From Lachnospiraceae bacterium (GTDB lineage Bacteria; Bacillota; Clostridia; Lachnospirales; Lachnospiraceae), in contig JAAWOG010000038.1 of NCBI GenBank assembly GCA_022799355.1, positions 1 through 35,170 on the forward strand: a stretch of 35,170 nucleotides of DNA, given 5' to 3'. This document shows positions 1-35,170 of the stretch, piece by piece. How positions within the stretch are numbered: the first letter of the stretch is position 1; each line of letters begins with the position of its first letter. The notes beneath the pieces were generated by a model. The model had not been told where the DNA came from. It did no database searches and worked only from the letters and a program-made list of their open reading frames with translations. The position numbers and the translations under genes were made by a program.

Positions 1-23
1 AAAACATGTAAATTGAGCCAAAA

Positions 24-97
24 GAATCTGCCCCTCGCCGAAGGCGACTTGAAATGGGCAGATTCCGTAACAGGGAAGCCGAAGGCTGAACTGTTAC
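24..97. repeat. Twin nested hairpins (palindromic repeat)
   Basis: Two consecutive hairpins share one design. The first has GAATCTGCCC (24-33) pairing with GGGCAGATTC (56-65) and encloses CGCC-GAA-GGCG (36-46). The second has GTAACAG (67-73) pairing with CTGTTAC (91-97) and encloses AGCC-GAA-GGCT (77-87). Both inner helices close on GAA. No long U-run follows, so a simple terminator is not favoured. The regular design suggests a dispersed palindromic element or a structured RNA end; this is inference. Confidence 0.6.
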
Positions 98-147
98 ATG
101 ACATTGACAAGTTTTTAAAGGTTATTCTATTGGTGTGACATTTGCGG

Positions 148-153
148 TATAAT
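148..153 (+). promoter_or_regulatory. Putative -10 box upstream of the RpiR regulator
   Basis: A perfect TATAAT lies about 100 nt before the regulator start. No good -35 hexamer sits 17 nt upstream. A TTGACA at 104-109 is too far away to pair with it. The promoter call is therefore weak. Confidence 0.3.
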
Positions 154-256
154 AAAAGCAGTCACAGGAATTTGCCGGACATGGACAGAAGGAAAAAGCA
201 GGGAATCTGTTTTGGGCAGGCGGAAATGATATCAGTCCTGCAAAGGAAGGAGAAGC

Positions 257-1093
257 ATGCAGTTTGAAAAAGATGTGGAGCCGTTGATTGAGTTGAATTA
301 CAATAATTTCACGCAGGTGGAGAGAGGGATTGCCGATTTTTTTCTGCAGAATAAAGAGGTTATGGATTTTTCCGCTAAAAATATGGCAAAAGTATTGTTT
401 ACATCCGAAGCCACCCTCTCAAGGTTTGCACAAAAGTGCGGCTTTGAAGGCTACAGGCAGTTTATCTACCGGTATCGGGAAGGGCTGCAGAGTGAAAAAA
501 ATATTCCGGTGGAGAGCGGTACCAGGCTTATTTTGAAGACGTATCAGGAATTATTAAATAAATCTTATGCCCTGGTAGAGGAGGAGCAGATTAAAAAAGT
601 ATCAAAACTGATTGCCGAAAAAAGAAGGGTATTTGTATATGGAAAGGGTTCTTCCGGTATTGCGGGAGAGGAGTTGAAAATGCGTTTTATGCGCCTGGGT
701 ATCGATATTGAGTGTATAACCGACAGTCATGTTATGACCATGAGCTCCGCTCTGATCAATGAAAATACACTTGCTGTTGGGATAACGGTCAGCGGCAGGA
801 CGAATGAAGTGGTGCGAGCGCTGAAAACAGCAAAGAATAAGGGGGCTTCCACAGTGATTATCAGTTCGGTGCATCTTAAGAAATGGGATGATTTTATAGA
901 TAATGTGCTGCCTGTTCCCACAAAGGAAAAACTGGATTTGGGCAAGCTGATTTCGCCGCAGTTTCCGATTCTGGTGCTCTGTGATATTTTATATACCAAT
1001 GTGTTGGGGTATGACAGAAGAAATAAGGAGGCATTGCATGAACTGACGTTGGTTGAGTTGAACGCAATGGCGCCGGCGGATAAGATTATATAA
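257..1093 (+). CDS. MurR/RpiR family transcriptional regulator
   Basis: The protein has 278 residues, typical of the family. An N-terminal HTH_6 domain spans roughly residues 1-80 and includes the segment TSEATLSRFAQKCGF, the recognition-helix region. A C-terminal SIS sugar-isomerase domain covers about 110-240 and contains VFVYGKGSSGIAGEELKMR and GITVSGRTNEVV, the phosphosugar-binding loops. Family members sense a sugar phosphate and control sugar or amino-sugar catabolism genes. The ATG is preceded by AGGAAGGAG at good spacing. The neighbouring gene on the right is convergent and unrelated, so the target operon is probably to the left of the window or elsewhere. The ligand cannot be read from sequence. 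Confidence 0.9.
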   Translation: MQFEKDVEPLIELNYNNFTQVERGIADFFLQNKEVMDFSAKNMAKVLFTSEATLSRFAQKCGFEGYRQFIYRYREGLQSEKNIPVESGTRLILKTYQELLNKSYALVEEEQIKKVSKLIAEKRRVFVYGKGSSGIAGEELKMRFMRLGIDIECITDSHVMTMSSALINENTLAVGITVSGRTNEVVRALKTAKNKGASTVIISSVHLKKWDDFIDNVLPVPTKEKLDLGKLISPQFPILVLCDILYTNVLGYDRRNKEALHELTLVELNAMAPADKII

Positions 1094-1098
1094 GGGAA

Positions 1099-1125
1099 GC
1101 TGCCCGGTTTTTCAGGCCGGGCAGC
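1099..1125. terminator. GC-rich hairpin between convergent genes
   Basis: GCTGCCCGG (1099-1107) pairs with CCGGGCAGC (1117-1125), a 9-bp GC stem between the stop codons of two convergent genes. Only a weak T-run follows on either strand. A bidirectional terminator is the likeliest role. Confidence 0.55.
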
Positions 1126-1158
1126 AGAGATAAAGTTTATGAGAGTAATATTTCTCTT

Positions 1159-1404
1159 TTATACTGATTCGTGGAAAGTACGGCTGATAACATCTGCCTG
1201 CTGTTCCGGTGTAAGCTTGATAAAGTTTACGGCATAACCGGAAACACGGATTGTAAGCTGAGGATAGTTCTCAGGATGCTTCTGAGCATCTAAAAGCATA
1301 TCTCTGTTGAGTACGTTTACGTTAAGATGATGTCCGCCTTTTGAGGAATAGCCGTCGAGTAAGTTTACAAGATTGTCTACCTGTGCATTTGTGTTTGCTG
1401 CCAT
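1159..1404 (-). CDS. grcA: Stand-alone glycyl-radical domain protein (GrcA-like)
   Basis: An 81-residue protein that is almost entirely the C-terminal glycyl-radical segment of pyruvate formate-lyase. It shows [16 protein letters not shown] followed by the radical motif RVSGYAV with Gly56, and ends with the PFL-like tail [13 protein letters not shown]. In enterobacteria GrcA (YfiD) replaces the oxygen-cleaved C-terminus of PFL, and an activase installs the radical. The same repair role here is inference. The start is well supported by AAGGAGG about 8 nt upstream. No pflB or activase gene lies in the window. The upstream region is AT-rich and carries a dyad AGTAAT-n-ATTACT near 1442-1454. Confidence 0.85.
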
Positions 1405-1549
1405 AATGTTTGCCTCCTTGAGATTGTTTTATTTGATAATAGTAATGATTACTGTTTCTTTAAGTTAATAATAGTAGTTATTCTCATTTTTGTCCAGAGT
1501 TATTTATGATTTTATTGTATTTTTTTAAGTACATTTTATCAGGTGGCTG

Positions 1550-1577
1550 TTGGACGAAAAATATATTATAATAGAAT
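1550..1577 (+). promoter_or_regulatory. Putative promoter of the restriction-modification genes
   Basis: TTGGAC (1550-1555) and TAGAAT (1572-1577) are separated by 16 nt. An overlapping TATAAT lies at 1567-1572. Transcription would start about 70 nt before the methylase ATG. Confidence 0.35.
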
Positions 1578-1652
1578 GTATATGGGGACTGCGGAGATAT
1601 GTGGAGGAAGAAGATCGGGTTGGGGACCGGGTGGGAGCGGAGAGGATAAAGT

Positions 1653-4541
1653 ATGGATATCAGAGATATTTTAACAAAGGAAGAATATGAAAGTTTGTCA
1701 CAGCTTAAGAAAGAGGATATAGACTGGATCAATGAACGGATTCGTACAAGAAAAGATGGAACGGCAGGAATCGAATGTATTGTGAGAGGCATGAACGATG
1801 ATGGGGATTATTTTAGACTGACGCCGGAAGAAGTGGTACGTCAGTTTTATGCATATAAATTATTGACCGAATACAACTATAAAAGGGAGCGTCTGAGGTT
1901 TGAGGAACCGGTATTTTTTGCCGGAAAGGCCAGGATTGATGATAAAAGAATAGATATATCCGTATATGACAAAGCGTGCAAAAAAATAGAAATGATTATT
2001 GAAGTAAAACGTCCGCGGGTGAGTGATTATCACAGTACTGGTGAGGGAGAAGCATCAACGCCCTTTCAGCAGATGCAGTCATATTGTAATCAGAAACATC
2101 CGCAGATAGGGGTGTTGGTAAACGGAAGTAAATTGCCGGAGTTTTATGATATGCCTGATTATGAAAGTCAGCTTTTGCTGGAGCGGTTTCCGCAGGGAGA
2201 TGAGGATATCCGGGCGTGGAAAGAAAAAAGGCGCTATACAATGAAGCAGCTTATGCAGGCGGACAGGCTTCGGACGGAGACGCTGAAGGATATTGTGCTG
2301 GAAGTAGAACAAAGATTCGGGGCAAATGATTCCAGTGATAAGGCATTTGAAGAGATATTCAAACTGATTTTTACCAAACTGTATGATGAAAAGTGCTCTG
2401 CTGATGATGAGGATGCGATCTTTTTGGGCATGAATACCTATCATATGGAACTGAAAGATATAGATGATTCGGAATTCAGAGTGCTGAAGTTTCGGGCAGC
2501 GGACGATGAAACGTCGGATGAGATCTATGATAAGATCAATAAGCTTTTTCAAAGTGCACAGGAGACGTGGCGGGGCGTATTTCCGGCGGATTCCGTTTTA
2601 AATATGCAGAAAGCGACAGTAAAGTCCTGTGTGAAGGAACTGCAGAATGTAAAATTGTTTCATTCCAATCTGGAAATAGTGGATGACGCCTTCGAACATC
2701 TTGTCAATCAGAATCAGAAGGAGGGGATGGGGCAGTATTTTACACCCAGATATGTAATTGATATGTGTGTGAAGATGCTGAATCCAAGACCGACGGAATA
2801 TATGATCGACACGGCGGCCGGAAGCTGTGGTTTTCCCATGCACTCTATTTTTCATGTCTGGAAACAATTAAATCCGAAAGCGTTTCATCTTTTTTCGGCA
2901 AAAAAGAGAAAGCCGGAGGAGGTGGAGTATGTCCGGAACAAAGTGTTCGGAATTGATTTCAGTGAAAAAAGTGTCAGAGTGGGCAGAATGCTGAATATCA
3001 TTGCAGGTGATGGACATACCAATGTACTGGAACTGAACTCACTGGATTTTAAAAAGTGGGAGTCCGATTATTTGAAAAATACGGAATGGTACGCGAAATA
3101 CGGAGAAGGATTTGAAAAACTTGTAGGATTGAGTGCTGATAAAACGGCAGCAGATGTCGCAGATAAGTACAAAAGATTTCAATTTGATGTGCTGATGGCG
3201 AATCCTCCTTTTGCGGGCGATCTTGATAACAGGGAGCAGATTGGGCAATACGACCTGGGACATAAGGATGGAAATACGGAAAATAAATTACAAAATAAAG
3301 TAGGAAGAGATATTTTATTTATTGAGCGGAATCTTAATTTTCTAAAGCCTGGGGGAAGGATGGCGGTGATTTTACCGCAGGGAAGATTTAACAACTCCAC
3401 AGATAAGTATATCAGAAAGTATATTATGGACAGATGCCGTATACTTGCGGTAGTCGGTCTGCATGGAAATGTGTTTAAACCACATACGGGAACAAAGACA
3501 AGCGTTCTCCTGGTACAGAAATGGACAGATGAAAACTGTGGTTATCCTGATATATGTCCGAGGCCTAAGGCGGATGAGGATGGTATGATAGATTACCCTA
3601 TTTTTTTTGCGACCATGCAGGAGCCGGGTAAAGATAATTCAGGAAATAAAATATATGTCACAGAGAAATATGTGAGATGGTGCCATTATAAGTACAGTAC
3701 GGTAAAAACGATCAAACGCAGAGAGGATGGCGATGTGATCAGCCAGGAAGAATTTGATCTGATCACAGATAAGGAGCAGTATGAAAAGATACACCTTAAT
3801 ACTGCCTATATAAAAAAGGCGGATGGGACGGCGGTGGAGGAAGCGGAGTACCGCGGAGCAAAGAAAAAATCGGATTATAAGAAGGTGGTAAGTTATGAAT
3901 ACAGGCGGAAAAGGGATGGAAAGATCTTTGATGAGAGTCAGTTCAGGGAAATTACGAAAAAGTCAAATTATGTTATAAAAACGGAAACGATTACAAAAGT
4001 GGAGGAACATAAAACGGAGGACGGAAGTCCACGGTTTATCAGGGATTTGTTTATCAGGGAGTATGGCGCAACGGAAAGCCATATAAAATGGGTTCGGGAG
4101 AATGCGGTGTTTGTGATCAAAGACGCAATGAAAAACCCGGGTGAGAAGGCAGAGATATCTATTGATAAATGGCTTATGTTAGATGCCTCCGAGAAGCAGT
4201 TATATAAAAAGAAGCCGGTGTTAGGGGATAATCCGAATCCGGAGATAAGCAATGAAGAATATTGTGCTCTGACCAGTGAAGAACGGAAATTTTATCTGAT
4301 TGCGGAAGATATCAGGGAGAGTACGGAGCGGATCAAAGATACTCATGGTCATATTTTTGTAAAGCATGATCTGTTTAATCATGATCCGATGCTTTCGAAT
4401 GTGAATCCCGATAACATATATTCTCAGAATGGTATTGCGGAAGCTTTTGCTCAATTTGCGTATGATAATGGATTAAGTTTTGCGCCTGCGGATGAGGAGT
4501 TGGAAAAGATTATGCATCCGGCAAATGAACTCCCTTTTTAG
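1653..4541 (+). CDS. Nuclease-methylase subunit of a type IIB/IIG-like restriction system
   Basis: A 962-residue protein. Residues about 60-160 form an HsdR-N-like PD-(D/E)XK nuclease: D101, then E117-V-K119, then Q140-M-Q-S-Y144, the QxxxY motif of type I nucleases. Residues about 345-650 form an N6-adenine methylase: EGMGQYFTPRYV, the SAM-binding loop DTAAGSCGF starting at D386, and the catalytic NPPF at N517. About 300 C-terminal residues have no motif I recognise. Nuclease plus methylase in one chain without a DEAD-type translocase resembles BcgI or type IIG enzymes rather than classical type I. The ATG follows GGAGAGGATAAAGT. The gene ends at CCC-TTT-TTAG, from which a -1 shift enters the specificity subunit frame. 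Confidence 0.85.
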   Translation: MDIRDILTKEEYESLSQLKKEDIDWINERIRTRKDGTAGIECIVRGMNDDGDYFRLTPEEVVRQFYAYKLLTEYNYKRERLRFEEPVFFAGKARIDDKRIDISVYDKACKKIEMIIEVKRPRVSDYHSTGEGEASTPFQQMQSYCNQKHPQIGVLVNGSKLPEFYDMPDYESQLLLERFPQGDEDIRAWKEKRRYTMKQLMQADRLRTETLKDIVLEVEQRFGANDSSDKAFEEIFKLIFTKLYDEKCSADDEDAIFLGMNTYHMELKDIDDSEFRVLKFRAADDETSDEIYDKINKLFQSAQETWRGVFPADSVLNMQKATVKSCVKELQNVKLFHSNLEIVDDAFEHLVNQNQKEGMGQYFTPRYVIDMCVKMLNPRPTEYMIDTAAGSCGFPMHSIFHVWKQLNPKAFHLFSAKKRKPEEVEYVRNKVFGIDFSEKSVRVGRMLNIIAGDGHTNVLELNSLDFKKWESDYLKNTEWYAKYGEGFEKLVGLSADKTAADVADKYKRFQFDVLMANPPFAGDLDNREQIGQYDLGHKDGNTENKLQNKVGRDILFIERNLNFLKPGGRMAVILPQGRFNNSTDKYIRKYIMDRCRILAVVGLHGNVFKPHTGTKTSVLLVQKWTDENCGYPDICPRPKADEDGMIDYPIFFATMQEPGKDNSGNKIYVTEKYVRWCHYKYSTVKTIKRREDGDVISQEEFDLITDKEQYEKIHLNTAYIKKADGTAVEEAEYRGAKKKSDYKKVVSYEYRRKRDGKIFDESQFREITKKSNYVIKTETITKVEEHKTEDGSPRFIRDLFIREYGATESHIKWVRENAVFVIKDAMKNPGEKAEISIDKWLMLDASEKQLYKKKPVLGDNPNPEISNEEYCALTSEERKFYLIAEDIRESTERIKDTHGHIFVKHDLFNHDPMLSNVNPDNIYSQNGIAEAFAQFAYDNGLSFAPADEELEKIMHPANELPF

Positions 4542-4587
4542 AGGGCCTCTCCGGTGATGAGATATATAAAAGGCTGCTGGAGAGGCG
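4532..4587 (+). promoter_or_regulatory. Candidate programmed -1 ribosomal frameshift signal
   Basis: The slippery heptamer C-CCT-TTT (4532-4538) lies in the methylase frame directly before its TAG stop (4539-4541). After a 6-nt spacer comes a stem of GCCTCTCC (4545-4552) with GGAGAGGC (4579-4586), extendable by G-U, G-C and U-G pairs to 11 bp around a 20-nt loop. A -1 slip reads Pro-Phe-Leu-Glu-Gly-Leu and stays open to 5962. Heptamer, spacer and stem match the usual architecture of -1 frameshift sites. No Shine-Dalgarno stimulator is seen 10-14 nt upstream. A natural or sequencing indel in the T5 run is the alternative. Confidence 0.55.
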
Positions 4588-5962
4588 GGAGATCAGTATT
4601 ATTCCATATAAGGAACTGAATGCGGAGCTTAGATTTGAAGCAGAGTATTTTTCAAAACGGAATATGCGTCTGTTTCAGGTGCTGAAGGCAGGAGAAAATC
4701 GTATGATCGGCGATTTTTGCGATGTGACGGACGGGATACATACATCCATTGACTATGATGAGGAGAGTTGTGTAAATCTCATATCCGCGACATCGCCCCG
4801 GGAAAATTATTTTGATCTGTCACGAAATGCGAAAATATCGGAAAAGGCACATGCGGATAATCCAAGGACGGCGCTGCGGTTACACGATGTTGTTTTGTCA
4901 ACTGTTGGTACGATAGGAAACTGTGCGGTGGTGGATCAGAATGTGCTTCCTGCAAATTCTGACAGACACGTTGGAATCATACGGGTAAAAGAGGAATATT
5001 CGCCTTATGTTGTTTCTGCTTATCTTTTGTCAAAGTACGGAAGGATGCAGACCTTTCGGGAAACCACAGGGAATGTTCAGCCCAATTTGTTTTTGTATAA
5101 GATCAGAGAAATTTTGATTCCGAAATTTGATAAAGCACTGCAAAAGCAAGTGGTGGAGATCTCGATAGAGGCACGGAAAAAACGAAATACATCGGAGCAA
5201 AAATATAAAGAGGCAGAATCTTTTCTGCTGCAGAGACTTGGAGTGGAAGACTGGAAGCCGGAGGAAACAAAAGTTTCCGTCAGAACATACAGGGATGTAT
5301 TTGCGGCGGAAAGAATAGATGCCGAATATTATCAGCAGAAATACGATAATATCAGAGAAAAGTTAAAATCCTTTGTATATTTGCCCTTCAGGGAGGTATG
5401 CAGTCTTTATGACGGGAATTTTTCGCCGGAGAAGAATACGATGTATCGTTATATAGAACTTTCCAATATTGGCTCGATGGGGGAGATCAATGGATGTACG
5501 GTGGGATATGGAAGCGATTTGCCGAACAGGGCCAGGAGGATCGTGCATAAAGGAAATATTATATTGTCCTCCATAGAGGGTTCTCTGCAAAGCTGTGCGT
5601 TGGTTACGAAGGAGTATGATCAGGCTCTGTGTTCTAATGGTTTTTATGTTATCGATTCTGAGAGGATCAATTCGGAGACGCTTTTGGTGCTGATGAAATC
5701 CTGGTTAGTACAGGCAATGCTGAAGAGAGGCTGTTCGGGGACGATCCTGACGGGATTTGACAAATCAGTACTGGAAGAGCTGCCGGTTCCGATTCCGCCG
5801 GATGATGTACAGAAGCAGACAGCGAAGCTGGTAGAGGAAAGCATCAGACTGCGGGAGGAAAGCAGGAGTCTTTTTGAACAGGCGAAAACTATGGTGGAAA
5901 GGGCTGTGGAAGGAAGGGGTGAGTGGCATTACGCCACTTCTCCGGACGCTGAAAGAACTTGA
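4538..5962 (+). CDS. DNA specificity (HsdS-like) domain, apparently read by -1 frameshift
   Basis: This is a specificity subunit with two target-recognition halves, each opening with a similar segment: ELRFEAEYFSK near 4630 and ERIDAEYYQQKY near 5310. It ends with the helical LFEQAKTMVERAVEG typical of S subunits. The first ATG (4664) has no ribosome binding site and would cut away the conserved start of the first half. The frame is open upstream to 4529 without ATG, GTG or TTG. The extension reads continuously from the methylase if the ribosome slips -1 at 4532-4538, giving a fused product of about 1436 residues. The last 15 or so residues (after about 5917) overlap a decayed foreign fragment in another frame, so the natural C-terminus may have been altered. 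Confidence 0.75.
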   Translation, partial: LEGLSGDEIYKRLLERREISIIPYKELNAELRFEAEYFSKRNMRLFQVLKAGENRMIGDFCDVTDGIHTSIDYDEESCVNLISATSPRENYFDLSRNAKISEKAHADNPRTALRLHDVVLSTVGTIGNCAVVDQNVLPANSDRHVGIIRVKEEYSPYVVSAYLLSKYGRMQTFRETTGNVQPNLFLYKIREILIPKFDKALQKQVVEISIEARKKRNTSEQKYKEAESFLLQRLGVEDWKPEETKVSVRTYRDVFAAERIDAEYYQQKYDNIREKLKSFVYLPFREVCSLYDGNFSPEKNTMYRYIELSNIGSMGEINGCTVGYGSDLPNRARRIVHKGNIILSSIEGSLQSCALVTKEYDQALCSNGFYVIDSERINSETLLVLMKSWLVQAMLKRGCSGTILTGFDKSVLEELPVPIPPDDVQKQTAKLVEESIRLREESRSLFEQAKTMVERAVEGRGEWHYATSPDAERT

Positions 5963-6011
5963 GAAGAGGAAAATTCCAGGAAAGATTCTTACCACTAATT
6001 ACCTGAATTAA
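5919..6011 (+). pseudogene. Fragment resembling the PLD-like N-terminus of a defence helicase
   Basis: The frame starting at 5919 reads about 30 residues, including SGITPLLRTLKELEKRK and PGKILTTNYLN, then stops at TAA 6009-6011. From memory this resembles the PLD-like N-terminal region of DEAD/DEAH helicase proteins with DUF3427, found in defence islands. It overlaps the last codons of the specificity subunit in a different frame, so it is a remnant and not an expressed domain. The family assignment rests on a short stretch and needs a profile search. Confidence 0.4.
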
Positions 6012-6374
6012 CCATTCCAGGAAAAAAGAGATGCGGAGGAAGGCGGATATAAGGCCAGCGGGTTAAAAATGAATCAGAAAATCTCAAACAAAGATTCGTG
6101 GGGATTGTCTGAATTGGAAGAGCGTAATGACGAAATGATCGCGCTTGCCAGTTATGTAAGTAATGCCGGTATTAGTGGATTCAATATCAGCTGTATTGCG
6201 AATTTCGACCAGGCACGTATTGATTTCTATATGGATAAGAGTGATGCCGCGAAGAATAAAGCAGCATTCGATACATTGGTTGCGCATAAAGAAGAAATTG
6301 AGCAGGAGTTGGGTGTTTCTCTTACTTGGGAGAGAGCAAATGAATATAAGGCATCATGGCTGTGCTATAAGTAA
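6012..6374 (+). pseudogene. C-terminal remnant of a GmrSD-type (DUF262/DUF1524/DUF4268) protein
   Basis: The open frame begins just after a stop with PFQEKRDAEEGGYKASGLKMN, then KDSWGLSELEERNDEMIALA. This matches the usual end of DUF1524 HNH domains: FxEKR, a GGYK-type loop, then W-x-x-x-x-I-x-x-R-x-x-x-x-A. It continues into ARIDFYMDKSDAAKNKAAFD and LTWERANEYKASW, which look like DUF4268. The catalytic HNH part and the whole DUF262 ATPase/nuclease part are absent, and the DUF4268 end is cut short. An internal ATG at 6069 would give a 101-residue product, but GGAGGA lies about 30 nt upstream, too far to serve it. I read it as the relic of a type IV-like restriction gene. Confidence 0.55.
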
Positions 6375-6470
6375 AGGAAAAGATGTCCAAGTGAAGATTC
6401 TAAATAATGAGTACTACCCGGACTTGTACGATAAGAAGAAATAACCGTGGATGTTTGGAGGTGATCGTCT

Positions 6471-8138
6471 TTGATATATACAGATGCTGAATTAAAAGAA
6501 AAAATACATGAGATGTTGAAGGACTTTGAAACTGAGGTAGTTGAGTTCAAAGAAGCAAACAACAGCTATTCATTCAAAGATATCGGCAAGTATTTTTCTG
6601 CGCTTGGAAATGAAGCAAATATCAGAGGAAAGTCCGAGGGCTGGCTTATATTTGGCATTACCAATAAAGGGGAATTCAAGGGAACAGATTATCGTAAGAG
6701 CGGAAATCTTCAGTCTCTGAAAAAAGAGATTACCACTGGTACAAATGAAAGACTGACATTTCTTGATATTTGCGAGCTGACGATGGAGAAGTGCCGGATT
6801 GTGGCTTTCCAGATTCCGCCTGCTATACCGGGGATTCCGACGACATGGAACGGAGCGGCATGGGCAAGAGAACATGAATCCCTGGTACCGCTTCCGATGA
6901 ATAAGGTAGATTTAATCCGTAGTCAGGTTGGTATGGATTGGTCAAAGGAAATTGTGAAGGATGCGACTATAGATGATTTGGATCCTGAAGCGGTTGCATA
7001 TGCGAGAAAGATGTTTTCGCAGAAACAGGAAAACCGAAAACAGGCCAAAGAAATACTGTCGGGACTTTCCGATATTGAAGTATTAAACAAGGCCGGGATT
7101 TGTTTCAAGGGGAAGATTACGAGAACAGCTCTCCTCCTTCTTGGCAAGAAGGAATCCGCTTTCTATTTTGATGGATTTACACCGAGGATTACCTGGACAC
7201 TCTATAACGCCGACAAGACGGTAAAAGCATATGAACATTTTGATATGCCATTTCTGCTTGCAGTGGACAAAGTGTATGCCAAGATCAGAAATGAAAAGTA
7301 TAGGTATATCGCAGAGCAGCAGACACTTTTCCCGGAAGAAGTACAGCAATACGATGCAGATCTCGTCAAAGAAATTATCAATAACTGTATAGCTCATTCA
7401 GATTACAGACGGCATGGAAAAATCAATGTTGAAGAATTTGAGGATCATCTCGTTTTTATAAATGAGGGTTCCTTTATACCGGAGACCATTGAGAAAGCAT
7501 TGGAACCAGGCTATAAGCCACCATATTATCGGAATGCCTTTCTTTGTAATGCAATGGTAAACATGTATATGATTGATACGAATTCCATGGGCATCCCGAT
7601 GATCTATAATATCCAGAAGGCGAGATGCTTCCCGCTGCCGTCGTATGATTTGGATGTAGTGAACCGAGTGAGCGTTACAGTTTTCGGAAAGGTTCTTGAT
7701 AAGAACTATACGCGACTGCTCCATTCCAATGGAAGCTTGGATTTGAAGACAGTATTTTTGCTTGATCAGGTACAAAAGAGGAAGACTATATCCAAGGATG
7801 ATTATAAAATACTTAGGAAGAGCGGCTTGGTTGAAGGACGGTATCCGGCATTATATGTATCCTATAAAATTGCAGAAGCCGTCGGCGATAAAGCTGGGTA
7901 TGTAAGAAATAAAGGGCTGGATGAGAAAATATTAAAAGAACTGATCATATCCGCATTGCGAAATGGGCCTTTAAAGAAGGCAGACATTTATGAGGCAGTT
8001 AAGCATGCATTCCCGGATGTTCTTGCTGAGGAGAAACAATATAAGAAACTCTCAAACCTTCTTCAAAAAATGAAAAAAGAAGGAATAGTGGATGTCCGCG
8101 GCAGCGCTGTTCACGCAGAATGGCTCCTTATCCGGTAG
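6471..8138 (+). CDS. AlbA_2 (Schlafen-like) / HATPase domain protein
   Basis: 555 residues starting at TTG, supported by GGAGGTGAT 6-7 nt upstream. Residues about 15-150 form the AlbA_2 putative DNA-binding domain, with ETEVVEFKEA at the front and GWLIFGITNKGEFKG in the core. Residues about 295-400 form a GHKL-type ATP site: the N-box KEIINNCIAHSDYRR and then FINEGSF. The C-terminus is a winged-helix-like region (about 485-555). Such proteins are usually annotated as RecG-like or transcriptional regulators, but no helicase motifs are present. They are common beside restriction systems, and a regulatory or defence role is inference. A strong terminator follows. Confidence 0.8.
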   Translation: MIYTDAELKEKIHEMLKDFETEVVEFKEANNSYSFKDIGKYFSALGNEANIRGKSEGWLIFGITNKGEFKGTDYRKSGNLQSLKKEITTGTNERLTFLDICELTMEKCRIVAFQIPPAIPGIPTTWNGAAWAREHESLVPLPMNKVDLIRSQVGMDWSKEIVKDATIDDLDPEAVAYARKMFSQKQENRKQAKEILSGLSDIEVLNKAGICFKGKITRTALLLLGKKESAFYFDGFTPRITWTLYNADKTVKAYEHFDMPFLLAVDKVYAKIRNEKYRYIAEQQTLFPEEVQQYDADLVKEIINNCIAHSDYRRHGKINVEEFEDHLVFINEGSFIPETIEKALEPGYKPPYYRNAFLCNAMVNMYMIDTNSMGIPMIYNIQKARCFPLPSYDLDVVNRVSVTVFGKVLDKNYTRLLHSNGSLDLKTVFLLDQVQKRKTISKDDYKILRKSGLVEGRYPALYVSYKIAEAVGDKAGYVRNKGLDEKILKELIISALRNGPLKKADIYEAVKHAFPDVLAEEKQYKKLSNLLQKMKKEGIVDVRGSAVHAEWLLIR

Positions 8139-8140
8139 AT

Positions 8141-8280
8141 TTAGTCAAGGAAGTCAGTTTTTAGTCAAGGAATTAGTCAAAGAAAAATGGTTATGAAGTT
8201 AAGAAGGATCCCAGAAAGCTTGTATTTCTGGGATCCTTTTTGACTAAAATGGGGTGCGGGATTAAAAAAAATAGTCAAAG
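8141..8280. repeat. Cluster of TTAGTCAA octamers around a terminator
   Basis: TTAGTCAA occurs at 8141, 8161 and 8173, the inverted form TTGACTAA at 8240-8247, and ATAGTCAAAG at 8271-8280. The copies lie just after the AlbA_2 gene stop and flank its terminator. They could be remains of a longer reading frame with repeated codons (one frame reads LVKELVKEK) or protein-binding sites. Confidence 0.4.
8204..8241 (+). terminator. Intrinsic terminator after the AlbA_2 gene
   Basis: AAGGATCCCAGAAA (8204-8217) pairs perfectly with TTTCTGGGATCCTT (8225-8238) around a 7-nt loop. A T-run follows directly. This is a strong 14-bp terminator. Confidence 0.85.
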
Positions 8281-8368
8281 CTTAGTCCTTGCTGCAGGGA
8301 TGAATACGGAGTCGGTTGGAGAGATCTGACCGGCTCTTTTTTCGTAATAGTTCATATTTCTGCTGTTC

Positions 8369-8455
8369 AAATTGGCCATTCTATGATATTATGAAAATCT
8401 GAAAAAAGCTATTGACATACAAACCGAACCGTGGTATTTCATAATATTCCAATTT
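8369..8455 (+). promoter_or_regulatory. Dyad-flanked promoter of a small membrane protein gene
   Basis: TTGACA (8412-8417) is followed 17 nt later by an extended -10, TG-g-TATTTC (8435-8440). The promoter sits between perfect inverted arms ATATTATGAAA (8386-8396) and TTTCATAATAT (8437-8447), with outer arms AAATTGG (8369-8375) and CCAATTT (8449-8455). One inner arm overlaps the -10 box, which suits an operator. The arrangement is visible directly; its regulatory role is inference. Confidence 0.5.
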
Positions 8456-8525
8456 AAGATTGGAAAGGGCAACGTAGCATACCAATATTATTTTTGGAGC
8501 TGAGCTCTGGGAAGGAGGTAGTGCT

Positions 8526-8693
8526 ATGAACTTTGTTGTCACCATTGACTGGAAGTTTGTCGTTGCCCTTGGCGCGGCTATGGGCGGTACCATTTTCGCA
8601 GTGAAGATGGATGCCAGTGCAGCCGAGCGAGTATCAACCCATGTGGCTGATGCTTGTAAGGAGTATGCGCTCACTGTGAACAGCGAGCGCTAG
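8526..8693 (+). CDS. Small membrane protein of 55 residues, unknown function
   Basis: A short frame starting MNFVVTIDWKFVVALGAAM, with one hydrophobic segment over residues about 10-26. A soluble tail of about 28 residues carries one cysteine, in the run VADACKEYA. The ATG is preceded by AAGGAGG at ideal spacing. The gene has its own promoter (8412-8440) and its own UUCG terminator (8714-8745), so it is very likely expressed alone. I do not recognise the family. The position at the edge of a restriction-related island makes a toxin, immunity or stress role possible, but nothing in the sequence proves one. Its many GTC, ACC and GCC codons look different from the AT-rich defence genes upstream. 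Confidence 0.7.
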   Translation: MNFVVTIDWKFVVALGAAMGGTIFAVKMDASAAERVSTHVADACKEYALTVNSER

Positions 8694-8713
8694 CTCCAAT
8701 ATAGGATGGACTG

Positions 8714-8745
8714 GGCATATAATCTTCGGATTGTATGCCTGTTTT
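8714..8745 (+). terminator. Intrinsic terminator with UUCG tetraloop
   Basis: GGCATATAATC (8714-8724) pairs with GATTGTATGCC (8729-8739), 11 pairs with one G-U, closed by a TTCG loop. TGTTTTT follows. Confidence 0.9.
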
Positions 8746-8753
8746 TATGCTGA

Positions 8754-8855
8754 ATGGAACGTAAGATTGCTAAATTTGAATTTAAGATGCATCAGGCAGT
8801 TCGGGATGATTTGTTGCGTTATCTGCGAAGCAGCATGGAGAGTGATGGGAGATAA
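8754..8855 (+). CDS. Doubtful 33-residue frame before the Nudix gene
   Basis: The frame starts MERKIAKFEFKMHQAV and ends DGR. It has no convincing ribosome binding site and begins inside the tail of the preceding terminator region. It could be a leader or a gene remnant. I recognise no family. Confidence 0.15.
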   Translation: MERKIAKFEFKMHQAVRDDLLRYLRSSMESDGR

Positions 8856-8860
8856 AAGAA

Positions 8861-9301
8861 ATGAAAACAATAAAAGTCGTTGCAGCAGTCATAAAAGCAG
8901 TGAATGAAGCAGGTCAGCCGGTCATATTCGCAACCCAGAGAGGCTATGGAGAATTTAAGGATGGCTGGGAGTTTCCGGGCGGGAAAATCGAGGAGGGAGA
9001 GAGCCCGAAACAGGCCCTTAAGCGGGAGATCAGGGAAGAACTCGAGATGGAAATTCTGGTCGGGGATCTGATTGATACGGTGGAATATGATTATCCGAAG
9101 TTTCATCTGTCGATGGACTGTTTTTGGGCGGAACCTGTTTCTGAGGATTGGGTACTGAAGGAGCATAAGGCGGCGAGATGGCTGACAGATGAGGAACTTG
9201 ACTTAATAGGGTGGCTTCCGGCGGATGTTGCGTTGGTAGAGAAGATACGGGAGAAGCAAATGGAAGAGAGGAAAGATAAAAAGGTTGATAAACTTATTTA
9301 A
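8861..9301 (+). CDS. Nudix hydrolase, MutT/(d)NTP pyrophosphatase type
   Basis: 146 residues with a complete Nudix box at 41-65: GKIEEGES, seven residues, then REIREELEMEI. This matches Gx5Ex7REUxEExGU apart from the last glycine position. WEFPGGK just before the box and the acidic C-terminal half fit the MutT / 8-oxo-dGTP diphosphatase or CTP pyrophosphatase group. The expected reaction is hydrolysis of a nucleoside triphosphate to the monophosphate plus pyrophosphate in the cytoplasm; the exact substrate is not readable. The last 15 residues are a charged Lys/Glu-rich tail. A rhodanese lipoprotein follows after 15 nt, suggesting one transcript. Confidence 0.9.
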   Translation: MKTIKVVAAVIKAVNEAGQPVIFATQRGYGEFKDGWEFPGGKIEEGESPKQALKREIREELEMEILVGDLIDTVEYDYPKFHLSMDCFWAEPVSEDWVLKEHKAARWLTDEELDLIGWLPADVALVEKIREKQMEERKDKKVDKLI

Positions 9302-9316
9302 AACGGAGGAGTCACA

Positions 9317-9706
9317 ATGAAAAAAATAATGATATCCATATGGATTGCTCTTTTTTTACTGACGGGGTGCGGGGCTTTAGACGGGGAGTCCGGGTATCGA
9401 CGGATCAGCATGGAAGAGGCCGTTGTTATGATGGAGGAAGAAAGCGGTTATATTATTCTGGATGTGCGCACGCCGGAAGAATTTGGGGAGAAGCATATTC
9501 CCGGCGCCGTCAATATTCCCAATGAAACGATCGGCACGGAAGAAATCCCTGACCTGCCGGACAAGGAACAGTTGATCCTTGTGTACTGCCGCAGCGGAAA
9601 CCGCAGCAAACAGGCGTCTGAAAAACTGGCGGATCTGGGTTATACAAATATTGTGGAGTTTGGCGGCATCAATGACTGGGAAGGAGAAACCACGTCAGAA
9701 TCATAA
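9317..9706 (+). CDS. Rhodanese-like lipoprotein
   Basis: 129 residues. The N-terminus is a lipoprotein signal ending LLTGC, with lipidated Cys18, so the mature protein sits on the outer face of the membrane. The rest is a single rhodanese domain: LDVRTPEEFGEKHIPGAVNI and the active loop YCRSGNRS with catalytic Cys91. Such domains carry persulfide sulfur or act in thiol redox. ACGGAGGAG precedes the ATG. It lies between the Nudix and DUF2971 genes with gaps of 15 and 12 nt, an operon-like arrangement with no obvious shared pathway. Confidence 0.9.
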   Translation: MKKIMISIWIALFLLTGCGALDGESGYRRISMEEAVVMMEEESGYIILDVRTPEEFGEKHIPGAVNIPNETIGTEEIPDLPDKEQLILVYCRSGNRSKQASEKLADLGYTNIVEFGGINDWEGETTSES

Positions 9707-9718
9707 GGGAGGAAAGGT

Positions 9719-10540
9719 ATGCTGTATCATTACACGGATTTTGCGGCTTTTGACGGTATTATCCGATGCGCGGAGCTGAGACTGAATAATATTCTGAATA
9801 TGAACGATGCCTCCGAAATGCGTTTTTTTATGAACGACATTTGCCGTGCCGTCATGGAGAGATTGAAGGCGGAGGGGGAGGAGGAAAAAAGCCATGTGAT
9901 AGAGAAGTTCTTTCACAGGGAACTGGAGGAAGAGTTTCGCTATTCGGCGTATGCGGCATGTTTTTCTAAATACAGGGATGACGCCGCACAGTGGGAGAGA
10001 TACGGGCATCTGGGGCAGGGCGTCTGCATTGCCTTTCATGAAAATCTGATGCAGAAGATGACCGGCGGCGCCGTGTCATTGCAGACCGTATACTACCAGA
10101 AAGATATGCGGGAACATCGGCTTGTGGAAGAGTTTTACCGGGTGATCATGGGAGAGAGGCGGTTATCGGAAATGCAGCGGGAGATGCGGGAGATCATGAA
10201 TGATGCGTGGATTCAGTCGGCGGCATTCAAGCATCCTTCTTTTGCCAGGGAAAAGGAGCGCAGGCTGGTGATTTCTCCGTTTGTTTTAAACGATTTTGCC
10301 GTGGAGCCGAGATACCATGTGTCGGCGGGGCGGATCAAGAAGTATTATCCCCTGGATCTGAACAGGATGTGCGGGAGGCTTGGGCTTCATATGTCGGAAC
10401 TGATCGGGGAGATCATCATCGGTCCGGCATCCTCGCAGTCAATGCCGATATTGCAGGATTACCTGGTGGACTGCGGGATGAATGCGCTGAAAGACAAGAT
10501 CAGTATGTCGGACTGTCCGCTCAGAAAACCGACGACATAA
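9719..10540 (+). CDS. DUF2971 family protein
   Basis: 273 residues. The opening LYHYTDFAAFDGIIRCAELR and then LNNILNMNDASEM match the DUF2971 signature (HYT near the N-terminus and a NDxxE segment). Later AACFSKYRDDAAQWERYG and GVCIAFH are also typical. The molecular role of the family is not established; similar proteins often occur in accessory and defence-related regions. GGGAGGAAAGGT precedes the ATG. The gene is convergent with the cis-prenyltransferase gene, with 22 nt between the stops. Confidence 0.8.
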   Translation: MLYHYTDFAAFDGIIRCAELRLNNILNMNDASEMRFFMNDICRAVMERLKAEGEEEKSHVIEKFFHRELEEEFRYSAYAACFSKYRDDAAQWERYGHLGQGVCIAFHENLMQKMTGGAVSLQTVYYQKDMREHRLVEEFYRVIMGERRLSEMQREMREIMNDAWIQSAAFKHPSFAREKERRLVISPFVLNDFAVEPRYHVSAGRIKKYYPLDLNRMCGRLGLHMSELIGEIIIGPASSQSMPILQDYLVDCGMNALKDKISMSDCPLRKPTT

Positions 10541-10562
10541 CATTGCTGATTACGGCGCTGTT

Positions 10563-11177
10563 TTAGCCGCCCAACGTGACATCCTGCTTCTGATACCATT
10601 GCAGGGCGTCCTCAAACTGTTGTTCCTGAAAATCGGGCCAGAGTTCTTTCACGATATAAAAGTCGGCGTAAACCGTCTGGATCGGCAGAAAACCGGATAG
10701 GCGGCACATACCGCCCCAGCGGATCACCAGATCGATCCGCGGTATCTCCCGGGATGCCCATCCGTTTTTCATATCCCATTCCCAGCCGTAGTCGGTCAGA
10801 AGATTTACACGCAGTTTATCTCCTGTGTAAGCGGCGGGACGCCTGCGCTCTGCGAAGGGAAGGAGGCCTGCGGGAAAACAGGAGGAGTCCGTATTGCCGA
10901 GTACGAACAGTTCCGTGTTTTCCTGCGCGATCAATTCGGCGGCTTTGACGCAGGCTTCGGAGAACGCAAGGACCTGTTCCTTGGGGCGCTTACAGTTATC
11001 CACCGTAAAGCCGTAGAAGGTCAGTTCCTGTACGCCGTAGCTTTGCGCCGCTTTTAATAGTCTGAGCCCCGGGGTGAGCCCGTGGGCGTAACCATCTTCT
11101 TTTTTCAATCCGTTTTGTTTTGCCCAGCGTCTGTTGCCGTCCGGGATGACGCCGATGTGTTTTGGTATTCGTTTCAT
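10563..11177 (-). CDS. Divergent short cis-prenyltransferase (UppS family)
   Basis: 204 residues against about 250 for typical UppS. It keeps HIGVIPDGNRRWAK, with the catalytic Asp13 of the DGN motif, and the C-terminal DLVIRWGGMCRLSGFLPIQ ... YADFY ... LWPDF. In canonical enzymes the matching motif is RTSGE/RTGGE-x-R, whose Glu helps hold magnesium; here that position is Met157. The central lid region is also shortened. Canonical enzymes add isopentenyl diphosphate units to farnesyl diphosphate to build the C55 wall carrier. Because of the Glu to Met change and the short length, this paralogue may make a shorter product or have another role; that is inference. The ATG is poorly served by a visible ribosome site. 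Confidence 0.75.
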   Translation of the reverse strand: MKRIPKHIGVIPDGNRRWAKQNGLKKEDGYAHGLTPGLRLLKAAQSYGVQELTFYGFTVDNCKRPKEQVLAFSEACVKAAELIAQENTELFVLGNTDSSCFPAGLLPFAERRRPAAYTGDKLRVNLLTDYGWEWDMKNGWASREIPRIDLVIRWGGMCRLSGFLPIQTVYADFYIVKELWPDFQEQQFEDALQWYQKQDVTLGG

Positions 11178-11236
11178 GCCTGTTATTATGGCCGGAGTCC
11201 GGAAATTTATGCAGGAAACGTTCGGTATCAGCGGAG

Positions 11237-12286
11237 TTATTCCAGTTTCAGATCATTTTCTTTGATCCATCCGATCTTTCTGAGCAGATTTCCCGTGACA
11301 AGGGAGATAACAGCCGGCAGGACAAAGCACACCAGAATCAGTCCGATCCAGTCCATGGCAGTGACGGAAGTCTTTGTGCCCGCCGCAATGTCGTTCAGCC
11401 AGCCGGTATATACGCCGATCTGCCCCACCAGTCCGCAGGTGCCCATACCGGCGGATACGGGGGTGCCGTTCATCTGCAGGCGAAACAGACAGGTTGCGAT
11501 GGGACCGGTGATGGCGGAGGAAAGGATGGGGGGAATCCAGATTTTTGGGTTTTTTACGATATTGCCCATCTGAAGCATGGAGGTACCAAGCCCCTGAGAG
11601 ATCAGCCCGCCCCACTTATTTTCCTTAAAACTCATGACGGCAAAGCCGACCATATTGGCACAGCACCCGGCAACGGCAGCGCCTCCGGCAAGTCCCGTCA
11701 GGGAGAGAGCCGCGCAGATTGCGGCGGAAGAGATTGGCAGCGTCAGCGCAATACCCACAAGCACGGATACGATAATGCCCATCAGAAAAGGCTGCAGATC
11801 CGTAGCCCACATGATCAGGCGTCCCACGGAGCTGGCGGCGGCGCCGATGCCGGGAGCGAGAAGATGAGACAGCAGGATACCTGCGAAAATTGTTACGAAG
11901 GGAGTAACCAGGATATCGATTTTCGTTTCTTTGGAGATAAGCTTGCCGCATTCGGAAGCGAGAATCGCAATGATCAAAACCGCAAGCGGTCCGCCCGCAC
12001 CGCCGAGCTCGTTGGCGGCGCCGCCCACCGCGGCGAGGGAAAACAGGACAAGGGGAGGTGCCTGCAGGGCAAAACCAATCGAGATTGCCATGGCGGGCCC
12101 CGCCATATTGGCGGCGTATGTACCGACGGTTACGAAATATTCCAGCCCCGTCTGCTGTCCCAGTGTTTTAATGATCGTGCCGATCAGAAGAGAGCAGAAC
12201 AATCCCTGCGCCATGGCGCCGAGACAATCCACACCATATCTTTTTAAAGAGAAAATAATGTTCTTGCGTTTCATAAATTCTTTCAT
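11237..12286 (-). CDS. PTS EIIC-like integral membrane protein (PTS_EIIC_2 type)
   Basis: 349 residues from the ATG at 12286, which follows GAAAGG; a longer frame to 12439 exists but adds a non-hydrophobic stretch and lacks a better ribosome site. The protein is very hydrophobic with about 8-10 membrane segments and Gly/Ala-rich loops such as GGAANELGGAGGPLAV. This pattern fits the small PTS_EIIC_2 family, often called a PTS IIC or putative regulator protein. No IIA or IIB partner is nearby, so phosphoryl-transfer function is uncertain. It lies 59 nt upstream of the cis-prenyltransferase on the same strand. Confidence 0.7.
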   Translation of the reverse strand: MKEFMKRKNIIFSLKRYGVDCLGAMAQGLFCSLLIGTIIKTLGQQTGLEYFVTVGTYAANMAGPAMAISIGFALQAPPLVLFSLAAVGGAANELGGAGGPLAVLIIAILASECGKLISKETKIDILVTPFVTIFAGILLSHLLAPGIGAAASSVGRLIMWATDLQPFLMGIIVSVLVGIALTLPISSAAICAALSLTGLAGGAAVAGCCANMVGFAVMSFKENKWGGLISQGLGTSMLQMGNIVKNPKIWIPPILSSAITGPIATCLFRLQMNGTPVSAGMGTCGLVGQIGVYTGWLNDIAAGTKTSVTAMDWIGLILVCFVLPAVISLVTGNLLRKIGWIKENDLKLE

Positions 12287-12462
12287 GTCAGTCAGCCTTT
12301 CTTTTGTGAGAATACTTTGGGTATACAGGTTTGGGCATAGCCGGTTTGTGAAGGTTATCTGTGGGGATGCCGGACGTATCCCTGCCGGATGCTCTGCCTT
12401 GTTTTCCATGAGTATAGTCCAGCGGCGGAAAAAAAGCAAGGTAAGATTGTCGGAGGCGGGAG

Positions 12463-13323
12463 TTATCGGGGCTTTTGGTTCTCTCCCGGCCGGGCGGATG
12501 GTTTAGCCGGATGACATGGGATTTCTATCTGTACGATATAATCTTCAATCCGGTCGATCACGGTCTCATTGATCCCTTTTTCATAGGAAAAACCGGAAAG
12601 CGTCAGCCCCTCTCTGCGGGCATAGTCCAGAATGTCCTGATAGCGCAGGGGCATTTGATCCCATGTCCCTTTGTGAAAGGCGCGGAGGTATGTTCCCGGG
12701 GGCTGTGCATGAAGCCCTTTTTTCCGCTTCAGAAAGGGAATCTCTATAAACAGTTTCGTGTAATCATCAAAATTGCCGCTTTGGAGGCTGGAAACGGGGA
12801 TCATGGAGCCGTAGGAGGCGTCATGGAGGCGGCCGAGCCCGTATCTGGCGGTTTCAGCCGTAATCAGTTCCACTTCTTTTTCAAAGGCGGTATCTCTGTC
12901 AATATCCACCGTCACAAGGCAGCGTTCCTCTTTTTCCACGATGCTGATTTCCGCCAGGTCTATTGTCAGCAGGGTTTCCATGTCCTGATAATGGTTGTGC
13001 AGGGTTTTTCTGACTGCCTGCAGGTGTCTGATCTGCAGATCCAGATCAGAAAGTTTTTCCGCCAGAAGAGTTTTCATATGTTCGGCGGAGCGGTTTTTCA
13101 TGAAATCCTGTATTTCCGGTATGGAGACGTCTAATTCCCGCAGCAGCAAAATGGTTTCGAGTATGGGACTCTGGTAGTAATTATAGCAGCGGTACCCGTT
13201 TTCCGGGTTTATGCAGGCGGGATGGAAGAGGCCGATCTCGTCATACCACATCAGTGTTTTTTTATTGATGCCGTGGAGGGAGGCAAATTCGCCGATGGTA
13301 AGTAGTTTGCTGTTTTTATTCAT
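12463..13323 (-). CDS. MerR family regulator with effector-binding domain
   Basis: 286 residues. The N-terminal winged helix is LTIGEFASLHGINKKTLMWYDEIGLF, followed by ENGYRCYNYYQ, the classic MerR HTH. A coiled-coil linker spans about 85-125. The C-terminal half (about 130-270) is a GyrI/BmrR-like ligand domain, suggesting response to a small, possibly drug-like molecule. It is divergent from a MATE exporter whose promoter has a 19-bp spacer holding a palindrome, the hallmark of MerR control. The pair therefore looks like a drug-induced efflux module; the inducer is unknown. Confidence 0.9.
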   Translation of the reverse strand: MNKNSKLLTIGEFASLHGINKKTLMWYDEIGLFHPACINPENGYRCYNYYQSPILETILLLRELDVSIPEIQDFMKNRSAEHMKTLLAEKLSDLDLQIRHLQAVRKTLHNHYQDMETLLTIDLAEISIVEKEERCLVTVDIDRDTAFEKEVELITAETARYGLGRLHDASYGSMIPVSSLQSGNFDDYTKLFIEIPFLKRKKGLHAQPPGTYLRAFHKGTWDQMPLRYQDILDYARREGLTLSGFSYEKGINETVIDRIEDYIVQIEIPCHPAKPSARPGENQKPR

Positions 13324-13391
13324 GTTGTTTTCTCCTGATCATGCTCCCTGAAACCGGAGCTTTTATTTTTAAATATTCTGATATTTTTGGG

Positions 13392-13422
13392 TTGACCATA
13401 CTGTTACTGTACGGTTTATACT
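13392..13422 (+). promoter_or_regulatory. MerR-type promoter/operator of the first MATE gene
   Basis: The -35 TTGACC (13392-13397) and -10 TATACT (13417-13422) are 19 nt apart instead of 17. The spacer region holds a 21-bp imperfect palindrome (13395-13415, 8 of 10 arm pairs). An overlong spacer filled with a dyad is the known arrangement for MerR activators, which twist the DNA to align the boxes. Confidence 0.75.
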
Positions 13423-13498
13423 ATCAGATACAAAGGGAAAATACAAGAGAATCAGGAAAACAAATGCACTTTATAAATGGAGAGGAACAGGTGATTTT

Positions 13499-14830
13499 AT
13501 GGAAAACCAGAATGTGTATTTAAAACCGGTAACTTTAAAAAATATTTTTAAATTTGCCGTGCCCACTATTGCGATGACAGTGTTTATGTCTTTTTATACC
13601 ATGGTGGACGGACTGTTTGTATCGAATCTGATCGGTACAAACGCGCTCTCGGCGATCAATCTGACGGCGCCCATCATCCAGCTTGTGACGGCCGTATCCA
13701 CCATGCTTGCCACGGGGGGAAGCGCGGTGATTATGAAAAAGATGGGAGAGAAGAAGGGGGATGAAGCGAAGGAGGATTTTACCTTTCTGATTCTGGTGAA
13801 CGTCCTTGTGGGAATGATGATGTGCGTCCTTGGGTATGTGCTGATGGAAGATATTTTTGCCGGGATGCATCTTTCGGCGGAGGTGGAAGGATATTGTGTG
13901 GAATATCTGAGCCGTTATCTGGTATTTAACGTACCCATTCTCCTGATGAATAATTTTACGCTCTATATGATCGCCAGTGAGAAGGCGACATTGTCTTTGA
14001 TCTGTTCGGTGACGGGCGGCGTATTGAATATGGTGCTTGATTATGTGTTTATCGCCGGCTTTGGCATGGGAATAGGAGGCGCGGCAATCGCCACGGGGCT
14101 GGGGTATTCGGTAACGGCCGCTGTGGGACTGGTTGTCTTTAGCCGGAAAAAGAGTCTGCTGCATTTTGCAAAGCCCGTTTTCCGGTTCAGAGTTCTTTGG
14201 AATGCGGCGACAAACGGCTGTTCGGAGATGGCAACGGCGCTTGTCACCGGGATTATCACAATGATGTTCAATTGGACCATGCTGCGTTATGCGGGGGAGG
14301 ACGGCGTTGCAGCGGTGACGATTATCATGTATGTGCTGATGTTTGCAAGTTCTCTGTATACGGGATACTCCTACGGAGTCGCGCCCATGCTCAGTTTCTA
14401 CTATGGAGAGCAGAGTCACGGAAAGCTGAAAAAGCTGGTGACGCTCAGCCTGCAGGTGATCGCAGGGATTTCCCTTGTCACGGTGGGGGCTTCTTTCCTT
14501 CTGACAAGGCCGCTTGTGTCGGTCTTTGCCAGAGCGGATAATCCGGTGTATGATCTGGCAGTAACAGGGAACAGGATCTGTACGATAGCGCTGCTTTTTA
14601 TCGGTTTTAATATTTTTGCCAGCGGGATGTTTACCGCACTGTCCAACGGAATCGTCTCGGCAGTGCTGGCGTTCTCGAGATCCTTTGTATTTATGCTGAT
14701 AACTATGATTGTCCTGCCCCTGCTGCTGGGCGTGAACGGCATCTGGCTGGCAACGCCCGCGGCGGAAGGGATGGCGCTTATATTATCCACAGCGCTGTTT
14801 TTGAAATACAAAAAGAGGTATCAATACTGA
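13499..14830 (+). CDS. MATE family multidrug efflux transporter
   Basis: 443 residues with about 12 membrane helices in two similar halves. It opens with LKNIFKFAVPTIAMTVFMSFYTMVDGLFV, the usual MATE N-terminus, followed by the GTNALSAINLTAPI loop. MATE proteins export cationic drugs or metabolites using a sodium or proton gradient. AGGTGAT precedes the ATG. The MerR-type promoter upstream and the divergent MerR gene indicate inducible expression. Confidence 0.9.
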   Translation: MENQNVYLKPVTLKNIFKFAVPTIAMTVFMSFYTMVDGLFVSNLIGTNALSAINLTAPIIQLVTAVSTMLATGGSAVIMKKMGEKKGDEAKEDFTFLILVNVLVGMMMCVLGYVLMEDIFAGMHLSAEVEGYCVEYLSRYLVFNVPILLMNNFTLYMIASEKATLSLICSVTGGVLNMVLDYVFIAGFGMGIGGAAIATGLGYSVTAAVGLVVFSRKKSLLHFAKPVFRFRVLWNAATNGCSEMATALVTGIITMMFNWTMLRYAGEDGVAAVTIIMYVLMFASSLYTGYSYGVAPMLSFYYGEQSHGKLKKLVTLSLQVIAGISLVTVGASFLLTRPLVSVFARADNPVYDLAVTGNRICTIALLFIGFNIFASGMFTALSNGIVSAVLAFSRSFVFMLITMIVLPLLLGVNGIWLATPAAEGMALILSTALFLKYKKRYQY

Positions 14831-14879
14831 GCCCCCTATCGTAAAGCGTTTGCGAGTCGAACCGCCGTATTGCAATAAT

Positions 14880-15452
14880 TTATTTTTTGATCCTGCAAAT
14901 CAATTGTGTCATAGTCCCCATGGGGCAGTAAACGCACCAGGAGCGGGGCTTAAAGAGAATCATGGTAAGAAACCCAAGCACGGTGGAGGTGAGCATCACA
15001 CTGTAAAAGCCGAAGGCAAACTGCGCCACGCCGTCGGAAAACAGTGTGCCGCGGTAAGCCCAGTGCCATGGCAGTTTAAAGGTCCACAGCAGCGTTACCA
15101 CCGTGCTTAAGTTTTTGGCGCCGGCAAATACCAGATATGTATTCCACAGCATAAGGAAGAACATGGCAAAAAAGAAGAGCAGAAAGCCGTATCTGAAATA
15201 AGCGGACTTCATCCATTTCGGGATATCCTTTTTGCGGGAGAGGCCGAATCTGCCGCCCACAAGAGAGAATAACTGCCCTCTGCCGCAGTATTTATTGCAG
15301 TAGGCTTTATTGCCTTTTATGATCGCGATGAGCAACGGAATAAAAAAGCACAGAAGCCCCAGCCAGGCAAAAAGGATGTTTAAAAATCCGAGGATCAGAT
15401 AAGTCAGGGAAACGATCCAGAGATAGTCATACCAGTTCTTTTTTCTTTTCAT
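14880..15452 (-). CDS. Membrane-bound 4Fe-4S protein (NapH/NosR-like, Fer4_5)
   Basis: 190 residues with about four membrane helices and two cysteine clusters, CNKYCGRGQ and CVYCPMGTMTQ, which recall the CxxxCP motifs of NapH and NosR-type electron-transfer proteins. It probably passes electrons between the membrane and the ferredoxin encoded just before it. The ATG overlaps the ferredoxin stop as ATGA, so the two are translationally coupled. No terminal reductase or acceptor gene is adjacent, so the redox partner is unknown. Confidence 0.8.
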   Translation of the reverse strand: MKRKKNWYDYLWIVSLTYLILGFLNILFAWLGLLCFFIPLLIAIIKGNKAYCNKYCGRGQLFSLVGGRFGLSRKKDIPKWMKSAYFRYGFLLFFFAMFFLMLWNTYLVFAGAKNLSTVVTLLWTFKLPWHWAYRGTLFSDGVAQFAFGFYSVMLTSTVLGFLTMILFKPRSWCVYCPMGTMTQLICRIKK

Positions 15453-15646
15453 GCGTCAGCCACCTCCAGTGTAATAATGCTTGCCGGACATTCTTTGGCA
15501 CATATGCCGCATCCGACACATTGTTCTTTGTTGATTTCGGCACAGATGCCTTTGGGGATGGTGATCGCGCCTCTGGGGCAGACTTTCATGCAGCATCCGC
15601 AGGCAACACAATGTTTTGTATCGATGAGAGCTTTTCTTTTGGGCAT
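15449..15646 (-). CDS. 2[4Fe-4S] ferredoxin
   Basis: 65 residues from the ATG at 15646, chosen because AAGGAGT lies 7 nt upstream; a longer frame to 15862 has no such support and runs through the promoter. Two complete clusters are present: CVACGCCMKVCP and CVGCGICAKECP, each CxxCxxCxxxCP. It is a small soluble electron carrier coupled to the downstream membrane Fe-S protein. Confidence 0.9.
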   Translation of the reverse strand: MPKRKALIDTKHCVACGCCMKVCPRGAITIPKGICAEINKEQCVGCGICAKECPASIITLEVADA

Positions 15647-15673
15647 GATGAGACTCCTTCTTGTTTTTTTATC

Positions 15674-15715
15674 AGTATAGGGGAGGATGGGGAAATGTTT
15701 CAGTGACAAAGTCAC
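15674..15715 (-). promoter_or_regulatory. Ferredoxin promoter with upstream palindrome
   Basis: On the minus strand a TATACT -10 box occupies 15679-15674. A perfect palindrome GTGAC-TTT-GTCAC (15715-15703) is centred about 42 nt before the expected start point and there is no good -35. The position is typical of activators that touch RNA polymerase. The half-sites recall CRP/FNR but the spacing is one base short, so the regulator is uncertain. Confidence 0.45.
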
Positions 15716-15784
15716 ATAAGTTATTTCCGGTGAAAGATGATGCGGAAATAATTTTGCATTAATTTTGTAAAAACGAAAATAGAT

Positions 15785-15814
15785 GTTGCAAAATGCAACC
15801 ATTTGTAGTAGTAT
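15785..15814 (+). promoter_or_regulatory. Promoter of the Rpn nuclease gene with overlapping palindrome
   Basis: TTGCAA (15786-15791) and TAGTAT (15809-15814) are 17 nt apart. The palindrome GTTGCA-AAA-TGCAAC (15785-15799) overlaps the -35, suggesting repressor control. Confidence 0.4.
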
Positions 15815-15920
15815 ATAAATACATATCCGGGAACTTCTGAGATTTCTTGATCTTCTTATCACATTCGTGAGACAAAGGCTCCCTTATATGAAAAAAATTG
15901 GATAAAGGGAGGAAGAAGGC

Positions 15921-16934
15921 ATGGGAAAGACGGATGTCCGGGAGAGCGACTATCTGGAGGATGCGGAAATTTTTGCGGACCTGGTAAACGGTATCCTGTA
16001 TAAAGGGGAGCAGGTGGTAAAACCGCAGGATTTGAGGGAACAGGATGGAGAACTCAGGAGCGCTGCAGGGAATGATGTGAAAAAGGTTATCAGAGATAAG
16101 GTCAGACTGTGGAAAGGCACGGTATTTGCCGTATTTTCGGTGGAGAATCAGACGAGAGTTGATTACCGCATGGTAACCAGGGCAATGCTGGCGGAGGGGA
16201 TGGCGTATGACCGGCAATGGAAAGCGCTGAAAAAGAAACTGGAAAGGGTTTTAAAAAAGAAGCCGGAATGCGGGAAGAGGGAAGCGGCGGTGACAGCGGA
16301 TGAATTTATATCGGGCATGCGGAGGGAAGATAAATTTATTCCGGTTATTACAATTGTTATCTATTATGGAAAGGGAAAGCCCTGGGATGGAGCCAGGGAA
16401 CTGCATGAACTGCTGGACGTGGAGGGGAATGAGGAAAGGGTTCTTCCGTTTATATCGAATTACCGGCTGAATTTATTTGACTATCATGAGCATGAGGAAT
16501 TTGGGCAGTTTCATTCGGAATTGCAGACCGTGTTTGAGTTTCTGAGGTATTCGGAAGAGAAGGAACAGATGAAGAAAAAGCTGGCGGAGCACCAGGAGCG
16601 GTATGAAGGCTTGAGCAGCCAGGCGAAAATACTGCTTTTAAGGCTGACGAATATAAAAAAGATACCGGGTGTAGGAGAGCGGGAACTGGAGAGAGGAGAA
16701 TTCAGTATGTGCAAGGCGTTTGAAGATATGAAGGAAGAGGGACGAGAAGAAGGAAAGATGGAAGGAAAGCTTGAGGGAAGAGCGGAGGAAATCGTGGAAA
16801 CCGGTTATGAATTCGGGCTGACGGAGGAAGAGATACTGATCAGGCTGCAGCAGAAGTTACGGATATCGCTTAAGGAGGCTGAGGGATTTCTTGAGATGTT
16901 CGGAAGGCGGACGGGTGTTCCTGGCAGGCAATAG
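15921..16934 (+). CDS. Rpn family PD-(D/E)XK nuclease / putative transposase
   Basis: 337 residues. The N-terminus EDAEIFADLVNGILYKGEQV and then VFAVFSVENQTRVDYRM match the Rpn (recombination-promoting nuclease, Transposase_31-like) core; the acidic FADL and ENQ segments belong to the nuclease site. The C-terminus carries a charged repeat, EEGREEGKMEGKLEGRAEE, and a helical tail, common in Clostridia. Known E. coli Rpn proteins are DNA endonucleases; here activity is inferred. No terminal inverted repeats are seen, so this is not an obvious complete mobile element. AGGGAGGAAG precedes the ATG. Confidence 0.8.
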   Translation: MGKTDVRESDYLEDAEIFADLVNGILYKGEQVVKPQDLREQDGELRSAAGNDVKKVIRDKVRLWKGTVFAVFSVENQTRVDYRMVTRAMLAEGMAYDRQWKALKKKLERVLKKKPECGKREAAVTADEFISGMRREDKFIPVITIVIYYGKGKPWDGARELHELLDVEGNEERVLPFISNYRLNLFDYHEHEEFGQFHSELQTVFEFLRYSEEKEQMKKKLAEHQERYEGLSSQAKILLLRLTNIKKIPGVGERELERGEFSMCKAFEDMKEEGREEGKMEGKLEGRAEEIVETGYEFGLTEEEILIRLQQKLRISLKEAEGFLEMFGRRTGVPGRQ

Positions 16935-16962
16935 TATTGAAAGAATCGAAAGGATAAAAGAA

Positions 16963-17433
16963 ATGTCGATAGAGAGAGTAAAAGCATATTTTGGAAAGTA
17001 CGGGATGGAAGATAGGGTTTTGGAGTTTGACGTATCCAGCGCCACCGTGGAGCTTGCCGCAAAGGCGCTTTGCTGTAAGCCTGAGAGGATTGCCAAGACG
17101 CTCTCGTTTATGGTGGACGGCGGCGCGGTTCTGGTAGTGACGGCGGGGGATATGAAGATCGACAACCGGAAATATAAGGACCGGTTTGGAGTGAAGGCAA
17201 AGATGCTCTCGGCGCAGGAAGCCGTGGCGATGACAGGACATGCCGTGGGTGGCGTATGCCCTTTTGCCGTAAACGAGGGGGTGGCGGTGTATCTGGACGT
17301 ATCGCTGAAACGGTTTGACACGGTTTTTCCAGCCTGCGGCAGCTCAAACAGCGCAATAGAACTCACCATACCGGAACTTGAAACATACTCCGGAAATGGG
17401 GGCTGGGTGGACGTATGCAGGGAAGCCGTGTAG
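16963..17433 (+). CDS. YbaK/EbsC-type aminoacyl-tRNA deacylase
   Basis: 156 residues from the ATG at 16963, preceded by AAAGGA; an upstream extension lies out of frame over the end of the Rpn gene and is not family-like. VLEFDVSSATVELAAKALCCKPERIAKTL, read in shorter parts, and VGGVCPFAVNEGVAVYLDVS show the YbaK fold, with the GGVCPFA loop forming the hydrolytic pocket. The family clears misacylated tRNA such as Cys-tRNAPro or Ala-tRNAPro. The start is 28 nt after the Rpn stop. Confidence 0.9.
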   Translation: MSIERVKAYFGKYGMEDRVLEFDVSSATVELAAKALCCKPERIAKTLSFMVDGGAVLVVTAGDMKIDNRKYKDRFGVKAKMLSAQEAVAMTGHAVGGVCPFAVNEGVAVYLDVSLKRFDTVFPACGSSNSAIELTIPELETYSGNGGWVDVCREAV

Positions 17434-17503
17434 AAAGGACAGGTATCCGGTCCGGGAAACAGGAAACGTTATAAGAAAATAAAAAAATAAAAGGAGGGTT
17501 ACA

Positions 17504-17728
17504 ATGAAAAAACTGTTTTATTATGCGAATCAGTATATCCAAAAGAGCAGTTGGAAGGATCTGGCGCTGATCAAGTTCTGCCTCTTTTCCATGGGGATAC
17601 TTGCGGGCATCAGTATACCGGAAAAAAGAAAGGAGCGCGCGGGTATCATTGCGGCATTTGTTTTTACGGTGACTTATATTCCCCTGATGATGAAATTTAT
17701 CTCGGTGGTTAGGGAAAAAGAGGAGTAA
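17504..17728 (+). CDS. Small two-helix membrane protein, unknown function
   Basis: 74 residues with hydrophobic segments at about 24-38 (IKFCLFSMGILAGI) and 47-63 (IIAAFVFTVTYIPLMM), and charged ends. AAAGGAGG before the ATG is strong. Similar small proteins in Lachnospiraceae carry vague permease-type names; I cannot assign a role. Confidence 0.7.
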   Translation: MKKLFYYANQYIQKSSWKDLALIKFCLFSMGILAGISIPEKRKERAGIIAAFVFTVTYIPLMMKFISVVREKEE

Positions 17729-17828
17729 TACCGTCCGAAAATGAGGTGATACCGCCCCTGCCGGCGGGAGTCATATCTGTTAAACGCAGAAGAAAAGGCG
17801 GCAGTGAAACAGGCATCTGCTGTAATAG

Positions 17829-18869
17829 TTGAACATGCTTACGATTTTGGGAAGCGGTTCGGGTATTACGGCGGATGCTTTTTTATTGCCGGAAAATATG
17901 GAACTGCCCGGGACATTTTCTTTTCAGGGGGAAAATATTTTGGTCCGGGATTTTATAGAAGATACGGAGACGACGGCACTGCTTGTGATAAAAGATGATG
18001 CGATCCGGTATGAACAATATTTGATGGGCGGAGATGAGAATACGTTGTTTTCCTCTAATTCCATGGGAAAATCTTTTGTGTCGGCGCTGATGGGCATCGC
18101 GGTTTCCAAGGGATATGTGGACAGTGTGGATGATCCGCTGGGGAAATACATCCCTGAGTTTGTGGGGACGGAGCTGGAAAATATACCGATCAAAGCCTGC
18201 CTGCAGATGGCCTCCGGCATTGATTTTGATGAGGATAAGGATATGAGCGGCTTTTCCATGCGCACGCTGATGGGAAGTTCTGCGATGGAAGTGATTTCAA
18301 AGTACGGCATTAAGGAGGAGCCCTTTACTTACCGGAGATATCTGAGCATCAATACGGAAATTCTGGGAGAAGTGATTGTAAATGCCACAGGTAAAGGTCT
18401 TGCTGAATTTATGGAAGAAGAATTGTGGAAAAAACTGGATGCGGGACATGACGCGTATTGGACGCTGAGCAACAACAAAGAACTGGCAATGGGCGGATTG
18501 AGCGTATCGCTTCGGGATTACGGGCGGTTTGCGCGGCTTTATCTGCATGGCGGAAATTATAACGGAGAACAGATACTGCCCCGTGAGTGGGTGGAGGAAT
18601 CGATGGATATAAGTGCGGAGTATGCCAGGCCCGGTGCCAATCAGGATGCATATAATGCCATCGGATATGGTTATCAGTGGTGGCTGCCGGAGGGGGATGA
18701 AGGAGAATTTATGGCCATCGGTGTATATGGACAATGGATTTATGTGAATCCGGCAGAGGGGGTTATTATTGTAAAAACCAGCGCTGATCCTGATTTTATG
18801 GAAAAGGATTATGAACTCAGGCATGTGGCATTTTTCCGGGTGCTGGCAAAGGAAATTCCGGAAGTATAA
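17829..18869 (+). CDS. Serine hydrolase of the class C beta-lactamase fold
   Basis: 346 residues from a TTG at 17829. It shows S78-M-G-K81 (SxxK nucleophile and base), YLSINTEILG (the YxS/N element) and AMGGLSVSLRDYGRFARL, as in NylB-like esterases and D-aminopeptidase relatives. Relatives usually have an N-terminal membrane anchor or signal; here no hydrophobic leader and no ribosome site precede the start, and an overlapping frame (17804-17998) is open with AYDFG. The N-terminus may be frameshifted or truncated. The catalytic part looks intact. The substrate is unknown. Confidence 0.75.
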   Translation: MNMLTILGSGSGITADAFLLPENMELPGTFSFQGENILVRDFIEDTETTALLVIKDDAIRYEQYLMGGDENTLFSSNSMGKSFVSALMGIAVSKGYVDSVDDPLGKYIPEFVGTELENIPIKACLQMASGIDFDEDKDMSGFSMRTLMGSSAMEVISKYGIKEEPFTYRRYLSINTEILGEVIVNATGKGLAEFMEEELWKKLDAGHDAYWTLSNNKELAMGGLSVSLRDYGRFARLYLHGGNYNGEQILPREWVEESMDISAEYARPGANQDAYNAIGYGYQWWLPEGDEGEFMAIGVYGQWIYVNPAEGVIIVKTSADPDFMEKDYELRHVAFFRVLAKEIPEV

Positions 18870-18883
18870 AGAAAATCTGCGGC

Positions 18884-18913
18884 TTGACATACTATAAATT
18901 TCCCTGTTATTAT
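18884..18913 (+). promoter_or_regulatory. Promoter of the transglutaminase-like gene
   Basis: TTGACA (18884-18889) is followed at 17-18 nt by TTATTA/TATTAT (18907-18913), a good housekeeping promoter about 40 nt before the ATG. Confidence 0.65.
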
Positions 18914-18953
18914 TTAAAATACTGACCAAATAATACGAAGAGGGGAAAAAGGT

Positions 18954-21900
18954 ATGAAACAAAAGAAAAAAGCGGTAATTTTTCTGATGATGCTTTTTGC
19001 GGCGTCTCTTTGCCTGGCCGGTATCGGCGGCAGCGTAAGGGCGGCAAATACGAAGGATGTAAGGTATTTTTATAACCAGCTTTCCGGGGATGCAAAGCCG
19101 ATTTATGATGCCATGTACGAAATGTATAAACAGGGAATTTTTAAGACAGGAACGGAAAGTTACGACCTGATAACAAACGAGCATCTGACAAAGGAAAAGC
19201 TTGCGTCCTATGGGGGAAAATATGACGATCTGTTAAAGTCCTTCGGCGCGGCGCGGGATGCTTTTTATGCGGATTACCCGGATATCTTTTATGTGGATTT
19301 TTCTGCCGTAGCCATTACGGTAGAGGAAAAAGGTGGGACGGATTATAAGGCTTACCTGGGACCAAAAGATGGAGTTAGCAGCTATTTCACGGAGGGCTTT
19401 ACGGAGAAGCAGCAGGTGGAAAAAGCCATCGACAGCCATGAGGCAAAGGTGAACGGCATTGTCAGTGAGGCAAAAAAAGCCAAAACTGTCAGAGAACAGG
19501 TGATCGCGGCACATAATGCCGTTATAAAAGGGACGGTTTACAAACTGGAAGATAATTGCAGTGCGGGAAATAAAGGACATATCAGAACTTCCTACGGGGC
19601 TCTCGTCAAAGGAGAGAGCCTCTGTGAGGGGTATGCCAGAGCGGTTAAGAGCGTGCTGGATTCCCTGGGGGTGGAGAGTGTTCTGGTACAGGGCAATTAT
19701 GTGGAAACGGACGGCAGCAAAAACCCGCATATGTGGAATTATGTGAAGCTGGACGGGAAATGGTATGCCATTGACGCTACGGCGAACGACGGTATGAGCG
19801 GCAGTTCTGATGCAGATACATATCTGTTGGCGGAAGGTCCGGTGATGAAGGAACATCATAAAGCCGACGGCATTATGTCGCCTGGGGGGGTTCGGTTTAC
19901 TTATCCGACTCTGGAAGGGGGCAGTGACAGTTCCCAGGATCTTGGAACAACGGACAGCGAAGGATATAAATTGGTCTTTGATAAAGACGGACTGCGCGTG
20001 GGATATAAAGACGGAACGGAAGACGGGCAGGAAGTCGGTATCTTCAAGGTGAGTTATAAGGGTATGGGATATGCGGAAGCGGTGGAGAAAGAAGGCGTAT
20101 ATATTCTTTCCCGTTTTTATCAGTATATGCCGGGAACCGGAAAGGATGAGCAGGGAAGGTGGGGGTATTCCGATCCCAAGCCCTTTATGATGCCTCAGTT
20201 GAAGGATGCCTTGGTACTGGCAAACGGCAACAGCCGTTATATTGAATTTGCAGTGACAAAAGTGGCGCCGAAGGGACCTCTGTATGGAGATGATCTGACG
20301 GTGGAGGATTTGGAGAAGAACTGGAATTTCCAGGGAACGGAAAAGGATTTTATCGTATCTACGGGAAAACTGGAAAATCCCAGAGGAAATTTTGTACCGT
20401 CGCCCTGGGCAAAAAAACTGACGCCCAGTGCCACGGGTTTTCTGATGATAGGAAATACCTATCAGGTGACAGCCGTGTTTAATGAAGAACTGGAAGAATA
20501 TGACGGGAAGAAGGCAGGGTATGAGCTTTCTGTAAAGGATGGCAGCAGCGCAATCAAGTACGCTAAAGTCGAAAACTTTAAGTGGGACGGCAAGAGTACG
20601 GTAACCTTCGATTTTACGCCCAGTGAGATGTGGGCGGATAATTATGCCCGCTATGAGTTCCAGGTGACGGGGCTCAGGGGAAAGGGAAGCTGGAAGGCTC
20701 CGGATGCTTTCACCTATGATGTAAAGAAGAGATTAGCGATCTGCGCGTTCAGGCCCGAGGGGTATTATTTTGCCACCTATGCCAAGGCGGAACTCTTAGA
20801 ACCGGGGGACCTCTCCTGTAAGGACTGGGTACTGGATTCCGGCAAAAAACTGGAGGAGGCAGTGACCAATGTGACCATCGTGGCGTCGAAGCCGGTGTTG
20901 GAAGTGGGTACGCCGGACAAGGCGGAGACGGAGGAGATGGTGGATAAAATAGAAGGCACCGGAGATGAGTTGATAAAAAGCGCCACTTTTAATATCGATC
21001 TGAAAATGTGTAATCAGAGCATCGTCAGTACAGGCAGCAGCATCAAGATGCTGGTAGGATTTCCGGAAGGGTACGAGGCGGATTCCGAGGGCGTGACTTA
21101 TAAGGCGTACCATTTTATTAAAAAGGATGGGAAGATCACAGGCGTGGAGGAGATCGACTGTGTCGTGACGCAGTTCGGTCTTGTGATAGCCTGTAAATCC
21201 TTCAGTCCCTATGCCGTGGCGGCGGTGAAGACGGATGAACCTGTGGACGTCAAAAAGGTCCTGATGCTGAATTCCGAGGGCGGTGAGATCAAAGGGGACG
21301 CGATCTGTAAGGTGAAAGAGGACGAGCCGCAGAAGGTGACATTAAAAGCGAAGGACGGTTACTATATCAGCAGCATCAACCTCTCGGGGAAGAAATTATC
21401 CGTGACGGACAAAAAAACCATGGATGTAAAACTCACCTATGAGGGACTGTCCTACGATGAAAATATTATGGAAGTGATGTTTGCGGCGGAGAAGAAGCAG
21501 GAGACACAGGGTTCCTCCTCTTCACAGGGATCGGGCGGCAGCTCTTCCGGAAGTTCGGGCGGCAGTTCCTCGGGAAGTTCAGGCGGTTCTTCCAAATCTT
21601 CCGATAAAAAGCAGGAGAATAATCAGACTCCCGCAGCGCCCACGACGCCGGCTCCCGGGCAGGTGACAACGCCTCCGGCTGCGGCACAGACACCCAAGAC
21701 TCCCGCGGCATCTCAGAAAAATCAGGAGACCGTAACGCCGTCCGGCAATGGCAGCAAAAACGAAAGTTTGATGCAGCAGGAGCCGGGAGAGGGAACCGGA
21801 GAATATGACGCGATGGCATCTGCTGATGAAATCGGCGGAGAGGATATGCCGGAAGCGGGAAGTGATCCGGCATCCCAACCCATGAAGGAATTGGAGGGGA

Positions 21901-22037
21901 AGGAAACCACCGGTACCTATGAGAATGCCCAGGAAGGCGAGGACAGAGGCTTCTGGCTGGTACTGGCCGCCATTTTAGGCGTCGGCGTGCTGGGAATGGG
22001 AGGCATAGCCATCGCCCACTCCATAAGAAAATTTTAA
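18954..22037 (+). CDS. Large secreted, membrane-anchored transglutaminase-like protein
   Basis: 1027 residues. A signal peptide ends near residue 30 (LAGIGGSVRAA). The transglutaminase-like domain spans about 170-300 with a full triad: Cys224 in GESLCEGYAR, His259 in HMWNYVKLDGKWYAIDAT and Asp274. Two or three beta-rich regions follow without motifs I can name. A Ser/Gly-rich stretch (about 850-880, SSGSSGGSSSGSS), a Pro/Thr-rich stretch and one final membrane helix (about 1001-1021) then a short basic tail anchor it. There is no LPXTG. The bacterial domain often acts as a protease or crosslinking enzyme at the cell surface; which one is not known. It has its own promoter. Confidence 0.85.
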   Translation: MKQKKKAVIFLMMLFAASLCLAGIGGSVRAANTKDVRYFYNQLSGDAKPIYDAMYEMYKQGIFKTGTESYDLITNEHLTKEKLASYGGKYDDLLKSFGAARDAFYADYPDIFYVDFSAVAITVEEKGGTDYKAYLGPKDGVSSYFTEGFTEKQQVEKAIDSHEAKVNGIVSEAKKAKTVREQVIAAHNAVIKGTVYKLEDNCSAGNKGHIRTSYGALVKGESLCEGYARAVKSVLDSLGVESVLVQGNYVETDGSKNPHMWNYVKLDGKWYAIDATANDGMSGSSDADTYLLAEGPVMKEHHKADGIMSPGGVRFTYPTLEGGSDSSQDLGTTDSEGYKLVFDKDGLRVGYKDGTEDGQEVGIFKVSYKGMGYAEAVEKEGVYILSRFYQYMPGTGKDEQGRWGYSDPKPFMMPQLKDALVLANGNSRYIEFAVTKVAPKGPLYGDDLTVEDLEKNWNFQGTEKDFIVSTGKLENPRGNFVPSPWAKKLTPSATGFLMIGNTYQVTAVFNEELEEYDGKKAGYELSVKDGSSAIKYAKVENFKWDGKSTVTFDFTPSEMWADNYARYEFQVTGLRGKGSWKAPDAFTYDVKKRLAICAFRPEGYYFATYAKAELLEPGDLSCKDWVLDSGKKLEEAVTNVTIVASKPVLEVGTPDKAETEEMVDKIEGTGDELIKSATFNIDLKMCNQSIVSTGSSIKMLVGFPEGYEADSEGVTYKAYHFIKKDGKITGVEEIDCVVTQFGLVIACKSFSPYAVAAVKTDEPVDVKKVLMLNSEGGEIKGDAICKVKEDEPQKVTLKAKDGYYISSINLSGKKLSVTDKKTMDVKLTYEGLSYDENIMEVMFAAEKKQETQGSSSSQGSGGSSSGSSGGSSSGSSGGSSKSSDKKQENNQTPAAPTTPAPGQVTTPPAAAQTPKTPAASQKNQETVTPSGNGSKNESLMQQEPGEGTGEYDAMASADEIGGEDMPEAGSDPASQPMKELEGKETTGTYENAQEGEDRGFWLVLAAILGVGVLGMGGIAIAHSIRKF

Positions 22038-22100
22038 GTGCAGGCAGAGGAATTTGATTTCATATAAAACAGACAAATAGACAGGATGCTCCATACTATG

Positions 22101-22148
22101 AGAAACAGGACAACCGTGAACACAAGAAGTTACGGTTGTCCTGTTTCT
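22101..22148. terminator. Perfect 17-bp hairpin, possible bidirectional terminator
   Basis: AGAAACAGGACAACCGT (22101-22117) pairs perfectly with ACGGTTGTCCTGTTTCT (22132-22148) across a 14-nt loop. No T-run follows the stem, although its 3' arm ends in TTTCT. The rest of 22038-22371 holds a small GCCGGCTTTTCGGC hairpin near 22200 and a promoter; I see no gene. Confidence 0.5.
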
Positions 22149-22282
22149 TAGTTGGGAAAAACGGAGAATTGCTCAGCCAATGTCATTTAGTTAACGATTG
22201 CCGGCTTTTCGGCTGAAAGATCCGTCTGATTTTTCGTGATTGCGGTCCGCTCTGCGATGCATCAAGAAGGGAAATTTCGGGA

Positions 22283-22311
22283 TTGAAAAACAGTCTTTCA
22301 GATGATAAAAT
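22283..22311 (+). promoter_or_regulatory. Promoter of the chemoreceptor operon
   Basis: TTGAAA (22283-22288) and TAAAAT (22306-22311) lie exactly 17 nt apart, a standard SigA-type promoter about 60 nt before the ATG. A flagellar sigma factor promoter is not seen. Confidence 0.65.
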
Positions 22312-22371
22312 GAATGTGCTGCGTTTGTTTTGAAGCAGGAGAAAATCTATGTTCAGAAAGGTTGAATACTT

Positions 22372-24339
22372 ATGAGGGAAGGAAGCATAAAGACTAAAAT
22401 CATACGCTATGTTATGGCGGTTTCCATTGTGATCGTATGTCTGATCACTTCTTTTATGGTGGCTGCCAGCTTTGACACCACAGACCATACGATGCTCAAT
22501 ACGATGGAGCCTATGGTAAAGATCGCGTCACAGAATGTAAGTTCCAATCTCCATTTACTGACAGAGAGGATCTATCAGCTTTCCGAGAGTACGGAAATAA
22601 AACAGATGCTCTCCTCCGGCGGGGACGGTTCGGAGATAGAGACGTTTCTGGCGGGAGAGGCTAATAAAGTAGAATTTGTATGGATCGGCATTTACCATAC
22701 GGATGGCAGTAAATATATGGGGTATGGAAATGCCCCTGCCGATGTGTCAGACCGGAAATATTATAAATTCTTGCAGGAGACCGGAAATATTGTGATCGGG
22801 GAACCGGCGATGCAGGATAATATCATTCAGCTTGCGGTGGGAATCCCTCTGAAAACGGAGGAGGAGACGGCGTATTATCTGGTGGGAAGCTACAAGTATG
22901 ATATCCTGAACGATGTCCTCAGCAATATGAATCTTGGCGAGACGGGCGCCGCCTACATTGTGAATGAGGAGGGGCAGATCGTCGGGGATAAAGATATAGA
23001 GAACATTGCGAAGAAGATGAATGTCTATGAGATGTATCCGGGTGCAAAGACCAGGGATATGTATGAGAAGGTGATCGGCGGGCAGACGGGAACGCAGAAG
23101 ATCACATTACATAATATGCCCCACTATGCGGCATATTCCCCCATACCGGGGACGCTGTGGTCTCTTGTGATCGATGTTCCGGTGAAGGAATTTAAGGCGA
23201 GAGGCATCACTGCGGCGCTGATCGGCGTTTTGCTTGCGGTGGTTGTCCTTTTGATCGGGCAGGCGCTGATCACGCGTATGGTATCGGGACTGACGGACCA
23301 TTTGAGGGCGGCGACGGGACGAATCGAAGCCCTGTCGGAGGGCGATCTGGCATCCGCCGTAAATAAAGCGGGGACCGGGGATGAGATAGAGGTGCTCACC
23401 ACCGCTCTTGCAAAGACCGTGGAGCAGCTTAACAGTTATATTTCCAATATCAGATATGTGCTGGGCGAGCTTTCCGGCGGCGATTACACGGTGCGGACAA
23501 CAGGGGAATACAATGGTGATTTCGCGGCGCTGAAGGAGGCGCTTGAGGTGATTACGGACTCCCTGAACCACAATATGGAGGCGATGCGGGATACCGCCAG
23601 TGAAGTGGCCAGGAATACGGATGTGGTTTCGGATCACACAAGGCAGATGCAGCAGGATTCCGGCGATCAGATGGAAGCCGTAACCCGTCTGAATGAAAGT
23701 ACAAACAGGATCGTATCCAATATTGAGACGATCATCGACAGCGCAAACCGGGTGAAGGAATGCTCCGATGCGACCAGCGCGAAAGTGACGCAGGGCAATG
23801 AGGAGATGACAGGGCTGATTGCCAATATGGATGAGATCAGCGCCAACATGGAGCAGATCAAACAGATCAGCGGCATGATCGAAGGAATCGCGGCGCAGAC
23901 AAACCTGTTGTCCCTGAATGCTTCAATTGAAGCGGCGAGAGCCGGAGAGCATGGAAAAGGCTTTGCCGTGGTGGCGGAGGAAGTGAGAGATCTGGCAGTA
24001 CAGTCCGCAAACGCTTCCGCGCAGACAACGCAGATTATTAAAAATACGTCCGATACGATACAAAAGGGTGTGGAAGCGGTAAGAGCCATGGAGGCTTCCC
24101 TCCTTGAAATTGCTGAAAATACTTCCCGGTTTTCCGAGATCACCGATAATCTGGAGCAGGTTATCGTGGAACAGAAAGCGGCTGCGGAGGATGTGAAATC
24201 GGATCTGGAGGCCGTAGATCAGATTGCGGAGAACAATGCGGATACGGCAAGGCAGACAAACGCTGCCTGTGAAGACTTTACAAAGCAGGCGCAGATGCTG
24301 ACGGAACTGGTATCTCATGTAAGGATCAGGAATGCGTAA
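22372..24339 (+). CDS. Methyl-accepting chemotaxis protein with extracellular Cache-type sensor
   Basis: 655 residues. The first membrane helix is about 12-32 ([18 protein letters not shown]), the extracellular dCache-like sensor about 35-275, the second helix about 278-300 ([16 protein letters not shown]), then HAMP and a signalling coiled coil. The highly conserved hairpin tip is [27 protein letters not shown], read from about residue 503. It would relay a ligand signal to CheA/CheW. The ligand is unknown. Other chemotaxis genes are absent here. A flavin-binding lipoprotein follows 15 nt later. Confidence 0.95.
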
Positions 24340-24354
24340 GGAGGATGACGGAAG

Positions 24355-24795
24355 ATGTGGAAGAAAAAGATCATATTATGGTCCGCGCTGCTTTTGTGTC
24401 TTTGTCTGGCGGGCTGCGGCAATAAAAAAGAGATGAAAAACGGTTACTATACGGCGGAGATGGAAGGCTATGAACACGGATGGAAGGAATATGTCTGTAT
24501 CTTTGTAAAAAATGACAGGATTATTTCCATCGAGTTCAATGCGAAAGATCCCAGCGGTTTTATCAAGGCGTGGGATAACGCTTATATGGAAAATATGAAA
24601 ACCGTGGCGGGAACTTATCCCAATGAGTATACCCGCCTGTACGGAACCCGCCTGTTAGAAGCGCAGGATATTGAGGCGGTGGATGCCGTCACCGGGGCAA
24701 CGCATTCCGGCAATAACTTTTACAAGCTGGTGGGTGCGGCGGTTGAGCAGGCGCAGAAGGGCGATTCCGAAGTCGCAATTGTAGGTGGTGAGTAA
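24355..24795 (+). CDS. FMN-binding-type lipoprotein with ApbE flavinylation motif
   Basis: 146 residues. The signal ends CLAGC with lipidated Cys21. The mature part is one FMN_bind-like domain with D110-AVTGAT116, matching the Dxx(S/T)GAT consensus for covalent FMN on the last Thr by ApbE. NGYYTAEMEGYEHGWKEYV at the start also fits extracytosolic flavoproteins. It would carry electrons outside the membrane or sense redox state. No apbE gene or Rnf/EET partner is in the window, so modification must rely on an enzyme elsewhere. AAGGAGGATGACGG precedes the ATG; 1-phosphofructokinase starts 5 nt after the stop. Confidence 0.85.
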   Translation: MWKKKIILWSALLLCLCLAGCGNKKEMKNGYYTAEMEGYEHGWKEYVCIFVKNDRIISIEFNAKDPSGFIKAWDNAYMENMKTVAGTYPNEYTRLYGTRLLEAQDIEAVDAVTGATHSGNNFYKLVGAAVEQAQKGDSEVAIVGGE

Positions 24796-24799
24796 GAAT

Positions 24800-25708
24800 A
24801 TGGTTTGTACGGTGACGCTGAATCCTTCTCTGGACTATATTGTTTCGATGGATGGTTGTTTTGAGATGGGAAAGACAAACCGCACCGGTGCGGAGCGGAT
24901 TTTCCCGGGCGGTAAGGGAATTAATGTTTCCATGGTGCTGCATAATCTGGGAATAGAGAGCAGGGCGCTCGGCTTTACCGCAGGATTCACAGGGGTACAG
25001 ATCGAAAAAGAGGTGCGGGATAAGGGGCTTTATGCGGATTTTATAAGGCTGGATAAAGGGCTCTCCCGCATCAATGTGAAATTAAAGGACTATGACGGCA
25101 CGGAGATCAACGGCAGAGGACCGGATATCGATGCGTCTTCTTTGGAAAAACTCTGCAAAAAGCTGGAGCAGCTTGGGGCGGGGGATGTGCTTGTTCTTGC
25201 AGGCAGTATTCCGAAGTGTCTGCCGGATTCCGTCTACGGCGATATGCTGAAGGGGCTGGCGGGAAGAGGAGTGCTGTCCGTGGTGGATGCCGCGGGGGAT
25301 CTGCTGAAAAATGTTCTTTGCTATAGGCCTTTCCTGGTCAAACCCAACATCCATGAGTTGGGGGCGCTCTTCGGCGTGGCGCTTAAAACAAGGGAGGAAG
25401 CGGTTCCCTATGCGGAGAAGCTGCGGGAGGAAGGCGCTCGGAACGTGCTGGTATCGATGGCTTCGCAGGGAGCGGTGCTTGCGGACGCAGACGGCGCGGT
25501 CCATATGCTTGCGCCTCCTAAGGGAAACCTGGTAAATGCAGTGGGGGCAGGGGATTCCATGGTGGCTGGTTTTCTGGCAGGCTGGATGGAGAAAAAGGAC
25601 TACGATTATGCCTTTCGGATGGGGCTTTGCGCGGGGAGCGCCAGCGCTTTTTCGGAGAATCTGGCAACCCGGGAGGAAGTGGAGCGGCTTATGAAATGCT
25701 TTTCATAA
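24800..25708 (+). CDS. fruK: 1-phosphofructokinase (PfkB/FruK type)
   Basis: 302 residues from the ATG at 24800, chosen over the in-frame GTG at 24785 because TVTLNPSLDYIV is the usual FruK start and AGGTGGTGAG precedes it. PfkB motifs are GGKGINVSMVLHNLG near the N-terminus and NAVGAGDSMVAGFLAG near the C-terminus, which holds the catalytic Asp and the anion hole. The expected reaction is ATP-dependent phosphorylation of fructose 1-phosphate to fructose 1,6-bisphosphate; tagatose 6-phosphate kinase is possible. No fruA or fruR is adjacent, which is unusual. Instead it follows a flavin lipoprotein and a chemoreceptor. Confidence 0.85.
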   Translation: MVCTVTLNPSLDYIVSMDGCFEMGKTNRTGAERIFPGGKGINVSMVLHNLGIESRALGFTAGFTGVQIEKEVRDKGLYADFIRLDKGLSRINVKLKDYDGTEINGRGPDIDASSLEKLCKKLEQLGAGDVLVLAGSIPKCLPDSVYGDMLKGLAGRGVLSVVDAAGDLLKNVLCYRPFLVKPNIHELGALFGVALKTREEAVPYAEKLREEGARNVLVSMASQGAVLADADGAVHMLAPPKGNLVNAVGAGDSMVAGFLAGWMEKKDYDYAFRMGLCAGSASAFSENLATREEVERLMKCFS

Positions 25709-25751
25709 GGGAAAGATTTTTGGGCGGATCAAAACTGGATACAAATAACAA

Positions 25752-25779
25752 GAAAGCGGGATCAGTTCCTGCTTTTTTT
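25752..25779 (+). terminator. Intrinsic terminator after the chemoreceptor-fruK operon
   Basis: AAGCGGGA pairs with TCCTGCTT (one G-U) around a short loop and runs into seven T residues. Confidence 0.75.
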
Positions 25780-25827
25780 GTGAGAAATGGTACTGTTCTT
25801 TTTCTGAGAATGTGTTTATACTCTTAT

Positions 25828-25856
25828 TTGATTTCAGGTTGTAAATGTAACATACT
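25828..25856 (+). promoter_or_regulatory. Putative promoter of the second MATE gene
   Basis: TTGATT (25828-25833) and CATACT (25851-25856) are 17 nt apart, about 60 nt before the ATG. No MerR-like long spacer is present. Confidence 0.45.
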
Positions 25857-25914
25857 TTTTTTAATATGTGAAACAATCTGAAGAATATTTCGTTAAAAGA
25901 CGGAGGCGTTTTCG

Positions 25915-27288
25915 ATGAGTACGGTATTGACAAAGGATATGACGACGGGTTCTCCCATGAAGCTGATTCTGGGATTTGCGACACCCCTTTTGTTCGGTTT
26001 TCTGTTCCAGCAGTTTTACAGTGTGGTGGATACGATTATCGTGGGGCAGTTTCTGGGGCTGGAGGCGCTTGCGGGCGTAGGCTCTACGGGCTCCGTCAAT
26101 TTTATGATCATAGGATTCTGCATGGGAGTGTGCAACGGATTTGCGATACCGGTGGCACATAAATTCGGAGCCAGGGATTATTCCGGCATGCGGCAGTTTA
26201 TCGCGAACAGCATATGGTTATCCGGTATATTTTCTATCGTTATGACAGCGGCGGTGGTGCTGCTTTGCAGAAATATTCTGACCTGGATGAATACGCCGGA
26301 GGATATTTTTGAGTATGCCTTTGTTTATATTGTGATTATTTTCTGGGGGATTCCGGCTTCTTATCTGTATAACCTGTTGTCTGGCATCATCCGTTCCATG
26401 GGAGATTCGAGAACGCCCCTTATGTTTCTGCTGCTGTCATCCGTGCTGAATATCGGACTGGACCTTCTGTGTATCCTGGTATTTAACATGGGAATTGCAG
26501 GAGCAGCGATTGCGACGGTGGTGTCGCAGTTAATTTCCGGTGTTTTGTGCCTGTTTTATATGAAAAAGAAATTTGAGATTCTGGAGATTTCAAAAGAGGA
26601 GTGGAAGGTGAACTATAGCCATATGAAGGTTCTGTGCGGCATGGGTGTACCCATGGGGCTGCAGTATTCCATCACGGCGATCGGCGGTGTGATCCTGCAG
26701 ACTTCGGTAAATTCTCTGGGTTCCGTGGCGGTTGCGTCCGTTACGGCGGCGAGCAGAGTCAGCCTGTTTTTCAGCGCTCCCTTTGACGCGATGGGTTCCA
26801 CCATGGCAACCTACGGCGGGCAGAATGTGGGAGCAAAAAAACTGGACAGACTCGGACAGGGACTGCGCGCCTGCAGCCTGCTTGGGATAGGATATGCGCT
26901 GGTTTCTTTTGTGGTCCTGTTTTTCTTCGGCAACTATTTTATCGCTCTGTTTGTAAATGACGGCGGCGCCGAGATCATGGAAGGGGCAAGGCAGATGCTT
27001 CTTACGATGAGCGCTTTCTATATTCCGCTGGCCTTTGTCAATATCATTCGTTTTATGATACAGGGTATGGGATTCAGCGCCTTTGCGGTACTTGCCGGCG
27101 TATGCGAGATGGTGGCAAGGGCCCTCGCCGGGCTTCTTCTGGTGCCCTGGCTGGGCTACACCGGTGCCTGCCTTGCCAGCCCTCTTGCCTGGATCTTTGC
27201 GGATGCCTTTTTGATTCCCGCTTATGTCCATGTCAGAAGAAAACTGGAAGATATGATGGGGGAGAGGAAGGAGGAGAAGAGGGCGTAG
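25915..27288 (+). CDS. MATE family efflux transporter (second copy)
   Basis: 457 residues, about 12 membrane helices. SPMKLILGFATPLLFGFLFQQ then YSVVDTIIVGQFLGLEALAGVGSTGSVNF is the classic MATE/NorM-like opening. It differs clearly from the first MATE protein, so they are not a recent duplication. GACGGAGGCG precedes the ATG. Its last 56 nt overlap the 3' end of the convergent AraC gene. The substrate is unknown. Confidence 0.9.
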   Translation: MSTVLTKDMTTGSPMKLILGFATPLLFGFLFQQFYSVVDTIIVGQFLGLEALAGVGSTGSVNFMIIGFCMGVCNGFAIPVAHKFGARDYSGMRQFIANSIWLSGIFSIVMTAAVVLLCRNILTWMNTPEDIFEYAFVYIVIIFWGIPASYLYNLLSGIIRSMGDSRTPLMFLLLSSVLNIGLDLLCILVFNMGIAGAAIATVVSQLISGVLCLFYMKKKFEILEISKEEWKVNYSHMKVLCGMGVPMGLQYSITAIGGVILQTSVNSLGSVAVASVTAASRVSLFFSAPFDAMGSTMATYGGQNVGAKKLDRLGQGLRACSLLGIGYALVSFVVLFFFGNYFIALFVNDGGAEIMEGARQMLLTMSAFYIPLAFVNIIRFMIQGMGFSAFAVLAGVCEMVARALAGLLLVPWLGYTGACLASPLAWIFADAFLIPAYVHVRRKLEDMMGERKEEKRA

Positions 27289-28105
27289 AAGTTTCTGTTT
27301 TACGGTACCGGCTCGGGCTCATTCCTTTTTTCCGGTGGAAGAGCCGGGAAAAATACAGAGGATCCGTAAAACTGACGGAATGAGCGACAGCGCGGACGGA
27401 AAGATCCGTGGTACGCAGCAGGATACATGCCTGCCTGAGACGGTAATCCAGCAGATAGCCCTGCGGGGACATACCGGTGGCGGCTTTGAAGATCCTGTGG
27501 AGGTAAGAGCGGTTCAGCATCAGATGATCTGCGATATCCTGCACAGTGATCGGATCGCAGTAAGAACTTTCGATATAGCTTAATGCTTTCTCCACATAGG
27601 AATTTTTCTTTTCCGGAAAGGCGGCGGACCTGCCCGGGAATCTTTGCGTGAGAAGAAACAGATATTCGTACATGATACTGTTCATCATCAGATCCCTGTT
27701 TTTGGGGAGTTTATCCGCCTCAAACATTTTTTCATGGCACAGGCGCATCCGATCGTCCCGGTCGTAGTGAAATACAAGATTCTCCGGAAGTGATGTGCGC
27801 TCCAGATAGCTTTTTACCTTTACACCCTGCATACCGATCCAGGTATAGCTCCAGGGTGTTTTTTCGTCTGCCCTGTAATAGATCAGTTCTCCCGGGCAGA
27901 TCAGGAAGGCATCTTCTTTTTTCAGGCGGAAAATCTTTCCCCTTGCCTTATAGATACCGGAGCCTTCCAGGATATAATGGACAAGATAGCCGTTTCGCAT
28001 CACCGGGCCGTAGCTGTGTCCGGGGGAGCAGTTTTCATAGCCGCAAGTGTAGATCATGGCGTCGATATTTCTGGTAAAGTCGTTGGAAAAAATATAGTCC
28101 TGCAT
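27233..28105 (-). CDS. AraC family transcriptional regulator
   Basis: 290 residues from the ATG at 28105, preceded by AAAGGAGC; a longer frame to 28222 lacks support. The N-terminal cupin-like sensor (about 10-150) includes NGYLVHYILEGSGIYKARG. The C-terminal double HTH (about 175-275) includes ITVQDIADHLMLNRSYLHRIFK and SFTDPLYFSRLFHRKKGMSP. The last 17 or so residues, Ser/Pro-rich, are read antisense to the MATE 3' end and are unlikely to be functional. It is divergent from a PTS operon, which it probably controls in response to the sugar. Confidence 0.9.
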   Translation of the reverse strand: MQDYIFSNDFTRNIDAMIYTCGYENCSPGHSYGPVMRNGYLVHYILEGSGIYKARGKIFRLKKEDAFLICPGELIYYRADEKTPWSYTWIGMQGVKVKSYLERTSLPENLVFHYDRDDRMRLCHEKMFEADKLPKNRDLMMNSIMYEYLFLLTQRFPGRSAAFPEKKNSYVEKALSYIESSYCDPITVQDIADHLMLNRSYLHRIFKAATGMSPQGYLLDYRLRQACILLRTTDLSVRAVAHSVSFTDPLYFSRLFHRKKGMSPSRYRKTETSTPSSPPSSPPSYLPVFF

Positions 28106-28232
28106 GTTTGGGCTCCTTTTGAGGTGAGTGGCGGGGCGAGTATCACAGGGGCTTTGCATTCCCCGGAACGGATTCGCTACATATTTGAATGGTGAAGCAA
28201 CATTTCTCCATATATTTTCCATTGTAGACGGT

Positions 28233-28238
28233 TATAAT
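28233..28238 (+). promoter_or_regulatory. -10 box of the PTS operon
   Basis: A perfect TATAAT with no good -35 in front, as expected for an AraC-activated promoter. The transcript would have a leader of about 140 nt containing small inverted AACCT/AGGTT arms near 28265-28290. Confidence 0.5.
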
Positions 28239-28384
28239 AGGAAATACAAGGGGCATTTAAAATAAACCTGCGCAGAGGTTCCCGGAGGTTAATGGGAAAG
28301 CGGACCGGCATGGACGGACGACAGACAATAACCTGTTTGAAGAGAAGATATAAGACCGTACAGGAATGGAGGAGGAGTACCGGA

Positions 28385-30349
28385 ATGGATGCAAATAAGC
28401 GGCAGAGATATGAGAAAATCTCCGCAGAACTGACAAGGCTGTCAGGCGGAAGGGAAAATATTCAGGGCGTGGCACATTGTGCCACAAGGCTTAGGATCGT
28501 GCTGAAGGATAACGATCTGGCGGATTTAAAAAGGATGGAGGATGTGGATCTTGCCAAAGGTGTGTTTGTGGCGGGGGATCAGGTGCAGATCATCTTCGGC
28601 GCCGGGCTTGTCAACGATGTATATGAAGTCTTTGCGGAGTCAAACAATATGAAGAATATGAGCCTCAGCGATTTAAAGACTGTGGCAAACCAGAAGATGA
28701 ATCCGCTGCAGCGGGTGATCAAGGCTTTGTCGGATGTGTTTGTGGATATTATGCCGGGTATCCTTGCGGCGGCGCTTCTGACCGGTATCTCCGGGGTGCT
28801 GGGCAATCTGGATTTCGTGAAGGAGAGCGAGACGCTTTTCAGCATAAATACGCTGATCAATATCGCCTCCGGCGCCATTTTCGGCTTTTTGCCGCTGGCG
28901 GTAGCGTACAGTGCCTGCAAGCGGTTTGGCGGCAGGCCGATTCTGGGTATCGTTATGGGCTGTATCATGTTAAGCGGCTCTCTGACGGATGCCTACGCGG
29001 CGGCGCAGGGCACGGCAGAGGTCACAACTTTACATATTTTCGGACTTGGAGTGAAACTGGTAGGTTTCCAGGGCGGTATTATTGTAGCGCTTTTGATGGG
29101 GTTTGTGACAGCGAAGCTGGACAATTTCTTTGAGAAGAAGGTGCCTGAGGTGATAAGGCTTCTGGTATCTCCTCTTCTGACCACGCTGGTAGGCGCGCTG
29201 CTTCTGTTTACGGTGATCGGGCCTGTGGGCAGGGGGCTTTCCACGGGTATCACCAATGCCCTTGTGTGGATGACGCAGAACCTGGGCGTGTTCGGTTATG
29301 CAGTGTTCTCGGGATTGCAGCAGCTCGTGGTCATTACGGGGCTTCACCATATTTTCGGCGCCATTGAGGCACAGCTTTTGGCAGATACGGGAAGGAACTT
29401 TTTAAATCCGTTGATGTCCGTGGCGATCATCGCTCAGGGCGGGGCGGTGCTGGGGTATCTGGTGCGGCATAAAAAGAGTACAAAAACCCGCGAACTCTGT
29501 ATTCCCAGCTTTGTTTCGGTGATGTTCGGCATTACGGAGCCTGCGCTGTTTGGTATCAACCTGCGGTATAAATTTCCGATCATCGGCGGCTGTATCGGTG
29601 GCGCGCTGGGCGGTATTGTGGTATACTTTACTGATCTGGCGGCGGTTGGCTTTGGTACGACGGTGGTGCCGGGGATCGCGCTGGCAGATCCGGCTGGCGG
29701 CGGTTATATCAACTATGTGATCGCCCATGCGGCGGCGCTGGCAGGTGGTTTTATCATGACACTGGTGCTGGGAAAATTTATGGATAAGCTGCCGGATGCG
29801 CCGGACGAGAAGAAGGAAATCAAAGAGGCGAAAGAGAATGAGGCAGCTTTTGGCGCGGATGACAAAAACGGCGAGGTGCGGGAGACAGCGGAGGAGGAAG
29901 TGTTTTATGCACATGCAAAGGGGCAGCTCATTCCTATGGAAGAGGTGAAGGATGAGACTTTTGCCGGCAGGGTTCTGGGGGATGGCGTCGCGGTCATTCC
30001 GGAGGAGGGAAAGGTCTACGCGCCGGCGGACGGAACAATACTGAGCGTTTTTGACACGAAACATGCTGTCTGCTTTGCCAGTGCGCAGGGCACGGAGATC
30101 CTGATCCATATTGGTGTCGATACGGTGAATCTGCAGGGGAAATTCTTTACGGCCCATGTGAAGGACGGGGATAAGGTGAAGCAGGGACAGCTTCTGATAG
30201 AGTTTGACAGAGAGCAGATTGAGAAGGCGGGGTATGATACCGCGATCCCGATGATCTTTACTGATATGCCAGAAGGAAACATACTGGAAAAGACGGCGCC
30301 GGGCGGTATTGACAGCGGCAAAGTGGCAGGAATCCTGAAGAGGGGATGA
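28385..30349 (+). CDS. PTS EIIBCA transporter, beta-glucoside/sucrose family
   Basis: 654 residues from the ATG at 28385, which follows GGAGGAGGAG; an upstream ATG at 28292 has no ribosome site. The order is IIB (phospho-cysteine Cys32 in AHCATRLRI), IIC (about 105-490, about 10 membrane helices, with GITEPALFGINLRYKFP) and IIA (about 515-650, His575 in EILIHIGVDTV). The protein imports and phosphorylates a glucoside, sucrose or trehalose-type sugar. No 6-phospho-glycosidase follows; a HAD phosphatase does, so the sugar is not identified. Confidence 0.9.
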   Translation: MDANKRQRYEKISAELTRLSGGRENIQGVAHCATRLRIVLKDNDLADLKRMEDVDLAKGVFVAGDQVQIIFGAGLVNDVYEVFAESNNMKNMSLSDLKTVANQKMNPLQRVIKALSDVFVDIMPGILAAALLTGISGVLGNLDFVKESETLFSINTLINIASGAIFGFLPLAVAYSACKRFGGRPILGIVMGCIMLSGSLTDAYAAAQGTAEVTTLHIFGLGVKLVGFQGGIIVALLMGFVTAKLDNFFEKKVPEVIRLLVSPLLTTLVGALLLFTVIGPVGRGLSTGITNALVWMTQNLGVFGYAVFSGLQQLVVITGLHHIFGAIEAQLLADTGRNFLNPLMSVAIIAQGGAVLGYLVRHKKSTKTRELCIPSFVSVMFGITEPALFGINLRYKFPIIGGCIGGALGGIVVYFTDLAAVGFGTTVVPGIALADPAGGGYINYVIAHAAALAGGFIMTLVLGKFMDKLPDAPDEKKEIKEAKENEAAFGADDKNGEVRETAEEEVFYAHAKGQLIPMEEVKDETFAGRVLGDGVAVIPEEGKVYAPADGTILSVFDTKHAVCFASAQGTEILIHIGVDTVNLQGKFFTAHVKDGDKVKQGQLLIEFDREQIEKAGYDTAIPMIFTDMPEGNILEKTAPGGIDSGKVAGILKRG

Positions 30350-30477
30350 ATGCCTGACGGCCTGACGGTGCCGGCATGCCGGGGGAGGAATGAATGGCTG
30401 TGCGGCAATGCTGTCGGATAGGAGAAGAAAGGCATAACAGGATCTGCTGCGGAAAGTATCAGCATAGAGGGATTGAT

Positions 30478-31311
30478 ATGGAAAGAAAACTGATTTTTTT
30501 GGACATTGACGGAACACTGATCACGGAGATGAAAAAACCATCCCGGCAGACGGTAAAGGCGGTCCGCTGTGCGAGGACGAAAGGACATAAGGTATTTCTC
30601 TGTACGGGAAGAAATATGCCCATCATAGGGGAGGACATCCGGGAGGTAGGGTTTGACGGTATTATTTCGAGTGCTGGCGGACATGTGGAGGTCGAAGGAC
30701 AGGTGCTTTTTGACCATCTGCTCCCGGAGGAGACGATACAGGAGTGCCTTTTAGTGTTCCACAAAAACGGTGTTTATTGCAGGATTGAAAATCAGGACGG
30801 TATCTATACCGATCCGCAGATGGAGGAACTTTTGAAAAATGCAAAGGCGGATCAGAGTAATTCGGAACTGATCCGCATGCAGAAAGAGATCGAAGCCGGT
30901 ATTCCTGTCCTTCCTTATGCAAAATATCCGAAAAGGGGCGCCTACAAGATCTGTTTTACCGCGTCCACGCTGGAGGCGATAGAGAAGACGAAGCCATATC
31001 TGGAAAACCGGTTTGAGTATGTGGTGCATCCCTACGGCGGCAGTACTTCCTGCTTTAACGGGGAGATCATTCCCCGGGGGATCGATAAAGGAAAAGGGAT
31101 GGAGATCGTCTGCGAGTATTTCGGCATGGGGCGGGATGATACCATCGCTTTCGGGGACAGCATGAACGATTATGAGATGATGCAGTATGCGGGGATAAGT
31201 GTGGCGATGGGGAATGCCTGTAAGGAGCTGAAGAGAATGGCGGACCGGGTATGCAAGAGCGTGGAGGAGGATGGGATTTATTACGAGTTTTTAAAGATGG
31301 GACTGATATGA
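30478..31311 (+). CDS. Cof-type HAD phosphatase
   Basis: 277 residues from the ATG at 30478, with AGAGGGATTGAT upstream. Motif I is FLDIDGTL, motif II CTGRN, and motif IV is IAFGDSMNDYEMM, all standard for Cof-type HAD enzymes with a C2 cap. They dephosphorylate sugar phosphates or other small metabolites in the cytoplasm. It lies 128 nt after the PTS gene on the same strand and may act on the imported phosphosugar; that is inference. Confidence 0.9.
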   Translation: MERKLIFLDIDGTLITEMKKPSRQTVKAVRCARTKGHKVFLCTGRNMPIIGEDIREVGFDGIISSAGGHVEVEGQVLFDHLLPEETIQECLLVFHKNGVYCRIENQDGIYTDPQMEELLKNAKADQSNSELIRMQKEIEAGIPVLPYAKYPKRGAYKICFTASTLEAIEKTKPYLENRFEYVVHPYGGSTSCFNGEIIPRGIDKGKGMEIVCEYFGMGRDDTIAFGDSMNDYEMMQYAGISVAMGNACKELKRMADRVCKSVEEDGIYYEFLKMGLI

Positions 31312-31322
31312 GAGAAATGCCT

Positions 31323-31363
31323 GGGGAAAGAGATGACAATGTTGTCTTTTCCCTCATTTTTTG
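31323..31363 (+). terminator. Likely terminator after the HAD gene
   Basis: GGGGAAAG with GACAA pairs imperfectly to TTGTC and TTTTCCC, and is followed by a T-run. The internal bulge makes the call moderate. The T-run is also the start of the first 32-nt repeat. Confidence 0.5.
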
Positions 31364-31430
31364 TGAAATAGCATGGACAGTTCCCTTATTTTTTTGTAAA
31401 ATAGAAGAAAAATTCCCTCATTTTTTGTGA
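31349..31430 (+). repeat. Three direct repeats at an exact 32-nt period
   Basis: TTCCCTCATTTTTTGTGA (31349-31366), TTCCCTTATTTTTTTGTAA (31381-31399) and TTCCCTCATTTTTTGTGA (31413-31430) start exactly 32 nt apart. The first two units continue with AATAG. The spacers are not unique protospacer-like sequences and too short for CRISPR. Three helical turns separate the copies, as for cooperative protein binding upstream of the ATPase gene. Confidence 0.7.
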
Positions 31431-31488
31431 TGTAATCATATTTTTGCGGATATGGAGTATACTGATCACAGGAGACGGGGGGAAGAAT

Positions 31489-32838
31489 ATGAGGGAAGAT
31501 ATGGTGTATCTGAGAAGAAAAGCAGATGATTTCCTGAAAAACTGGAAACTGAATACAGACAGAAAGCCGCTGATCGTAAAAGGCCCGAGACAGATCGGAA
31601 AGACGGAGTCTATCCGGAAGTTCGGGGCGGAGAACTATAAGGAGGTCATTGAGATCAATTTTGTGGAGGAACCGAAATACAGGCTGATCACGGAGAACGG
31701 CTACAAAGCGGCGGATATCATCAAAAATATTTCCCGCATCGATCCGTCAAAGAAGTTTGCGGAGGGGGAAACGCTGCTTTTTTTTGATGAACTGCAGGCG
31801 TTTCCGGAGATTGCGACGGCGCTGAAATTTTTCTGCCAGGACGGAAGGTTCGATGTGATCTGCAGCGGTTCCATACTGGGGATCAATTACAACAGGATCG
31901 AGAGCAACAGCATCGGCTATAAAGAGGATTATCAGATGTATTCCTTCGACTTCGAAGAATTTCTGTGGGCGAAGGGGTATGATGATTCTTTTACGGAGGA
32001 TATGTTTGCGCATATGATGGAGCTTACGCCTTTTCATGAGGGAGAATTGGCTCTGTGCCAGGGGCTGTTTCTGGATTTTTGCATCCTGGGCGGGATGCCG
32101 GCGGTGCTCAGGGAGTATGTTGCGAAGGGGACTTTTGAGGGTTCTCTGGGGATACAGAGACAGATCCTTGCGGACTATGAGGAGGATGTGAGAAAATATG
32201 CGGGAGGGCTGGATCAGGGGAGGATACTGAATGTGTTTCGGCAGATTCCGGTGCAGCTTGCGAAGGACAACAAAAAATTTCAGATATCGAAGGTAGCGCC
32301 CGGTGCAAGATTCAAGGACTACAGGGGCTGTATCGAGTGGCTTGCGGACGCGGGGATGGTCAATGTCTGTTACTGTATGAACTATCCGGAACTTCCGCTG
32401 AAAGGCAATGTTGACGAGACGAAGTATAAGATCTACTTCGCGGACAGCGGCATGCTTGTGGCAATGCTGGATGAGGAGGCACAGGAGGATCTGCGTGCCA
32501 ACAAAAATCTCGGCGTCTATAAAGGGGCGCTGTATGAGAACGTGGTGGGGGAGGCGCTGGTAAAGAGCGGTTATGGATTGTATTATTATAAGAGAGAAGA
32601 TTCCACGCTGGAGGAGGATTTCTTTGTGAGGACGATGCGGAGCCTGATCCCGGTTGAGGTGAAGGCGACAAACGGGCGGGCGAAATCGCTGAAGGAATTG
32701 ATCCGCTCCGACAAATATGAGGATATTCAGTACGGCATTAAATTTACCGGCGGTAATATCGGATTTGGCAATGATATTTATACGTTTCCCTATTTTCTGG
32801 CTTTTTTGTTGAAGCGGTATCTGGCGGGGAGGGTATGA
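31489..32838 (+). CDS. AAA (AAA_14) / DUF4143 ATPase
   Basis: 449 residues from the ATG at 31489, preceded by a GGGGGGAAG run. The N-terminal ATPase has Walker A GPRQIGKT and Walker B LLFFDELQ followed by SGSILG as sensor. The C-terminal DUF4143 region (about 215-440) contains LYENVVGEAL and IPVEVKAT, a PD-(D/E)XK-like nuclease arrangement. Such proteins are abundant in gut Clostridia in many copies; their role is unknown, with links to defence and addiction proposed. A three-copy repeat lies just upstream. Confidence 0.85.
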   Translation: MREDMVYLRRKADDFLKNWKLNTDRKPLIVKGPRQIGKTESIRKFGAENYKEVIEINFVEEPKYRLITENGYKAADIIKNISRIDPSKKFAEGETLLFFDELQAFPEIATALKFFCQDGRFDVICSGSILGINYNRIESNSIGYKEDYQMYSFDFEEFLWAKGYDDSFTEDMFAHMMELTPFHEGELALCQGLFLDFCILGGMPAVLREYVAKGTFEGSLGIQRQILADYEEDVRKYAGGLDQGRILNVFRQIPVQLAKDNKKFQISKVAPGARFKDYRGCIEWLADAGMVNVCYCMNYPELPLKGNVDETKYKIYFADSGMLVAMLDEEAQEDLRANKNLGVYKGALYENVVGEALVKSGYGLYYYKREDSTLEEDFFVRTMRSLIPVEVKATNGRAKSLKELIRSDKYEDIQYGIKFTGGNIGFGNDIYTFPYFLAFLLKRYLAGRV

Positions 32839-32974
32839 AATGCTGTTTTGAGGGGATTGTTACGGAGTTCAAATTATTGTGGAGGAGTGAAAAAATAATA
32901 GTAATAGCAGATGCGGAGGATGTGAATATCGAATGATATGTGGTGTGGAATTTTTAGAAGAAGCAGAGAAGGAT

Positions 32975-33664
32975 ATGAAGATACTGATCATAGAGGACGA
33001 TGCGGGACTAAACCGTGGGATTTCCTTTGCGCTGGAACAGGAAGGGTATGAGACCTTCGGTGCAAGGACGCTAAAGGAGGGGAAGGGGATTTTTGAGAGG
33101 GAGAAGCCTGACGCCGTGATTCTTGATCTGAACCTGCCGGACGGGGATGGCATTGCGTTTTGCGAGAAGATGCGGAGCCGGCATGATGCGGGAGCAAAGT
33201 GCGCCGTTTTGATGCTGACGGCGAGAGATCTGGAGACGGATGAGATCATGGGGTTATCGAGCGGCGCCGATGATTATATCACAAAGCCCTTTTCGGTGGC
33301 TGTCTTAAAGGTCAGGCTTCGGAATATCCTGCGCAGGAGGGCGGCGGATCAGAATGTGGGCGGGACTGCGGAGCACACCATTGTCTCGGGGGATATTGTG
33401 TTGGACTTAAAGACTTTCCGGGTATCCTGCGGCGGGAAGGAGATGGAATTAAGTATGACCGAGTTCAGGCTTTTGCAGTATTTTATGGAGCACAAAAATC
33501 AGGCGCTTTTAAAGGAGCGGATTCTGGCACATGTCTGGGATGAAGGAGGCGCCTATGTGGAGGAGAATACGCTGTCTGTCAATGTGAGCCGTCTGCGCAG
33601 GAAGCTGGGAAAGGACCGCATCCGCACGATACAGGGAATCGGTTACCTGTGGGAGGAAGTTTGA
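32975..33664 (+). CDS. OmpR-family response regulator
   Basis: 229 residues from the ATG at 32975, the normal start (MKILIIEDDAG). The receiver has phospho-acceptor Asp51 in VILDLNLPDGDG and KPFSVAVLK; a C-terminal winged helix (about 130-225) binds DNA. The ribosome site AGAAGGAT is close to this ATG; an upstream in-frame ATG at 32933 with GGAGG farther away is the alternative. The gene overlaps the kinase by one base (TGATG), so the two are translationally coupled. Confidence 0.9.
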   Translation: MKILIIEDDAGLNRGISFALEQEGYETFGARTLKEGKGIFEREKPDAVILDLNLPDGDGIAFCEKMRSRHDAGAKCAVLMLTARDLETDEIMGLSSGADDYITKPFSVAVLKVRLRNILRRRAADQNVGGTAEHTIVSGDIVLDLKTFRVSCGGKEMELSMTEFRLLQYFMEHKNQALLKERILAHVWDEGGAYVEENTLSVNVSRLRRKLGKDRIRTIQGIGYLWEEV

Positions 33665-34653
33665 TGGGAGCGGATATGGCTTTTGCCGCCTGTGAAGAGA
33701 TCAAGGGGGCGGCGGATAAACTGACTTTGGTATTTGCCCTGTGCCTGCTCGTATGTCTTGCCGTAATCCTTCTGGAAACGGTTTATTTTCTGCGCCAGTG
33801 GAAGCGGATGGATCAGATTCTGGACGATTTTTGGAATAGTATGGGCAGCGGGGAGGAGGCGGAGGCGCCGGCTTTTTATTCGGATGTGCAGGAGACGAGA
33901 GAGTCCCGGATCGTCAGCCAACTGCGGCGCATTGTGGACGGTGCCCGGTATAAGGAGAGGCAGGCGCTGGGGGAGAGGGATCAGGTTATGGAACTGATCT
34001 CGGATCTTTCCCATCAGCTTAAGACGCCGCTTGCCAATATTATTATGAATACGGAACTGCTGCAGGATACTTCGCTCGATGAGGAGTGCAGGGCGGAGTT
34101 TCTTGCCCATACGAGAGATCAGGCGGATAAACTTCAATGGCTGATGGCGGATCTGTTAAAGGCTTCAAGGCTGGAAAACGGCATGATCCGTTTTGACGCC
34201 GGATACACCGGAATCAGGGAGACGATAGCCAGAGCCGTGAGTGCGGTTTTTGCGCAGGCGTCCGCAAAACGGCTGGAGTTGGTTACGACGGAGTTTAAGG
34301 ATATCCGGCTCTGGCACAATCCGAAGTGGACGGCGGAGGCGATGACCAATATTCTGGAGAATGCCGTCAAATATTCTCCCGAAGGAAGCAGTATAAAAAT
34401 TACACTGGAAGAACTTGAGATATATGCGAAAGTCACGATAGAGGATGAAGGCATCGGCATCCCGGAAAAAGAGTACAATCTGATATTCCAGCGCTTTTAC
34501 CGCGGAAAGGCGGTGGAACAGCAGGAAGGGAGCGGATTGGGGCTGTATCTGGCGCAGCTTATCTTAAAACGGGAGAAAGGGTATATCACCGTATCTTCCG
34601 AAGAGGGGGCGGGGAGCAGATTCTCGCTGTTTTTATTGAAGGAAACGAATTGA
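33664..34653 (+). CDS. Sensor histidine kinase
   Basis: 329 residues from the ATG at 33664, served by GGGAGGAAG. One membrane helix lies at about 20-43, with almost no extracellular part, so the signal is probably sensed in the membrane or through a partner transporter. HisKA has His117 in SDLSHQLKTPLAN; the ATPase domain has NILENAVKYS, DEGIGIP and GSGLGLYLA. The regulator-kinase pair next to an ABC ATPase start recalls peptide-antibiotic sensing modules, but that gene is broken at the window edge. Confidence 0.9.
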   Translation: MGADMAFAACEEIKGAADKLTLVFALCLLVCLAVILLETVYFLRQWKRMDQILDDFWNSMGSGEEAEAPAFYSDVQETRESRIVSQLRRIVDGARYKERQALGERDQVMELISDLSHQLKTPLANIIMNTELLQDTSLDEECRAEFLAHTRDQADKLQWLMADLLKASRLENGMIRFDAGYTGIRETIARAVSAVFAQASAKRLELVTTEFKDIRLWHNPKWTAEAMTNILENAVKYSPEGSSIKITLEELEIYAKVTIEDEGIGIPEKEYNLIFQRFYRGKAVEQQEGSGLGLYLAQLILKREKGYITVSSEEGAGSRFSLFLLKETN

Positions 34654-34679
34654 GTTTTGAAATTACCGATGAGGATTTC

Positions 34680-34742
34680 TGACAAAATTGTCACATCTTT
34701 TTTTCCTCCTGTCAGAATGCTGTAAGAAGTATCTGGTAGAAT
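34680..34742 (+). promoter_or_regulatory. Palindrome and promoter before the ABC transporter gene
   Basis: TGACA-aaat-TGTCA (34680-34693) and a TGTCAG/CTGTAAG segment (34710-34726) precede a TAGAAT -10 box (34737-34742) with no good -35. This suits activation by the response regulator encoded upstream. It is inference. Confidence 0.45.
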
Positions 34743-34760
34743 GAAACTATAACGGGAAAC

Positions 34761-34993
34761 GCGATGCGGGGACATGCGGAACCGTAAAACAGCATGTACC
34801 CGAAGAGCGCACAAGACGATTTCACGATGCTTAAGCGGCGGGAAATTGTCTTAGGTGAGAGTGTGCGATGAGGGTAAATGCGGAACTGGCAAACAGCATG
34901 TACCCGAAGAGCGCACAAGACGATTTCACGATGCTTAGGCAGCGGGAAATTGTCTTAGGTGAGAGTGCGCGATGCGGGTAAATGCGGAACTGG
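34761..34993. repeat. 104-bp tandem repeat with a paired-arm hairpin
   Basis: Two nearly identical units (34787-34890 and 34891-34993) are preceded by a partial unit (34761-34786), all in one 104-nt phase. Each unit folds with arms GCGCAC/GTGTGC or GTGCGC outside and AAGACGATTTC/GAAATTGTCTT inside. The two copies differ at one outer pair (G-U versus G-C) yet both pair. Each unit can also encode a 25 to 28-residue peptide starting MYPKSAQDDFTML with no ribosome site. Confidence 0.85.
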
Positions 34994-35010
34994 AATAGGA
35001 GGAAAAATTC

Positions 35011-35170
35011 TTGAACATTCTTGAAACAAAACATCTCAAAAAATATTACGGCGAGGGCGCCGTTCAGGTAAAGGCACTGGACGGCACCAATCTGTCGGGC
35101 GACTTCGCCAACCTTTGCAAACTCCTCTCCACGCTCATAATGGCGCAATTTGCCCTCCTTGACGCAAAGC
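35011..35170 (+). pseudogene. Start of an ABC transporter ATPase, disrupted or foreign after codon 29
   Basis: A TTG start after AGGAGGAAAAATTC opens with NILETKHLKKYYGEGAVQV and KALDGTNLS, the normal opening of a BceA/MacB-type ATPase. Walker A would be expected near codons 38-46. Instead, from about 35098, the frame reads GDFANLCKLLSTLIMAQ without any P-loop. The minus strand across the same bases reads ERGEEFAKVGEVARQ, a plausible coding start of another element. This suggests an insertion, rearrangement or assembly join at about 35095-35100. The window ends too soon to decide. Confidence 0.6.

Follow-up and report, generated by a model that had tools for sequence, protein, structure and literature searches.

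Comparative evidence for a programmed -1 frameshift signal between the RM and S parts of a restriction enzyme gene

The way in which type IIB restriction enzymes combine their subunits is known for a few systems, with 2RM:1S described for BcgI and (RM)2S for BsaXI (PMC3874165, PMC11997821), and a review regards it as a mystery how AloI and CjeI act with 1RM:2TRD (PMC3874165). The best-known examples of prokaryotic recoding are insertion sequences, prfB and dnaX, the frameshift efficiency of dnaX being given as 50% (PMC3711429). Methyltransferases are listed among frameshift-containing phage genes (PMC10885494), and a C-REase fusion was tested for frameshifting with none observed (PMC3850674). 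No account of a frameshift that links RM or M to S in a restriction enzyme was found among the listed matches in open PMC full text. Here we describe a junction that very likely is a programmed -1 ribosomal frameshift cassette of the dnaX kind, which would yield both RM and a fused RM-S protein; this reading draws on sequence comparison.

Reading frames and slip site in the window

The window is the whole stretch of 35,170 nt that was analysed, and all coordinates count from its first letter. Its features, all on the forward (+) strand, are:

1653..4541, +, RM gene, zero-frame product with HSDR_N_2 nuclease and N6 adenine methylase (962 aa, about 112 kDa)
4532..4538, +, slippery heptamer C_CCT_TTT in X_XXY_YYZ phase, the same phase as in 56 distinct loci
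4539..4541, +, TAG stop of the RM frame directly 3' of the heptamer, read from the sequence
4539..4544, +, 6-nt spacer overlapping the stop, from the predicted fold
4545..4555, +, 5' arm of the predicted stimulatory stem (fold and covariation alignment)
4576..4586, +, 3' arm of the predicted stimulatory stem (fold and covariation alignment)
4538..5962, +, S part in the -1 frame, 474 codons with two tandem target-recognition units (Methylase_S, 2e-9)
4664..4666, +, ATG, first possible S start codon, 3' of the conserved RFEAEYF motif
Join peptide predicted for RM-S: IMHPANELPFLEGLSGDEIYK

The RM protein matches the Pfam models HSDR_N_2 (9.5e-14), N6_Mtase (9.3e-30) and also Eco57I, a Pfam search on this protein gave no helicase model, and its top-scoring solved relative is RM.BsaXI (8w0p). 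The N- and C-terminal halves of S align with each other (E 1.4e-7) and carry the motifs RFEAEYF (32) and RIDAEYY (259). The locus thus has both a helicase-free RM chain uniting nuclease and N6 methylase and an S with two target-recognition units, as is characteristic of BcgI-like type IIB enzymes. As for the HsdR helicase motor of classical type I systems, the two ORFs just 3' match the models DUF4268 and SLFN_AlbA_2 plus a RecG-type ATPase (these ORFs only).

The 3' end of the RM frame reads ...CTC CCT TTT TAG, with a T run of five, so that the predicted RM protein ends in ...HPANELPF. The -1 frame runs on from 4538 without interruption until its stop at 5962. The initial annotation had described a zero-frame CCCTTTT heptamer with an immediate TAG and a 6-nt spacer, a GC-rich stem of 8 to 11 bp, a -1 frame open for 474 codons through S, and a conserved N-terminal half of S ahead of the first ATG. 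All of this was recovered: heptamer, stop and spacer are read at 4532-4544, the predicted fold gives a stem of 11 bp with a loop of 20 nt starting 6 nt past the heptamer, and the RFEAEYF motif lies upstream of ATG 4664. This ATG, the first ATG/GTG/TTG in the -1 frame, stands about 42-44 codons past the slip and is unlikely to be a real S start.

Ribosomes that keep the frame would stop at the TAG and release RM. The stem would pause ribosomes and lead to re-pairing on C_CCT_TTT one base back, and those that shifted would read on into S, giving an RM-S of 1436 aa (about 167 kDa). RM and RM-S would therefore share their N-terminus and diverge in frame at a single conserved slip, like the dual products of dnaX. 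Slippage in cells, its frequency and product ratio, and its purpose are what we infer.

Taken alone, the window fold is modestly unusual (whole predicted fold -22.5 kcal/mol, z -1.76, with 13 of 200 dinucleotide shuffles folding as well), and the slip-site bases also pair with AGGG just downstream. Its stem score was reached by one in 2000 synonymous recodings that kept the encoded S peptide. A Shine-Dalgarno (SD)-like stretch is absent before the window slip (-1.7 kcal/mol).

Conservation of the signal among related junctions

In a first set of 18 homologues, S lay in the -1 frame of RM in all 17 loci that covered the junction. A larger set comprised 86 loci (window counted once, repeats included), 83 of which reach the RM end, L015, L051 and L064 ending inside RM. 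These 83 divide into 73 with the signal, one decayed copy, six with separate genes and three distant, unclassed ones (L041, L043, L044). Removal of 16 repeats and of L059, whose contig ends 24 nt past the slip, left 56 distinct junctions, namely 55 distinct ones from the 72 rows of the junction table and L039, which was added separately. S lies at -1 in 46 of them (layout A), and RM-S is in frame in the other 10 (layout B). Two loci required individual decisions. L063, which is in frame, reads TTTTTTA and has a broken S, was set aside as a decayed copy, and for L039, a Klebsiella plasmid, a reading as separate genes was rejected; its T_TTT_TTT lies 27 nt before the RM stop and is followed by a stem, which places it in layout A.

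XXX and YYY triplets occur in 55 of the 56 distinct loci, the exception being the imperfect TTCTTTT of L005. Among 55 distinct loci, the heptamers are TTTTTTT (29), TTTTTTC (18), CCCTTTT (6), CCCTTTC (1) and TTCTTTT (1), and 41 have a spacer of 6 nt, 14 one of 7 nt. The RM stop of the 46 A loci falls 0 nt (20), 3 nt (24), 21 nt (1) or 27 nt (1) past the heptamer.

The stem covaries. In an alignment of 29 short-loop loci, 99.3% of stem cells pair, against 42-66% after sliding by 1-3 columns, and six of ten pairs have changed on both sides; the 38 double-change cells compare with 10.3 in shuffles, none of 500 being as high. Five stem pairs are 100% paired in 24 long-loop loci, two of them with double changes. 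The number of further pair types was matched by most shuffles, namely by 476 and 499 of 500 in the two sets. These alignments (A2 with 29 and A3 with 24 of the 55 loci) hold neither L039 nor L017 and L071, the latter two having a stem but being left aside because their loops differ. Tabulated stem arms are the best-scoring ones by search, which picked poor pairing for L074 and L077, whose stems fall with the others in the alignments.

Selection beyond protein coding is indicated as well. Of the 56 loci, 55 have a native stem that outscores synonymous recodings at p<=0.05, 46 at p<=0.01 and 28 at p<=0.001, and only L010 does no better than its recodings (145/2000). At the Ser-Phe-Phe site, serine is encoded by AGT in 47 of 47 cases, though AGT makes up 15% of serine codons in the same genes, a T-ending codon before the heptamer being built into the sample for the A loci, which were chosen by heptamer. 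The first phenylalanine is TTT in 47 of 47, compared with a gene mean of 68%, and no Ser-Phe-Phe junction lacking the heptamer was found among the readable loci. An X_XXY_YYZ heptamer followed by a predicted structure about 5-8 nt downstream is the make-up of a frameshift signal, and we consider it very probable that the junction signal is a genuine -1 frameshift signal. What decides is the comparison: the alignment of homologous loci that the initial annotation had called for shows slip phase, spacer and stem recurring in 56 distinct junctions, and its proposal that a programmed -1 frameshift connects RM with S gains support from homologues that keep the heptamer and a covarying stem.

The T-rich heptamers also invite an explanation by transcriptional slippage, in which RNA polymerase would drop a base in the T run so that some mRNAs encode RM-S. 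All-T heptamers in 29 of 55 loci would suit it, and some bacteria use it for dnaX at long A runs (PMC3711429). However, the T run of the window is only five, another 18 loci read TTTTTTC, and the codon phase is kept with the direction always -1, a pattern treated as a mark of ribosomal, as opposed to transcriptional, recoding (PMC3711429). The stem, moreover, begins 6-7 nt downstream, within the 5-8 nt of ribosomal signals (PMC4066793). We therefore hold polymerase slippage to be highly improbable.

Even less probable, and largely contradicted, is a reading as artefact or decay, whether through a T run counted wrongly, a phase-variable tract or a pseudogene. The window is known from a single draft contig, homopolymer tracts serve phase variation elsewhere (PMC3711429), and beside the decayed L063 several relatives show damage in other places: S is interrupted or short in L019, L026 and L030, and RM has stops or frame breaks in L012, L013 and L056. 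Yet the same -1 relation is found in the named isolates Schwartzia DSM 10502, Selenomonas massiliensis and Clostridium thailandense, in a plasmid, and in E. coli chromosomes called complete. T runs of differing length keep one phase, and layouts A and B, alike in heptamer, differ mainly in the spacer (6 versus 7 nt). The window junction is very unlikely to be an assembly error, since 56 distinct related junctions carry heptamer, spacer and stem.

Signal-bearing relatives are titled Bacillota, Spirochaetota, Bacteroidota, Cyanobacteriota and Pseudomonadota. When 151 genomes were scanned with a model of the element, 16 matched at E<=0.01, each at a known RM/S junction. The other eight genomes of the window's genus gave no match. 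Viral contigs gave 14 pattern matches, with no relatives among them. The system is also present on one faecal scaffold with a phage label and no annotation (L042).

In-frame and separate-gene relatives

The 10 in-frame loci, chosen by their LSFF peptide without the heptamer playing any part, all show T_TTT_TTT, a 7-nt spacer, a stem and an immediate TGA in the -1 frame; at most 13 of 2000 recodings were as strong as the native stem in any of them. In this layout the signal would end translation at the TGA and release RM alone. The laboratory cyanobacterium PCC 7002 (pAQ6, WP_012308631.1) has layout B, and its short RM would end at LSFF. In-frame homologues without a conserved stem had been named in advance as evidence against the frameshift; instead, these 10 of the 56 loci keep both T7 and stem. 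Layouts A and B interleave on the tree, where well-supported branches force three changes of the B label, supports being rough because the bootstrap had not settled. The tree left out five rows under 550 aa (L012, L031, L037, L056, L068) and carried L039 under label C, which leaves the count of B versus all else unaffected.

Translational coupling, with a separate S restarted near the RM stop in type I style and the -1 relation as an inherited stop-start overlap, has to be weighed against these layouts. EcoKI hsdM-hsdS is described as coupled in this way (PMC3510504), and a restart is possible at 13 of 46 A loci because TTG (11) or ATG (2) overlaps the RM stop there, whereas the other 33 have no start codon at that stop. 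SD-like stretches precede the slip in 41 of 55 loci, compared with 25% of control places, an excess that speaks for the frameshift signal as well as for coupling. An ATG/GTG/TTG before the S motif is clearly missing in only three of 45 A loci (the window, L019 and L061), in a scan whose S motif pattern was unmatched in eight of the 45. Against this, the first start of the window falls past its RFEAEYF motif, and the six relatives with separate genes (L025, L035, L036, L037, L040, L066) look different: their RM ends in an FW-type tail, an SD-like stretch is present, and the ATG of S overlaps the RM stop or sits within 12 nt after it. Coupling would also account neither for slip phase, spacer and covarying stem nor for the same signal in the 10 in-frame loci, and we regard it as very unlikely.

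Subunit composition and comparison with known systems

If ribosomal frameshifting produces both proteins, its purpose is, on balance, probably stoichiometric, with one RM and one RM-S per two-unit S. An RM:RM-S complex would supply two RM units for one two-unit S chain, and one gene would therefore make both enzyme halves. The initial annotation had thought of a balance between cutting and methylation, which seems less apt, nuclease and methylase being present in both products; a role in setting the subunit ratio fits better. An engineered EcoKI M-S fusion cut in vitro only with free HsdM added (PMC3510504). On the other hand, a homotetramer has been reported for the single-chain enzyme TstI (PMC4027205), and a related design can therefore manage with RM-S alone. 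We see an even chance that the RM-S branch, in several phyla and both layouts, frameshifts at about 50% to give equal RM and RM-S and an active asymmetric RM:RM-S pair.

If true, recoding would set the subunit composition of a DNA-defence enzyme, a new use in bacterial defence, and the source of the second RM for a chain that holds two recognition units becomes a testable question. Hidden slip sites could then also explain the 1RM:2TRD composition that is puzzling in other single-chain type IIB enzymes. Annotated signal-bearing records list either a methylase with S as a gene of its own (L039, L088) or a single long methylase (L038), which suggests that such loci are mis-annotated.

Among described enzymes, EcoKI resembles the window in having M and S in different frames, and the authors of its M-S fusion propose one M plus one M-S; in contrast, that fusion was engineered, and the natural hsdM-hsdS pair is presented as translationally coupled in passages that mention no slippery site (PMC3510504). 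BcgI and BsaXI likewise combine an RM carrying nuclease and N6 methylase with a two-unit S, but descriptions of those enzymes treat RM and S as separate subunits (PMC3874165, PMC11997821), whereas here RM-S would be covalent through the frameshift and accompanied by free RM. The separate subunits of the BcgI arrangement do not appear in the window by sequence; it has no S start before the motif, and there are 10 single-frame relatives, so that we file the enzyme not as BcgI-like but only as one that may work like BcgI. AloI, CjeI and TstI hold RM and two recognition units in one chain as RM-S would, though the descriptions of them consulted here mention no frameshift. In expression the locus resembles dnaX: the protein family of dnaX is another and its heptamer is A_AAA_AAG instead of T-rich or CCCTTTT, yet a slippery heptamer and stem likewise give long and short products of one gene (tau and gamma) for one complex, and dnaX, too, occurs in both layouts, with a -1 shift giving the short or the long product (PMC3711429).

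Anatomy of the locus and its neighbourhood

The window locus is a two-part restriction-modification system in which the nuclease and methylase chain (RM) is followed by a specificity part (S):

1653-4541: RM frame, 962 aa, with HSDR_N_2 nuclease domain and N6 adenine methylase (Pfam)
4532-4538: slippery heptamer C_CCT_TTT between the RM and S parts
4538-5962: specificity part S, in the -1 frame relative to RM

The Pfam search gave no helicase model in the 962-aa RM chain, and its top-scoring relative among solved structures was RM.BsaXI (E 1.9e-23). The 3' end of the RM frame reads ...CTC CCT TTT TAG, and the heptamer is followed by a 6-nt spacer and a predicted 11-bp stem. S comprises two tandem recognition units (N- versus C-half alignment, E 1.4e-7) with the motif R-x-D/E-A-E-Y-Y/F at residues 32 and 259; the earliest start codon of its frame, ATG 4664, lies 3' of the first motif copy. 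From this anatomy, the ribosome would slip by -1 at the heptamer.

In RM of the window-like branch, roughly 200-270 additional residues (about 676-943) precede the C-terminal tail; Pfam found no named domain in this stretch, which is missing from shorter relatives (about 660 aa). An 81-aa ORF adjoining the RM gene (1159-1404, minus strand) may be a stand-alone glycyl-radical domain, which it resembles. Located 3' of S are a short DUF4268 protein (6069-6374) and a protein with Schlafen/AlbA_2 and RecG-type ATPase domains (6471-8138), both possibly belonging to the same defence island as RM-S.

A conserved junction between RM and S

In a first set of 18 RM relatives from the species-genome collection, S continued in the -1 frame of RM in all 17 that reached the junction, the same relation as proposed for the window in the initial annotation. 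Altogether 86 loci were collected and the end of RM was reached in 83: 73 with the signal (phased heptamer, spacer and stem), six with separate genes, three distant and unclassed (L041, L043, L044), and one decayed copy (L063), in which the slip run is T6 and S is truncated. Subtracting 16 repeats and a cut-off contig (L059) left 56 distinct junctions (a 55-locus set plus L039), 46 with S in the -1 frame (layout A) and 10 with RM and S in a single open frame (layout B). Heptamer and stem, the two elements of the suspected frameshift signal, were kept across all 56. Some copies have damage outside the signal: L019, L026 and L030 have an interrupted or short S, and stops or frame breaks occur within RM in L012, L013 and L056.

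The heptamers of the 55 loci were TTTTTTT (29), TTTTTTC (18), CCCTTTT (6), CCCTTTC (1) and TTCTTTT (1), with spacers of 6 nt (41 loci) or 7 nt (14 loci). Transcriptional slippage in the T run is a less likely source of the shift, because the run is 5 or 6 long in many loci, the heptamer keeps its codon phase, the direction of the shift never varies, and the stem follows 3' inside the 5-8 nt distance described for -1 signals (PMC4066793). Ser-Phe-Phe junctions used the Ser codon AGT in 47/47 cases, against a share of 15% for AGT among the Ser codons of these genes. A T-ending codon is built into layout A loci, which were picked by heptamer, while layout B loci were chosen by peptide only; none of the readable Ser-Phe-Phe junctions was without the heptamer. 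A Shine-Dalgarno-like stretch 5' of the slip was present in 41/55 loci versus 25% of control places, and is absent in the window.

Pairs 1-6 of the best-scoring stems were formed in 55, 53, 55, 55, 55 and 52 of 55 loci. In the short-loop set (29 loci), scored on fixed columns of the alignment, pairing was seen in 99.3% of the 290 cells and fell to 42-66% when the partner was slid by 1-3 columns; two-sided changes occurred in 6/10 pairs and the covariation score was matched by 0/500 shuffles, while the count of further pair types was not above shuffles. The long-loop set (24 loci) had five pairs formed at 100%, two of them with double changes, and an independent consensus fold recovered the same helix in both sets. 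When each S peptide was recoded synonymously 2000 times, the observed stem was reached by at most 5% of recodings in 55/56 loci (window, 1/2000), the exception being L010 (145/2000); no combined p-value is given because the sequences are related.

A covariance model built from the short-loop set and run over 151 Schwartzia-order genomes (stricter filters, E<=0.01) matched 16, each at a known RM/S junction (ten in the model, six not) and nowhere else; this threshold failed to recover two genomes whose locus was already known (L071, L081).

Single-frame and separate-gene relatives

Layout B comprises eight Schwartzia-order loci open over the fetched stretch, L072 (same order), whose S part, in frame with RM, is broken in its distal half, and plasmid pAQ6 of Picosynechococcus PCC 7002, annotated as one N-6 DNA methylase. 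The junction retains AGT TTT TTT followed by GA, so that a -1 slip would hit TGA immediately in 10/10 loci, and the stem is kept after a 7-nt spacer in all ten (<=13/2000 recodings as strong). Slip and stem are thus common to both layouts, the main difference being one spacer nucleotide; well-supported branches of the tree force three changes of the layout B label, with bootstrap not fully settled. As read from sequence, RM would end at or near the slip and RM-S would be joined there in both layouts; selection keeping both products is the simplest reading.

Translation restart, with S begun anew near the RM stop, has its own example in this family. In six relatives (L025, L035, L036, L037, L040, L066) there is no slip site and RM and S are conventional separate genes, with an FW-type tail at the RM end, a Shine-Dalgarno-like GGAGG-type stretch in or just after it, and an ATG for S overlapping the RM stop or at most 12 nt after, as in translational coupling. 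Among layout A loci, 13 also have a start codon at the RM stop, where restart may take place, and many have TTG, GTG or ATG further in, 5' of the S motif. However, such a codon is missing at the stop in 33/46, making restart less likely than ribosomal frameshifting.

Distribution and comparison with known systems

The system is scattered and uncommon among the genomes searched. Counting the window's own, RM matches (some without the signal) were found in 1/9 genomes of its genus, the window's only, 6/397 of the family, 7/295 of the order and 7/398 of the phylum, and in 12/241, 5/218 and 18/151 genomes in the orders of three relatives, the relative itself included. By record title, relatives include Lachnospiraceae, Oscillospiraceae, Selenomonas, Schwartzia, Clostridium, Treponema and Bacteroidales, with one cyanobacterial and one Klebsiella plasmid. 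Title and genome placement disagree for L013 (Bacteroidales MAG NALB_7861_11), which shares its junction with contig G195:C22, placed in the window's own family. For two loci with the slip, the annotation lists a methylase gene and a distinct S gene:

L039, 3483-6907: RM-S locus on a conjugative Klebsiella plasmid
L088, 3001-6425: RM-S locus on an E. coli chromosome

The Klebsiella locus recurs at 99.9% identity in 3/5426 complete E. coli genomes, on the chromosome, and the one copy examined was identical around the slip. We found no report of frameshifting at an RM/S junction in the passages of open literature that were searched, so a prior entry in a cluster list or REBASE is possible.

One gene giving RM and RM-S would directly solve the supply of RM for an S with two target recognition domains (TRDs). 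BcgI is described as 2RM:1S (PMC3874165) and BsaXI as (RM)2S (PMC11997821), and how single-chain AloI and CjeI act, with a single RM for two TRDs, is called a mystery in a review (PMC3874165). An engineered EcoKI M-S fusion is described as requiring added free HsdM for in vitro cutting, with one M plus one M-S proposed by its authors (PMC3510504). Against such a stoichiometric purpose counts TstI, reported as a homotetramer of a single chain (PMC4027205). If the two layouts truly interchange under one signal, slip efficiency should be near one half, the value described for dnaX, which like RM-S occurs in both layouts (PMC3711429).
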